Made by a program: the position numbers and the translations under genes. Below, piece after piece: positions 1 through 50,345 of a DNA stretch of 50,345 nucleotides. A model generated the notes under the pieces. That model searched no databases and was not told the DNA's origin. It saw only the letters and a program-made list of their open reading frames with translations. The DNA comes from Armatimonadota bacterium. GTDB lineage: Bacteria > Armatimonadota > UBA5829. How positions within the stretch are numbered: position 1 is the first letter of the stretch; each line of letters begins with the position of its first letter. The stretch lies in the NCBI GenBank assembly GCA_012522575.1, contig JAAYKE010000099.1:1-50345 (forward strand), given 5' to 3'.

Positions 1-165
1 ACGCCAATATCTATAATTCTCAAATCACTAGGCTCGCTGCCTAAAGACAACTGGAGCAAAAACTAAACGGATGCGCAACTGGAGAAAAAGGTCAAGCCAA
101 ATCTCCACAACTATTTGACACCGTCACTGAGAATACGGAACATGACCTTAGGCTTCCTCGTCGTG

Positions 166-171
166 TATAAT
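166..171 (+). promoter_or_regulatory. -10 box TATAAT, with -35-like TGACCT at 143-148 (17-nt spacer)
   Basis: Sequence motif upstream of the ATG at 208, which is preceded by ggggaaggag. Confidence 0.5.
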
Positions 172-207
172 GTCGTATCAGCATTCTTTTTTGGGGAAGG
201 AGTATTT

Positions 208-1440
208 ATGAAAGCCCTTATTTTATTAGTAACGGTCTGCATGGTCTTCTCGTTGTGCGTCGCAGTATCAGCACAGGATGAGTTCACTCCTCCGCTGCCT
301 GTAGAAGATGAGTCAGCCGAATCGCAGTCACCTGATAACGTCTCCGAAGCTCCGGAGGCTCCGCTTGCAACCGATGAAGTATCACAACCTGCAGCGGCTC
401 CGCCTCCGCCTCCTCCCCCGCCATCCGTCGGCAATAACGCAACCGCAAAACCGACAGTATCTCGACCGCCTGCAAACCCGGATGCCGTAGGGCTGAAAAT
501 CATCATAGGGCCGACTGATTCGCAAGGCCCGCCAAGACGCAGCCGCGGCACTGTTACGGTGAGCGCAGTTGTACCCAAAGAAGTTCCGGTCGCGTCCGTC
601 AAAATATTTGCCAATAATGCGCTTCTCCAACAAAAATCACAGCCGCCTTACGAAGTCACATTCGATACAAAAACGGTGACGGATGGGCTGCATAACTTTA
701 AGGCAATAGGCGCTGATACATCAGGCAAGGATGTGTGGTCGGCCACTACCCGCGTCGAAGTGAGAAACTCAGCCGCCCCACCCCCTGCGGCGGCCTCCGC
801 AGCCAAAACAGACGCTGCCCCGCCAATTCCGCCTCCACCGGGAGCGCCTGCATCTCCTGCGGCCACCGCTGAAGTGAAGCCCACCCCGGCGGGTGAATCT
901 AAACCAACGCCGCCTGGCCCAGCGACAACTCCAAAGCCGCCTTCGCCCGCATCAGGCGCTGCCACTGCAGATAGCAAGCAGTTCAAAAGTGACAAATACG
1001 GCTTCTCTGTAAACCACCCGACAGCCTGGACTGTAAAAGACAAAACAGTTTCTATGCTGCCCAAAAAGACCGGCAACGCGTGGATCGAGCTTAGTCCAGC
1101 CGACAACGCCGAAAAAGTGGTGGTAAATATCAAACGCTCCAAACTTGCAGCCAACAGCGATGCCGATACTTTTGCAAAGTATAACCCCTACGTCTCAACC
1201 TGGGAGCGCAAAACAGTCGACGGCGAGCAGGCTTTCGCGACAGTGTCAACCGAATCTGCCAACAACATCATTCATCGCTTGATAGTCGTCAAAGGCGGCT
1301 ATGCCTGGATGCTCAACTGCGTAGACACTTCCGGCAAGGGACCCGATAACAGCGCAAAGTTGTTTGAATCCGTAGTAAACAGCTTCAAAGTGCAGGGGGA
1401 ATCCAAAGCCCCGGCTGTTAAGGTCATCGAGGTTAAATAG
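208..1440 (+). CDS. Secreted Pro/Ala-rich protein with an Ig-like (Big-type) segment and a C-terminal PsbP/DUF1795-like domain
   Basis: ORF 115-1440; ATG at 208 gives signal peptide MKALILLVTVCMVFSLCVAVSAQ; Pro-rich linkers; C-terminal KYGFSVNHPTAWTV. Confidence 0.7.
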   Translation: MKALILLVTVCMVFSLCVAVSAQDEFTPPLPVEDESAESQSPDNVSEAPEAPLATDEVSQPAAAPPPPPPPPSVGNNATAKPTVSRPPANPDAVGLKIIIGPTDSQGPPRRSRGTVTVSAVVPKEVPVASVKIFANNALLQQKSQPPYEVTFDTKTVTDGLHNFKAIGADTSGKDVWSATTRVEVRNSAAPPPAAASAAKTDAAPPIPPPPGAPASPAATAEVKPTPAGESKPTPPGPATTPKPPSPASGAATADSKQFKSDKYGFSVNHPTAWTVKDKTVSMLPKKTGNAWIELSPADNAEKVVVNIKRSKLAANSDADTFAKYNPYVSTWERKTVDGEQAFATVSTESANNIIHRLIVVKGGYAWMLNCVDTSGKGPDNSAKLFESVVNSFKVQGESKAPAVKVIEVK

Positions 1441-1470
1441 AAACGAAAGTTACAATCTCAACAGACGAAG

Positions 1471-1512
1471 TTACTGCGCCGCGGCTTATATGCACGGCGC
1501 AGTATTTATTTT
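1471..1512. terminator. Bidirectional intrinsic terminator between convergent genes
   Basis: ACTGCGCCG (1473-1481) / CGGCGCAGT (1495-1503), 9-bp perfect stem followed by an AT-rich tract. Confidence 0.7.
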
Positions 1513-2002
1513 AGAAGCGGTCGAAGTGCAGGACTTCGCTGATGTCCTTTTTGTCAGGGGACAGTCTCTTGTCAGGTTTTCCGATTGCAACCATGCTTAC
1601 CAGAGTGTAAGCATCGGGAACGCCCAGCAGTTTGGAGATATCGACGGCATATTCTTTTTTGTCGCCGGCCACCCAGCAGGCTCCCAACCCGTGAGCGTGC
1701 GCCGCAAGCAGAATATTTTGAGTTGCTGCGGCTCCATCTTCCAAATAGTATTTCACCTTTTCGCAGAATACTGCAATACAGCAGGCGGAATCTGCGATAA
1801 ACTTCCCGTGGTCCGCGATTGCAGCGATTTGCTTGCGGATATCGGGATCTGTGACCGCAATAAACTGACAGGGTTGTATGTTAATCGCTGATGCAGCAAG
1901 TCGTGCGCAGTCTACAATATCTTTAATTATATCTCGATCAACAGGATCGGATTTTAAAGATCGAACGCTTCGTCTCGTCTTTAAGCACTGGATAGCATCC
2001 AT
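1511..2002 (-). CDS. Nitroreductase family protein
   Basis: MDAIQCLKTRRSVRSLKSDPVD start, GLGACWVAG, VAIGKPD motifs. Confidence 0.85.
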   Translation of the reverse strand: MDAIQCLKTRRSVRSLKSDPVDRDIIKDIVDCARLAASAINIQPCQFIAVTDPDIRKQIAAIADHGKFIADSACCIAVFCEKVKYYLEDGAAATQNILLAAHAHGLGACWVAGDKKEYAVDISKLLGVPDAYTLVSMVAIGKPDKRLSPDKKDISEVLHFDRF

Positions 2003-2163
2003 CGGATGTCCTCCCTGAGTCCGTATTGCAATTACACTTCCTGTATCTGAATCAAATATCCTTCCATAACAGGAAAATACCGACTTGGTGAATAAGTAAC
2101 CTGCATAACATAGTCGAATCCACCCGGCTGGTTACAATTGGTCGAATATACAGGAGATGAGAG

Positions 2164-3030
2164 ATGGCTTTTCAATATTCGGTGTTCACTGTAATGATGC
2201 CTGAGTTCGATATCTCCGAATCTGCTGCGCTGCTGCGTGACTGCGGTTATGAGGGTGTCGAATGGCGAGTGCATAGCGTTCCAAGTCCGTTCCCTGTGAA
2301 GCCGGATTTCTGGCGCAGCAATAAATCTACAATTGATATTGAGACGATTGTAGAAAAAGCTCCAGAAGTGCGCAAAATCAGTGAGGATGCAGGGCTGAAA
2401 ATCATAGGATTGGGCACTTATATTAGTTATCGACGCCCGGATGATGTTGCCAAATGCATGGCGGCTGCTAGTGAAATGGGCTGTCCTTCGATCAGGGTTT
2501 CTCCGCCGAATTATGATGGATCCGTCAATTATAACGACCTCTTCGAAGAGTCACTGGATGGATATGCCCAGGTGGAAAATCTGGCAAGAGATTTTGGCGT
2601 GCGTGCTAACATAGAGCTGCACCACGGCAATATTTGTCCGAGCGCATCGCTTGCACATCGACTAGTCTGCAACTTTGATCCGGACTTCATAGGCGTAATT
2701 CTCGATCCGGGAAATATGATCTGCGAAGGATTTGAGAACTGGCAACTGGGACTTGAGCTACTTGGGCCTTACCTATCGCACGTTCATGTGAAAAATACAG
2801 CCTGGACAAAAGAAGCAGCCAGTGAAAACGGAGAAACACGCTGGAAACACACTGCGGCAAGGCTCAAGGATGGATGCGTAAACTGGTCGGAGGTGCTGTC
2901 AATTTTGCATAGATCAGGCTATAGAGGATGGTTATCGTTCGAGGACTTCACTCCGACAGACACCAAAACGAAACTTCAGGACAACATACAATATATCAAA
3001 CTCCTGACGAACAGGCTCGGTCTACAGTGA
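2164..3030 (+). CDS. Sugar phosphate isomerase/epimerase (xylose isomerase-like TIM barrel)
   Basis: GYEGVEWR, NIELHHGN, LDPGNM, SHVHVKN, GWLSFEDF motifs. Confidence 0.85.
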   Translation: MAFQYSVFTVMMPEFDISESAALLRDCGYEGVEWRVHSVPSPFPVKPDFWRSNKSTIDIETIVEKAPEVRKISEDAGLKIIGLGTYISYRRPDDVAKCMAAASEMGCPSIRVSPPNYDGSVNYNDLFEESLDGYAQVENLARDFGVRANIELHHGNICPSASLAHRLVCNFDPDFIGVILDPGNMICEGFENWQLGLELLGPYLSHVHVKNTAWTKEAASENGETRWKHTAARLKDGCVNWSEVLSILHRSGYRGWLSFEDFTPTDTKTKLQDNIQYIKLLTNRLGLQ

Positions 3031-4463
3031 GATTATATTTCGATTCAACAAAGCTGGGCATCGCAGCAATCGCAATCTGCGGGTTGCTGGCATGCACGTT
3101 ATCGCCGATTTGCGCTCAGGACGTCCCTGTGGCGCAAGCTTCAGAGCACGAGACTGGTCAACCTTCAACGGAGTGCGCCAGACAAGACCCCGATTCAATC
3201 AACATCTCCGCATCTGCGTTCGAGTTGAATGGATCAAAGATATTTGCTGAAGGGCAACTCCGCATACAAAGGGGCGGACAGCGGCTATTTGCAGATGAGG
3301 CTGAATATGATATGGAAGCAAATACGGGCAACGCAAGCAACGTGTTTATCACAACCTGCTCGTGTGAGAAACCTCACTATCATATCTCCGCAAAAAACAT
3401 TAAGCTGTTGCCCAATCAAAAACTCATTGCTCGCGGTCTCTCAGTTCACCTCGGAAAGACCAGGATAATATCGCTGCCACGAATGGTTTTGCGGTTGAAT
3501 AATCGAACAGGCCCGGCTTCGTTATTTCCCAGATTATCCAACGACTCTCAAGAGGGCCTGACTCTGCGGCACTCTTTGCGCCTGGTCGACACGCCGCGCA
3601 CGCAAACGACCCTTGACCTCAAGTTAACGGAAAATCTCTCGATTCAGCCCGGACTCGATGCCAGATATGGAATGAGAGGGCAACTTGTAAACTTTCCGGG
3701 CAGATATCTCAGCAATGATCTGACGATATCACGCGCAATCGATGTGACGGAGCCGCTGGCAAAAGACAGTGCCCCGAAACGGATGCGCTCCCTCATTGCG
3801 TCCCGTCTGCAAGCGTTCGCCAGACATGCTATACGCCAGAGGACATACGATATCAGCGACCCAAACCTGCTATTATACCGGCAGCCGGAGTTGGGAATAG
3901 TCTATCAAGGTTCGCAGCTATCTGCAGTTAAGCAGACTCTCGACCCGCGGCTCGAGTTGTATCCTCAGATATTCACTACCTGGGGAGTTTATAAAGAAAA
4001 CCAGGGACAAGTTAAGTCGCTTAACAGAACCAGGCTTGTAATGCAGGGCGCGGTCAACACAGTTCGGATGGGGCCGCGAACCGCCATACAACCCCTTGGC
4101 ATTGCCACCATTTCCAGCTACTCCAATGGAGATTCGTATCGCACTTATGGATGGGGAATCGATGCCGCGCACCTCACCCATAAAGGAGCGTTCTACTCTG
4201 CACGCTACGTCAGCCGCACATCCTCCGGCGCGACCCCTTTCAAATTCGACGACATAGACATCAAACGTGAGCTGGATCTGACCGTTCGCACATATCACGG
4301 CAAGCACGTCTATGGCCTGTCTCTTAACTACGATATCGCCTCCGGCACGCTCTTCGACTGGGAAGTTCTATATGGACAGCGCACCGACTGTCTGGGGACG
4401 TATTTGCGCTGGAACAATCGATTTAAGCACCTCTCATTCGATATTGGACTTATCAACCTGTAA
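3027..4463 (+). CDS. LptD/OstA-like outer-membrane protein, translationally coupled to the upstream gene
   Basis: GTG at 3027 overlaps the TGA at 3028-3030; signal peptide; OstA-type repeats (FAEGQLRIQRGGQRLFADEAEYD); beta-strand-rich C-terminus. Confidence 0.65.
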   Translation: MRLYFDSTKLGIAAIAICGLLACTLSPICAQDVPVAQASEHETGQPSTECARQDPDSINISASAFELNGSKIFAEGQLRIQRGGQRLFADEAEYDMEANTGNASNVFITTCSCEKPHYHISAKNIKLLPNQKLIARGLSVHLGKTRIISLPRMVLRLNNRTGPASLFPRLSNDSQEGLTLRHSLRLVDTPRTQTTLDLKLTENLSIQPGLDARYGMRGQLVNFPGRYLSNDLTISRAIDVTEPLAKDSAPKRMRSLIASRLQAFARHAIRQRTYDISDPNLLLYRQPELGIVYQGSQLSAVKQTLDPRLELYPQIFTTWGVYKENQGQVKSLNRTRLVMQGAVNTVRMGPRTAIQPLGIATISSYSNGDSYRTYGWGIDAAHLTHKGAFYSARYVSRTSSGATPFKFDDIDIKRELDLTVRTYHGKHVYGLSLNYDIASGTLFDWEVLYGQRTDCLGTYLRWNNRFKHLSFDIGLINL

Positions 4464-4747
4464 CAACTCACTCTTCGTGAGTGATTGTAGTGACTGGTCT
4501 CTGTCCCAGCCACACAAACTATGTCATTTCGAACGAAGTGAGAAATCTGCTTTTACGTAAATCGCGAAAGTCCGCAAGAAGCGAGACTCAGAAATGGGAA
4601 GGGAAAAAGCAGATTCCTCGGCTTTCGCCTCGGAATGACAATTTAATTGACGCATTCAAGTGTAGTAGCTGGCCTCTGTCCCGACCTTGTCCGAGACGGA
4701 GATCGGACACTACGGGCAGAGGTACTCATCATTCGTGAGCTGTTACA
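4459..4747. mobile_element. MITE-like element: 13-bp terminal inverted repeats (12/13), flanking direct repeat, no transposase, containing a second repeat element
   Basis: TGTAACAACTCAC (4459-4471) vs GTGAGCTGTTACA (4735-4747); direct repeat ATCAACCT at 4452-4459 and 4747-4754. Confidence 0.65.
4522..4640 (+). repeat. Dispersed ~119-bp palindromic repeat, copy 1
   Basis: TGTCATTTCGA...GAAATCTGCTTTT and AAAAAGCAGATTCCTCGG...CGGAATGACA; end-to-end similar to the reverse complement of 48174-48291. Confidence 0.85.
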
Positions 4748-4761
4748 TCAACCTCTAATAA

Positions 4762-4790
4762 TTGACATGGGTTGTTGACGGGAGTATACT
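4762..4790 (+). promoter_or_regulatory. Sigma70-type promoter TTGACA-N17-TATACT for the trkA pair
   Basis: -35 4762-4767, -10 4785-4790. Confidence 0.75.
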
Positions 4791-4831
4791 CAGGTCTTAT
4801 GCTCTTGGAGCATCCGATGCGGAGGAACGAT

Positions 4832-5290
4832 GTGAGAGTAGTTATACTGGGCTGCGGCAGGGTTGGAGCTAACGTTGCCACTACGATGTCGCGTGAAGGA
4901 CACCACGTGACTATAATAGACAGAAATCCCGATTCATTTGGACGGCTTGCCGCCGATTTTACCGGCCGCCAGGTGCTTGGCAATGGCATTGATGAGGAGA
5001 CTCTGAGAGATGCCGAACTCGATAAAGCAGACGCATTCCTAGCCGTGACCAATGGCGACAACCGAAATATTATGTCCGTTCAGATGGCCAAAGTGCGCTT
5101 CAAAGTGCCAAAAGTGGTTGCGCGGATATATGACCCCAACCGAGCTTACGCCTATTCTGAACTGGGCATAGATACTATTTGCACAACATGTGTCGGCGCA
5201 GGGCTGATGCGGGATATGATCCTCGGACGGCCTTTCGGGCAGATCCACGACTACACCCACATGGGATTGGGAGAAGATCAATATGAGTAA
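4832..5290 (+). CDS. TrkA-N (RCK) NAD-binding K+ uptake regulator
   Basis: ORF 4772-5290; GTG at 4832 follows ggagg; MRVVILGCGRVGANVA Rossmann motif. Confidence 0.85.
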   Translation: MRVVILGCGRVGANVATTMSREGHHVTIIDRNPDSFGRLAADFTGRQVLGNGIDEETLRDAELDKADAFLAVTNGDNRNIMSVQMAKVRFKVPKVVARIYDPNRAYAYSELGIDTICTTCVGAGLMRDMILGRPFGQIHDYTHMGLGEDQYE

Positions 5291-5954
5291 AAAAAGCCCA
5301 ATGTATGTGATCGTAGTCGGCGCAGGCAAAGTTGGCTACCACCTGGCCAAGACGCTGATTCAGGAAGGCCAGGAAGTGCTGTTGCTGGAGAAGGACAAAA
5401 AGACTGCTGAGGCATTCAGAGATTCCCTTGGCGAATTGATCGTTCATGGCGATGGATGTGAGATTCGCACGATGTCCGAAGTGGGCATGGGACGTGCAAA
5501 TGTGGTGGTTGCGGTTACAGGGGATGATGAGGACAACCTGGTAGTGTGTCAAATGGCCAAGCGCAAGTTCGGCGTGCCTCGCACAATTGCACGTGTGAAC
5601 GACCCGAAAAATGAGGAGTTGTTCAAAGAGCTTGGCATCGACCAGACCATAAGCAGCACGCGTATCATTTTCAACTTGCTGGAGCAACAGATCGAAACAG
5701 GACAGGTAATCCCGTTGGCGGCTCTCAAACGAGGCGACATTGAAGTGGTGGAGGCCACCATAACTTCATCGTCCAATACCCTTGGGATGAAAATCGGGAA
5801 ACTGAACCTGCCGCCTAAAGCGCTTATTATCTCGGTAATTCGAGACGAGTATGCCATCATCCCCCACTCAGATACAAAACTGCGTGAGGGCGACAGCGTC
5901 ATAGCTATTATACAGTCCGAACACGAAAAGGAGCTTCGGGCCGTATTTGAATAG
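5283..5954 (+). CDS. TrkA-family K+ uptake regulator with TrkA-C domain
   Basis: MYVIVVGAGKVGYHLAKTL; C-terminal LREGDSVIAIIQSEHE. Confidence 0.88.
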   Translation: MSKKSPMYVIVVGAGKVGYHLAKTLIQEGQEVLLLEKDKKTAEAFRDSLGELIVHGDGCEIRTMSEVGMGRANVVVAVTGDDEDNLVVCQMAKRKFGVPRTIARVNDPKNEELFKELGIDQTISSTRIIFNLLEQQIETGQVIPLAALKRGDIEVVEATITSSSNTLGMKIGKLNLPPKALIISVIRDEYAIIPHSDTKLREGDSVIAIIQSEHEKELRAVFE

Positions 5955-5976
5955 ACCGCACCATCGTCAAGTTTGC

Positions 5977-6012
5977 GGCCCGCTCAGGATACCCCAAGCG
6001 GGCCGTTTTTTA
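5977..6012 (+). terminator. Intrinsic terminator after the trkA pair
   Basis: GGCCCGCT (5977-5984) / AGCGGGCC (5997-6004), then GTTTTTT. Confidence 0.85.
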
Positions 6013-6216
6013 AGCTCTGGCGTTAGCTACGACCGAACAACCCAGAGGAGTTCTCTCCAGATTTACAATCGTAGCCTGTATGGATTCCCCCACTTTGCCT
6101 GCGCCGCCAACAATTACTACCATAGTATCGTCGGGCAGATATCCGATTCCTGCGCCATCGGCCAATCCGTCGCGAGCAATGACGACTTCTATCTCGTCGC
6201 CTCGGCAGTAGGTCAT
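6010..6216 (-). CDS. Small stand-alone TRAM-domain protein (68 aa)
   Basis: Strong RBS (GGAGGTGCGGG-ATG); GIGYLPDDTMVVIVGGAGKVGESIQATI resembles the PIN/TRAM protein C-terminus. Confidence 0.75.
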   Translation of the reverse strand: MTYCRGDEIEVVIARDGLADGAGIGYLPDDTMVVIVGGAGKVGESIQATIVNLERTPLGCSVVANARA

Positions 6217-6290
6217 CCCGCACCTCCATCTGCTTAGTTTTTTTGTGCAATTACTACATCAGACACACGTCTCAATCGACAACGATCGAC

Positions 6291-8411
6291 TTACGGGGCC
6301 AAAGCCGTCAGGCTTCCGTCCAAACCGACCACATACGAAGTCGATCCGCTTGCGCCGACACCGGCAAGAACATAGAGTGATGGCGTAGTCTCATACTGCC
6401 ACAAAACCTTGCCCTCCGATGCTGACACAGCGCTTAAAGTTCCCTTGTTACCGCACACATATACAACGCCGTTGTGCTCAGTCGGGGCGGTCGGCACCAT
6501 GCCCGCAGGCACATCAACCGACCAGATCGTCTTGCCTGTCGAGTCCACTTTCTGCAGTTTGTTCGTTGTGCATCTCAGATAGACCGACTGGCCATCCTCG
6601 GAGAGTCCCACACCGGCAATTCCCTTAAGATCGGAAATTGTCTCTCCCGTATTTGCATTAGAAAGAGCACAGTCATATTTTCTATCCGGCGTAAACAGCA
6701 CGCCGTTGCATACTACCGGGCCGCAATCAGCAGGGCTGTAATATCGAGCCGCTCCGCCATACGAACTGCCGTGCCCGACTTGCTTCCAAACCAGCTTGCC
6801 GTCTGCGGTATTGAGGCAATATATAAGCGTATCCCACGCGCCATAATATACCTTGCCTTCCCACAGGAACGGCTTGATCTCGATGTTATATCCGGCGTCG
6901 GTGTTTTTCCAGTTTTGTTTTCCGGTTGCAGCATCAACGCTGTAAAACGCGCCAGTGCCGCAAGCGAAGTAAATGGACTTGCCATCGGAGACCGGAGACG
7001 AGTAGATCGGCTCTTCGGCCTGGAACTTCCACACTTCCTTGCCGGTCGATGCGTTCAGGCAGTATAGATAGGTGTCTTCACTGCCGACGTAAACTTTGTC
7101 TCCCTGCGTCAGAACCTCGCCGCAGATCATGCCTTTTGTTGGGAAGACCCATTTAGACTTGGCAGGAGCAGTATACGCACGCACGGTGCCGTCGTATCCG
7201 CCGATATAAATCGTGCCATCAGGTCCCACGGCAGGAGTTGTTTTGCTGGCGGTTCCGGTCAGCACGCGCCAAAGGACTCTAGGTCGGGTGGATTCGATAT
7301 AAAAGAATGTCGATTTATGATACTCCGCTCCATCCTTATCCTTGAAGGTCAGCTTCAGGTTGTGGGCCCCGGGTTTGAGATTTTTGGCTGCCAGCAAACG
7401 CTCAAAACTGCCGCCTGCTTTCAACTCCAGAGCGGTAGTCTCCTCAGCTTCGTCAACCCTCACTACAGCGCTGACAATCTCACCTTTTCCGGCTGCGATC
7501 CAGGCTTTAATCGGGACCTGCGCGGAATATGTGGCGCCTTTCCTTGGCGATGCGAAACTTATATTAGGATATCGTTTGGTCGGAGCCGCAAGTGGCTTCT
7601 CCAGCATTTTTTTTGTGGCTTTAGCTTCAGGGCCCTGGTCTTTGTAGGCTATTCGAAGATGGCCGTCCATTATGGAGTACACCTGATAACCTGCCGGTCC
7701 CGGCCCATAAGTGGAGCCGCCCTGGACGATATCAAAGTTCTCATACTTGCCACAGTTTGCGCCGTGACCGTGGCCATACATTATTATCGCAATGTTATAT
7801 GGCCGCAGAATATCAAGCAGCCGGTCTACATCGTAGCGGCTGGCAAACTCCCTGGTGCTCAAAGGATGGTGTAGCGCCACGAATATAGGTATATCCTTGC
7901 CCGCTTTTTCGAGGTCCTTTTGCAACCATGTCAACTGTTCCGGCCCAAATGCAGGAAGAGGATGCTGGAATCCGGCTGAATAGAGCACGATGAAGTGGCA
8001 TCCGTTCTTATCGAACGAATAATATGGCCAGCCGTACAATTGCGTGATTTCATAAGTCAAGGATCGCCATGTGCCGTCGTGGTTCCCTATTGATATATAC
8101 AAGGGCAGGTCGACGTTCTTAAAGTAATCCTTATAGAGCTTGAATACCGCCGCGCTTCCAAACTCAGTCACGTCACCGGTGTCAATGATAAACGACGGCG
8201 GCAAAGCGATGGTTTTGAATGGCTCAAGAAGAATCGGCTGCGGGTTTTCCAGCTCAGATATTGTTTGTGCAGCTTTAGTCTGGGTGGTGTGGTCGTCGCT
8301 GATGTGCACGAAGGTGAAATTGCCAACGGCCGCCCACGATGGCAAAACAACCATGCAGACGAACAACGAGGCAATCAACGATATCGACCATAGGTTTCTA
8401 CGTTTGAACAA
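6291..8411 (-). CDS. Secreted metallophosphoesterase fused to a PQQ-like beta-propeller
   Basis: HISDDHT, DTGDVTEFG, GNHDGTW, GHGHG motifs; repeated AxTGKxxWK propeller blades. Confidence 0.88.
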   Translation of the reverse strand: MFKRRNLWSISLIASLFVCMVVLPSWAAVGNFTFVHISDDHTTQTKAAQTISELENPQPILLEPFKTIALPPSFIIDTGDVTEFGSAAVFKLYKDYFKNVDLPLYISIGNHDGTWRSLTYEITQLYGWPYYSFDKNGCHFIVLYSAGFQHPLPAFGPEQLTWLQKDLEKAGKDIPIFVALHHPLSTREFASRYDVDRLLDILRPYNIAIIMYGHGHGANCGKYENFDIVQGGSTYGPGPAGYQVYSIMDGHLRIAYKDQGPEAKATKKMLEKPLAAPTKRYPNISFASPRKGATYSAQVPIKAWIAAGKGEIVSAVVRVDEAEETTALELKAGGSFERLLAAKNLKPGAHNLKLTFKDKDGAEYHKSTFFYIESTRPRVLWRVLTGTASKTTPAVGPDGTIYIGGYDGTVRAYTAPAKSKWVFPTKGMICGEVLTQGDKVYVGSEDTYLYCLNASTGKEVWKFQAEEPIYSSPVSDGKSIYFACGTGAFYSVDAATGKQNWKNTDAGYNIEIKPFLWEGKVYYGAWDTLIYCLNTADGKLVWKQVGHGSSYGGAARYYSPADCGPVVCNGVLFTPDRKYDCALSNANTGETISDLKGIAGVGLSEDGQSVYLRCTTNKLQKVDSTGKTIWSVDVPAGMVPTAPTEHNGVVYVCGNKGTLSAVSASEGKVLWQYETTPSLYVLAGVGASGSTSYVVGLDGSLTALAP

Positions 8412-8424
8412 TGCTTAAATCCCC

Positions 8425-8874
8425 CTAAATGATTTGCAGTTCCTCCAATATGGCAAGTGCGAATTTATCAGCCTTGGTCTGCTTATATCGACCGTTCCTG
8501 CCCTCAATATGATCCAGATAATGGGAAAACTCATGCAAAAACACTCCCAATATCAGATTTTCGGCATTTTCGAATCGGACAGTTTTGAGACGCTGATAGA
8601 CTCTTTGCCGGCCATACTTGTCTTGTTCGGTATAATAGTCGGAAGTCTTGAACTGCACTTCCAACGGATAGCGATTGTATTTATTGATACGCAATCGAAT
8701 CAACTTTCCCTCTTCAAAGCCGCGTGTCGCCCGATAATACGTACCCGATATATACCTTCTTGACCCCTTTGGACAGTATTTCAACTGAACGGTAATGCCC
8801 TTAGTCGGATATTCGCCCACGGCTTCCCGCAGCATACCATCCACATCGTATTGGGTCGTATTCTCTATATTCAT
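8425..8874 (-). CDS. Putative zinc metallopeptidase (HExxH)
   Basis: GVFLHEFSHYLDHIEGR. Confidence 0.55.
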   Translation of the reverse strand: MNIENTTQYDVDGMLREAVGEYPTKGITVQLKYCPKGSRRYISGTYYRATRGFEEGKLIRLRINKYNRYPLEVQFKTSDYYTEQDKYGRQRVYQRLKTVRFENAENLILGVFLHEFSHYLDHIEGRNGRYKQTKADKFALAILEELQII

Positions 8875-8878
8875 ATTC

Positions 8879-10153
8879 TTATACGGATGGAAACCCGCTT
8901 AGTCTCCCCGCAAACAGACGATTTGCCCAATGCGCCCCGATAAATGCAAAAATAAAGACTCCGAGAGCCGCAAAAAGCATCGATGTATCCAGTTGCGGCG
9001 CGATGCTTATGTCGGATTGCCCGACTATGCCCCAGCTCATTCTACATAACATCGAGACAACGGCCAGATACAAAAATTGCAGAATGGCAATTCTAAATGC
9101 GGTAGGAAGTGATCCATCTCTCGATCCCATTCTAACTGCCATTCGACCTGCCATCAAAATGGCAAATGATCCGATCAGAGCCGCCAGCCATAAATATTTC
9201 GAAGGAGGTTTGGTCTTGACCTTTGAGCCTTGGGTAATATTGTTGCCTCGATAGACGTGAACGCTGGTTTTATAGGCCGCAGCTGGAATGTTTACCGGCA
9301 CAGCAGCAGCCGACAATTCCGCCGAATACACCATAAGATAGCCGATGCCCATCATAGCGGGCAACGCCTGCACGACCTTTGGCTGAAAAGACATATCCTC
9401 ATCGCTGGCGTCAGACTTTGAAATAAGAGCCGCCAGCGCAACCGCGCCGATGAGTATTTGCACCACGAGTCCCGTCAGCAAAACAGCCTTGGCGCAAGCC
9501 CACCATTTGCCGGGTATTTCCTCGACCCCGCCGACTGCCCGCACTGCCATAAGCCCGCCAAGGTAGGAAAATATTATGCCGAATACAGACCCATAAATCA
9601 GCGTGCTGTTTATAGACGGTGAAAAGAGCAATTCCGGCGGGTTAAGTTCGAAGCCTTCGATCGGAGGCAGTGCAGTTGAAGAAAATCCGGCTTTCACCAG
9701 CGACGCACCGCCGGCAAGCAATACAACATGGATAACTCCTGCGCCCAACGCAACCCCAAGCATAGACCACCTGGTCGCATTGTTTCGCATATAACCGGCG
9801 ACAAGACCTCCGATTATGAGAGAGAATACGGGTATGATCGACCAAATGGTAATTGGCAGGGTAATCCAGGCAGTGGAATTGCCGTTAAGCGCAGCGCCGG
9901 CCCCAACAAGGGTGATGTGCTGGGCAGCATAATAATTGAGCAATGAAAGCCATAATGCGTCCTGGAGATTCTTCCACGAGTTGCCATTTGCAATCGCTCC
10001 AAAGCCCGCAAGACTGAAGAGGAAGCTGATAATACAACCGATGCCAAGGGCGACTACTGCGCCAACGAGGGCGGCAACAAATGGGTTGGTCGCTTCGCCT
10101 CTCCAACTACTGCTCGGCCTCATATAGACTGCGCCTCCTGCATGCTCATTCAT
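8879..10153 (-). CDS. Polytopic integral membrane protein of unknown function
   Basis: Multiple hydrophobic Gly/Ala-rich segments. Confidence 0.65.
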   Translation of the reverse strand: MNEHAGGAVYMRPSSSWRGEATNPFVAALVGAVVALGIGCIISFLFSLAGFGAIANGNSWKNLQDALWLSLLNYYAAQHITLVGAGAALNGNSTAWITLPITIWSIIPVFSLIIGGLVAGYMRNNATRWSMLGVALGAGVIHVVLLAGGASLVKAGFSSTALPPIEGFELNPPELLFSPSINSTLIYGSVFGIIFSYLGGLMAVRAVGGVEEIPGKWWACAKAVLLTGLVVQILIGAVALAALISKSDASDEDMSFQPKVVQALPAMMGIGYLMVYSAELSAAAVPVNIPAAAYKTSVHVYRGNNITQGSKVKTKPPSKYLWLAALIGSFAILMAGRMAVRMGSRDGSLPTAFRIAILQFLYLAVVSMLCRMSWGIVGQSDISIAPQLDTSMLFAALGVFIFAFIGAHWANRLFAGRLSGFPSV

Positions 10154-10216
10154 TACGCGACGCTACCATAATGTCAATTATAGCTTTGTCGCCCAATTCC
10201 TTCCCCATCATCTGTC

Positions 10217-10984
10217 TCAGTCGATTTGTTCAACTCCCCAGGCTCGAATAGCCTCAATAGAGGCTTCGTCGGTCAGGTCCAGATGCACCGGCGTAACGGA
10301 AATATAGCCATCTGCCACAGCTTTTACATCGGTTCCTTCTTTGAGATCGTCCTCCGGCAGATCGCCGCCAAGCCAATAGTAATCTCGACCAGTCGGATCT
10401 GTGCGCTTGTCAAGCTGGCCGACATAGCGTCTTTTGCCCTGCCGCGTAACTTGCACTCCGTTTATATCAGACGCAGCAACAGGGGGCACATTCACGTTCA
10501 AAAGGGCGCTTTCCGGCAGTTTATGATTGTCGATCAACAACGCCAGGTCAACCGCAAATCGAGCAGCGGCGGTATAATCAATTTTTGGCTCAATGCCGGC
10601 CACTGAAATGGCAAATGAAGCGACGCCGAGAATAGCTCCCTCCATCGCAGCGGACACCGTTCCGGAATATGTAAGATCCCATCCGAGATTCGGGCCATGA
10701 TTTATGCCCGACACCACAAGGTCAATCGGCTCCTGGAAAATGCCTAAAATAGCCAGGGTAACGCAGTCAGATGGCGTTCCATTGGACGCATACGCGGCGC
10801 TGCCGTCTTCCAGGACGACTTTTTCGGCGCGGAGAGGTTTATGCAGCGTAATCGAGTGCCCGCAGGCGCTCCGAGGCCGATCAGGCGCGACCACAAAGAC
10901 ATTGCCTATTTTGTCCAGTTCGGTTTTGAGTGCCAGCAGTCCCTCTGCAAATACTCCGTCGTCATTTGTAACAAGTATATTCAT
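10217..10984 (-). CDS. surE: 5'/3'-nucleotidase SurE
   Basis: MNILVTNDDGVFAEGL, SACGHSIT, SGINHGPNLGWDLTYSGTVSAAMEG. Confidence 0.96.
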   Translation of the reverse strand: MNILVTNDDGVFAEGLLALKTELDKIGNVFVVAPDRPRSACGHSITLHKPLRAEKVVLEDGSAAYASNGTPSDCVTLAILGIFQEPIDLVVSGINHGPNLGWDLTYSGTVSAAMEGAILGVASFAISVAGIEPKIDYTAAARFAVDLALLIDNHKLPESALLNVNVPPVAASDINGVQVTRQGKRRYVGQLDKRTDPTGRDYYWLGGDLPEDDLKEGTDVKAVADGYISVTPVHLDLTDEASIEAIRAWGVEQID

Positions 10985-11053
10985 GTAATTAAACTCACCG
11001 TTGATAGTCTCATCTTAGCCTCTGCCAATGCAATTACCTTCCGATAGGCAGGG

Positions 11054-11920
11054 TTATTGCGGTTTGTCGATCCAGGTATGCCAATCGCTGCCTATGTCCC
11101 CGCGTTTTCTGTATCGTTCCATAGACAGAGCGCAGTTGCATTCGCCCTCATTTTCCATCAACAGCGCATCGATAGCGATTGAAGGCAGGGCTTGGACGGC
11201 CGATTCCACGCTCGATTTCTCCTCTTCAGCCAACAGCCCTTCGAACAGTTCGCCGGGACGATACCCTCGCTGCGCCACTCCCTCGGCATAATTGGTCACA
11301 TAGCAAAGAGGACAGTAGCACATCTCCAACTCCTTAGCCAGAAATGCCTCCGGTATCAGAGTCATACCGACCAGACTTGCGCCGAGCAGGGCATATTTTC
11401 TGATCTCAGCTTGTGTCTCCAGCCTCGGCCCCTGAGTGCACACATACACATCATCTGTCCTGCACCGGCCAAATCGATTTTTTATCACATCCTGCAGGTT
11501 TGTCGAAAGCTGCGGACAAAATACCGGGTTCTGTCGAATAAATCCTATGCCCAAGTCTTCGTAAAATGTAGTTTTTCTTCCCGAAGTCTCGTCGATTAAA
11601 TCTCCCGGCACGAGCATCTCACCGATTCGAATATGCGGGTTTATGGCCCCGGGGCCGGACCACGCTATGATCTTCGATACGCCAAGCTCTTTGAGCGCCC
11701 ATATATTGGCGCGGTAGTTCACATACGGAGCCGATACCGCATATCCCTTTTCTCCGTGTCTGGAAAGAAAAAGAATCTCGGCTCCATCGCGCTCTATTAT
11801 GTGTATGGGAGGAGAAAACCCGAACGGCGTCTCGACAGGATCGATGGCGCCGGATTCCGATAGCCCGGCAACGGTTCGATAGCCCTGACTGCCTCCTATA
11901 ATAGCTAACCTGCTCGACAT
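11054..11920 (-). CDS. MTAP/PNP-family nucleoside phosphorylase (divergent MTAP-like)
   Basis: SRHGEKGY, NYRANIWALKELG, QGPRLETQAEIRKYALLGASLVGMT, PEAFLAKELEMCY. Confidence 0.85.
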   Translation of the reverse strand: MSSRLAIIGGSQGYRTVAGLSESGAIDPVETPFGFSPPIHIIERDGAEILFLSRHGEKGYAVSAPYVNYRANIWALKELGVSKIIAWSGPGAINPHIRIGEMLVPGDLIDETSGRKTTFYEDLGIGFIRQNPVFCPQLSTNLQDVIKNRFGRCRTDDVYVCTQGPRLETQAEIRKYALLGASLVGMTLIPEAFLAKELEMCYCPLCYVTNYAEGVAQRGYRPGELFEGLLAEEEKSSVESAVQALPSIAIDALLMENEGECNCALSMERYRKRGDIGSDWHTWIDKPQ

Positions 11921-11924
11921 AATC

Positions 11925-12980
11925 TTATCTCCGATAATGAACCTTTAGAATCTCATAAAGGGTTGTGCGCTGAGCGGCATCGAATCCGGAGGCGTGAATA
12001 AGCTCAATGAGGTCACGCTCGCTCATTTTATGGGTGACGCCGGTTGCCGCTACCACGTTTTCTTCGATCATAGTGCTGCCGACATCATTGGCTCCAAATC
12101 TAAGGGCAAGTTGCGCCACAGCCGGCCCCTGAGTAACCCACGATGCCTGCACATTGTCTATATTATCCAGATACAGACGAGAAATCGCCAGCATGCGCAG
12201 ATAATCGTGCGCGCCCGTTGGTCGGCGGTCAATTTGAGTATTGCCGGGCTGAAATGGCCAGGGAATAAACGCGGTGAATACTCCGGTTTCGTCCTGCAAA
12301 GCCCTGATTCGCTCAAGATGCTCCACCCTGGCTTCAATATCCTCTCCCATGCCAAACACCATTGTTGCGGTAGCGCGCATGCCAAGCTGACTAGCCGTGC
12401 GCATAACCTCGATCCACTGATCGGCAGAGCACTTATCCGGACTTACACATCTGCGCACTGAGTCTGATAGTATCTCGGCTCCCCCACCCGGCAGCGAATC
12501 CAGACCGGCTTCGCGCAGTCGCATCAGCGTATCTTTGATAGACAGCGAGGATAAATCTGATATATGCACAACTTCAGGCGCGGATAAACAGTGAACCTGT
12601 ACATTGAAATGCGCCTTGATTGTCTTTAGAAGATTCTCGAAATATTCTATGCGCAATTCCGGATGCAAGCCGCCCTGCATTAGAATCTGAGTCGCGCCCA
12701 AATCGACTGCCTCGCGTATTTTTTGCAATATCTGTTCCGTTGTGAGCACGAACCCATCGGGATCGCCGGGCTTGCGATAAAATGCGCAGAATCGGCAACC
12801 TGATACGCAGATGTTTGTATAATTTATGTTGCGGTCGATCATATAGCTGCGAATCGGCTCAGGATGTCTGGCCGTGCAGGCTTCATCAGCCGCCCAGGCA
12901 AGTTCGGGCAGCGTGGCGGTATGCATCAGATCGCAGGCATCCTGCGGCGTCATTCGACTTCCCATTATTCGCACACTCAT
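11925..12980 (-). CDS. mqnC: Cyclic dehypoxanthinyl futalosine synthase (radical SAM)
   Basis: NYTNICVSGCRFCAFYR, ILMQGGLHPELRIEYFE, LPGGGAEIL, FIPWPFQPGNT. Confidence 0.92.
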   Translation of the reverse strand: MSVRIMGSRMTPQDACDLMHTATLPELAWAADEACTARHPEPIRSYMIDRNINYTNICVSGCRFCAFYRKPGDPDGFVLTTEQILQKIREAVDLGATQILMQGGLHPELRIEYFENLLKTIKAHFNVQVHCLSAPEVVHISDLSSLSIKDTLMRLREAGLDSLPGGGAEILSDSVRRCVSPDKCSADQWIEVMRTASQLGMRATATMVFGMGEDIEARVEHLERIRALQDETGVFTAFIPWPFQPGNTQIDRRPTGAHDYLRMLAISRLYLDNIDNVQASWVTQGPAVAQLALRFGANDVGSTMIEENVVAATGVTHKMSERDLIELIHASGFDAAQRTTLYEILKVHYRR

Positions 12981-13747
12981 TTATTTACCGCCACATTATC
13001 CAACAAGCCGTGCGCGATGGCTTTCTCCCGGAACAGCTCAAAGCCCTGCAATTCGCGTTCCCCCATGTCATAGACCATTATCCGCGCAAGATAGTCATAG
13101 CAAGTTGCGTAGGACAACCCCAGTCTGTTGGATTCTTCCTCTGCGATACGCTGCAACAGCCCTCTGCCATCGCTCATCGCGTTATGCAAAACCTCCGTAA
13201 GCTCAGGCGTAATCCCGCGACCTGCCCAAACCGCAAATACTGCGGGCAATCCGGTCAGCTTGCGCCATTGATCGGCGAGGTCGAGCACGTGCAGGCCGTC
13301 TTTCGGATACTGCATGGCCGGATCGCCGATAACCAGAGCGGCATCGGCCAATTGAAGCATATTGCTCGGATGCGGGTCTGCCTGCACGAACTCAGGGGAC
13401 AGATCATATACCTCTTTTAGAATAATTCTGAGCATATTAGCCCCGGAAAGGCTGCTTGTGTCAAGAGCCACGGTTCGGATTGACTCCACAGGCCGTTTGC
13501 TGAGCATCAATACGCTTTTAACCGGGCCATCTGCGGCGATGCATATACCCGGACATACGCCAAAATCAGGGTTCATAAAACAGGCAAAACTCGAAACGGG
13601 AGCGGCGGCGATCTCATTGGCTGCAAGCATGCGCGCCAGCACGGACGGCGGCGCATATACAAACTCCCACCCGTCAGGCAGCCCGCCGGACTCCAGCGTA
13701 TATACAAGCGGCCGAACATTCATATATGGCAGACATCCCAGTCTCAT
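12977..13747 (-). CDS. mqnA: Chorismate dehydratase MqnA
   Basis: MRLGCLPYMNVRPLVYTLE, VALDTSSLSGANMLRIIL, LPAVFAVWAGR. Confidence 0.9.
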   Translation of the reverse strand: MRLGCLPYMNVRPLVYTLESGGLPDGWEFVYAPPSVLARMLAANEIAAAPVSSFACFMNPDFGVCPGICIAADGPVKSVLMLSKRPVESIRTVALDTSSLSGANMLRIILKEVYDLSPEFVQADPHPSNMLQLADAALVIGDPAMQYPKDGLHVLDLADQWRKLTGLPAVFAVWAGRGITPELTEVLHNAMSDGRGLLQRIAEEESNRLGLSYATCYDYLARIMVYDMGERELQGFELFREKAIAHGLLDNVAVNK

Positions 13748-14853
13748 ATTTGCTCCGTAGAAATCAAGTTGTAAACGGTGTCGCGTTCAACCGGCACGTG
13801 TCCTGTCTCTTCAATCAAGTGTTTGATAACGGCCACGGTCAACCCTTCCGGCGTGCTGGCCCCGGCACGATGGGTTATCTTTTCTTCTACCACCGTGCCA
13901 TCGAAATCATCCGCCCCGAAGCTCAACGCGACCTGCACAAGTTTTAGCCCCAGCATAATCCAAAAGACTTTCAAGTGGGGTATGTTGTCTATTATTAATC
14001 GAGCTACCGAATATACTTTGAGGTCATCTATTGCGCTCATCGGCGACGCCAAACCGATCAAATCCGTATTAGCCGCGTGGAATTTCAGGGGAATAAACGT
14101 CATAAATCCACCGGTTTGGTCTTGCAGGTCTCTTAGGGCAATCATATGCTCCACGCGCTCTTGATATGTCTCAACATGTCCATACAGCATTGTGGAATTG
14201 CTTTTGATTCCGAGTTGATGAGCCTGGCGGATCACCTCCAGCCATTTTTTGCCGGACATTTTCTCAGGGCAAACAATTGAGCGCACCCTTGGGCTGAAAA
14301 CCTCAGCCCCTCCGCCCGGAATAGATCCCAACCCGGCGTCTCGCAGTTCAATTAGAGCTTGTTGGATCGTAATTCCCGCCACTTCGGCTATATGAGCGAT
14401 CTCTACTGCTGTAAAAGCTTGTATATGTACAGATGGAAATCTTTTACTCAGCGCGGACAGCATTTCGGTGTAATAAGACAACGGCAAGTCCGGATGCAAC
14501 CCTCCTACGATATGAAGCTCGCTGAACTTCATTGCCTGCCATTCAGTTTCCGCTCTGTGCACTATTTCATCGACGCTCATCGCATAGGCGTCCGAGTCCC
14601 CTTCATTGCGCGAAAATGCACAGAACCGACAGCGATTTTTGCAGATATCGGTGTAGTTTATATGCCTGTTGACCACATAATATGCTCGATTGCCATTGAT
14701 CCGCATCCTGATCTCGTTGGCCACAGCTCCGCTAGCAGAAATATCATCTGACTCGAACAGTCGCACTCCGTCCTGCGCCGATAGTCGTTGTCCTTCTAAT
14801 GCGCGCTCGAGAACATCTCTCACATCGCTTTTTGCTATTATTGACTCCATCAT
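13744..14853 (-). CDS. mqnE: Aminofutalosine synthase (radical SAM)
   Basis: NYTDICKNRCRFCAFSR, ELHIVGGLHPDLPLSYY, FIPLKFHAANTDL; probable start at 14853 coupled to ubiA. Confidence 0.92.
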   Translation of the reverse strand: MMESIIAKSDVRDVLERALEGQRLSAQDGVRLFESDDISASGAVANEIRMRINGNRAYYVVNRHINYTDICKNRCRFCAFSRNEGDSDAYAMSVDEIVHRAETEWQAMKFSELHIVGGLHPDLPLSYYTEMLSALSKRFPSVHIQAFTAVEIAHIAEVAGITIQQALIELRDAGLGSIPGGGAEVFSPRVRSIVCPEKMSGKKWLEVIRQAHQLGIKSNSTMLYGHVETYQERVEHMIALRDLQDQTGGFMTFIPLKFHAANTDLIGLASPMSAIDDLKVYSVARLIIDNIPHLKVFWIMLGLKLVQVALSFGADDFDGTVVEEKITHRAGASTPEGLTVAVIKHLIEETGHVPVERDTVYNLISTEQI

Positions 14854-15710
14854 AGAAAAATATCCGCCACAACAAATAATAAAAGCCCGATACTTACGCA
14901 CCCGTTGAGCGTAAAGAACGCAGTATTAACCCGGCTGAAGTCCCTTGCCGAGACCAGGCTTTGCTCATAGATTAAGAATAGCCCTACGAGCGCAACCCCT
15001 GCATAGTAAGCCGCACCCAACCCGCTTAGAATACCGAACCAGGTGAGCAATGCTACCATACAGGCATGAAATAATCGCGATACAAACAGCGCATTTGCAG
15101 GCCCGATACGCGCAGGCAGAGAAAACAGGCGCACCCTGCGGTCGATTTCAAGGTCTTGAAGTGAGTATATGATATCAAATCCTGCCGTCCACAGCATAAC
15201 CGCGGCGCACAATGCCACGGAAACAAAGCTGAATTGACCGGTGACCGCTATCCACGCACCCACCGGAGCGATACCCAGGCTTAATCCGAGCCATAGATGC
15301 GATAAGCTCGTAAATCGTTTGGAATAGGAATATGTCAGCAGAACCGCAAGGGCTATCGGTGACAGTGCGAAAGCAAGCCGATTGAGCTTGTATGCCGAGA
15401 AAATAAACACAAGTGCTGATGCAATGGTAAAAACCCAGGCAGCCCCTTTCGATACCGTGCCGGCAGGAATCGCACGAGAGGCAGTGCGCGGATTATCAGC
15501 ATCTATTTTTGCGTCTGCAATCCTGTTAAACGTCATTGCAGCGCATCGCGCCCCAACCATCGCAATCAATATCCACAACATTATGTGCGGTTTAGGCAGA
15601 CCATTAGCTGCAACAAGCATTGAGATCAAAGCGAACGGCAAAGCAAAGATCGTGTGCTCAAATTTAATCATATCGAGGATGATCCGCAACTTCTGGATCA
15701 TTCTCCCCAA
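14850..15710 (-). CDS. ubiA: UbiA-family prenyltransferase (4-hydroxybenzoate octaprenyltransferase/MqnP-like)
   Basis: MTFNRIADAKIDADNPRTASRAIPAG; multi-TM; second motif DIIYSLQDLEIDRR. Confidence 0.92.
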   Translation of the reverse strand: MGRMIQKLRIILDMIKFEHTIFALPFALISMLVAANGLPKPHIMLWILIAMVGARCAAMTFNRIADAKIDADNPRTASRAIPAGTVSKGAAWVFTIASALVFIFSAYKLNRLAFALSPIALAVLLTYSYSKRFTSLSHLWLGLSLGIAPVGAWIAVTGQFSFVSVALCAAVMLWTAGFDIIYSLQDLEIDRRVRLFSLPARIGPANALFVSRLFHACMVALLTWFGILSGLGAAYYAGVALVGLFLIYEQSLVSARDFSRVNTAFFTLNGCVSIGLLLFVVADIFL

Positions 15711-16279
15711 CCCTTCGTCAGCCCGATATCAATTCCCATCAGTTGCAGGACACGATCCACAACAAAATCCACCAAGTCGCTGATTTCTTTTGGTTTGCTG
15801 TAAAATGCCGGGCAAGCGGGAAGTATAACGGCCCCTGCCTCGGCAAGCGTTGTCATGCTCCGAAGTTGTATAAGATTCAACGGTGTTTCCCGCACAACAA
15901 GTATAAGTTTACGGCGTTCTTTTAGACATACATCTGCAGATCGGGTGATGAGATCATCCGATACCCCTGCTGCAATTCTCCCCAGTGCGCCCATCGAGCA
16001 TGGGATAACGATTAAACCATCATAATTATGAGAGCCGCTGGCTGGCGGTGCGCCTAAGTCTGTAGAAGATAATAGTTGAAACTTAGACTTTTGTTGCTTT
16101 GGCAGTACTTGAGATAAGGTCTCCGATCCAAGCTCGCGTCGAATAATGCCCATTGCGGATTCCGAAGCAGTGAGGTATATGGTGTTGTAGACTTCGGGCA
16201 ATAGCTGCAACAGTCGAGCGGCATACGCAGCTCCGCTCGCGCCTGAAATTGCAACCATTATTCGAGACTCAACAGCCAA
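15698..16279 (-). CDS. ubiX: Flavin prenyltransferase UbiX
   Basis: MVAISGASGAAYAARLLQLL, IPCSMGALGRIAAGVSDDLITRSADVCLKERRKLILVVRETPL. Confidence 0.96.
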   Translation of the reverse strand: MAVESRIMVAISGASGAAYAARLLQLLPEVYNTIYLTASESAMGIIRRELGSETLSQVLPKQQKSKFQLLSSTDLGAPPASGSHNYDGLIVIPCSMGALGRIAAGVSDDLITRSADVCLKERRKLILVVRETPLNLIQLRSMTTLAEAGAVILPACPAFYSKPKEISDLVDFVVDRVLQLMGIDIGLTKGWGE

Positions 16280-17720
16280 TTCCCAGGTCCCTCCATATAT
16301 TGTCGATGCGGCTTATGATCTCGTCGCTCATCTTAATATCATCCGGCCATGCCCTATTATAACCCTCCCCCGCAATCTTGCGAGTGGCGTCTATTCCCAT
16401 CTTCGAACCGAATAGCGGCTGTCCGGCGGCATGATCGAGCACATCCACCGGCCCATCGGCAAATATGATATCCCGCCTCGGATCGATGTTGCTGCCTAGA
16501 CGCCAGAGAACATCGCTTATGTTCTGCACATCGACGTCTTCATCGAAAACCGCTATGATTTTGGTGAACATCATCTGCCCAAGTCCCCATAGCGCGGAGA
16601 TAACTTTGTGCGCCTGCAGGGGATAGCGTTTGCGGATTGAAATAAATGCAAGGTTATGAAAAATACCCTCAATCGGCAGGTTCATATCAACTATTTCGGG
16701 CAGTTGAGATTTGATAAGCGGCAAAAAGATGCGCTCAGTGGCCTTGCCCAGATAACAATCCTCCATAGGAGGCCGACCGACTATCGTAGCCGGATAGATG
16801 GGCTTGCTGCGCTGTGTTATGCATGTCAGATGAAATACCGGATATTCGTCAGCGGGAGAATAGTAACCTGTATGATCGCCGAAAGGCCCTTCCGTGCGAC
16901 GCTCTTTCGGATCAACATACCCTTCAAGCACAATCTCCGCGTCCGCCGGAACCTGCTGATCGATGGTCTTGCACTGCACCATTTCCACAGGGCAGCCACG
17001 CAAAAAACCTGCAAACAGCATTTCATCAAAGTCATCGGGCAGGGGCGCAGTTGCGGCATAGGTGATAGCGGGATCACCTCCAAGGGCCACTGCAACTTCC
17101 ATTCTCTTGCCCGCGGCCTCATGTTCGGCATAGTGCCTGGCCCCAACTTTGTGCAAATGCCAGTGCATACCCGTTGTCTGAGAATCATATACGTGCATGC
17201 GATACATTCCCACATTGCGCTTTCCGGTCTCCAAAGACCTGGTAAACACCATTGGAAGGGTGATAAACCTGCCCCCATCACTAGGCCAGCACTGCAATAT
17301 GGGAAGAGTATTCAAGTCCGCATCCGTGCCGGTCCTAACGATCTCCTGACAAGGAGCATTTTTGACCGTCTTTGGAAACGCGGAGGAAAGCTGAATCAGC
17401 TTTGGCAGCATCATCAGTTTTTCTGCAAATGTGCTCGGAGAATCCGTATGCAGCAACGATTCTATGCGGCGTGCAATCTCTTCGATCTCACCGACGCCTA
17501 ACGCCATTGCCATCCTGCGGTAGCTGCCATAGGCATTGATTAGCACGGGCATATCGAAGCCCTCGACATTGCCGAAGAGCAGTGCCGGTCCCTGCGATTT
17601 CATCACGCGGTCGGCAATTTCGGTGATCTCCAGGTCACGGCTTATCGATTCGGGCACCCTCACAAGCTCGTTTTCACGCTCGAGATGCGCTATAAAATCT
17701 GTCAGTCCATTGTAAGCCAC
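16269..17720 (-). CDS. ubiD: UbiD-family decarboxylase (menaquinone biosynthesis, MqnL-like)
   Basis: GNVGMYRMHVYDSQTTGMHWHLHKVGARHY, EGPFGDHTGYYSP, PPMEDCYLGKATERIFLPL. Confidence 0.94.
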   Translation of the reverse strand: MAYNGLTDFIAHLERENELVRVPESISRDLEITEIADRVMKSQGPALLFGNVEGFDMPVLINAYGSYRRMAMALGVGEIEEIARRIESLLHTDSPSTFAEKLMMLPKLIQLSSAFPKTVKNAPCQEIVRTGTDADLNTLPILQCWPSDGGRFITLPMVFTRSLETGKRNVGMYRMHVYDSQTTGMHWHLHKVGARHYAEHEAAGKRMEVAVALGGDPAITYAATAPLPDDFDEMLFAGFLRGCPVEMVQCKTIDQQVPADAEIVLEGYVDPKERRTEGPFGDHTGYYSPADEYPVFHLTCITQRSKPIYPATIVGRPPMEDCYLGKATERIFLPLIKSQLPEIVDMNLPIEGIFHNLAFISIRKRYPLQAHKVISALWGLGQMMFTKIIAVFDEDVDVQNISDVLWRLGSNIDPRRDIIFADGPVDVLDHAAGQPLFGSKMGIDATRKIAGEGYNRAWPDDIKMSDEIISRIDNIWRDLGIGC

Positions 17721-17858
17721 GCCCTAATTATCCTACCGAGACACTTCTTAGTCAAGCGCAATAGCCCATCATCAGTGAACACCCAGATATGGTCACTATG
17801 CGGACGCTTACGAATATGTTTTTGCTCAGCTTGAAACGCCATCTGAGAGCCTACAGCA

Positions 17859-17887
17859 TTGACAGGCCATTATGCGGCCTCTATAAT
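17859..17887 (+). promoter_or_regulatory. Perfect-consensus sigma70 promoter TTGACA-N17-TATAAT
   Basis: -35 17859-17864; -10 17882-17887; spacer holds inverted repeat AGGCC-N7-GGCCT. Confidence 0.85.
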
Positions 17888-17935
17888 CTTTCTACCGGAC
17901 GATGTTATCGGCCGATTTCGTGCAAGGGACGCATT

Positions 17936-18661
17936 ATGCTGAAACCATCTGATTTCTTTGATTTGAACGGCTTTGAGTTTAAGGCCGTATTTGACGGAGT
18001 CGACTATGTTTGGGAAGCGCTCAGTCGTGTGGGAAGATTCGCATTAGAATACATAACCAGCGTGGACGCCGACAGCACGGTCCAGGGCGTGATTATGCCC
18101 GGAGCATATGTCGACGACGTGCACGCTGTTGTTATCGGTGAAGGAACGGTCGTAGAGCCGGGCGCGTTCGTTCAAGGGCCGGCGATCATAGGACGCAATT
18201 GCCAGATCAGGCACGGCGCATACATCCGCGGGCACGTTGTCATAGGCAACAATTGCATAGTCGGCCACTGCAGCGAGCTTAAAAACTGCGTTATGATCGA
18301 CACCTCTCAAGCTCCGCATTTCGCCTATGTTGGAGACAGCATACTTGGACGCGGGGTCAATTTAGGTTCCGGAACGGTGCTGTCCAACGTCCCGATATCC
18401 AGCGTTAAAGACCAGCAAACAGGCAAACGCCCCACTATCAAGCTGACTATCGACGGCAAAACTTATGATACCGGGCTTGTAAAGTTCGGCGCAGTGGTTG
18501 GTGATTATTGTCAGACCGGCAGCAATGTGATAACTAATCCGGCGACGCTGCTTGGCAAAAATTGCCTGGTCTATCCGGGCGCATCTGTCAAAAAAGGTTT
18601 TTATCCGGACAACAAAATCATCAAGCTGCGGCAGGATGTAGAGTTGGCAGATAAGCGATAA
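17936..18661 (+). CDS. Left-handed beta-helix (hexapeptide repeat) nucleotidyl/acyltransferase-like protein, GlmU C-terminus-like
   Basis: ATG at 17936 after AAGGGA; PGAFVQGPAIIGRNCQIRHGAYIRGHVVIGNNCIVGH hexapeptides. Confidence 0.85.
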   Translation: MLKPSDFFDLNGFEFKAVFDGVDYVWEALSRVGRFALEYITSVDADSTVQGVIMPGAYVDDVHAVVIGEGTVVEPGAFVQGPAIIGRNCQIRHGAYIRGHVVIGNNCIVGHCSELKNCVMIDTSQAPHFAYVGDSILGRGVNLGSGTVLSNVPISSVKDQQTGKRPTIKLTIDGKTYDTGLVKFGAVVGDYCQTGSNVITNPATLLGKNCLVYPGASVKKGFYPDNKIIKLRQDVELADKR

Positions 18662-18662
18662 A

Positions 18663-21434
18663 CTAGGGCAATTGCCTTATCTGCGTGGCGAATCCGCTGA
18701 AAACAAACTCTGTCGATACTCCCGGGATTCGCAGTTTTCGCGCCACTCCATCCATATTTGCAACCACTGCATAACGCTTGCCTGAAGGCGCAGTGATGAT
18801 GGCATATCGCACTTCCGGGCTATCCGGCAACCTTTCCGTCTTTGCAGCTTTCCGTAGATTTGCCGCCAGTTTGCTGTCCCCGCCAGACAATACGAAAGCG
18901 ATATCGGTGATAGTCTGTCCTGCTTTGACCTCTCTTTCCTCTTTGTAGTCGGCAACGATCACATCATACTGCAGGCTGTTGGAAGGGGCGTTGCGACCGG
19001 AGTAGTCATAAATCACAAACTCATCTCCCGTAAGCAACGCGACGGCCAGCTTCTGGTCAACGCAGAGCCACGGTGATTTAACTTTTTGCGAAGTTGACGA
19101 TATGGCATTGACTCCCGATTGCGCAGCTTCGAGCGTGCCGAGATTTTTGGCTCCGGGGAGGCTGATTTCCGCATTGTCAACGGAGATATTTCTTATGCTG
19201 CCATTGAAAACATCGTTTGCAATCGCCATATTCAAGCCGTACGATGCCTTGAGGTTTAGATCGGTAACGGCAGTGCTGTGTTCGAATACGACTGCGATTC
19301 CCTCATCACCCAAAAACGAGTAGCTGACCCGCTTATTTGCCATCGGATCCCCGGATTTGTTTGCGTAAATTATCTCTCCGGTTGTGGAAAAACCATTCTT
19401 AGTCAGGGTCTCTTTGTGGCTGGTAGTAGTTTTTTGATGATCAATATCGGTTGCACGGATCCGACCAACGAATTGATCAGACATCCACTCAACCATATCA
19501 GCGCACCCTGCAGGTATGAACAACCCCAACGGATACTTACCCGACAGATGCCGCCAACTGAACGATGCAAATGCATTCCAGGATCGCGCAAACGTCAATT
19601 CCGAGCCGGGACTTGTCCAACTGCCGGTCAAATGCTGCCAAAGCTGGGCGTCATTCGGCGCATTCAGAACTGATGCGTGCTTGTGCAGCATATAGCAAAG
19701 CGCGATATTTGCATAGGTGTCCGTTTCATACTCAGCCATCCTGTCACTGAGTATGTTTCTGGTAAAGCGGCCGCCATAAAAACTGCCATCGGAGTTTATT
19801 AGTTGTTCACGTTCCAGAGTAGAAATGCGGTCGATCTCCATTCGACGAGCGTCCGCATCGTTAAATCGCAACTGAGCCAGCGCCAGACCCGGCAGGACAA
19901 AATTGAGGCCGTAGGTGTAGCGAGGCCAGTCCTTTCCGCTCAAATACGCAAATCTGCTGTTCCCCACATAACTGCGCTTTATCCAGCGGAAAACGTCCTG
20001 ATAATGATGAAACATTGCCTCAGGAGGAGTGATTCCTGCGCCGGCCAGTCCCTCGAAGCCCCACGCCAGAGAATGCAAAGGGCAGGACATATAGCAGAAG
20101 TGATATGCTCCGTGGTTTTCGATGGTGTAGTCGTCGTGAATGTTGACCGTAACCATCCAGTCCTTAACCGGCTTGCCATCTACGATGCTATCGTCCTCTT
20201 TGTCACGGGCAACCGATAGAGTATTCATACAGAATTCGCTGAGTTTGACTCGCCAGGCCGGCGCGTTTTTGTGGTTTGGAAACATTCCGATAGCCCACGC
20301 AAGAACCTCCGAATCCCACGCATTTTCCTCGGACTTCGTATCGTTTGCTACGCCGCTCGGAGGAGTTCTATTCAAGTGCCGATTGGCTTCGTGGACGACC
20401 ACACGCTCAACTCCCGCCTTCTCATCGCTTGTCAGATGAACCCAAAGCAACCTTGCGCCCGCAGCCATTCGAGCTGTCCACCAGGCCGATTGCCAGTCAT
20501 TGCCCCACTGATAACCGTTGCCGCAATACAGATCTCCGGTTGCATGGCCGCGTGTCATGTAAGCCAGGCAAGCGCGCGCTCGTTTCATAAGGGTATCGCG
20601 GGATATGCCGGACGGTCGCTGATCGTATTCAGGTGAAGTAGCGAGCAGCGAAGTGACAAAAATATAGTTGCCCATCGCCCTGAGTCCCATCTCGGAGTGA
20701 CTGAAATCCCCGAAATAGCCGAGGTCGGGATCATTAAGGTAGTTGGCGTGCCATCCTCGCTCGGAATACATAGGAAATCGCTCAAGTATGCGCATAAAAT
20801 CAGCTTCGCCGGGATAGGTCCTGGCGGAATAATCCGGCTGCTTGACCAGATGAAGCCGATCCTGATGAGCGACAGGCTCGATTGTTCTCCCTTTTGGCGC
20901 ATCAAGTTTTATGATAGCCGTCGAAGGTTCAACAGGGCTATCGGTTGGTGATACTTCGAGACCGCTGATAATCCAGTTGCGAATGGGAGAGCTGAATTTC
21001 AAATCCAGATATCCGTTTTTTACTTCGATTGGGAATGTGTATGCTATCGCCTCTGCAGTTTCTGCGCGCAGAGTGTGTATTTCCTTGCCTTGTGCTTGAA
21101 TTGTGAGAACGTGATCGCTGACCATGCAATCGCCCATGTGAATGGTCACTGCGTAGTTGCCATTTTTGAGGTCAATGCGAAAATCAGCCGGGTCTCTGCC
21201 GTAGATAAAATCACGCAGAAGCGCATGGCGACAACCTCTATCCCTTGCCTCAATTCGAGTGTTGCCTACCCAGCCAAAGCCTGTTTTCACAGCATATAGC
21301 GTCGGTACGGACACAACTATGAAACCGGACTCCAGAGGAGACTCCAGCAGGCCGAAATCAAGCTTTACTGCCGCTGACACGAAACTTGCAGCTATAACGC
21401 AAATTAAACTTATGACAACAGTAGCAAACCTCAT
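18663..21434 (-). CDS. Large secreted protein, heparinase II/III- or alginate-lyase-like, with N-terminal carbohydrate-binding-like domain
   Basis: Signal peptide; KLDFGLLESP...NGNYAVTIHMGD domain; alpha/alpha-barrel-like region (NGYQWGNDWQSAWWTARMAAGARLLW). Confidence 0.55.
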   Translation of the reverse strand: MRFATVVISLICVIAASFVSAAVKLDFGLLESPLESGFIVVSVPTLYAVKTGFGWVGNTRIEARDRGCRHALLRDFIYGRDPADFRIDLKNGNYAVTIHMGDCMVSDHVLTIQAQGKEIHTLRAETAEAIAYTFPIEVKNGYLDLKFSSPIRNWIISGLEVSPTDSPVEPSTAIIKLDAPKGRTIEPVAHQDRLHLVKQPDYSARTYPGEADFMRILERFPMYSERGWHANYLNDPDLGYFGDFSHSEMGLRAMGNYIFVTSLLATSPEYDQRPSGISRDTLMKRARACLAYMTRGHATGDLYCGNGYQWGNDWQSAWWTARMAAGARLLWVHLTSDEKAGVERVVVHEANRHLNRTPPSGVANDTKSEENAWDSEVLAWAIGMFPNHKNAPAWRVKLSEFCMNTLSVARDKEDDSIVDGKPVKDWMVTVNIHDDYTIENHGAYHFCYMSCPLHSLAWGFEGLAGAGITPPEAMFHHYQDVFRWIKRSYVGNSRFAYLSGKDWPRYTYGLNFVLPGLALAQLRFNDADARRMEIDRISTLEREQLINSDGSFYGGRFTRNILSDRMAEYETDTYANIALCYMLHKHASVLNAPNDAQLWQHLTGSWTSPGSELTFARSWNAFASFSWRHLSGKYPLGLFIPAGCADMVEWMSDQFVGRIRATDIDHQKTTTSHKETLTKNGFSTTGEIIYANKSGDPMANKRVSYSFLGDEGIAVVFEHSTAVTDLNLKASYGLNMAIANDVFNGSIRNISVDNAEISLPGAKNLGTLEAAQSGVNAISSTSQKVKSPWLCVDQKLAVALLTGDEFVIYDYSGRNAPSNSLQYDVIVADYKEEREVKAGQTITDIAFVLSGGDSKLAANLRKAAKTERLPDSPEVRYAIITAPSGKRYAVVANMDGVARKLRIPGVSTEFVFSGFATQIRQLP

Positions 21435-21441
21435 TATTACC

Positions 21442-22413
21442 CTACTTTCGGACAGTTGAATAGATCAAGTCGTATGCAGCAGTCAGTTCTTCAATAGTGC
21501 AATGATCCTGCACAAAATGAGTGGTGCAGTATAGCAGCCCGCCATCTTTGAACATTTCCAATACACGTTTTATTTCCGATTTTAGATGATCATAGTTGTC
21601 AAATCCTATTGTCGTCTGCACGTCCAGCCCGCCCATAATCGTGAACTTGTCCATATAATTTCTACGATAGATGGAATAGTCCATTCCGGCGGATTCCTGA
21701 TATGGGTGAACGACATCGAAACCCAGTTGCACTATCCCATCCAGCACGGACATAACATTGCCGTCACTATGCAGGCTGAGATAGCATCCGCGAGACTTGA
21801 CCGCATCGGCGACCTGTTTATGATATGGATAGATCATCTCCCACCAGACCTTTGGGCTGAACATAAGACCACTCTGCGCACCCCAGTCATCTGAAATGTG
21901 GATCATATCAACGCCAAGGTCAATGCAGTTCATTGCAAAGTCGATATTCCATTGCGCCTGTCGGGCATAGAGCGCATGGATGTCATCAGGATACAAAAGC
22001 AGGTATGCAAGGTGATTCTCAATGCCGAATATGCCGTTCATAGCCTCGAAAAAGCCGGGAGTCTGCATATACACAAACCGCGCACGCTGTTCTTTGTGAT
22101 GCCGGACGGCGTCGGTCACGCTCCCATAATCAGAGGCGATATTCGGGTCTGTCATAGCAACATCGCGCATATCCGAAGGCTCGATAGGCCTGCCCAGATT
22201 ACTTGAACGTTGAGCGATAGTATCAGGATCGAATGTCGGCGGGCCGCCGAAAAGATGGGCTAAATCGAACTCGTATTTGTCCTCGAAAGCGGCAACCGAA
22301 CCGAACGATTCGTTGATCTGCTCGGACAGATTCGCGCTCACCCAGCCATAAATCGGCGTTCTATCCGGCTTTTGGTGATTGATTGTCTGGATGACGCGCT
22401 CTCTGCTTAGCAC
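21442..22413 (-). CDS. Uroporphyrinogen decarboxylase-family (UROD/MtaA-like) protein
   Basis: VLSRERVIQTINHQKPDRTP start (GTG 22413); HISDDWGAQSGLMFSPKVWWEMIYPYHKQV; SLHSDGNVMSVLD. Confidence 0.88.
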   Translation of the reverse strand: MLSRERVIQTINHQKPDRTPIYGWVSANLSEQINESFGSVAAFEDKYEFDLAHLFGGPPTFDPDTIAQRSSNLGRPIEPSDMRDVAMTDPNIASDYGSVTDAVRHHKEQRARFVYMQTPGFFEAMNGIFGIENHLAYLLLYPDDIHALYARQAQWNIDFAMNCIDLGVDMIHISDDWGAQSGLMFSPKVWWEMIYPYHKQVADAVKSRGCYLSLHSDGNVMSVLDGIVQLGFDVVHPYQESAGMDYSIYRRNYMDKFTIMGGLDVQTTIGFDNYDHLKSEIKRVLEMFKDGGLLYCTTHFVQDHCTIEELTAAYDLIYSTVRK

Positions 22414-22429
22414 TTTTGTTCCTTTTTTG

Positions 22430-23875
22430 CTATAAAGACTGCTCGCCTTTTTCGTAGTTCGAAAATCCGCACCAGCCAAATGCGGCCTCGCAATCGTCGG
22501 CTATCAGACTGAACTTCGAAGAGCCGAGGTCAATTCTGGCGTCGATTTTGTTCATCTCGTCGAATCTTACCTGCATGCGGCCGTTGTGTTGTTGAATGAT
22601 TATCGTATGCCATGCGGCAAGATCGAAGCGCTGCGGCAGGCTGCCTTTGGCGATGGGACTTCCATTTGACCTTAACTCAATAGACTTGGATGCAGCGTCT
22701 ACGACTATATCAGCCCTGCCGCACTCAGCGTCTATAGCAATGCCGTATCGAGCTTTGCCGCCGGATTTTTGCAGTTTAACATTGAACTCCGCAACGAAAT
22801 TGGCTCCGACCGGGCACTTCCAGGCGATTTCTCCACTGCAGCCCACGAGTCGATCCTCGCCTCCGATTTTCCATTCTCCGGATTTGATTTGCCAGTTCGG
22901 GCCGATATCCGAACGCAGAAAGCTTTCGCAGCATTGTGGGGGTTCCGGATTGGGCTGCTGCGTCCAGGTGGGGCCATCGCAGCGTAAGTCGCCTGATTTA
23001 TCGAAATAGAGCCTGTCGAGACACATCCTCCTGACATGTCCGCCGGACTTGCGGCAGTGATAAACGTGCCACAACGACTTCAAATTGGGACCTCTTATGC
23101 TCCAATTGCATCCCGTAGCAACCCATTCTCCCGTAAGCTGCATAATCAGTTTGTCGGATTTCTGGGGCTTGAGGTCAGCAATCGACCTGCCTTTGGCTAC
23201 TCTGACCTGATAGCTGTCTTTAATCCAGTTGTTGCCGCAGTATGTGAGGTAATATACTCCATTGCGCTTCCAAAGATCAGGGCCTTCCGTCCAGAAGTTG
23301 CCGTCGCTGTCCGCGCTGAACTGACACGCCGGCAGAGTCTGATTGCGCCCGTCACCTTTAATCGGGGATGACGTCTTTCTGTATTGGATGCCAACGCCCT
23401 CCCAGCCCGCGTAGAATAGATACAACTGACCGTCATCATCTAACAGGGGTACGGCGTCAAGGCTGTTTACATCTATTAAATCTTTGTTGACGCATACGAA
23501 CGGCCCGGTGGGTTTATCTGATTCGAAAACCCTGTGCTTCTGATCTATTCCGCACACATAAAGATAGAACTTGCCGTTGTAGTAGAACGGCCCCGGACTC
23601 CAGCCATGACCGTCCGCAAAAACCGGATCATCTCCGATGCATAAGCCTTGATATTTCCAGTTGACCAGGTCGTCAGACTCCCAGCATCGCATCCCCGGAT
23701 CCTCTTTGACCTTGGTGGCGTAAAGATAATACTTTCCCATCCATCTCAGCAAACCGGGATCGGCGATTCCCGCGCCAATTCCTTCGCTTTCGACGGGCAG
23801 AGGATTTTTATATGCAGATGCGCTAACTCCAAGAGCCATAACACCGATCAGCAACAACACCGTACCCCTTAACAT
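22430..23875 (-). CDS. Secreted GH43-like five-bladed beta-propeller glycoside hydrolase
   Basis: IADPGLLRWMGKYYLYAT, GWSPGPFYYNGKFYLY, FWTEGPDLWKRNGVYYLTYCG. Confidence 0.85.
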   Translation of the reverse strand: MLRGTVLLLIGVMALGVSASAYKNPLPVESEGIGAGIADPGLLRWMGKYYLYATKVKEDPGMRCWESDDLVNWKYQGLCIGDDPVFADGHGWSPGPFYYNGKFYLYVCGIDQKHRVFESDKPTGPFVCVNKDLIDVNSLDAVPLLDDDGQLYLFYAGWEGVGIQYRKTSSPIKGDGRNQTLPACQFSADSDGNFWTEGPDLWKRNGVYYLTYCGNNWIKDSYQVRVAKGRSIADLKPQKSDKLIMQLTGEWVATGCNWSIRGPNLKSLWHVYHCRKSGGHVRRMCLDRLYFDKSGDLRCDGPTWTQQPNPEPPQCCESFLRSDIGPNWQIKSGEWKIGGEDRLVGCSGEIAWKCPVGANFVAEFNVKLQKSGGKARYGIAIDAECGRADIVVDAASKSIELRSNGSPIAKGSLPQRFDLAAWHTIIIQQHNGRMQVRFDEMNKIDARIDLGSSKFSLIADDCEAAFGWCGFSNYEKGEQSL

Positions 23876-23884
23876 TCAACTCCC

Positions 23885-25174
23885 CTACTCCACATTAAGC
23901 CCGATCTGCACTTTTGCCGAATCAGGAGCGTTGTTGATGATCTTCTCCCCGCCGGCAAACCTGCATCCGACAATAGCTGCGGAGCGCGTCGATTGCCCAA
24001 GCTCGATTTGATTCTTGCCTTCTGCGGTAAAGTCGCATCCATTGACAATAACCGAGCCGCTTTTGACCGATATCGCGGGAGCCTTTTCGTTTTTGTTGGC
24101 CCATCCTGAGAAGTGGCACGAGGAGAACGTCACATTGCCGCCGCCCTCGATTATGGCCTGGCTGTCAGTCGTTTCAATTGGCCAGAATCCGCAGTTTGAA
24201 AATTTCACCGGGCCGTTATTTTCCGGGCCGACGACCACCGTTGCCATAATCTGGCAATTTGAAAACGCAATCCCTGCGTGGCTTTGCGAGGCGTCCACTT
24301 GCACCGAAACAGGGCAAATATCTGAGCCGCACTGAGTCAATACGGCGTTGCCATCCCCGTTTGCGGTGCGAATGAAGTGATAGCCGATTTTCGGGAAGAT
24401 AACGAAGCAGTTATTCATATACTCCCAATCGGTTTTGCCGATAATGAATCCGATGAAATTTTCCGGCAGATATGCCAGCAGCGTATCCCATTTCTTGCCT
24501 TTAGGCGCGTTGGGGTGATCGGCTCGCTGCCACGAATGCGGATTGAAATGAACGTTCTCTATGCGGCCGATATCGGTGGTCTGGTTAATATAGATACCGA
24601 CTTTGAGAACGCAGCCAAATACGTTGCGAACATAGTGCAGTTCGTTCCAGTTGGTTCCGAAATCGATCCCTTTATAGCTGTTAACGAGAGTGACATCGAT
24701 AACGCTGCAGTGCATCCCGCTGCCGCGAATTGTCCACGGATATGCCTTGACGTTGTCAATATCCTGGTCTGGATAAAATATTGTGATCCCTTTGATGCAG
24801 CTACTTTGATTAAGGGAAATCAGCGGCGTGCCGTCCTCTTTGCCAGCTTCTCCGGTGGCATATATAAGCGTGCCCTTGCCGATATCGGCATGGTGCGGGG
24901 ATTCCCACACTCCGCGAAGGGTCACGCCCTGCGGTACATTCAGCGTACCTGCAATCAGATACGTGCCGGCGGGCACAAACACAATTCCGCCTTTTTCGGC
25001 AGCGGAGTCCAAAGCAGCTTGAAATGCCTTGGTATCGTCCGTTTTAGCGTCACCTTTCGCGCCAAAAGAAGTAACATTTGCAGATACAACAACATCGTTG
25101 GCATCGGCTGCAAAAACGACAGAACCTGCACCAATAACAAGACACATCGCCAGTAGAGCGGTCATAACACGCAT
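23885..25174 (-). CDS. Secreted pectate-lyase-superfamily right-handed beta-helix protein
   Basis: VTSFGAKGDAKTDDTKAFQAALDSAAEKGGIVFVPAGTYLIAGTLNVPQGVTLRG. Confidence 0.88.
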   Translation of the reverse strand: MRVMTALLAMCLVIGAGSVVFAADANDVVVSANVTSFGAKGDAKTDDTKAFQAALDSAAEKGGIVFVPAGTYLIAGTLNVPQGVTLRGVWESPHHADIGKGTLIYATGEAGKEDGTPLISLNQSSCIKGITIFYPDQDIDNVKAYPWTIRGSGMHCSVIDVTLVNSYKGIDFGTNWNELHYVRNVFGCVLKVGIYINQTTDIGRIENVHFNPHSWQRADHPNAPKGKKWDTLLAYLPENFIGFIIGKTDWEYMNNCFVIFPKIGYHFIRTANGDGNAVLTQCGSDICPVSVQVDASQSHAGIAFSNCQIMATVVVGPENNGPVKFSNCGFWPIETTDSQAIIEGGGNVTFSSCHFSGWANKNEKAPAISVKSGSVIVNGCDFTAEGKNQIELGQSTRSAAIVGCRFAGGEKIINNAPDSAKVQIGLNVE

Positions 25175-25254
25175 TCCTCATCTCCCGACATACAATTTGT
25201 ATTACTACTTCACCGCATATATTGGTCTGACCTTCTTGAAAAGATGAATTTGCT

Positions 25255-25283
25255 TTGCCGCACGCTTGCGATGTGTGTATAAT
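25255..25283 (+). promoter_or_regulatory. Promoter TTGCCG-N17-TATAAT for the GH2 gene
   Basis: -35 25255-25260, -10 25278-25283. Confidence 0.6.
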
Positions 25284-25316
25284 ATGCACAAGATTAGAGG
25301 GTATTTTGGAGGCGCT

Positions 25317-27818
25317 ATGCTGTCAATATTTGATCTCAACGGCAAATGGAAGGCACGCGGATTTGGCTCCAGGCATATTAACCCACATGCCTATCTGGGA
25401 CCTGATGTAGATGAGCGGTTGTTTAATGACGCTCAAGTGCCCGGAGATATCCATTTGGACCTGCAGGAACAGGGAATTGTCGCAGACCCCAACATCGGCC
25501 TCAATGCACTTGCACAAAGATGGGTCGAAGAGCAGATATGGGTCTACCGCAGGAACTTTATTGTACCAGACGATGCAATCGGCAAGCACGTATGGCTCGT
25601 TTTCGAGGCAATCGACCTTGTGGCTGATATCTATCTAAACGGTGAGCGCATAGGCTCGCATGCAAACGTGTTTCGGCCATGCAGGATCGATGTAACCGGC
25701 AAGCTCAAGGATGGGGACAACACGCTGTCACTGCATATAGACAGCGGATTGTATTGCGTCGCCGAAAAACCGAGCAATGACTATAACATCAGTTGGGATC
25801 ATAAACTGCACAAGCGTTCGTGGTTGCGTAAGCCACAGTGTCAATTTTCGTGGGATTGGTCGCCGAGATTGATCAACGTCGGCATACCGGGCAATGTGCG
25901 GCTGGAGTGGACAGATTCCGCTCGCATAGACTCCGTGGTGATGTATCCTGAGCTATCCGATGATCTGAAATCCGCTACCATAAGTGTGCGCGCCTTTGTC
26001 GACTGCGTCGCGGATGAACCACTCGGAGCGATAATCCGATTGAGAGCGCCCGATGCGGATGAGGTAGTGGTGCAGGGAGTAGAACTGCCCGTCGGCCTTT
26101 CGCGTCACGATGTCTCCGTCACAATACCCGACCCCGCGCTATGGTGGCCGAAGCCGTATGGCGACCAGCCGCTGTATGAAGTGCAGTGCGAATTGGAAAT
26201 TGATGGAGATGTGGTTGACTCAGCCACGCGCCGAGTGGGCATACGCAGTGTGAAGATCAATCAAAGCCCTCATCCCGTCGAAGGACGATATTTTATCATA
26301 GAGATAAATGGCACGCCCATTTTTGCAAAAGGTGGCAATTGGGTTCCGCCGGATACTATCTATTCGTCGATAGACGCCGATCGATATCGCAAACTTGTTG
26401 ACCTTGCAGTGGAGGCTAACTTCAATTGCCTGAGGATCTGGGGTGGCGGGCTATACGCCGATCCTGCGTTTTTGGATGCCTGCGATGAAGCAGGAGTTAT
26501 GGTGTGGCACGATTTTATTTTCGCCTGCTCCAAATATCCCGGCGATGATCCGGAGTTTCTCCAAAACGTGCGCGCCGAAATCGAATATCAGGTAAAAAGA
26601 CTCTCTCCGCATCCCAGCCTCGTGGTTTGGTGCGGCAATAACGAGCTTGAATGGGCTGCGTGGGATTGGGGATATGATCGCGAACACTCGCACCCGGACT
26701 ATGCGCTCTATCATCTCGAAATTCCGAGAATCATTGCGCGCGAAGACCCGTCCAGACCTTACTGGCCAAGCTCCCCATATTCTCTGGATAATATCAATCC
26801 CACATCGCCGATCACAGGAGACCAGCACCCGTGGCACGTGTCACTTGGGGCCAGCGGCACGGATTTCTGGAAATATCGCACTGACGTAAGTCGATTTCCC
26901 AATGAGGGCGGAGTGCTCGGCGCAAGCGGCCTGGCTACCCTTTATCAGGCTCTGCCACCGGAGCACAGGCACGTTTTTTCGATGGCATGGGAGTTCCACG
27001 ATAACACCTGCAACTTCAACTCAAATCCGGGAATATGCTACCGCGCAATGAAAGACTGGCTCGATCTTACTGCCGACGAATTGACCTTTGAAGAATATGC
27101 TTTTCTCAGCGGGCTTTTGCAGGCAGATGGACTGCGGGAATATATCGTCAACTTCAGGCGTCGTATGTTCAGCAGTGCGTCGGCCATTTTCTGGATGTAT
27201 AACGACACCTGGCCGCAGAGTCACGGTTGGACGATAGTGGATTATTACCTGCGCCGAAAACTCGCATATCACCCTGTGCGGCGTGCGTTTGCTCCGATCA
27301 GCGTTATTGCGACCGTCGAAGAGGATAAAATCCTGATATTCGGCGTAAATGACACCAGCGAACCTTGGCAGGGGGACGTTCGATTTGGATTGTTTGAGTT
27401 CAGCGGCGGCCTTCAAAACGACAGGACGCACTCAGTTATCCTGCCCGCCAATACGTCTACGCAACTGGCCGAGATTGCTCTTGAAAAACTTGACTTGCTT
27501 GGATTTGAGAATGCAGGCGCGTTTGCACTGCTGCTCAAAGATGGCGTGACTGTTTCGCAGGACAGGCTGTTGATGGCGCGATTCAAGGATATAAACTGGA
27601 AGGCATCGACTGTTGCCGTGGCGCGCAGAGGAGACACAATCGCCCTCAACAGCAGTTCGTATGTGTGGGGAGTCTGCCTGGACCCTGAATGCGATTCGCC
27701 GCTATCCGATGACGTGTTTGATCTGCTGCCGGGGATTGAATATGTGATGGACTGGCCTGCGGATAAACCGCTGCCGGAGGTAAAGAGGACGGGCACAGAC
27801 ACGCTTTTGGATAGATAA
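25317..27818 (+). CDS. GH2 beta-mannosidase-like glycoside hydrolase
   Basis: ATG 25317 after ggagg; FAKGGNWVPPDTIYSSI, LRIWGGGLYADPAFLDACDEAGVMVWHDFIFACSKYP, VVWCGNNELEWA. Confidence 0.93.
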   Translation: MLSIFDLNGKWKARGFGSRHINPHAYLGPDVDERLFNDAQVPGDIHLDLQEQGIVADPNIGLNALAQRWVEEQIWVYRRNFIVPDDAIGKHVWLVFEAIDLVADIYLNGERIGSHANVFRPCRIDVTGKLKDGDNTLSLHIDSGLYCVAEKPSNDYNISWDHKLHKRSWLRKPQCQFSWDWSPRLINVGIPGNVRLEWTDSARIDSVVMYPELSDDLKSATISVRAFVDCVADEPLGAIIRLRAPDADEVVVQGVELPVGLSRHDVSVTIPDPALWWPKPYGDQPLYEVQCELEIDGDVVDSATRRVGIRSVKINQSPHPVEGRYFIIEINGTPIFAKGGNWVPPDTIYSSIDADRYRKLVDLAVEANFNCLRIWGGGLYADPAFLDACDEAGVMVWHDFIFACSKYPGDDPEFLQNVRAEIEYQVKRLSPHPSLVVWCGNNELEWAAWDWGYDREHSHPDYALYHLEIPRIIAREDPSRPYWPSSPYSLDNINPTSPITGDQHPWHVSLGASGTDFWKYRTDVSRFPNEGGVLGASGLATLYQALPPEHRHVFSMAWEFHDNTCNFNSNPGICYRAMKDWLDLTADELTFEEYAFLSGLLQADGLREYIVNFRRRMFSSASAIFWMYNDTWPQSHGWTIVDYYLRRKLAYHPVRRAFAPISVIATVEEDKILIFGVNDTSEPWQGDVRFGLFEFSGGLQNDRTHSVILPANTSTQLAEIALEKLDLLGFENAGAFALLLKDGVTVSQDRLLMARFKDINWKASTVAVARRGDTIALNSSSYVWGVCLDPECDSPLSDDVFDLLPGIEYVMDWPADKPLPEVKRTGTDTLLDR

Positions 27819-27821
27819 GAA

Positions 27822-28748
27822 TCACCAGCGGCAGGATTTATTCGCGCGCTGCAGGTCTTCGCGAATTTGGGAGACGAGGCTGTCACGACTGCTGAATTTC
27901 AACTCGTCTCTCAGCCTGCGGCAAAATACCACATCCAGTTGTCGGCCATAAATATCGCCCTGAAATCCGTCGATGTGGACCTCCACCGTGATACCTTCGC
28001 CGTCAAATGTAGGACGAGTGCCGATGTTGCAGACTCCCATATACGGCGTTTTGTCGATTGTGGTCTCCACGGCGTATACACCGCGGCCCGGGATGAGTTG
28101 CCTGGGTTCGCCTTTGACATTGGCAGTTGGAAAACCGATGCTGCGACCGATCTGATTGCCCATAACGACAGTGCCGCGCAGCGCAAACCTGTGCCCTAAA
28201 AGCTTTGCCGCTATTTCCACGTCCCCTCTTAGCAGGTGAGCGCGAATCCGGGTGCTGCTGACCGGCCCGCCATCGATGACCACCGCCGGAACAACGGTTA
28301 TCCCAATCCCCAAATCCGGGGCAACTTCCGACAGGTATCGAATATCCCCTTCGCGATTCCTGCCGAACCTGAAGTTGGCTCCCACCACCAGCCGCTTTGT
28401 GCGGAGCTTGTCTATGAGCACTTGAGAGAGGAAGTCTTCGCGGGATATATGCGCGAGGTGCGGGGTGAAGTCTGCAATTACGACGGAATCGACGCCGGTT
28501 GACTGTATCAACTCTATGCGCTGGCTCAGTGTGCTGATGTAATAAGGGGCCCTTGTAGGGGCCAGAAGCTCCGCCGGGTTCTTCTCGAAGGTGAACGTCA
28601 GGCTTTGCAGTCCAAAATTATTTGCTTCCTGAAGCAGGTGGGAAAATATCGACTTATGTCCCCAATGCACCCCATCGAAGACCCCGATCGCCACTGCACG
28701 ATCCGTTGATTCGTCCGGCACATTATCCAATCCGTAGATTACTCTCAT
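27822..28748 (-). CDS. ribF: Bifunctional riboflavin kinase/FAD synthetase RibF
   Basis: AVAIGVFDGVHWGHKSIF; GNQIGRSIGFPTAN; likely start at 28748. Confidence 0.95.
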   Translation of the reverse strand: MRVIYGLDNVPDESTDRAVAIGVFDGVHWGHKSIFSHLLQEANNFGLQSLTFTFEKNPAELLAPTRAPYYISTLSQRIELIQSTGVDSVVIADFTPHLAHISREDFLSQVLIDKLRTKRLVVGANFRFGRNREGDIRYLSEVAPDLGIGITVVPAVVIDGGPVSSTRIRAHLLRGDVEIAAKLLGHRFALRGTVVMGNQIGRSIGFPTANVKGEPRQLIPGRGVYAVETTIDKTPYMGVCNIGTRPTFDGEGITVEVHIDGFQGDIYGRQLDVVFCRRLRDELKFSSRDSLVSQIREDLQRANKSCRW

Positions 28749-28759
28749 AAGAGGTCTCT

Positions 28760-29674
28760 TCAAACGCCGTCGCAAAAAACCTTGCTGGGTTTCATATATA
28801 TACCGTCATCTGACTGAGCTATAATGCCAATGGCGATCAGGTCATCTCCATAGGTGATTCTGGCATGTGATCCCACAGGCAAATCATTCATAACCGCAAT
28901 CGGCAATCCGTGAGCAATTTGCCGAATCCCTGCATCATCGGCCTCGACGCCGGGCATATCCCCGACTGCTTTAGCCATAGGAACCACAAAGTCCGACAGA
29001 CGATCCTCATTAGCGGCTTGCTGCAGGTCGTCAACGGTCACAGATGAGCCTATATCAAACGACCCTACCCGTGTCCGCTCCAGAGCCGCCATCATCCCGC
29101 CGCATCCAAGATAATCCCCTATATCCGCACACAACGTCCTGATGTAGGTTCCGCTTGAGCATTCGACCTTTAGTTCTACCTGAACGGATTGTGTTCCTTC
29201 GGGCATATTCCGAACAGGGGATGCCTCGATTGAGTATATGGTTACAGGCCGAGGCGATCTTTCGATAGTGCGGCCTTCCCTGGCGTGTTTGTATAGCGGT
29301 TTGCCCTGGTGTTTTATGGCGGAGATCATCGGAGGAATTTGTTTTATCTCGCCCGCAAAAGCAGCGGTCGCCCTGCGCATTTGATCGATATCAATGCCAG
29401 ATGCATCTTTTTCGACGAGGATATTGCCGGTAGCGTCCTGGGTGTCTGTCACTATGCCGAGGGTTAATATGGCTCGATAATGTTTTCGCGTGTTGGTGAG
29501 ATACTCGACCAGTCTCGTAGCTTTGCCCAGACATACGACAAGCACGCCTGTAGCCATCGGGTCAAGCGTGCCGGCGTGTCCCACTCGTTTTTGTTTGAAG
29601 ATGTGTCGGATGCAATTGACTACATCATGTGAGGTCGGGCCGGATGCCTTGCGGACGTTCAGGACTCCATCCAC
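28760..29674 (-). CDS. truB: tRNA pseudouridine(55) synthase TruB
   Basis: GVLNVRKASGPTSHDVVNCIR, VGHAGTLDPMATGVLVVCLGKATRL. Confidence 0.97.
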   Translation of the reverse strand: MDGVLNVRKASGPTSHDVVNCIRHIFKQKRVGHAGTLDPMATGVLVVCLGKATRLVEYLTNTRKHYRAILTLGIVTDTQDATGNILVEKDASGIDIDQMRRATAAFAGEIKQIPPMISAIKHQGKPLYKHAREGRTIERSPRPVTIYSIEASPVRNMPEGTQSVQVELKVECSSGTYIRTLCADIGDYLGCGGMMAALERTRVGSFDIGSSVTVDDLQQAANEDRLSDFVVPMAKAVGDMPGVEADDAGIRQIAHGLPIAVMNDLPVGSHARITYGDDLIAIGIIAQSDDGIYMKPSKVFCDGV

Positions 29675-30627
29675 CGCCGCACCTCTGAGATCAATTTGTT
29701 TCTGGCCTGCTGGAGGGTGTCTTCTATTGTGCAGCCTGACGCCGCCGCGTGCCCGCCGCCTCCAAATGCCGCAGCTACTTTGTTGACATCGAAACCATCT
29801 CTCGAACGAAGGCTGGCTCGCACAATTCCGGGTTCTATTTCGCGAAGCAGCATCACAACCCTTGGGCCTTTGATTGCCGCCACTGTATTTACAATGCCCT
29901 CTGTGCAGCTATCATCAGCGTCAAGATCGATATAGTCACGGTTGGATAACTCAGCCCACACAATCTTGCCGTCCTGGGTTTCCTGCATAGAGCTTAACGC
30001 ACGCCCGAGGAGCTTTGCCGCCCGCAGAGGTCTGCTTTCAAACACCGACCGCACAATCTCCGATGGGCTAACTCCCATTGCAGCAAATCTTGAAGCGATC
30101 TCGAAAGTGCGCGATGTGGCATTGGAATATCGGAATCCGCCGGTGTCGAAAACAATGCCGGTCATAAGCATCGTTGCAGTAGCCTGGTCTATTTCAATGC
30201 CCACGGCATCAAATAGTTCTACAATCAATTCGGAAGTGGAGCTGATGTTTGGTTCATAAATCTGAATGTCGCCGAAGTTCTCTTTGGTGAGGTGATGATC
30301 GATTCTGGCAGTAATTTTCGCTGAGTTGATCAATTCCGCAGCAGTTCCCGTTCGGCTCGGCTGATCACAGTCGACTACCACGCCGACTTCAAAATATCTG
30401 CGATCGCTGGTATGCACAATCGTATCTGATTCCGGCAGAAATCTGTAGTGGTCGGGCACAGGATCCTGACTTATCACCGTAGCATCTTTGCCAAGTGATC
30501 GCAGGGTTCGCGCCAGGGCAAGCGCCGCACCAAGGCAATCGCCATCGGGTTGCACGTGGCAGGCGAGTATGAATGACTTATGGGCAACCAGCGCTTCCCA
30601 TGAGCTTTTAAGTTTGCTCGGGTTCAT
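29659..30627 (-). CDS. nrnA: DHH-family bifunctional oligoribonuclease/PAP phosphatase NrnA
   Basis: CHVQPDGDCLGAALAL, DCDQPSRTG, RIDHHLT, FGGGGHAAASG. Confidence 0.94.
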   Translation of the reverse strand: MNPSKLKSSWEALVAHKSFILACHVQPDGDCLGAALALARTLRSLGKDATVISQDPVPDHYRFLPESDTIVHTSDRRYFEVGVVVDCDQPSRTGTAAELINSAKITARIDHHLTKENFGDIQIYEPNISSTSELIVELFDAVGIEIDQATATMLMTGIVFDTGGFRYSNATSRTFEIASRFAAMGVSPSEIVRSVFESRPLRAAKLLGRALSSMQETQDGKIVWAELSNRDYIDLDADDSCTEGIVNTVAAIKGPRVVMLLREIEPGIVRASLRSRDGFDVNKVAAAFGGGGHAAASGCTIEDTLQQARNKLISEVRRWMES

Positions 30628-30967
30628 CCTTTTTAATCTCTTCCAATAACTCGAAGATTCTCACGCCTCTATCCACGGAATCGTCGTAGACAAACTGAAT
30701 ATCAGGCAAAGTTTTCATTCGCACCCGCTTTCCGAACTCCTGCCTGACGAAATGCTGTGCGTGCTTCAGCACGTCCATACTCTGCTTGCGTTCCTGCTCG
30801 TCGCCGAGTATGGTGAAAAATATCCTTGCATGCCTCATGTCCGAGGTTATTTCGGCATCTGTCACCGTCAAAAAACCAAGCCTGGGATCTTTAATTTCGC
30901 GCATTATTATATCGCTTACTTCCTGCTTGAGAAGCTCGCGCATTTTATTTTGTCTTGTGGTCGTCAT
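30608..30967 (-). CDS. rbfA: 30S ribosome-binding factor RbfA
   Basis: EVSDIIMREIKDPRLGFLTVTDAEITSDMRHARIFFT. Confidence 0.95.
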   Translation of the reverse strand: MTTTRQNKMRELLKQEVSDIIMREIKDPRLGFLTVTDAEITSDMRHARIFFTILGDEQERKQSMDVLKHAQHFVRQEFGKRVRMKTLPDIQFVYDDSVDRGVRIFELLEEIKKDEPEQT

Positions 30968-30968
30968 C

Positions 30969-31253
30969 TCACACCATTTCTATGCCGGTATCTACCACCT
31001 CGCAAAGATGATTTGACTCAACGAGGTCGATTATCTTGTTGAGCACTTTGTTTATGAATACTGCTTCGTTGGACACACATGCAAATGCCAGCCCGGCCGT
31101 TTTATGTGAGTCCAAATGCGATATCTCGGCAGCCGACACGTTGAATTTGTTGCGTGTGGTATCGAGAATGCTCTTAACCACGTGTCGTTTTTCCTTCAAT
31201 GAGGCGCTGGCAGGCACCTCTAACCTCATATTAAGGATACCCACAAAGGCCAT
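30969..31253 (-). CDS. DUF503 family protein (YlxP-like)
   Basis: FVGILNMRLEVPASASLKEKRHVVKSIL; operon position. Confidence 0.9.
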   Translation of the reverse strand: MAFVGILNMRLEVPASASLKEKRHVVKSILDTTRNKFNVSAAEISHLDSHKTAGLAFACVSNEAVFINKVLNKIIDLVESNHLCEVVDTGIEMV

Positions 31254-31279
31254 AGTCGATCTCCGGGGAACCTGCGTAT

Positions 31280-33229
31280 TTATACCGCACGAGCGATCTT
31301 CTTAAGCGCATAGCACTCTATGATGTCGCCCTCTTCATACTGCTGGAAGCCCTCGCTATGTATGCCGCACTCAAATCCCTGCGCCATTTCGCGCGCTTCA
31401 TCTTTGAGGTGTTTCAACGTATCGAGCTTGCCCTGGTGGATAATCTCGCCATTTCTTTTCACTCGCACATACTCGTTGCGCACAACCCGCCCTGATGTGA
31501 CCATACAGCCGGCAATGACGCCGATTCCGGGGATTCTGAACGTAGCGCGAACTTCCGCCTCGCCAAGGATTTCTTCTTCAATCGTAGGCTCCAAAAGACC
31601 CGAAAGCGCGGCTCGAACTTCTTTGGTCAACTCGTAGATAACGTTGTATGTGCGCACTTCCACGTGGTTGATCTCGGCCATCTTCTGCGTCTGAGCATCG
31701 ACTTTAACGTTGAAACCAATCACGATCGCATTGGACGCAGAGGCAAGCAATATATCCGATTCGTTTATGTTGCCCACGCTGGAGTGAATGATGTCGACTC
31801 GCACTTCCTCGTGTTCAATGCCCACCAGCGATTGTCTGACTACTTCTTCGGAGCCTTGCACGTCGGCTTTCAAGACAACTTTGAGCTTGCGAATTGTGCC
31901 TTCCTGAATCTGCTGATAGAGATCTTCGAGGGTGATCTTTGTGGTCGTGGCCATACGCTCATCGCGGCTTTCCTGAGCGCGTTTTTCAGCGGTAGCTCTG
32001 GCATCCCGCTCGTCTTTGGCTGACTCCAGCAAATCCCCTGCCTGCGGCGTCGTCGACAAACCGACCAACTCGACCGGCGTTGCAGGCCCGGCCTTGCTGA
32101 TGCGCTCCCCTTTGTCATCAAACATAGCCTTGACTTTGCCAAATGTCTCACCGGCAACCACGGGAGCGCCTATCTTCAAGGTTCCCCTCTGAATTAGAAC
32201 GGTTGCAACCGGGCCTTTGCCTCGATCCACTTTGGCCTCAATCACGCTTCCCTGAACCCTGCTTGCAGAGGCCTCAGCATGCAAATCAGCCATCTCCGCG
32301 ACCAAAAGAATCATCTCCAGCAGTTCATCTATGCCCTGCCCCTGCTTGGCCGATATTTTGACGGTTATTGTATCCCCGCCCCACTCCTCCGGGACAAGGT
32401 TATTCTCAGATAGCTGCTGCATTGTCCTTTCGACATTTGCATCATCTTTATCTACTTTATTTATCGCAACGATGATAGGCACTTCGGCTGCTCGCGCGTG
32501 GTCTATTGCTTCAATGGTCTGAGGCATGACCGAGTCGTCCGCAGCTACGACAAGCACGGCAATATCCGTCACGCTGGCTCCTCTGGCGCGCATCGCGGTG
32601 AACGCCTCGTGGCCGGGAGTATCCAGGAATGTGATTTTTTTGCCTTTCCAATCAACCTGATAAGCGCCGATGTGCTGGGTGATTCCTCCGAACTCGTGCT
32701 GTGTGACATCAGTCCTGCGAATCGCGTCAAGAAGGGTTGTCTTGCCGTGGTCAACGTGTCCCATAACGGTAATGACAGGCGGGCGCGGCACGAGTTTGAC
32801 CGCATGCTTGCTCTTAGGTTTAGCCTGCAATTTGGCGGGTTTTGGCTCACGTGGTTTCATCGAGGCCGTGACCTTGACCGTATAGCCCCATTTCTCAGCT
32901 ACTTTGGCGGCCACATCCGAGCCGATCTGCTGGTTAACGCTTGCCAGAATACCCATTTCCACGAGCCGTTTCTGTATGTCCGCAGGGGCCAGTCCCATAG
33001 CTTCGGCAAACTCCCTGACAGATAGCGATTGTGGTATTTGAACGGTTTTCGCCTGGTCGATCAGCGATTTATCCTGCGCCAGCATCTCGCGGACAGTATC
33101 CGCAGTGGCGGCATCGAGATCATCGGAGCCTCCGGTAACCTGGACATCCAAATCCTTCAAAACGGCTACAAGATCGCCAGTAGTAATCCCCAGATCCTTT
33201 GCCAGTTGGAATACTTTGATCTCGCTCAT
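31280..33229 (-). CDS. infB: Translation initiation factor IF-2
   Basis: [42 protein letters not shown]; start [14 protein letters not shown] at 33229. Confidence 0.98.
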
Positions 33230-33581
33230 ATTATTTGACTCCCCTCGGAACATACATTGCCGATTCTTATTTTAGCCCCATGCAACTATCGTACACAGAG
33301 ATATTTAGACGCTATGTAAAAATAAATTGAACTGTAAATAGCGCACAATTCGACCGGATGGGCGGTCTATGCTGCAAAACAAGGGGCGCAGACAGGGGAG
33401 AAACCGAGACTAAAAGTATAGATTATTGACTGGAGCGCAAAGGGTCGGCGCTCGGCATGCAATACCCGGATACTTTAATTTTTCATAGCCCGTTCCCTAC
33501 CTGGCATCCGCCTGTTATTCAGCGCTTTCTGCCATCCAAAAAACATATCAATCGAGACACGCAAGCCGTGTTTTCGATGCA

Positions 33582-33857
33582 TCATCTGTCATTATCGCAC
33601 ATATCATCTGCTAATCTTTGCAGTTGGCTGACAATCTCCTCGGGTATCTCACAGCGCAGCGCTCTGTTCAATTTCCTATGCTTGATTGCCGTTTCGAGGC
33701 ATTTCTTTTTGCCACACAAATAAGCTCCCCTGCCGGGCAGCTTGCCGGTGGTATCAACAAGCACCTTACCCTGCGTAGTGCGCGTTACCCTGAGCAGCGC
33801 ACCCTTGTCGGACATTTCTCTGCATCCAATGCAAGTCCGGATCGGCGTTTTTGCCAT
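33582..33857 (-). CDS. ylxR: YlxR (DUF448) RNA-binding protein
   Basis: MAKTPIRTCIGCREMSDKGALLRVTRT, GRGAYLCGKKKCLETAIKHRKLNRAL. Confidence 0.92.
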   Translation of the reverse strand: MAKTPIRTCIGCREMSDKGALLRVTRTTQGKVLVDTTGKLPGRGAYLCGKKKCLETAIKHRKLNRALRCEIPEEIVSQLQRLADDMCDNDR

Positions 33858-33861
33858 ATCA

Positions 33862-35094
33862 TCATTCGGTATCAGTGCCCGAATCGGCCTCAACGGAGCT
33901 TTCGTCAGAGTCAGGCAAATGCAGAACCGTGTCTTCGTCGTCCGCTGTTATCAAGTCAACCGGTTTATCCTCATCGGGCAGGTGCAACACGGTATCCTCA
34001 TCCGGCGCAGTGATAAAAACGCTCTCCGCAGCAGCCTCCGAATCTCCCTCAGAATCCGACTTGGCATCCTGATTTTCACTTCGTATGTCGATTCTCCAGC
34101 CCGTAAGACGAGCCGCCAACCGCACATTCTGCCCGGATTTGCCAATAGCCAGCGAAAGCTGACTGTCCGGCATCAGGACAAGCGCAGTATTGGTTTGCTC
34201 ATCGCAGGTCACCGAGATCGATTTAGCCGGCGACAACGCCTCGCCGATATACTTCTCCACATTGTCATGCCAGCGCACGATGTCGATTTTCTCGTCATAT
34301 AATTCGTTGACTATCGACTGCACCCTGGTTCCTCTGTGGCCGACGCACGCGCCGACAGGGTCAACTTTATCATCGGTGGAGACCACGGCAACTTTTGTGC
34401 GCGCGCCCGGTTCTCGTGCAACGGATTTGATCTGCACAATATCTTCGGCGATCTCAGGGACTTCCAACTCGAAGAGTCTCCTGATAAGGCTCGGATGGGT
34501 TCTGGAGACTACCACCTGAGGTCCTTTGGGCGTTCGCCTGACCTCAAGCACGTATACTTTAATTCTGTCGTTAAATCTATAAGGTTCCGTATGGACTTGC
34601 TCGGCGGGCGGCAGCAGGGCTTCGATCTTGCCAACGTTAACAAAGACGTTTCTTTGTTCTCGACGCTGAACTACGCCGGTGAGGATTTCACCTACGCGAT
34701 CACCGAACTCTTCGTAGACCCGATCCCTCTCCGCCTCGCGTATTCGCTGCACAACTACCTGCTTGGCAGTCTGCGCTGCAATGCGACCGAAGTTCGCCGG
34801 AGTTACCTCGATTTCGATGACATCTCCGATTTTAGCATCCGGGTTATAAGACCGCGCCTCCTGCACCGACATCTCCACATGATCGTTCTCCACGTCTTCG
34901 ACAACGTCTTTTGCACAAAAGACCTGGAAGCCTCCCTTGGAGCTACTCACGCGAACCCGAACGTCGCCAGTGGCTGCAAAATTCTTTTTATATGCAGTCT
35001 CCAGCGCCGTTTCTATGGTAGAAAGCAACACCTCAAGCGGTATTTCTTTCTCTTTTTCTATTTGTCGCAGTGCATCAAGAAAGTCTGCGTTCAT
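33862..35094 (-). CDS. nusA: Transcription termination/antitermination factor NusA
   Basis: S1/KH signature DPVGACVGHRGTRVQSIVNELYDEKIDIV, LAIGKSGQNVRLAARLTGWRIDI. Confidence 0.96.
   Translation of the reverse strand: MNADFLDALRQIEKEKEIPLEVLLSTIETALETAYKKNFAATGDVRVRVSSSKGGFQVFCAKDVVEDVENDHVEMSVQEARSYNPDAKIGDVIEIEVTPANFGRIAAQTAKQVVVQRIREAERDRVYEEFGDRVGEILTGVVQRREQRNVFVNVGKIEALLPPAEQVHTEPYRFNDRIKVYVLEVRRTPKGPQVVVSRTHPSLIRRLFELEVPEIAEDIVQIKSVAREPGARTKVAVVSTDDKVDPVGACVGHRGTRVQSIVNELYDEKIDIVRWHDNVEKYIGEALSPAKSISVTCDEQTNTALVLMPDSQLSLAIGKSGQNVRLAARLTGWRIDIRSENQDAKSDSEGDSEAAAESVFITAPDEDTVLHLPDEDKPVDLITADDEDTVLHLPDSDESSVEADSGTDTE
33889..34014 (-). repeat. Two 21-aa tandem repeats at the NusA C-terminus
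   Basis: ITAPDEDTVLHLPDEDKPVDL / ITADDEDTVLHLPDSDESSVE (63-bp units 33952-34014 and 33889-33951). Confidence 0.85.
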
Positions 35095-35137
35095 ATCTTA
35101 GGCTTTCTTCTCTCCCGATTCATATCCCAAACTGAAA

Positions 35138-35160
35138 AGAGTGGGCGTGAGACCCACTCT
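35138..35160 (-). promoter_or_regulatory. Leader hairpin upstream of nusA (rimP-leader-like)
   Basis: Minus strand AGAGTGGG-TCTCACG-CCCACTCT, perfect 8-bp stem followed by TTTC. Confidence 0.7.
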
Positions 35161-35186
35161 CGATCGCGCCATCTAACTTCTACCCT

Positions 35187-35215
35187 AGTATATCAGATTC
35201 AACAAGCAGTTGCAA
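35187..35215 (-). promoter_or_regulatory. Promoter TTGCAA-N17-TATACT for the nusA operon
   Basis: -35 at 35210-35215, -10 at 35187-35192 (minus strand). Confidence 0.65.
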
Positions 35216-35374
35216 CCGCTGTCAAGGCTCGTTTTCCGACCAGGCTTCGACGAATAGATGGGTTCTATGTGGCTACTCGGAGGCGCGGTTTGCTTTGAAA
35301 AGGGTGGCAATAACAAAATTGGATGTGGATAATCACTTAAGATAGCCACATCCAATTTACGAAAAAAGTTATTT

Positions 35375-36739
35375 CTATTTCCTGGAGTCCGAAGCTGCAA
35401 CGGGCGTTGCCGCGTTCTTGTTAGCGTGTGTCACCTGCGGGAAGTATGTCTTTTCGTTATACGCAGGGCTGCGGGATTTCGTATGACACTCCAGACACAG
35501 TTTGGGGTCCACTTTAGCTCTCTGCTTGGAGTCTTTTCGTTCGTTTCCGTGCGGCAGAGACGCCCTGTGGCAGGAAGCGCATTCCACCCCTGCCGGTACA
35601 TTCGTAACGGCCATAGAACTGCGTGAACTGCGATATAGTTCGGAGTGACAGGGCAGACAATCCGGCGTCAGGTTCTTGCCGACTTCCAGTGTCTTGATCG
35701 CCTTTGCGTGCCGGGTCTTAGCCCAGTCCTCATACTCGCTTGCGTGACACGCCTTGCACAACATAGGTGAATAATATGGTTTGGACTGGAATCCGTCTTC
35801 GTGCACTGCTGCAGTGTTCACCGGAGCGGCATCGGATGCCGATTGGGCAGGTCGGTTAGTGAGAGAGATTATGCCCTCTTTGACTTGATCGTCTATCGCC
35901 TTGTCTTCAGTATATTCCTCATTTAGCGTGACCCGCTTAAATGTAAGCTCAGGAGCCTTTTCGGGATCAATTACCACATCGATCAGCCCGAGGTCCTTAC
36001 CCTGGTGCATCGACGGCAATACAAGAGTTTTTTCCACCGTGCGCTCGGCGATTATGCCGCGGGTGTTGGATCCGGTTATGACAATATCAGGGGAGCCGAT
36101 CCGCTGTGCATTGCGGGAAAGCCAGTCATTGGCGGCTACTCCTGCCTGGTCAAGCAGAATGAGTATATCGCTTTTCGAGCGCGCTTCCTTGAACTTCTCG
36201 AACCTGATTTTGCGAATTACCTCGTCATCGACACTGGTATCGGGCAGCGGTGCGCCGAACGATATCACGCCGACTTTCACTCCGCCGACGTCTTTGATAA
36301 GGTACGGAATAAGTCTATCGTCCTTGCTTCCGGGGACGTCGACAACGGTCAACTTGTTCTCTTTTGCCTTGCTGAGGAACTCTCCGCCCAGACGTGCGTC
36401 ACCGGAGCCAAGCCCCACCGCGGCGTAGCCGAGCTTCGATAGCACGGACATCATTACGTCGAGCTTACCAGGTAAGTCAGTAAGGTTTCCGCTATCCACT
36501 ATTATCGTATTTGGATTTTCTTTGACTAACTGGGCAATTGCCGTGGATCGGCGAGCAAGACCGCCCGCCTTGGAGCCGCCTCACCCACATGGCTGCCAAT
36601 AACCCATCGTGTCGCCGCTATAGATAATTCTTATCTTTTTAGACGCCTCTTTGGCATTGAGGTGGGCCGTGGCGACGGTGATGGTTAGCAGCAGGGCAAG
36701 TCCCAGCAGGCACTTGATGATCGTGCGAAGTCGCAACAA
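35375..36739 (-). CDS. Putative selenoprotein: secreted metallophosphatase-like (UshA/5'-nucleotidase-type) domain with C-terminal tetrahaem cytochrome c region; UGA (36581-36583) read as Sec53
   Basis: Frame stays open from TTG 36739 (RBS GAGGA, 7-nt spacing) to 35375 except one TGA; N-terminus MLRLRTIIKCLLGLALLLTITVATA...IRIIYSGDTMGYWQPCGUGGSKAGGLARRSTAIAQLVKENPNTIIVDSGNLTDL; four CxxCH (CKACH, CLPCH, CASCH, CLECH). Confidence 0.85.
36550..36569 (-). promoter_or_regulatory. Bacterial SECIS-like hairpin downstream of the in-frame UGA
   Basis: GGCGGGC-GGUCUU-GCUCGCC, 7 bp incl. one G-U; starts 11 nt after UGA. Confidence 0.8.
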
Positions 36740-36792
36740 TTTGCAGTCCTCACTTAAAATAGCACTTTCATGTGGCTATTCCACATATTAGC

Positions 36793-36821
36793 AGTATAAA
36801 TCGAGTATGGTTTGATGTCAA
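36793..36821 (-). promoter_or_regulatory. Promoter TTGACA-N17-TATACT for the selenoprotein gene
   Basis: -35 36816-36821, -10 36793-36798 (minus strand). Confidence 0.8.
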
Positions 36822-36876
36822 CTTATTGAGGTCAACAAATTTAACTGATATTCAGACTCAGTGCAGCATCGTGAAG

Positions 36877-37524
36877 CTACCTTTTGAAACTGCGGCCATC
36901 AAGAGCTATCTTTCCGATATCGTAATACATCCTCAGTCGACCGAGAAATCCTTTGATGAACCCGCGCTTTTCTTCTTTCATACAATGGGTGCATCCGAAA
37001 AGATCGACCCTTTTGACCCTCAGATTATGTGAGCGATAATATTTGGTTATGGCTGTTTCTACGCCGGATCGGACATTATCGAGGTTTGGAATACTAACGA
37101 ACACATCGCGCCGCATAGCGCGTTGACCGGAGATATAAGGCGCAATGACCTGAGCGAGATCGGTCGAACGCCGACCGCTTTTGAATATCCCAATCGCCAT
37201 GTCAGCGGTATCGTCTACGACCGGCATCGCTATTGCGTCAACCTTTTCGCCATCCATCCCGATTAGATCCGCATCCAAAAACAGCAAAATATCTGCATCA
37301 GTGCTCTCGGCCCCGACCCGCATCGCCCCACCCTTGCCACGATTTACCGCCAGTTCGATGGCTGTAACATCAGGATAAGCGGAGGCGATTTGATAGGTGG
37401 CGTCAGTAGAACCATCACTGACGACCACTATCTCGTCAACGAGCTTGGCGGATTTGATCGCGTCGAGCACTGCGACAATTCGCTCTTCTTCGTTGTAAGC
37501 TGCTACAACTGCGGCGATTTTCAT
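36877..37524 (-). CDS. Family 2 glycosyltransferase
   Basis: MKIAAVVAAYNEEERIVAVLDAI, EIVVVSDGSTD, NRGKGGAMRVG, LFLDADL. Confidence 0.9.
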   Translation of the reverse strand: MKIAAVVAAYNEEERIVAVLDAIKSAKLVDEIVVVSDGSTDATYQIASAYPDVTAIELAVNRGKGGAMRVGAESTDADILLFLDADLIGMDGEKVDAIAMPVVDDTADMAIGIFKSGRRSTDLAQVIAPYISGQRAMRRDVFVSIPNLDNVRSGVETAITKYYRSHNLRVKRVDLFGCTHCMKEEKRGFIKGFLGRLRMYYDIGKIALDGRSFKR

Positions 37525-37525
37525 T

Positions 37526-38008
37526 TTATTTGGCGGTATTTTTGGAACCGGAGTCGCTTTTCGAGCTATTTTTCGGCTCGTCAGTTTTTGTCGAAGATTT
37601 TTTCGACTGACTCGGCTCCTCAGATATGTCTTGCCAGGCCTTTTGAAACACCTCTATTGCGCTATCTTTTGCTTCCCCAAGATATTGCGCCGTATCGCCA
37701 ATAATATCCTTCGAAACTGTGTTGGCAGAATTGATTTTATTGAGCGCCTGATCCAAAAATGTCTGCGCTTCGGCAGGTTTTTTGTTTGCTATAAGCTGCT
37801 TGGCTTTGCGTGTGTATTTTTCTGCCTCAGCCAGAGAGGTTACAAGGTCGGATTGTTTGTCGTCCTTGGAGTTGTTGGGCTGAATTGCATGCACTTTGGC
37901 AGCTATGGCCGCAACCTCTCGCCGAAGTTGCTCAATTCTCCACTGGTCATATATGACCACGGCCAGCAAAATGACGACAATCATACCCAGACAGCCCATT
38001 CGCTTCAT
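37526..38008 (-). CDS. Membrane-anchored hypothetical protein
   Basis: N-terminal TM MGCLGMIVVILLAVVIYDQW, then coiled-coil-like and Ser/Lys-rich tail. Confidence 0.6.
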   Translation of the reverse strand: MKRMGCLGMIVVILLAVVIYDQWRIEQLRREVAAIAAKVHAIQPNNSKDDKQSDLVTSLAEAEKYTRKAKQLIANKKPAEAQTFLDQALNKINSANTVSKDIIGDTAQYLGEAKDSAIEVFQKAWQDISEEPSQSKKSSTKTDEPKNSSKSDSGSKNTAK

Positions 38009-38076
38009 TTGTCAGAGTCCTTTCTATGCGTATCAGAGTCTTGCCGCCAAACATTGTCAGATCAGATGCGGCGTTA

Positions 38077-38883
38077 TTATGAGCAGTTGCGCTGTCGTAT
38101 CGCCTCGTATAATACAATGCTTGCTGCAACGGCTATATTAAGTGAATTTATCTTCCCAAGCATGGGAATCCGCGCCACGACGTCCGCGCTTTGTCTAACC
38201 TCGTCCGATATCCCAACGTGTTCGTTGCCGACTACGACCATAACCGGCCCGGTGAGGTCGAGATCGCTATAGACCACATCGGACTGCGCAGAAGTAGCTA
38301 TCACCTGCAATCCTGCCTGCCTCGCCGCGTGGATTGCCTTGCCGGAGCTATGGGTGATGCATAGCGGCACTGTGAACACTGCTCCGCGCGATCCGCGAAC
38401 TACCCGCCTGCTGAACGGGTCGGTAGTCTGCGCACTGAGAATTGCGCCCTGTGTCCCTGTCGCATCAGTGGAACGCAGCAGCATCCCCAGATTATCCGCA
38501 TTGTCCCCGGCTTCCACCATCATAACCAGCGATATATTCCCGGAAAACATATCCGACAATGACTTCAGACGACGCTCGACTATGGCCATGCACTCAGGAG
38601 TCGGCTTTGCCTCCAGAATTTTACCAAGTAAACCTTCCGAGGCGCAATAAGCGGGTATCCCAATTTGCTTCGCACGAGTCGAAATCTCCGCACAATCGGC
38701 ATCAGATGCGAAGCGATCGGTAAATATCAGCGAATCGATGGCGCAGCCGTAATCGAACGCTCTTCTAACGAGTTCCCTGCCCTCGACAATATAGCGATTA
38801 TGAGCAGCGCGACCATCGATGCCGGTAAGCTCCCGCAGCATTTGTATAACAGGGTCCTTTTGGCCGGAGACTTTTTGTATCAT
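38077..38883 (-). CDS. TrmH/SpoU-family RNA 2'-O-methyltransferase
   Basis: AGDNADNLGMLLRSTDATG, VMVVVGNEHVGISDEVRQSAD, LNIAVAASIVLYEAIRQR. Confidence 0.92.
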   Translation of the reverse strand: MIQKVSGQKDPVIQMLRELTGIDGRAAHNRYIVEGRELVRRAFDYGCAIDSLIFTDRFASDADCAEISTRAKQIGIPAYCASEGLLGKILEAKPTPECMAIVERRLKSLSDMFSGNISLVMMVEAGDNADNLGMLLRSTDATGTQGAILSAQTTDPFSRRVVRGSRGAVFTVPLCITHSSGKAIHAARQAGLQVIATSAQSDVVYSDLDLTGPVMVVVGNEHVGISDEVRQSADVVARIPMLGKINSLNIAVAASIVLYEAIRQRNCS

Positions 38884-41114
38884 TTCCGCTCACTTGCAGT
38901 CTGTGATGAGGAGTCCAAAGAATCCGGCGTCGGTCTTTGAAGAAGTTTCAATGCGATCAGTGCAAATAGAAATACCGAACTCGTCGCGCCGGCCACTACT
39001 CCGGAGTCATTGAAAATAAAGGCAGCGAGCGTTCCTACAAAGCAGCCAAATGCCGCGGCAGACTGCTCACGATTGAGAAATCCCGCGCCTCGAACGCGCT
39101 TTTCGTTCCAATAAAGAACTGCAGACCCAACAAGTGACAGACCCAGAAGCCGACTCCAGAGGCTGGCCGATATCAGCATACAGTTGAGTGCGATTTTACG
39201 CTTGAATATATCCAAAATAGCAGCGATATTGCCTCCTGCCGCCATTCTCATTGTTCTGCCGATATGAGTCTGAGCATGCCCGATATTCAACAGGTCAACG
39301 GAAAATACAGCGGCGACTATCAATAGCAAGACAACCGCTATCACAGCCAGATGACGCAAGCTCGGCAGAGAACCTCTTCCAACCAGCAGCGCAGCTCCCA
39401 TCGCCGATGCCATAGCCAAAGCTCCGCCGACATTCGCTCCCAAACCCGGAGCCGCCACAAAAACAAGTGTCAGGCAAAATACGCTGCCTGCTATAAGGCC
39501 GGATACTCGACGATTGAGTTTGCGGCTTGACAGCGCCATGCCCACTCCAATAACCGATGCGCCCAGCATTGTCCCCATAAGCTCGTTGCCGATGCCATAG
39601 AATCGCGCGCCTTCGACGATGTTGTAGCTGGCGATTGAGCTTTGCATCAACGAGCCGCCGGATGACAAGTCGACTATAACAGCTCCAAAAAATATAGCGC
39701 ACAGCCAGATGAAAGCCCTGGCAGGCGTTTTCAATATCAACGCTCCGGCAGCAGCCAAAGCTATTGTCAGAGCAATCAAGACTACTATAGAAGCCGAAGC
39801 GCCTCCGTCGAAAAACAACGGCATAATGAACATAGCGAGGGGCAGCGCGACAAAACCCGTCGTCAGCCAGGCCGCCGCAAGCTTGAGCGCGGGTAAAGTT
39901 GTCGCGAACACCGCCAAAACGATAAGCGCCACCATCACAGATTGCGCAACGCTCGTGCCTCGCATTATCGCCTGCCGCTCCGATTGAGCGCTTGCCCGTC
40001 GGTTCATTTCAATAAGTTGACTCGCCACATTTTCACTTTCTATGTTCAGAATAGGTCGTCCCACCATTTCCGATGGTACGCTGATGTTCAGAAAGGAAAG
40101 AATCGTCGGGGCGACATCGCTCAGCGTAACAACTCCGGCTCTGCGCGTGGAGCCAGACGTCAGCATTCCGCGCTCAAAACCCGGACCTGAAATCGCGATC
40201 ACGCCCAGTTTCTCCCCTGCAATATCGCTGAGTGTTCGTGGATTAGGGGAAAGAGCTATAAGCAAATCCGTTTTCGGGTTCAATCGCGCAGCCAGATTGC
40301 TCATAAAATCTCCGAGCCGACTGATGGCAGCCCTGCGATGACGTGCCGCTATAGGATCGGTGCAGTATTCAGCATACAAATCAGCACGAAAAGTATCGCC
40401 AAAGTCGATAACCACAAAGCGGCATTGCTCCGGCAGGTTGTCGAACTCTTCAAGTAAAGCATCTGCGTTGACTCGAACTCCAAACGGAGCGGCAGGGTCG
40501 GACAAATTCAGCTTGTCTCCATCAACTTCTCCAAAATCGACGATCCCCTGCTCATCCATTGCAGCCGCAACGCACTCCCTGTGCATCTCGCCCGGCATAT
40601 CTGAATTTCCTATCACGGCGGTCTTTATGCCATTGCTGCGAAGCGATGAGCCTAGCGAGCCGGGTTTTGCACGGTAGGAAGCCGCATCGTTTATCCGCTG
40701 CATACGTGCAATTTCAGTGTGCAGGACATTTGCAGGCGACGGGTTAATCCCGGTGCGATATGTGTAAATAGATCCTGCGGTCTGATCCCCAATGTGGCTG
40801 TTCACATCGCCGGCCAGTCGGATTTCTCCGCCTCCTGTGGCCATCGCTCCTGCTCCAAGAACAGCGCAACCTGCCTCAAAGCCGGATTTGGAAGCGGGCA
40901 TGGAATCGCGGCTTGCCCTGCCGGTTCTGACGTTGAGCAGGCCGGTAGATGCGTTTTGGATGAAGTCCTGAAGTGTTTTATGATCGGAATCGGCAAAATC
41001 TCTGATTGTGCAACTGCCGGCCAGAACGACGACCACGCGAGACTGTTTCGCCCCTGCAACAGCAGAGGCTGCCAGAATAAGCAGAGTCAGCATCATCAAC
41101 AGGCGGGATTTCAT
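38880..41114 (-). CDS. Alkaline-phosphatase-superfamily-like N-terminus fused to polytopic membrane C-terminus
   Basis: Signal peptide; GVVTLSDVAPTILSFLNISVPSEMVGRPI; many TM segments from about residue 390. Confidence 0.7.
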   Translation of the reverse strand: MKSRLLMMLTLLILAASAVAGAKQSRVVVVLAGSCTIRDFADSDHKTLQDFIQNASTGLLNVRTGRASRDSMPASKSGFEAGCAVLGAGAMATGGGEIRLAGDVNSHIGDQTAGSIYTYRTGINPSPANVLHTEIARMQRINDAASYRAKPGSLGSSLRSNGIKTAVIGNSDMPGEMHRECVAAAMDEQGIVDFGEVDGDKLNLSDPAAPFGVRVNADALLEEFDNLPEQCRFVVIDFGDTFRADLYAEYCTDPIAARHRRAAISRLGDFMSNLAARLNPKTDLLIALSPNPRTLSDIAGEKLGVIAISGPGFERGMLTSGSTRRAGVVTLSDVAPTILSFLNISVPSEMVGRPILNIESENVASQLIEMNRRASAQSERQAIMRGTSVAQSVMVALIVLAVFATTLPALKLAAAWLTTGFVALPLAMFIMPLFFDGGASASIVVLIALTIALAAAGALILKTPARAFIWLCAIFFGAVIVDLSSGGSLMQSSIASYNIVEGARFYGIGNELMGTMLGASVIGVGMALSSRKLNRRVSGLIAGSVFCLTLVFVAAPGLGANVGGALAMASAMGAALLVGRGSLPSLRHLAVIAVVLLLIVAAVFSVDLLNIGHAQTHIGRTMRMAAGGNIAAILDIFKRKIALNCMLISASLWSRLLGLSLVGSAVLYWNEKRVRGAGFLNREQSAAAFGCFVGTLAAFIFNDSGVVAGATSSVFLFALIALKLLQRPTPDSLDSSSQTASERK

Positions 41115-41165
41115 CGTAGGGTAATGTTCTCACATTGAATGCCGGATTGCAAACAGACTCAAAGG

Positions 41166-43004
41166 TCAGTCTCCTCCGACATTTGCAAGGCTCTGTTCGA
41201 TCTGTTCGGGCTTTTGTTTGCCATAATAAACGTCAAGAATTGCACGGCAGACAGGTCCGGCGGCGGTTGCTCCGTGCCTGCCATGCTCGACAATGCAGGC
41301 GACCGCAATAGTGGGATTTTCCATCGGAGCAAAGCACACAAACCATGCGTGGGCGGGTCGTCCGGGATTTTCAGCGGAGCCGGTCTTGCCGCAGACAGCT
41401 ATGCCGGGAACATCACAGGATTTGCCGGTGCCGGATGTCACCGTATGTCTCATTGCCCCGCGCACCATAGCAAATTGTTGTGGCGACGCCTCAACTTGAC
41501 TGCGAATATCCGGTTGGAGTTTACGCACCAGTTTGCCGTTCTCATCAAGTATTTCATTGACCAATCGCGGCCGCATAATCCGCCCGTCCATACCCACCCC
41601 GGCGGTAGCTACAGCCATCTGCAAAGGAGTGGTGAGGACATATCCCTGCCCGATGCCGCAGCTCGGAGTCTCTCCGATACCCCATTTCTGTTTATATTTC
41701 TCCATCTTCCACTCGGTATCCGGCATCAAGCCGACGCGCTTATCGTTGGTTCGGCTCTCCCTTGGCAGGTCTATGCCCGTTGCCGAGCCGATGCCGAATT
41801 GTCTGGCGATCTTTGACATTCGGTCGATGCCGAGTCGCAGGGCAAGATGGTAGAACCACACATCGCAGGATTCGGCCATCGCACGGTTGAAGTTCACCCC
41901 GCCTCCATGCACTTTCCAACATCTGAACCTTCCTCGACCAAGAGTAAACACGCCCGGACAACTCACGGTAGTGTTGAGGTTGCACATATTGTATATAAGT
42001 CCCGCGGTTGCCACTATCGGCTTGAATGTCGATCCGGGAGGATAGGAGTTATACACTGCCCTGTTTTGTTGCGGACGCCCTTTGTTGAGGTTTATTTTAT
42101 CCCAATCCGCTTGATTGAGCTTTTTGACGAAAACGTTCGGGTCGTATGAAGGCGTGCTGACCATTGCGAGCACTTCGCCATTACGAGGGTCAAGGGCGAC
42201 GACTGCGCCGGTTTGCGCTCCCATCGCACGATATGCCGCAACCTGCAGGTCACGATCAATGGACAGTTTCAACGCATGGCCGGGCACAGATGGTTTGTCG
42301 CCTAGAATCCTTACCATCCGCCCTGTAACATCGACCATTATGCGCTTTCCGCCATCCGTTCCTCGCAGTTGGGACTCATACTCTTTTTCCAGGCCGGATT
42401 TGCCGACATAGTCGCCGGCCACATATTGTTCCCCTTTGGCCTGCGCTTTTTCGAGGTCATCCTGACTGATCTCACCAAGATGTCCCATAATATGAGCAAT
42501 CGCAGGGCCGTCCGGATAGCTGCGAAGCTGGTCGAGTTCTACGCTGACTCCGGGCAGACTCATCCTGTGCTCCCCAATGCGAGCCACGGTCTCCAGTGAA
42601 ACATCGACTTTAATGCGCACAGGAGAGCCCGGCCGCGCCTGCCTGCGCTTCACTCGATCCTTGACTATCGCATCGATCTCCCCAGGAGTCATCTGCAGGA
42701 TTCCGCAAAGGGTGTGAAGGGCTTCTTTGTCCTCCTGAAGAATATCGGGCATAGCCATAACGACGAACTGCGGCCTGCTGGTGGCAAGCGTGCGGTTATT
42801 GCGATCCAGTATATTGCCTCTCGGAGCCCTTGTTCGCAGCAATTTCAGTGCGTTTGTATCGGAGGCGTGCAGCAGGTCCGGGCCTTGCGCTATCTGCAGG
42901 TACCATAATCTGGCGACCAGCACAAAAAACACGGCCACTACAAAGTATGCCGCCAAATTGATTCGCGAACGTTGTAACCTGCGATCTTCGTATTGGACGT
43001 GCAT
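41166..43004 (-). CDS. mrdA: Penicillin-binding protein 2 (transpeptidase)
   Basis: PRGNILDRNNRTLA, YPPGSTFKPI (SxxK), AESCDVWFY (SxN-like), CGKTGSAE (KTG). Confidence 0.93.
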   Translation of the reverse strand: MHVQYEDRRLQRSRINLAAYFVVAVFFVLVARLWYLQIAQGPDLLHASDTNALKLLRTRAPRGNILDRNNRTLATSRPQFVVMAMPDILQEDKEALHTLCGILQMTPGEIDAIVKDRVKRRQARPGSPVRIKVDVSLETVARIGEHRMSLPGVSVELDQLRSYPDGPAIAHIMGHLGEISQDDLEKAQAKGEQYVAGDYVGKSGLEKEYESQLRGTDGGKRIMVDVTGRMVRILGDKPSVPGHALKLSIDRDLQVAAYRAMGAQTGAVVALDPRNGEVLAMVSTPSYDPNVFVKKLNQADWDKINLNKGRPQQNRAVYNSYPPGSTFKPIVATAGLIYNMCNLNTTVSCPGVFTLGRGRFRCWKVHGGGVNFNRAMAESCDVWFYHLALRLGIDRMSKIARQFGIGSATGIDLPRESRTNDKRVGLMPDTEWKMEKYKQKWGIGETPSCGIGQGYVLTTPLQMAVATAGVGMDGRIMRPRLVNEILDENGKLVRKLQPDIRSQVEASPQQFAMVRGAMRHTVTSGTGKSCDVPGIAVCGKTGSAENPGRPAHAWFVCFAPMENPTIAVACIVEHGRHGATAAGPVCRAILDVYYGKQKPEQIEQSLANVGGD

Positions 43005-43016
43005 CCGTTGGCTTTG

Positions 43017-45308
43017 CTACTCCCTCATCTGGTCGTGCCTGATATTACAAACCTGTGTGGGGACATCTTCGACAGCCAGCTTTCTCTTCGTTCTCGGACA
43101 ATATCTGCCCGCCAGCAAGCCCGATTGGGAGCAGACCGTTATAGTCACATATTCTGTATCCTGCGCAGGAGCTTCTCTGTCTGCAGATGCAGGGTTAGAG
43201 TCTTCAGGCGGAATAGAAATATCAGTCCCGCCGTGCACCGAACAGGTTTCGATCGGCTCAGTCCCTTTTGTGAACGTCTTTGTGCGCCAGTGCGGACAAG
43301 TGCTGGTGGCCAGCATATCCGATTGGGTGCATATACGCCGCCTCACAACATCGCCGTCATCGTCATCGGATTGGTTCTCTGTCGGCGGAGAGTCGCCTTT
43401 GGGCTGCTCATCGGCGGGTTTTGGCTTGTTTTTGGAGGCCGCCTGTTCGGCTTTGGTCTTGACTTCATTATAAACCGGTATGGCTTTGGACATAAATTCA
43501 CGCCAGACAGGTATGCATAACCCTCCACCCGTGGCTCCTCTCATAGATGAATTATTGTCGTTGCCGACCCACACCGCGCAGACGATTTTCTTGGGGACAT
43601 ATCCTATAAACCACACGTCTCGTTCGTTGTTGGTAGTGCCGGTTTTTCCTCGAGCTTCCGCAACCGAGGCGGCTCCCGTTCCCGTTCCCTTTGTCACCAC
43701 TCCGCGAAGCATCTGATCCATATTTCGACTTACGTTTTTGGATATAACCTGCTGCAGGTCCGGAGTGAATTCCGCCTGCGTTTCTCCGCGACTGTTGGTG
43801 ATTTTCGATATGCCTATTGGCTCGGTATAGATGCCGTCGTTGGCAAATGTGCAATAAGCGGAGGCCATCTCGATTGGATGCACTCCCGGAATGCCGCCTA
43901 TGGCTATTGGCAGATATGGCTCGAGAGGGGAGCGCACGCCCATCAATCGGGCATATTTGATAACGTTTTTTACTCCGACTTTTTTGGCGGTATAAATCGC
44001 CGGCAGGTTGATCGACTTGGCCACTGCGGTATCCATCGTCACGCTGCCGCCATATCTGCCGTCGTAGTTGCGCGGGTTCCAGGTGCGTCCCCGGCCTGCC
44101 GGATAGGATACCCGCGTATTGGGCAACCTTGTCGATGGTTTCCATCCATCGGCGAGCGCCGCCGTATATACAAATACTTTGAACGCACTGCCCGGCTGAC
44201 GGCCTGCCTGCGTGCATCGGTTATAATGCGACTCCGGGTCCACGCTGCCCACCATCGCAAGTATCCCGCCGGTGTTGGGATCAAGTGCAATCAGACAGCC
44301 CTCAGTTGCGCGATAGGTCTTGGATTTGCTGCTTATCTGCACCCTGAGAGCCTTTTCGGCCGCCTGCTGCATTTCCCAGTTGAGGGTTGTATATACTCTC
44401 AGCCCGCCGCCATATAATACGTCTTCCCCGTAGCGCTCCTTAATGCGCTGGTTGACATAATCGACAAAATGCGGAGCTTTGTATGTCGTGCGACCGCTCC
44501 TGCGCGGCACTATTTTGGCCTGTTGTTCGCGAGCTTCAGCCTGCTGCTGCTCGGTGATATAGCCCAGATCAGCCATAGTAGCCAATACGGTATTGCGCCG
44601 GCCAACTGCGGCGTTGAGATTCTCATGCGGGGAATATCCCGACGGTTTTTGCGGCAAGCCAGCGATGAGCGCGCATTCGCTCAGATTTAGTCCCTGCACA
44701 TCCTTTCCAAAATAGATGCGCGACGCAGCCTGCACGCCAAATGCGCCGCTGCCATAAAATATCTGATTCAAATAAAGCTCAAGGATGCGATCCTTGCTGA
44801 AGTTGCGTTCGATCAGGATAGCAAGAAATATCTCCTGCAGCTTGCGCTGGATTGTTTTGCGTTGAGTGAGATATACGTTGCGTGCCAGTTGCTGGGTAAT
44901 TGTGCTGCCGCCCTGTGCCATTCGCTGACCGCGAATATTGGCATAAACAGCCCTTGCAACTCCCCTCATATCCACTCCGGAGTGCTCATAAAAACGCTTA
45001 TCCTCGATGGCGACAGTTGCTTCTCGAAGTTCCTTTGGGATATCCTTGAGGGCGACATTGGTGCGGTTTTCTCGAAAGACTCTGCCGAGCAGAACACCAT
45101 CGCTGGAATATACAAGAGTGGCCTCGGGAGCTTCGAAGGCGTTGATGTCCGGCAGGGTCCTGGAAAGACCGGCAAACCACCCTAAAGCCGTTCCTGCCAG
45201 CACTCCCATACTGAGCAGTACGGCGATCTGAAGAACCGTTACAAACGATCTTACCGCGCTACGCCTGTTTTTATTGTTTCTTCGCCTGGAGGTTGAGTTG
45301 GTTCTCAT
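43017..45308 (-). CDS. Class A penicillin-binding protein 1A
   Basis: EDKRFYEHSGVDMRGVARA, GGSTITQQLARN, ERNFSKDRILELYLNQIFYG, QPGSAFKVF, GKTGTTNNERDVWFIGY. Confidence 0.96.
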   Translation of the reverse strand: MRTNSTSRRRNNKNRRSAVRSFVTVLQIAVLLSMGVLAGTALGWFAGLSRTLPDINAFEAPEATLVYSSDGVLLGRVFRENRTNVALKDIPKELREATVAIEDKRFYEHSGVDMRGVARAVYANIRGQRMAQGGSTITQQLARNVYLTQRKTIQRKLQEIFLAILIERNFSKDRILELYLNQIFYGSGAFGVQAASRIYFGKDVQGLNLSECALIAGLPQKPSGYSPHENLNAAVGRRNTVLATMADLGYITEQQQAEAREQQAKIVPRRSGRTTYKAPHFVDYVNQRIKERYGEDVLYGGGLRVYTTLNWEMQQAAEKALRVQISSKSKTYRATEGCLIALDPNTGGILAMVGSVDPESHYNRCTQAGRQPGSAFKVFVYTAALADGWKPSTRLPNTRVSYPAGRGRTWNPRNYDGRYGGSVTMDTAVAKSINLPAIYTAKKVGVKNVIKYARLMGVRSPLEPYLPIAIGGIPGVHPIEMASAYCTFANDGIYTEPIGISKITNSRGETQAEFTPDLQQVISKNVSRNMDQMLRGVVTKGTGTGAASVAEARGKTGTTNNERDVWFIGYVPKKIVCAVWVGNDNNSSMRGATGGGLCIPVWREFMSKAIPVYNEVKTKAEQAASKNKPKPADEQPKGDSPPTENQSDDDDGDVVRRRICTQSDMLATSTCPHWRTKTFTKGTEPIETCSVHGGTDISIPPEDSNPASADREAPAQDTEYVTITVCSQSGLLAGRYCPRTKRKLAVEDVPTQVCNIRHDQMRE

Positions 45309-45416
45309 ATTGTTTTATTACCGATCTCGATTATATGTCTGCCCCTAAAAGGTGTCAAATCGCTTTGCAGCGGTGTCGTCGAGAAGGTCATTACGTGGTA
45401 TAATTGACCTAGAATC

Positions 45417-45782
45417 ATGTATGAAATTGCCATTGAAGACACCTTTGATGCAGCGCACTGCCTTCGCGACTACGACGGAGCCTGCAGTCGCCTGCACGGT
45501 CATACCTATCACGTGCGAGCGGCTTTTCGTTTTAAGACGTTGGGCGCATCCGGTCTTACCCTCGATTTTCGTGAGGCCAAATCTGTCCTCAGGTCGGCGC
45601 TGGAATATTTCGACCACCAGTATATTAACGATCTGCCTGAGTTTTCGATACAAAATCCATCCGCCGAATCCATCGCCAAGCTGATATTCGATCGAGTCAA
45701 AAGCAGCGTGCCTCAAACCTACTCCATAAGCGTTCGGGAAACTCCCACTTCGTGCGCTACATATTTCGAAGACGATGACTGA
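45417..45782 (+). CDS. queD: 6-carboxy-5,6,7,8-tetrahydropterin synthase QueD
   Basis: FDAAHCLRDYDGACSRLHGHTYHVR, LDFREAK, FDHQYIND. Confidence 0.94.
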   Translation: MYEIAIEDTFDAAHCLRDYDGACSRLHGHTYHVRAAFRFKTLGASGLTLDFREAKSVLRSALEYFDHQYINDLPEFSIQNPSAESIAKLIFDRVKSSVPQTYSISVRETPTSCATYFEDDD

Positions 45783-46488
45783 CAAGGGATTTATCCACGA
45801 AATATTCGACTCCATTCAGGGCGAAGGGCTGTATTGCGGACAAAGACATATATTTGTGCGCTTTGCGGGCTGCAACCTCAATTGCGGCTACTGTGATACT
45901 CCCGCGGCGATGGATCAATATCCTCCTGTTTGCCTCATAGAAAACGACAAGCCCATTGACAATCCGGTCACGGTCGACCAGGTGACAGATATTTGTCGAA
46001 ATACAGGCTTCAAAGTTGTTTCAATCACCGGCGGAGAACCTCTTGCACAGCCGGAGTTTTTAAGCTCCCTGATGGCAGCGTTGAAAGAAGCAGGGTTTGT
46101 CAACTATCTGGAAACAAACGGCACGCTATATCGACAACTGCCGAGCGTGATAAAGTGCGCCGATGTGATAGCTATGGATATGAAACTGCCCAGCGCGACC
46201 GGAAATAAAGCTCATTGGGAGGATCATTCTAAGTTTCTGGAGATCGCATCGCAGACTGAGGTTTTCGTAAAAATCATCGTCTCTTGCGATACTTCTGAAG
46301 AAGAAATATCGCGATGCTGCGGGATTATCAACGGCGCGCATAGTAAAATTCCTCTGATAATCCAGCCGCTTACAGGAGACAATGCCCCTTCGGGAACGCT
46401 CCTTATGAAGCTGCAGGAAGCGGCAATGCGCCAAGCGCCGGATGTTCGCGTCATTCCTCAATGTCACCACTTGTTGGGGCTGAAATGA
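45775..46488 (+). CDS. queE: 7-carboxy-7-deazaguanine synthase QueE (radical SAM)
   Basis: IHEIFDSIQGEGLYCGQRHIFVRFAGCNLNCGYCDTP, SITGGEPLAQPEFL. Confidence 0.94.
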   Translation: MTDKGFIHEIFDSIQGEGLYCGQRHIFVRFAGCNLNCGYCDTPAAMDQYPPVCLIENDKPIDNPVTVDQVTDICRNTGFKVVSITGGEPLAQPEFLSSLMAALKEAGFVNYLETNGTLYRQLPSVIKCADVIAMDMKLPSATGNKAHWEDHSKFLEIASQTEVFVKIIVSCDTSEEEISRCCGIINGAHSKIPLIIQPLTGDNAPSGTLLMKLQEAAMRQAPDVRVIPQCHHLLGLK

Positions 46489-47483
46489 AAAGAATAGGAA
46501 TGACCACCACCATTCCCGTTGAGGCGGTGCTGGCCGCAGGACACATCCCCGTTGACCTGAACAATGTTTTCATAAACGCGCCCGACCCTAACGCACTGGT
46601 CACTGCGGCGGAGTATGACGGCTTCCCTCGCAATGCGTGCGGCTGGATCAAGGGCATGTATTCACTGGCCGCCAATAAGGAGCCGCTTATCGGAAACGGC
46701 GGCATAGATGCTTTGGTGGCGGTCGTCGAAGGGGACTGCACGCAAACGCAGGCAATGGTCGAGACGCTGAAAGAAAGCCGCATGCACGTTATTCCTTTCA
46801 GCTATCCTTATGGCCGTGACCTTGACCTGCTCAGGCTGCAAATAGAAAAGCTGATTAGTGCGTTGGGAACAACCCGGCAGGAAGCCGAGAAATGCAAGGT
46901 CAGGCTCGATGACATTCGACGCAAGGTTCGCAAGCTGGACGAGTTGACCTGGCAGCAGGGTCTCTTGAACTCATTCGATAACCACTATTATCAGATTTGC
47001 TGCAGCGACTTCAACGGCGACCCTGATAAGTTTGAGCGCGATGTTGATATGCGTCTCGAAACTGCCTTGAATCAATCAAATGACAACATATCTGCATTGC
47101 GATTGGGATACATAGGAGTCCCTACGATTTTCACCGATTTCTATGAAGTGATCGAGGAATTGGGCGCGAGGGTTGTCTTTAACGAGGTGCAGCGACAGTT
47201 CGCAATGCCTTATGAAACCGAGGATTTGATAAAACAATACAGCGTCTACACCTATCCGTACGATGTCTTTGCCCGAATAGATGATATCAAGCGCGAGGTC
47301 GAAAGACGATCCATTCAGGGGCTGATCCACTACACAAAGAGCTTCTGTTTCAGGCAAATTCAGGACATCATCATTCGCAAGCATATTGACGTGCCCGTTC
47401 TCACCATAGAAGGGGATTCCCCGACGCCCGTTGATGCGCGGACAAGGGTTCGTATCGAGAGCTTTATCGAGATGCTGGAATAG
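46485..47483 (+). CDS. 2-hydroxyacyl-CoA dehydratase D-component-like (HGD-D/BcrB-C-like) protein
   Basis: ATGA overlap with queE; MKRIGMTTTIPVEAVLAAGHIPVDLNNVF, NACGWIKG, EGDCTQTQ, KSFCFRQIQDIIIRKHIDVPVLTIEGDSPTPVDARTRVRIESFIEML. Confidence 0.82.
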   Translation: MKRIGMTTTIPVEAVLAAGHIPVDLNNVFINAPDPNALVTAAEYDGFPRNACGWIKGMYSLAANKEPLIGNGGIDALVAVVEGDCTQTQAMVETLKESRMHVIPFSYPYGRDLDLLRLQIEKLISALGTTRQEAEKCKVRLDDIRRKVRKLDELTWQQGLLNSFDNHYYQICCSDFNGDPDKFERDVDMRLETALNQSNDNISALRLGYIGVPTIFTDFYEVIEELGARVVFNEVQRQFAMPYETEDLIKQYSVYTYPYDVFARIDDIKREVERRSIQGLIHYTKSFCFRQIQDIIIRKHIDVPVLTIEGDSPTPVDARTRVRIESFIEMLE

Positions 47484-47489
47484 CTGCGG

Positions 47490-48107
47490 CTACTCGACTA
47501 TTGCGCCGTGGCTCTGAGCAAAATATATGGCCTGCGCTATATCCATCCTCGCGCCTTTAAGCTCGGCGTTCCCAAGCTCGGCTCCCTGCAATTTGGCTCC
47601 CCGAATATCCGCTTCGAGAAGTTGCGCTGCGGACATATTCGCTTTGGAAAGATCGGAGTCGCGGAGGTCTGTTTTGGTAAGGTTAGCTCCATAGAGGTCA
47701 GCTTCGACGAGTTTGACACCTCGCAGGTCGAGTTCGCTCAGTTTTTGATACCGCAGATTTGACCACGACCAGTCCCCTCCCGCAATCACGATTCCTGTCA
47801 TATCGGCATTTGCAAATGAAGAGCCGATCATCCTGCATTGATTGAAAGCGGATAGAAATAGATAGGTATGAGAAAAAGTGCAGTTGGCAAAGGAAGCAGA
47901 GGTGGCGACGACGGCGTTCATTCGCGCCTGATCAAAACTGCAATCTTCGAAGCTGCATTTAGTGATAACAGTTTCGCTCAAATCCGCGCCGACAAAACTG
48001 CACTGTGCAAAGGTGCATCTGTCCATCTCAAGTCCCGACAGGCTTTGCGTGTCGAAGTTTTTGTCGATGTATTCTTTTTCGGTCCAGCTATTAATGTAAC
48101 ACCTCAC
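47490..48107 (-). CDS. Pentapeptide repeat protein
   Basis: A(D/N)LxxANLTKTDLRDSDLSKANMSAAQLLEADIRGAKLQGAELGNAELKGAR. Confidence 0.92.
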   Translation of the reverse strand: MRCYINSWTEKEYIDKNFDTQSLSGLEMDRCTFAQCSFVGADLSETVITKCSFEDCSFDQARMNAVVATSASFANCTFSHTYLFLSAFNQCRMIGSSFANADMTGIVIAGGDWSWSNLRYQKLSELDLRGVKLVEADLYGANLTKTDLRDSDLSKANMSAAQLLEADIRGAKLQGAELGNAELKGARMDIAQAIYFAQSHGAIVE

Positions 48108-48173
48108 GATTTAGAGGTTAGAAGTTGGAGGTTAGCAGAGTTATTGATAGGGTTAAACATGGCCTCCAATTTT

Positions 48174-48291
48174 TGTCATTCCGAGGCTAATGCCGAGGAA
48201 TCTGTTTTTTTCTTCCCGTTTCCGAGTTTCGCTTCTTTCGGACTTTCGCGATTTACGGATAAGCAGATTTCTCGCTGCGCTCGAAATGACA
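48174..48291 (-). repeat. Dispersed ~118-bp palindromic repeat, copy 2 (inverted relative to copy 1)
   Basis: TGTCATTCCGAGGCTAATGCCGAGGAATCTG...CAGATTTCTCGCTGCGCTCGAAATGACA. Confidence 0.85.
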
Positions 48292-48299
48292 CTTTGAGC

Positions 48300-49271
48300 T
48301 TATCTCACTCCCATAGCCTGCCTGACCTCTTCCAGAGTATGGCGAACGGCAACGCGCGCTTTCTTTGCGCCGGCGGCCAGAACATCCTCAACATAGTCTA
48401 TATCTTTGGCCAGTTGATGCCGCCTTTGGCGGACCGGCTCCAAGTATTCGTTGATAAGCCCGGCAAGTCGTTCTTTTGTTTCCAGACAACCGACGTGGCC
48501 GGCTTCGCAGTCCTCGTGCAAATCAGCCCGTCCGAAGAGATCGAGCATCTCGTACACAGAGCAGCCTTCACGATGTCCCTTGTCGTGCCTCTTGAGCTTG
48601 GTCGGATCAGTAAACATACACCGGATTTTATCGACAGTCTGCTGCGGGCTGTCGGCAATGTAAATTGCGTTGGCATAGCTCTTTGACATCTTGCGGCCAT
48701 CAGTGCCGGGAACATAAGGGTAGTTTGTCATCAGGGCGTTGCAGTCAGGGAAAATCTCTCCATAGATATAATTGAACCGCCTGGCGATCTCCCTGGCAAG
48801 CTCCAGATGCGGAAGTTGATCCTTGCCGACCGGAACAACACCGGCTTTGTAGGCAAGTATATCGGCGGCCTGCAGCACGGGATAGCCCATCAATCCATAG
48901 CTCATCGACTCAGGCCGCAGAGATGTTTGCTTTTCTTTATAGGTCGGGACACGCTCCAGCCAGGAGACAGGAGTAACCATCGACAGCAAAAGATGCAGCT
49001 CGGCATGCTCTTTTATGTCGGACTGAACAAAAACAGCGCAGCTATCCGGATTGAGTCCCGCCGCAAGAAAATCGATGGCTACTTCGAGTGTATATTGCCG
49101 AATGACTTCGGTTTTGTCGTATAACGTGGTCAATGAGTGCCAATCGGCGATGAAGTAGAACGCTTCGTATTCATCCTGCAGTCGAACCCAGTTCTCCAAA
49201 GCTCCTACCAGGTTGCCCAGATGCAGCAAACCCGTCGGCTGCATCCCCGAAAGCAGTCGCTTTTTGCTCAT
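48300..49271 (-). CDS. trpS: Tryptophanyl-tRNA synthetase
   Basis: LLSGMQPTGLLHLGNLVGAL, PVGKDQLPHLELAREIARRFN, GRKMSKSY. Confidence 0.97.
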   Translation of the reverse strand: MSKKRLLSGMQPTGLLHLGNLVGALENWVRLQDEYEAFYFIADWHSLTTLYDKTEVIRQYTLEVAIDFLAAGLNPDSCAVFVQSDIKEHAELHLLLSMVTPVSWLERVPTYKEKQTSLRPESMSYGLMGYPVLQAADILAYKAGVVPVGKDQLPHLELAREIARRFNYIYGEIFPDCNALMTNYPYVPGTDGRKMSKSYANAIYIADSPQQTVDKIRCMFTDPTKLKRHDKGHREGCSVYEMLDLFGRADLHEDCEAGHVGCLETKERLAGLINEYLEPVRQRRHQLAKDIDYVEDVLAAGAKKARVAVRHTLEEVRQAMGVR

Positions 49272-49897
49272 ATCCCCACAAATGCGTGCATCAGAAATCT
49301 CGCTGGTATTCCTATGATGATCGGGAATATTCTATTTCCCAGCACAATCAAGCCTATAAAGGCAAGCATTCCGTGTCGAGCCATAAAATAGTCGTATTTT
49401 CTGGCCGATTCGTAGGGCAGCAGGGATGACATAATATGCGAACCGTCCAGCGGGTGGATGGGAATGAGGTTAAACAGAGCCAGCCCTATGTTGACCTGCA
49501 GCAGGATTAGCATAAACATCGCCATCGGGCTGCTCATTGAGTTGCCCCACATTCGCAGGACAATTCCTACCACAAAGGCAGTTATTAAGTTGGACAATGG
49601 CCCCCATAACGAGACCCTGAAGTTGTCCCACCTTGGGCTTCTGAAGTTACCGGGATTTATCCTGACCGGCTTGCCCCACCCTATTCCGAAGCCGGAAATA
49701 GAGGAGACGACCATCATCACCGTCCCCATAGGGTCCAGATGATCTATAGGGTTCAAGGATATTCTGCCCTGTGCGTGAGGAGTCTCGTCGCCGGCTTTCC
49801 ACGCGGCAAATGCGTGTGCAAACTCGTGAATGGTGATGCATATCACCAAAGCTACCATCGATAGCAAAAACGAATATAGTTGAATATTGCCGTTCAT
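49268..49897 (-). CDS. Site-2 protease family (M50) membrane metalloprotease
   Basis: ITIHEFAHAFAAWKAGDETPHAQGRISLNPIDHLDPMG; NLIPIHPLDGSHI. Confidence 0.93.
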   Translation of the reverse strand: MNGNIQLYSFLLSMVALVICITIHEFAHAFAAWKAGDETPHAQGRISLNPIDHLDPMGTVMMVVSSISGFGIGWGKPVRINPGNFRSPRWDNFRVSLWGPLSNLITAFVVGIVLRMWGNSMSSPMAMFMLILLQVNIGLALFNLIPIHPLDGSHIMSSLLPYESARKYDYFMARHGMLAFIGLIVLGNRIFPIIIGIPARFLMHAFVGI

Positions 49898-49949
49898 ATA
49901 ATTTAGCGCACTCCTGCGCGGATGTATGCTGCCGGGTTTGCTCGACTGT

Positions 49950-50339
49950 CTATTTGAGCCTGTCCGGGATCATATCGCATTTAACTAAATCGTCGAGAGT
50001 CTCCCTGCGGACAATCAAATCCGCCTGCCCGTCTTTGACGAGCACGACTGCTGGTCGAGTGAAGCGGTTGTAGTTGCTTGCCATAGAGTAGTTGTATGCG
50101 CCGGTAGTCTGCACAGCAAGCAGGTCGCCTATTTTTGCCTCTGGTAGTACTACGCTCGCAATCAGCAAATCAGTTTCACAATGTTTGCCGGAAACCCTGT
50201 ATTCACAAGTTGGCTGGCTGCCGGCCTTGTTAGCAAGCAGCGCGGAATATACTGCGTCATACATACTCGGACGCGGGTTATCGGACAACCCTCCGTCTAC
50301 AGCCAGATAAGTCCGCTTGTAGGGCGGATCGCGTATGCT
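49950..50339 (-). CDS. lysA: Diaminopimelate decarboxylase, C-terminal part (runs toward window edge)
   Basis: In-frame KRTYLAVDGGLSDNPRPSMYDAVYSALL, CETDLLIASVVLPEAKIGDLLAVQTTGAYNYSMASNYNRFTRPAVVLVKDG. Confidence 0.88.
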   Translation of the reverse strand, partial: SIRDPPYKRTYLAVDGGLSDNPRPSMYDAVYSALLANKAGSQPTCEYRVSGKHCETDLLIASVVLPEAKIGDLLAVQTTGAYNYSMASNYNRFTRPAVVLVKDGQADLIVRRETLDDLVKCDMIPDRLK

Positions 50340-50345
50340 TCATTC

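What the first reader, a model, noticed from the sequence alone, without database searches (positions are those of the whole stretch)
4452..4754. Transposase-less element with TIRs and flanking direct repeat inserted on a stop codon it recreates
TIRs TGTAACAACTCAC/GTGAGCTGTTACA (12/13) are flanked by ATCAACCT at both ends, a likely target-site duplication. Conceptual excision restores ...GGA CTT ATC AAC CTC TAA TAA, the same LINL-stop C-terminus of the LptD-like protein that the inserted form encodes as ATC AAC CTG TAA, with TAA supplied by the TIR. The insertion is therefore coding-neutral. Each end also forms or nearly forms a small hairpin (ACTCAC-TCTTC-GTGAGT; CTCA-TCATTCG-TGAG).
Basis: seen in the sequence. 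Interest (0 to 1): 0.65.

Follow-up and report, generated by a model that had tools for sequence, protein, structure and literature searches.

The report
Orphan IS66-type miniature transposon (MITE)
A 287-base piece of "jumping DNA" without its own enzyme, one of about a hundred copies in this Armatimonadota genome, landed so exactly on a gene's last codon that the encoded protein did not change; it is an ordinary kind of element whose moving enzyme (an IS66-family transposase) was found only in relatives.

Summary
The element is 4460-4746 (287 bp, GTAAC...GTTAC), flanked by a perfect 8-bp target duplication, ATCAACCT (4452-4459 and 4747-4754). The true inverted repeat is 23 nt (GTAACARCTCACnnnTnnTGAGT) and includes the small hairpins. 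The genome holds about 100 copies (196 ends, 0 in the reversed-pattern control). Paired copies have direct repeats of exactly 8 bp. The same-genus relative G001 keeps the empty site: ...GLINL, CTC-stop, then the TTGACA-N17-TATACT promoter of trkA. The insertion therefore changed CTC-TAA to CTG-TAA, a silent change, and spared the promoter. A full-length relative in the same family (G004, 1440 bp, matching ends, perfect 8-bp duplication) encodes an IS66-family transposase. Published ISDge4 (ISBst12 group of IS66) has near-identical ends and an 8-bp duplication. No IS66 transposase was found in the window's own assembly, so this is an orphan MITE. Landing on a stop codon is expected by chance in roughly a quarter of such genomes. 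It is a new MITE family of a known kind. One mildly unusual point is that related MITEs carry the same ends around different, widespread hairpin cores.

The parts
4460..4746 (+). MITE, 287 bp, GTAAC...GTTAC, no transposase gene
4452..4459 (+). left copy of the 8-bp target-site duplication ATCAACCT (last codons ATC AAC CT-)
4747..4754 (+). right copy of the target-site duplication, followed by the ancestral C TAA TAA
   Evidence: matches the empty site of G001
4460..4482 (+). left terminal inverted repeat GTAACAACTCACTCTTCGTGAGT (dyad ACTCA-N7-TGAGT; supplies TAA at 4461-4463)
4724..4746 (-). right terminal inverted repeat, GTAACAGCTCACGAATGATGAGT when read inward
4522..4640 (+). hairpin core TGTCATTTCGA...TCGGAATGACA, a module of a separate widespread palindromic repeat
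   Evidence: whole element folds with z = -5.6
2928..4463 (+). host gene, LptD-like protein (511 aa), whose stop codon TAA (4461-4463) lies inside the MITE end
   Evidence: NCBIfam LptD model only weakly (E 3e-4, far below its cut-off); matches in all 16 relatives searched, and the closer ones share the L-I/Y-NL C-terminus
4762..4790 (+). promoter of the downstream trkA gene, TTGACA-N17-TATACT, left intact 15 bp beyond the element
   Evidence: (same promoter in G001)
4832..5290 (+). TrkA-N domain protein gene, probable GTG start at 4832 after GGAGG
   Evidence: start aligned with G001 by eye

Best explanation
[quoted passage not shown] An IS66-type transposase acting in trans recognises the 23-nt ends (GTAACARCTCAC...TGAGT) and inserts the element with an 8-bp staggered target cut, giving 8-bp direct repeats. 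Here it inserted between the second and third base of the last sense codon of the LptD-like gene. The duplicated target rebuilt the last codons, the first base of the element (G) completed CTG (Leu, silent for CTC), and TAA in the element's end replaced the native stop. The trkA promoter downstream was left whole. Shown here: element, copies, duplication, empty site in a relative, matching full-length IS66 element in a relative. Inferred: that such a transposase moved the element, and that it has since been lost or was missed by the assembly.
For: About 100 copies (196 ends, control 0), full-length matches 81-93% identical to the window copy. 35 end pairs: 17 perfect 8-bp direct repeats, 25 with at most one mismatch, none of 9 or 10 bp. 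Empty site in G001 in synteny, with the LptD-like gene followed by trkA and a nitroreductase-like gene upstream; G001 has no MITE copies or ends. A 1440-bp element in G004 has ends GTAACAGCTCAGTCTTGATGAGT / GTAACAGCTCACTTTCGATGAGT, a perfect 8-bp repeat CGTATTCT, and a 442-aa protein that passes the IS66 cut-offs (Pfam DDE_Tnp_IS66 7e-39; NCBIfam NF033517 244 bits against 180). IS66 genes of G015, G016 and G017 lie beside the same kind of end. Published ISDge4, ISBst12 group: ends GTGACTACTCAGCA / GTAACTGCTCAGCA, 8-bp repeat, single 449-aa transposase, seen to transpose (PMC12898284).
Against: No IS66 transposase was found in the window's own assembly by protein search or by Pfam model (one weak hit that lies in a gene recognisable as ribosomal protein L20). 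Homology between the MITE and the IS is confined to the ends (about 24 nt, 83-84%), so it is not a simple deletion derivative of that IS. No movement was observed.
Confidence: 0.92

Rival explanations
1. MITE moved by another transposase family that also makes 8-bp duplications (for example IS256, ISL3, IS1595 or IS6), with convergent ends.
For: 8-bp duplications occur in several families (general knowledge); no IS66 transposase was found in the own genome.
Against: The same 23-nt end design flanks an IS66 transposase with an 8-bp repeat in a same-family genome and lies beside IS66 genes in other relatives; ISDge4 has the same ends.
Confidence: 0.05
2. REP/BIME-like palindromic repeat spread by a REP-associated tyrosine (Y1) transposase or by recombination, not by end-recognising DDE transposition.
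For: The interior is a strong hairpin (z = -5.6), and its core occurs outside recognisable MITEs.
Against: Defined ends and exact 8-bp duplications; no Y1 transposase in the genome. This may still hold for the core repeat taken by itself.
Confidence: 0.02
3. A domesticated regulatory element kept between the two genes, for instance as a 3'-end hairpin that stabilises the LptD-like mRNA or shields trkA from read-through.
For: Strong fold; sits exactly between a stop codon and a promoter.
Against: No terminator-like site was called here; absent from the same gene pair in G001; one of about 100 dispersed copies; the position is expected by chance. It could be a side effect, not the origin.
Confidence: 0.05

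Closest known systems
ISDge4 (IS66 family, ISBst12 group; Deinococcus geothermalis, PMC12898284)
   Same: Ends GTGACTACTCAGCA / GTAACTGCTCAGCA, 8-bp direct repeat, single transposase ORF of 449 aa (442 aa in the G004 element)
   Different: Autonomous and in another phylum; our element carries no gene
G004 1440-bp IS66 element (L078 1501-2940, found here)
   Same: 23-nt ends with CTCA/TGAGT arms, 8-bp duplication, same bacterial family
   Different: Encodes the transposase; interior unrelated to the MITE
MITEAba12 (Acinetobacter, PMC6382973)
   Same: IS-derived MITE, duplication of the parent's length; one copy fuses to a gene end and gives a stop codon
   Different: Parent ISAba12, 9-bp duplication; its stop truncates a protein by 398 aa, whereas here the protein is unchanged
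MITECca01 (Cardinium, PMC9769881)
   Same: About 240 bp, high-copy, transposase-free MITE with the ends of a known IS
   Different: Parent (ISCca4, IS982 family) is present in the same genome

Membership tests
MITE | Short (below about 350 bp), no transposase gene | tested here: met
   36 copies with a duplication are 240-341 bp; longest ORF fully inside the window copy is 85 codons
MITE | Terminal inverted repeats | tested here: met
   23-nt repeat, conserved over 72 ends
MITE | Target-site duplication of fixed length | tested here: met
   Exactly 8 bp, 17 of 35 pairs perfect
MITE | Multiple dispersed copies | tested here: met
MITE | Empty site in relatives | tested here: met
   G001
MITE | Parent element with the same ends in the same genome (usual, but not strictly required) | tested here: not met
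   No IS66 transposase in the own assembly; found in relatives only
IS66 family, ISBst12 group (as the mobilising element) | Ends begin GTAA (general knowledge of IS66; GTAAC/GTGAC in ISDge4) | tested here: met
   GTAAC in the window copy; first five positions 93-99% over 72 ends
IS66 family, ISBst12 group (as the mobilising element) | 8-bp target duplication | tested here: met
IS66 family, ISBst12 group (as the mobilising element) | Single transposase ORF with DDE_Tnp_IS66 domain between such ends | tested here: met
   In G004 only, not in the window's genome
IS66 family, ISBst12 group (as the mobilising element) | The transposase acts on these MITE ends | not testable with these tools
   Needs a transposition assay
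REP / RAYT system | Y1 transposase in the genome | tested here: not met

The most novel reading that the evidence does not exclude
IS66-type ends act as a chassis that repeatedly picks up unrelated, widespread hairpin repeats as cargo. G002, G011 and G014 carry a ...GTCGAAG...CTTCGAC... core, whereas the window genome and G016 carry the GTCATTYCGA...AATGAC core. The cargo is then spread through genomes that no longer hold any IS66 transposase.
Probability: 0.25. Interest if true: 0.45.

Novelty: new member of a known kind. Interest (0 to 1): 0.27.

Why it matters
It adds a high-copy IS66/ISBst12-derived MITE family in Armatimonadota; no IS66-derived MITE turned up in the papers searched, and a 2024 review of prokaryotic MITEs does not mention IS66. 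It also gives a clean example of how an IS end that starts GTAA can cap a gene without changing its protein. The copies also account for many contig breaks in this assembly.

Tried and rejected
IS66 Pfam search of the own genome: the single weak hit lies in a gene recognisable as ribosomal protein L20. A search for longer elements with these ends in the 1.42 Mb of own contigs held gave only 240-341 bp pairs with a duplication. Contig-end stubs were checked for IS sequence in place of MITE: none matched the IS beyond 30 nt. Rfam gave no family. A Y1 transposase search was empty. A literature search for the core sequence by letters found only unrelated papers, apparently chance primer matches. 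Special targeting of stop codons was rejected: about 0.4% per intergenic insertion, about 23% for 65 insertions, and only the window copy among 36 is exactly neutral for a long ORF.

Full report
What is there. The element runs from 4460 to 4746 (287 bp; GTAAC...GTTAC) and is bracketed by ATCAACCT at 4452-4459 and 4747-4754. In 72 ends of 36 copies, positions 1-12, 16 and 19-23 are strongly conserved apart from position 7 (A or G), while positions 13-15 and 17-18 split half and half, which matches the left and right forms. This gives the repeat GTAACARCTCACnnnTnnTGAGT.

More than chance. DNA search of the own genome returns 46 matches from the 40 candidates that were scored, out of 225 first-look candidates. 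The end pattern at up to 2 mismatches occurs 196 times, against 0 for the reversed pattern, hence about 100 copies. Of 35 end pairs 200-350 bp apart, 17 have a perfect direct repeat of exactly 8 bp, 25 have at most one mismatch, and none has 9 or 10 bp. The interior folds much better than shuffles (z = -5.6).

Empty site. In G001 (same genus, 55% protein identity to the host gene) the gene ends TTG ATC AAT CTC TGA, followed closely by TTGACA-N17-TATACT and the same trkA gene, with no element. In the window the sequence after the element is ATCAACCTC TAA TAA TTGACA-N17-TATACT. The right copy thus keeps the ancestral gene end and the promoter, while the left copy is joined to the element as CTG TAA. 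The protein still ends in GLINL, the C-terminus also seen in relatives. G001 has no copies or ends at all, so the burst postdates the split from G001 or the copies were lost there.

Who moves it. Scanning 291 genomes of the phylum for the ends found them in seven, all in the same order, five of them in the same family. One match, in G004, is a 1440-bp element with both ends and a perfect 8-bp duplication, encoding a 442-aa IS66-family transposase. Other IS66 genes in the order lie beside similar ends. The ISBst12-group element ISDge4, seen to transpose in Deinococcus, has the ends GTGACTACTCAGCA / GTAACTGCTCAGCA and an 8-bp repeat (PMC12898284). The own genome (100% complete by the tool's estimate, 189 contigs) has no such gene, although the same query finds it in six of the other genomes. 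The MITE is therefore an orphan, or its driver fell into an assembly gap.

The stop-codon landing. Both ends begin GTAA, so insertion at one phase gives an immediate TAA. From ORFs in 1.42 Mb of own contigs, about 0.4% of intergenic insertions should be exactly neutral at a gene end, giving about 23% for 65 insertions (a rough estimate that takes ORFs of at least 100 codons as genes). No targeting need be assumed. Elsewhere a copy appears to cap an 866-codon open frame 60 codons early (L138).

The interior. The 119-bp core (4522-4640) belongs to another repeat, seen outside recognisable MITEs in the own genome and in relatives. MITEs of G002, G011 and G014 have the same ends but a different hairpin core, and that of G016 shares the window's core. 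Exchange of hairpin cargo between the same ends is the only unusual point; how it arises was not shown.

Organism. The only named record with an exact match to the end pattern is an Armatimonadetes MAG from Lac Pavin sediment (JAPLCU010000190.1). Its element and duplication match the G002 copy L064, with the same 155-bp length and the same TTGGGAAT repeat. The phylum of the window's genome is inferred from this, since G002 is in the same family as the window's genome.

Noticed in passing
window 4522-4640; L035, L036, L037; own contigs: Palindromic repeat GTCATTYCGA...GAAATCTGCTTTT...AAAGCAGATT...AATGAC, widespread in the order; 34 of 110 left-arm matches in own contigs have no MITE end nearby (a few of these are chance coding matches). 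No Y1 transposase in the genome; how it spreads is unknown.
   Followed up: partly
L064, L077, L070, L065 (G002, G011, G014): 148-172 bp MITEs with the same IS66-type ends and perfect 8-bp duplications but a different hairpin core (GTCGAAG...CTTCGACGGAGCTCAGGATGCT).
   Followed up: partly
L138 1483-1808 (contig C69): A MITE copy supplies TAA to an 866-codon open frame, apparently shortening it by about 60 codons relative to the conceptual empty site.
   Followed up: no
own contigs, first or last 70-260 bp (e.g. C8, C17, C19, C32, C61, C90): Many contigs break inside a MITE copy, so this repeat limits the assembly.
   Followed up: partly
L098, L100, L109, L115 and others: Interspersed short modules such as CTCTAACTTCTAACCTCTAA and GATGTCCGAGGTCAGATGTCCGAAG recur across intergenic regions of the genome.
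   Followed up: no
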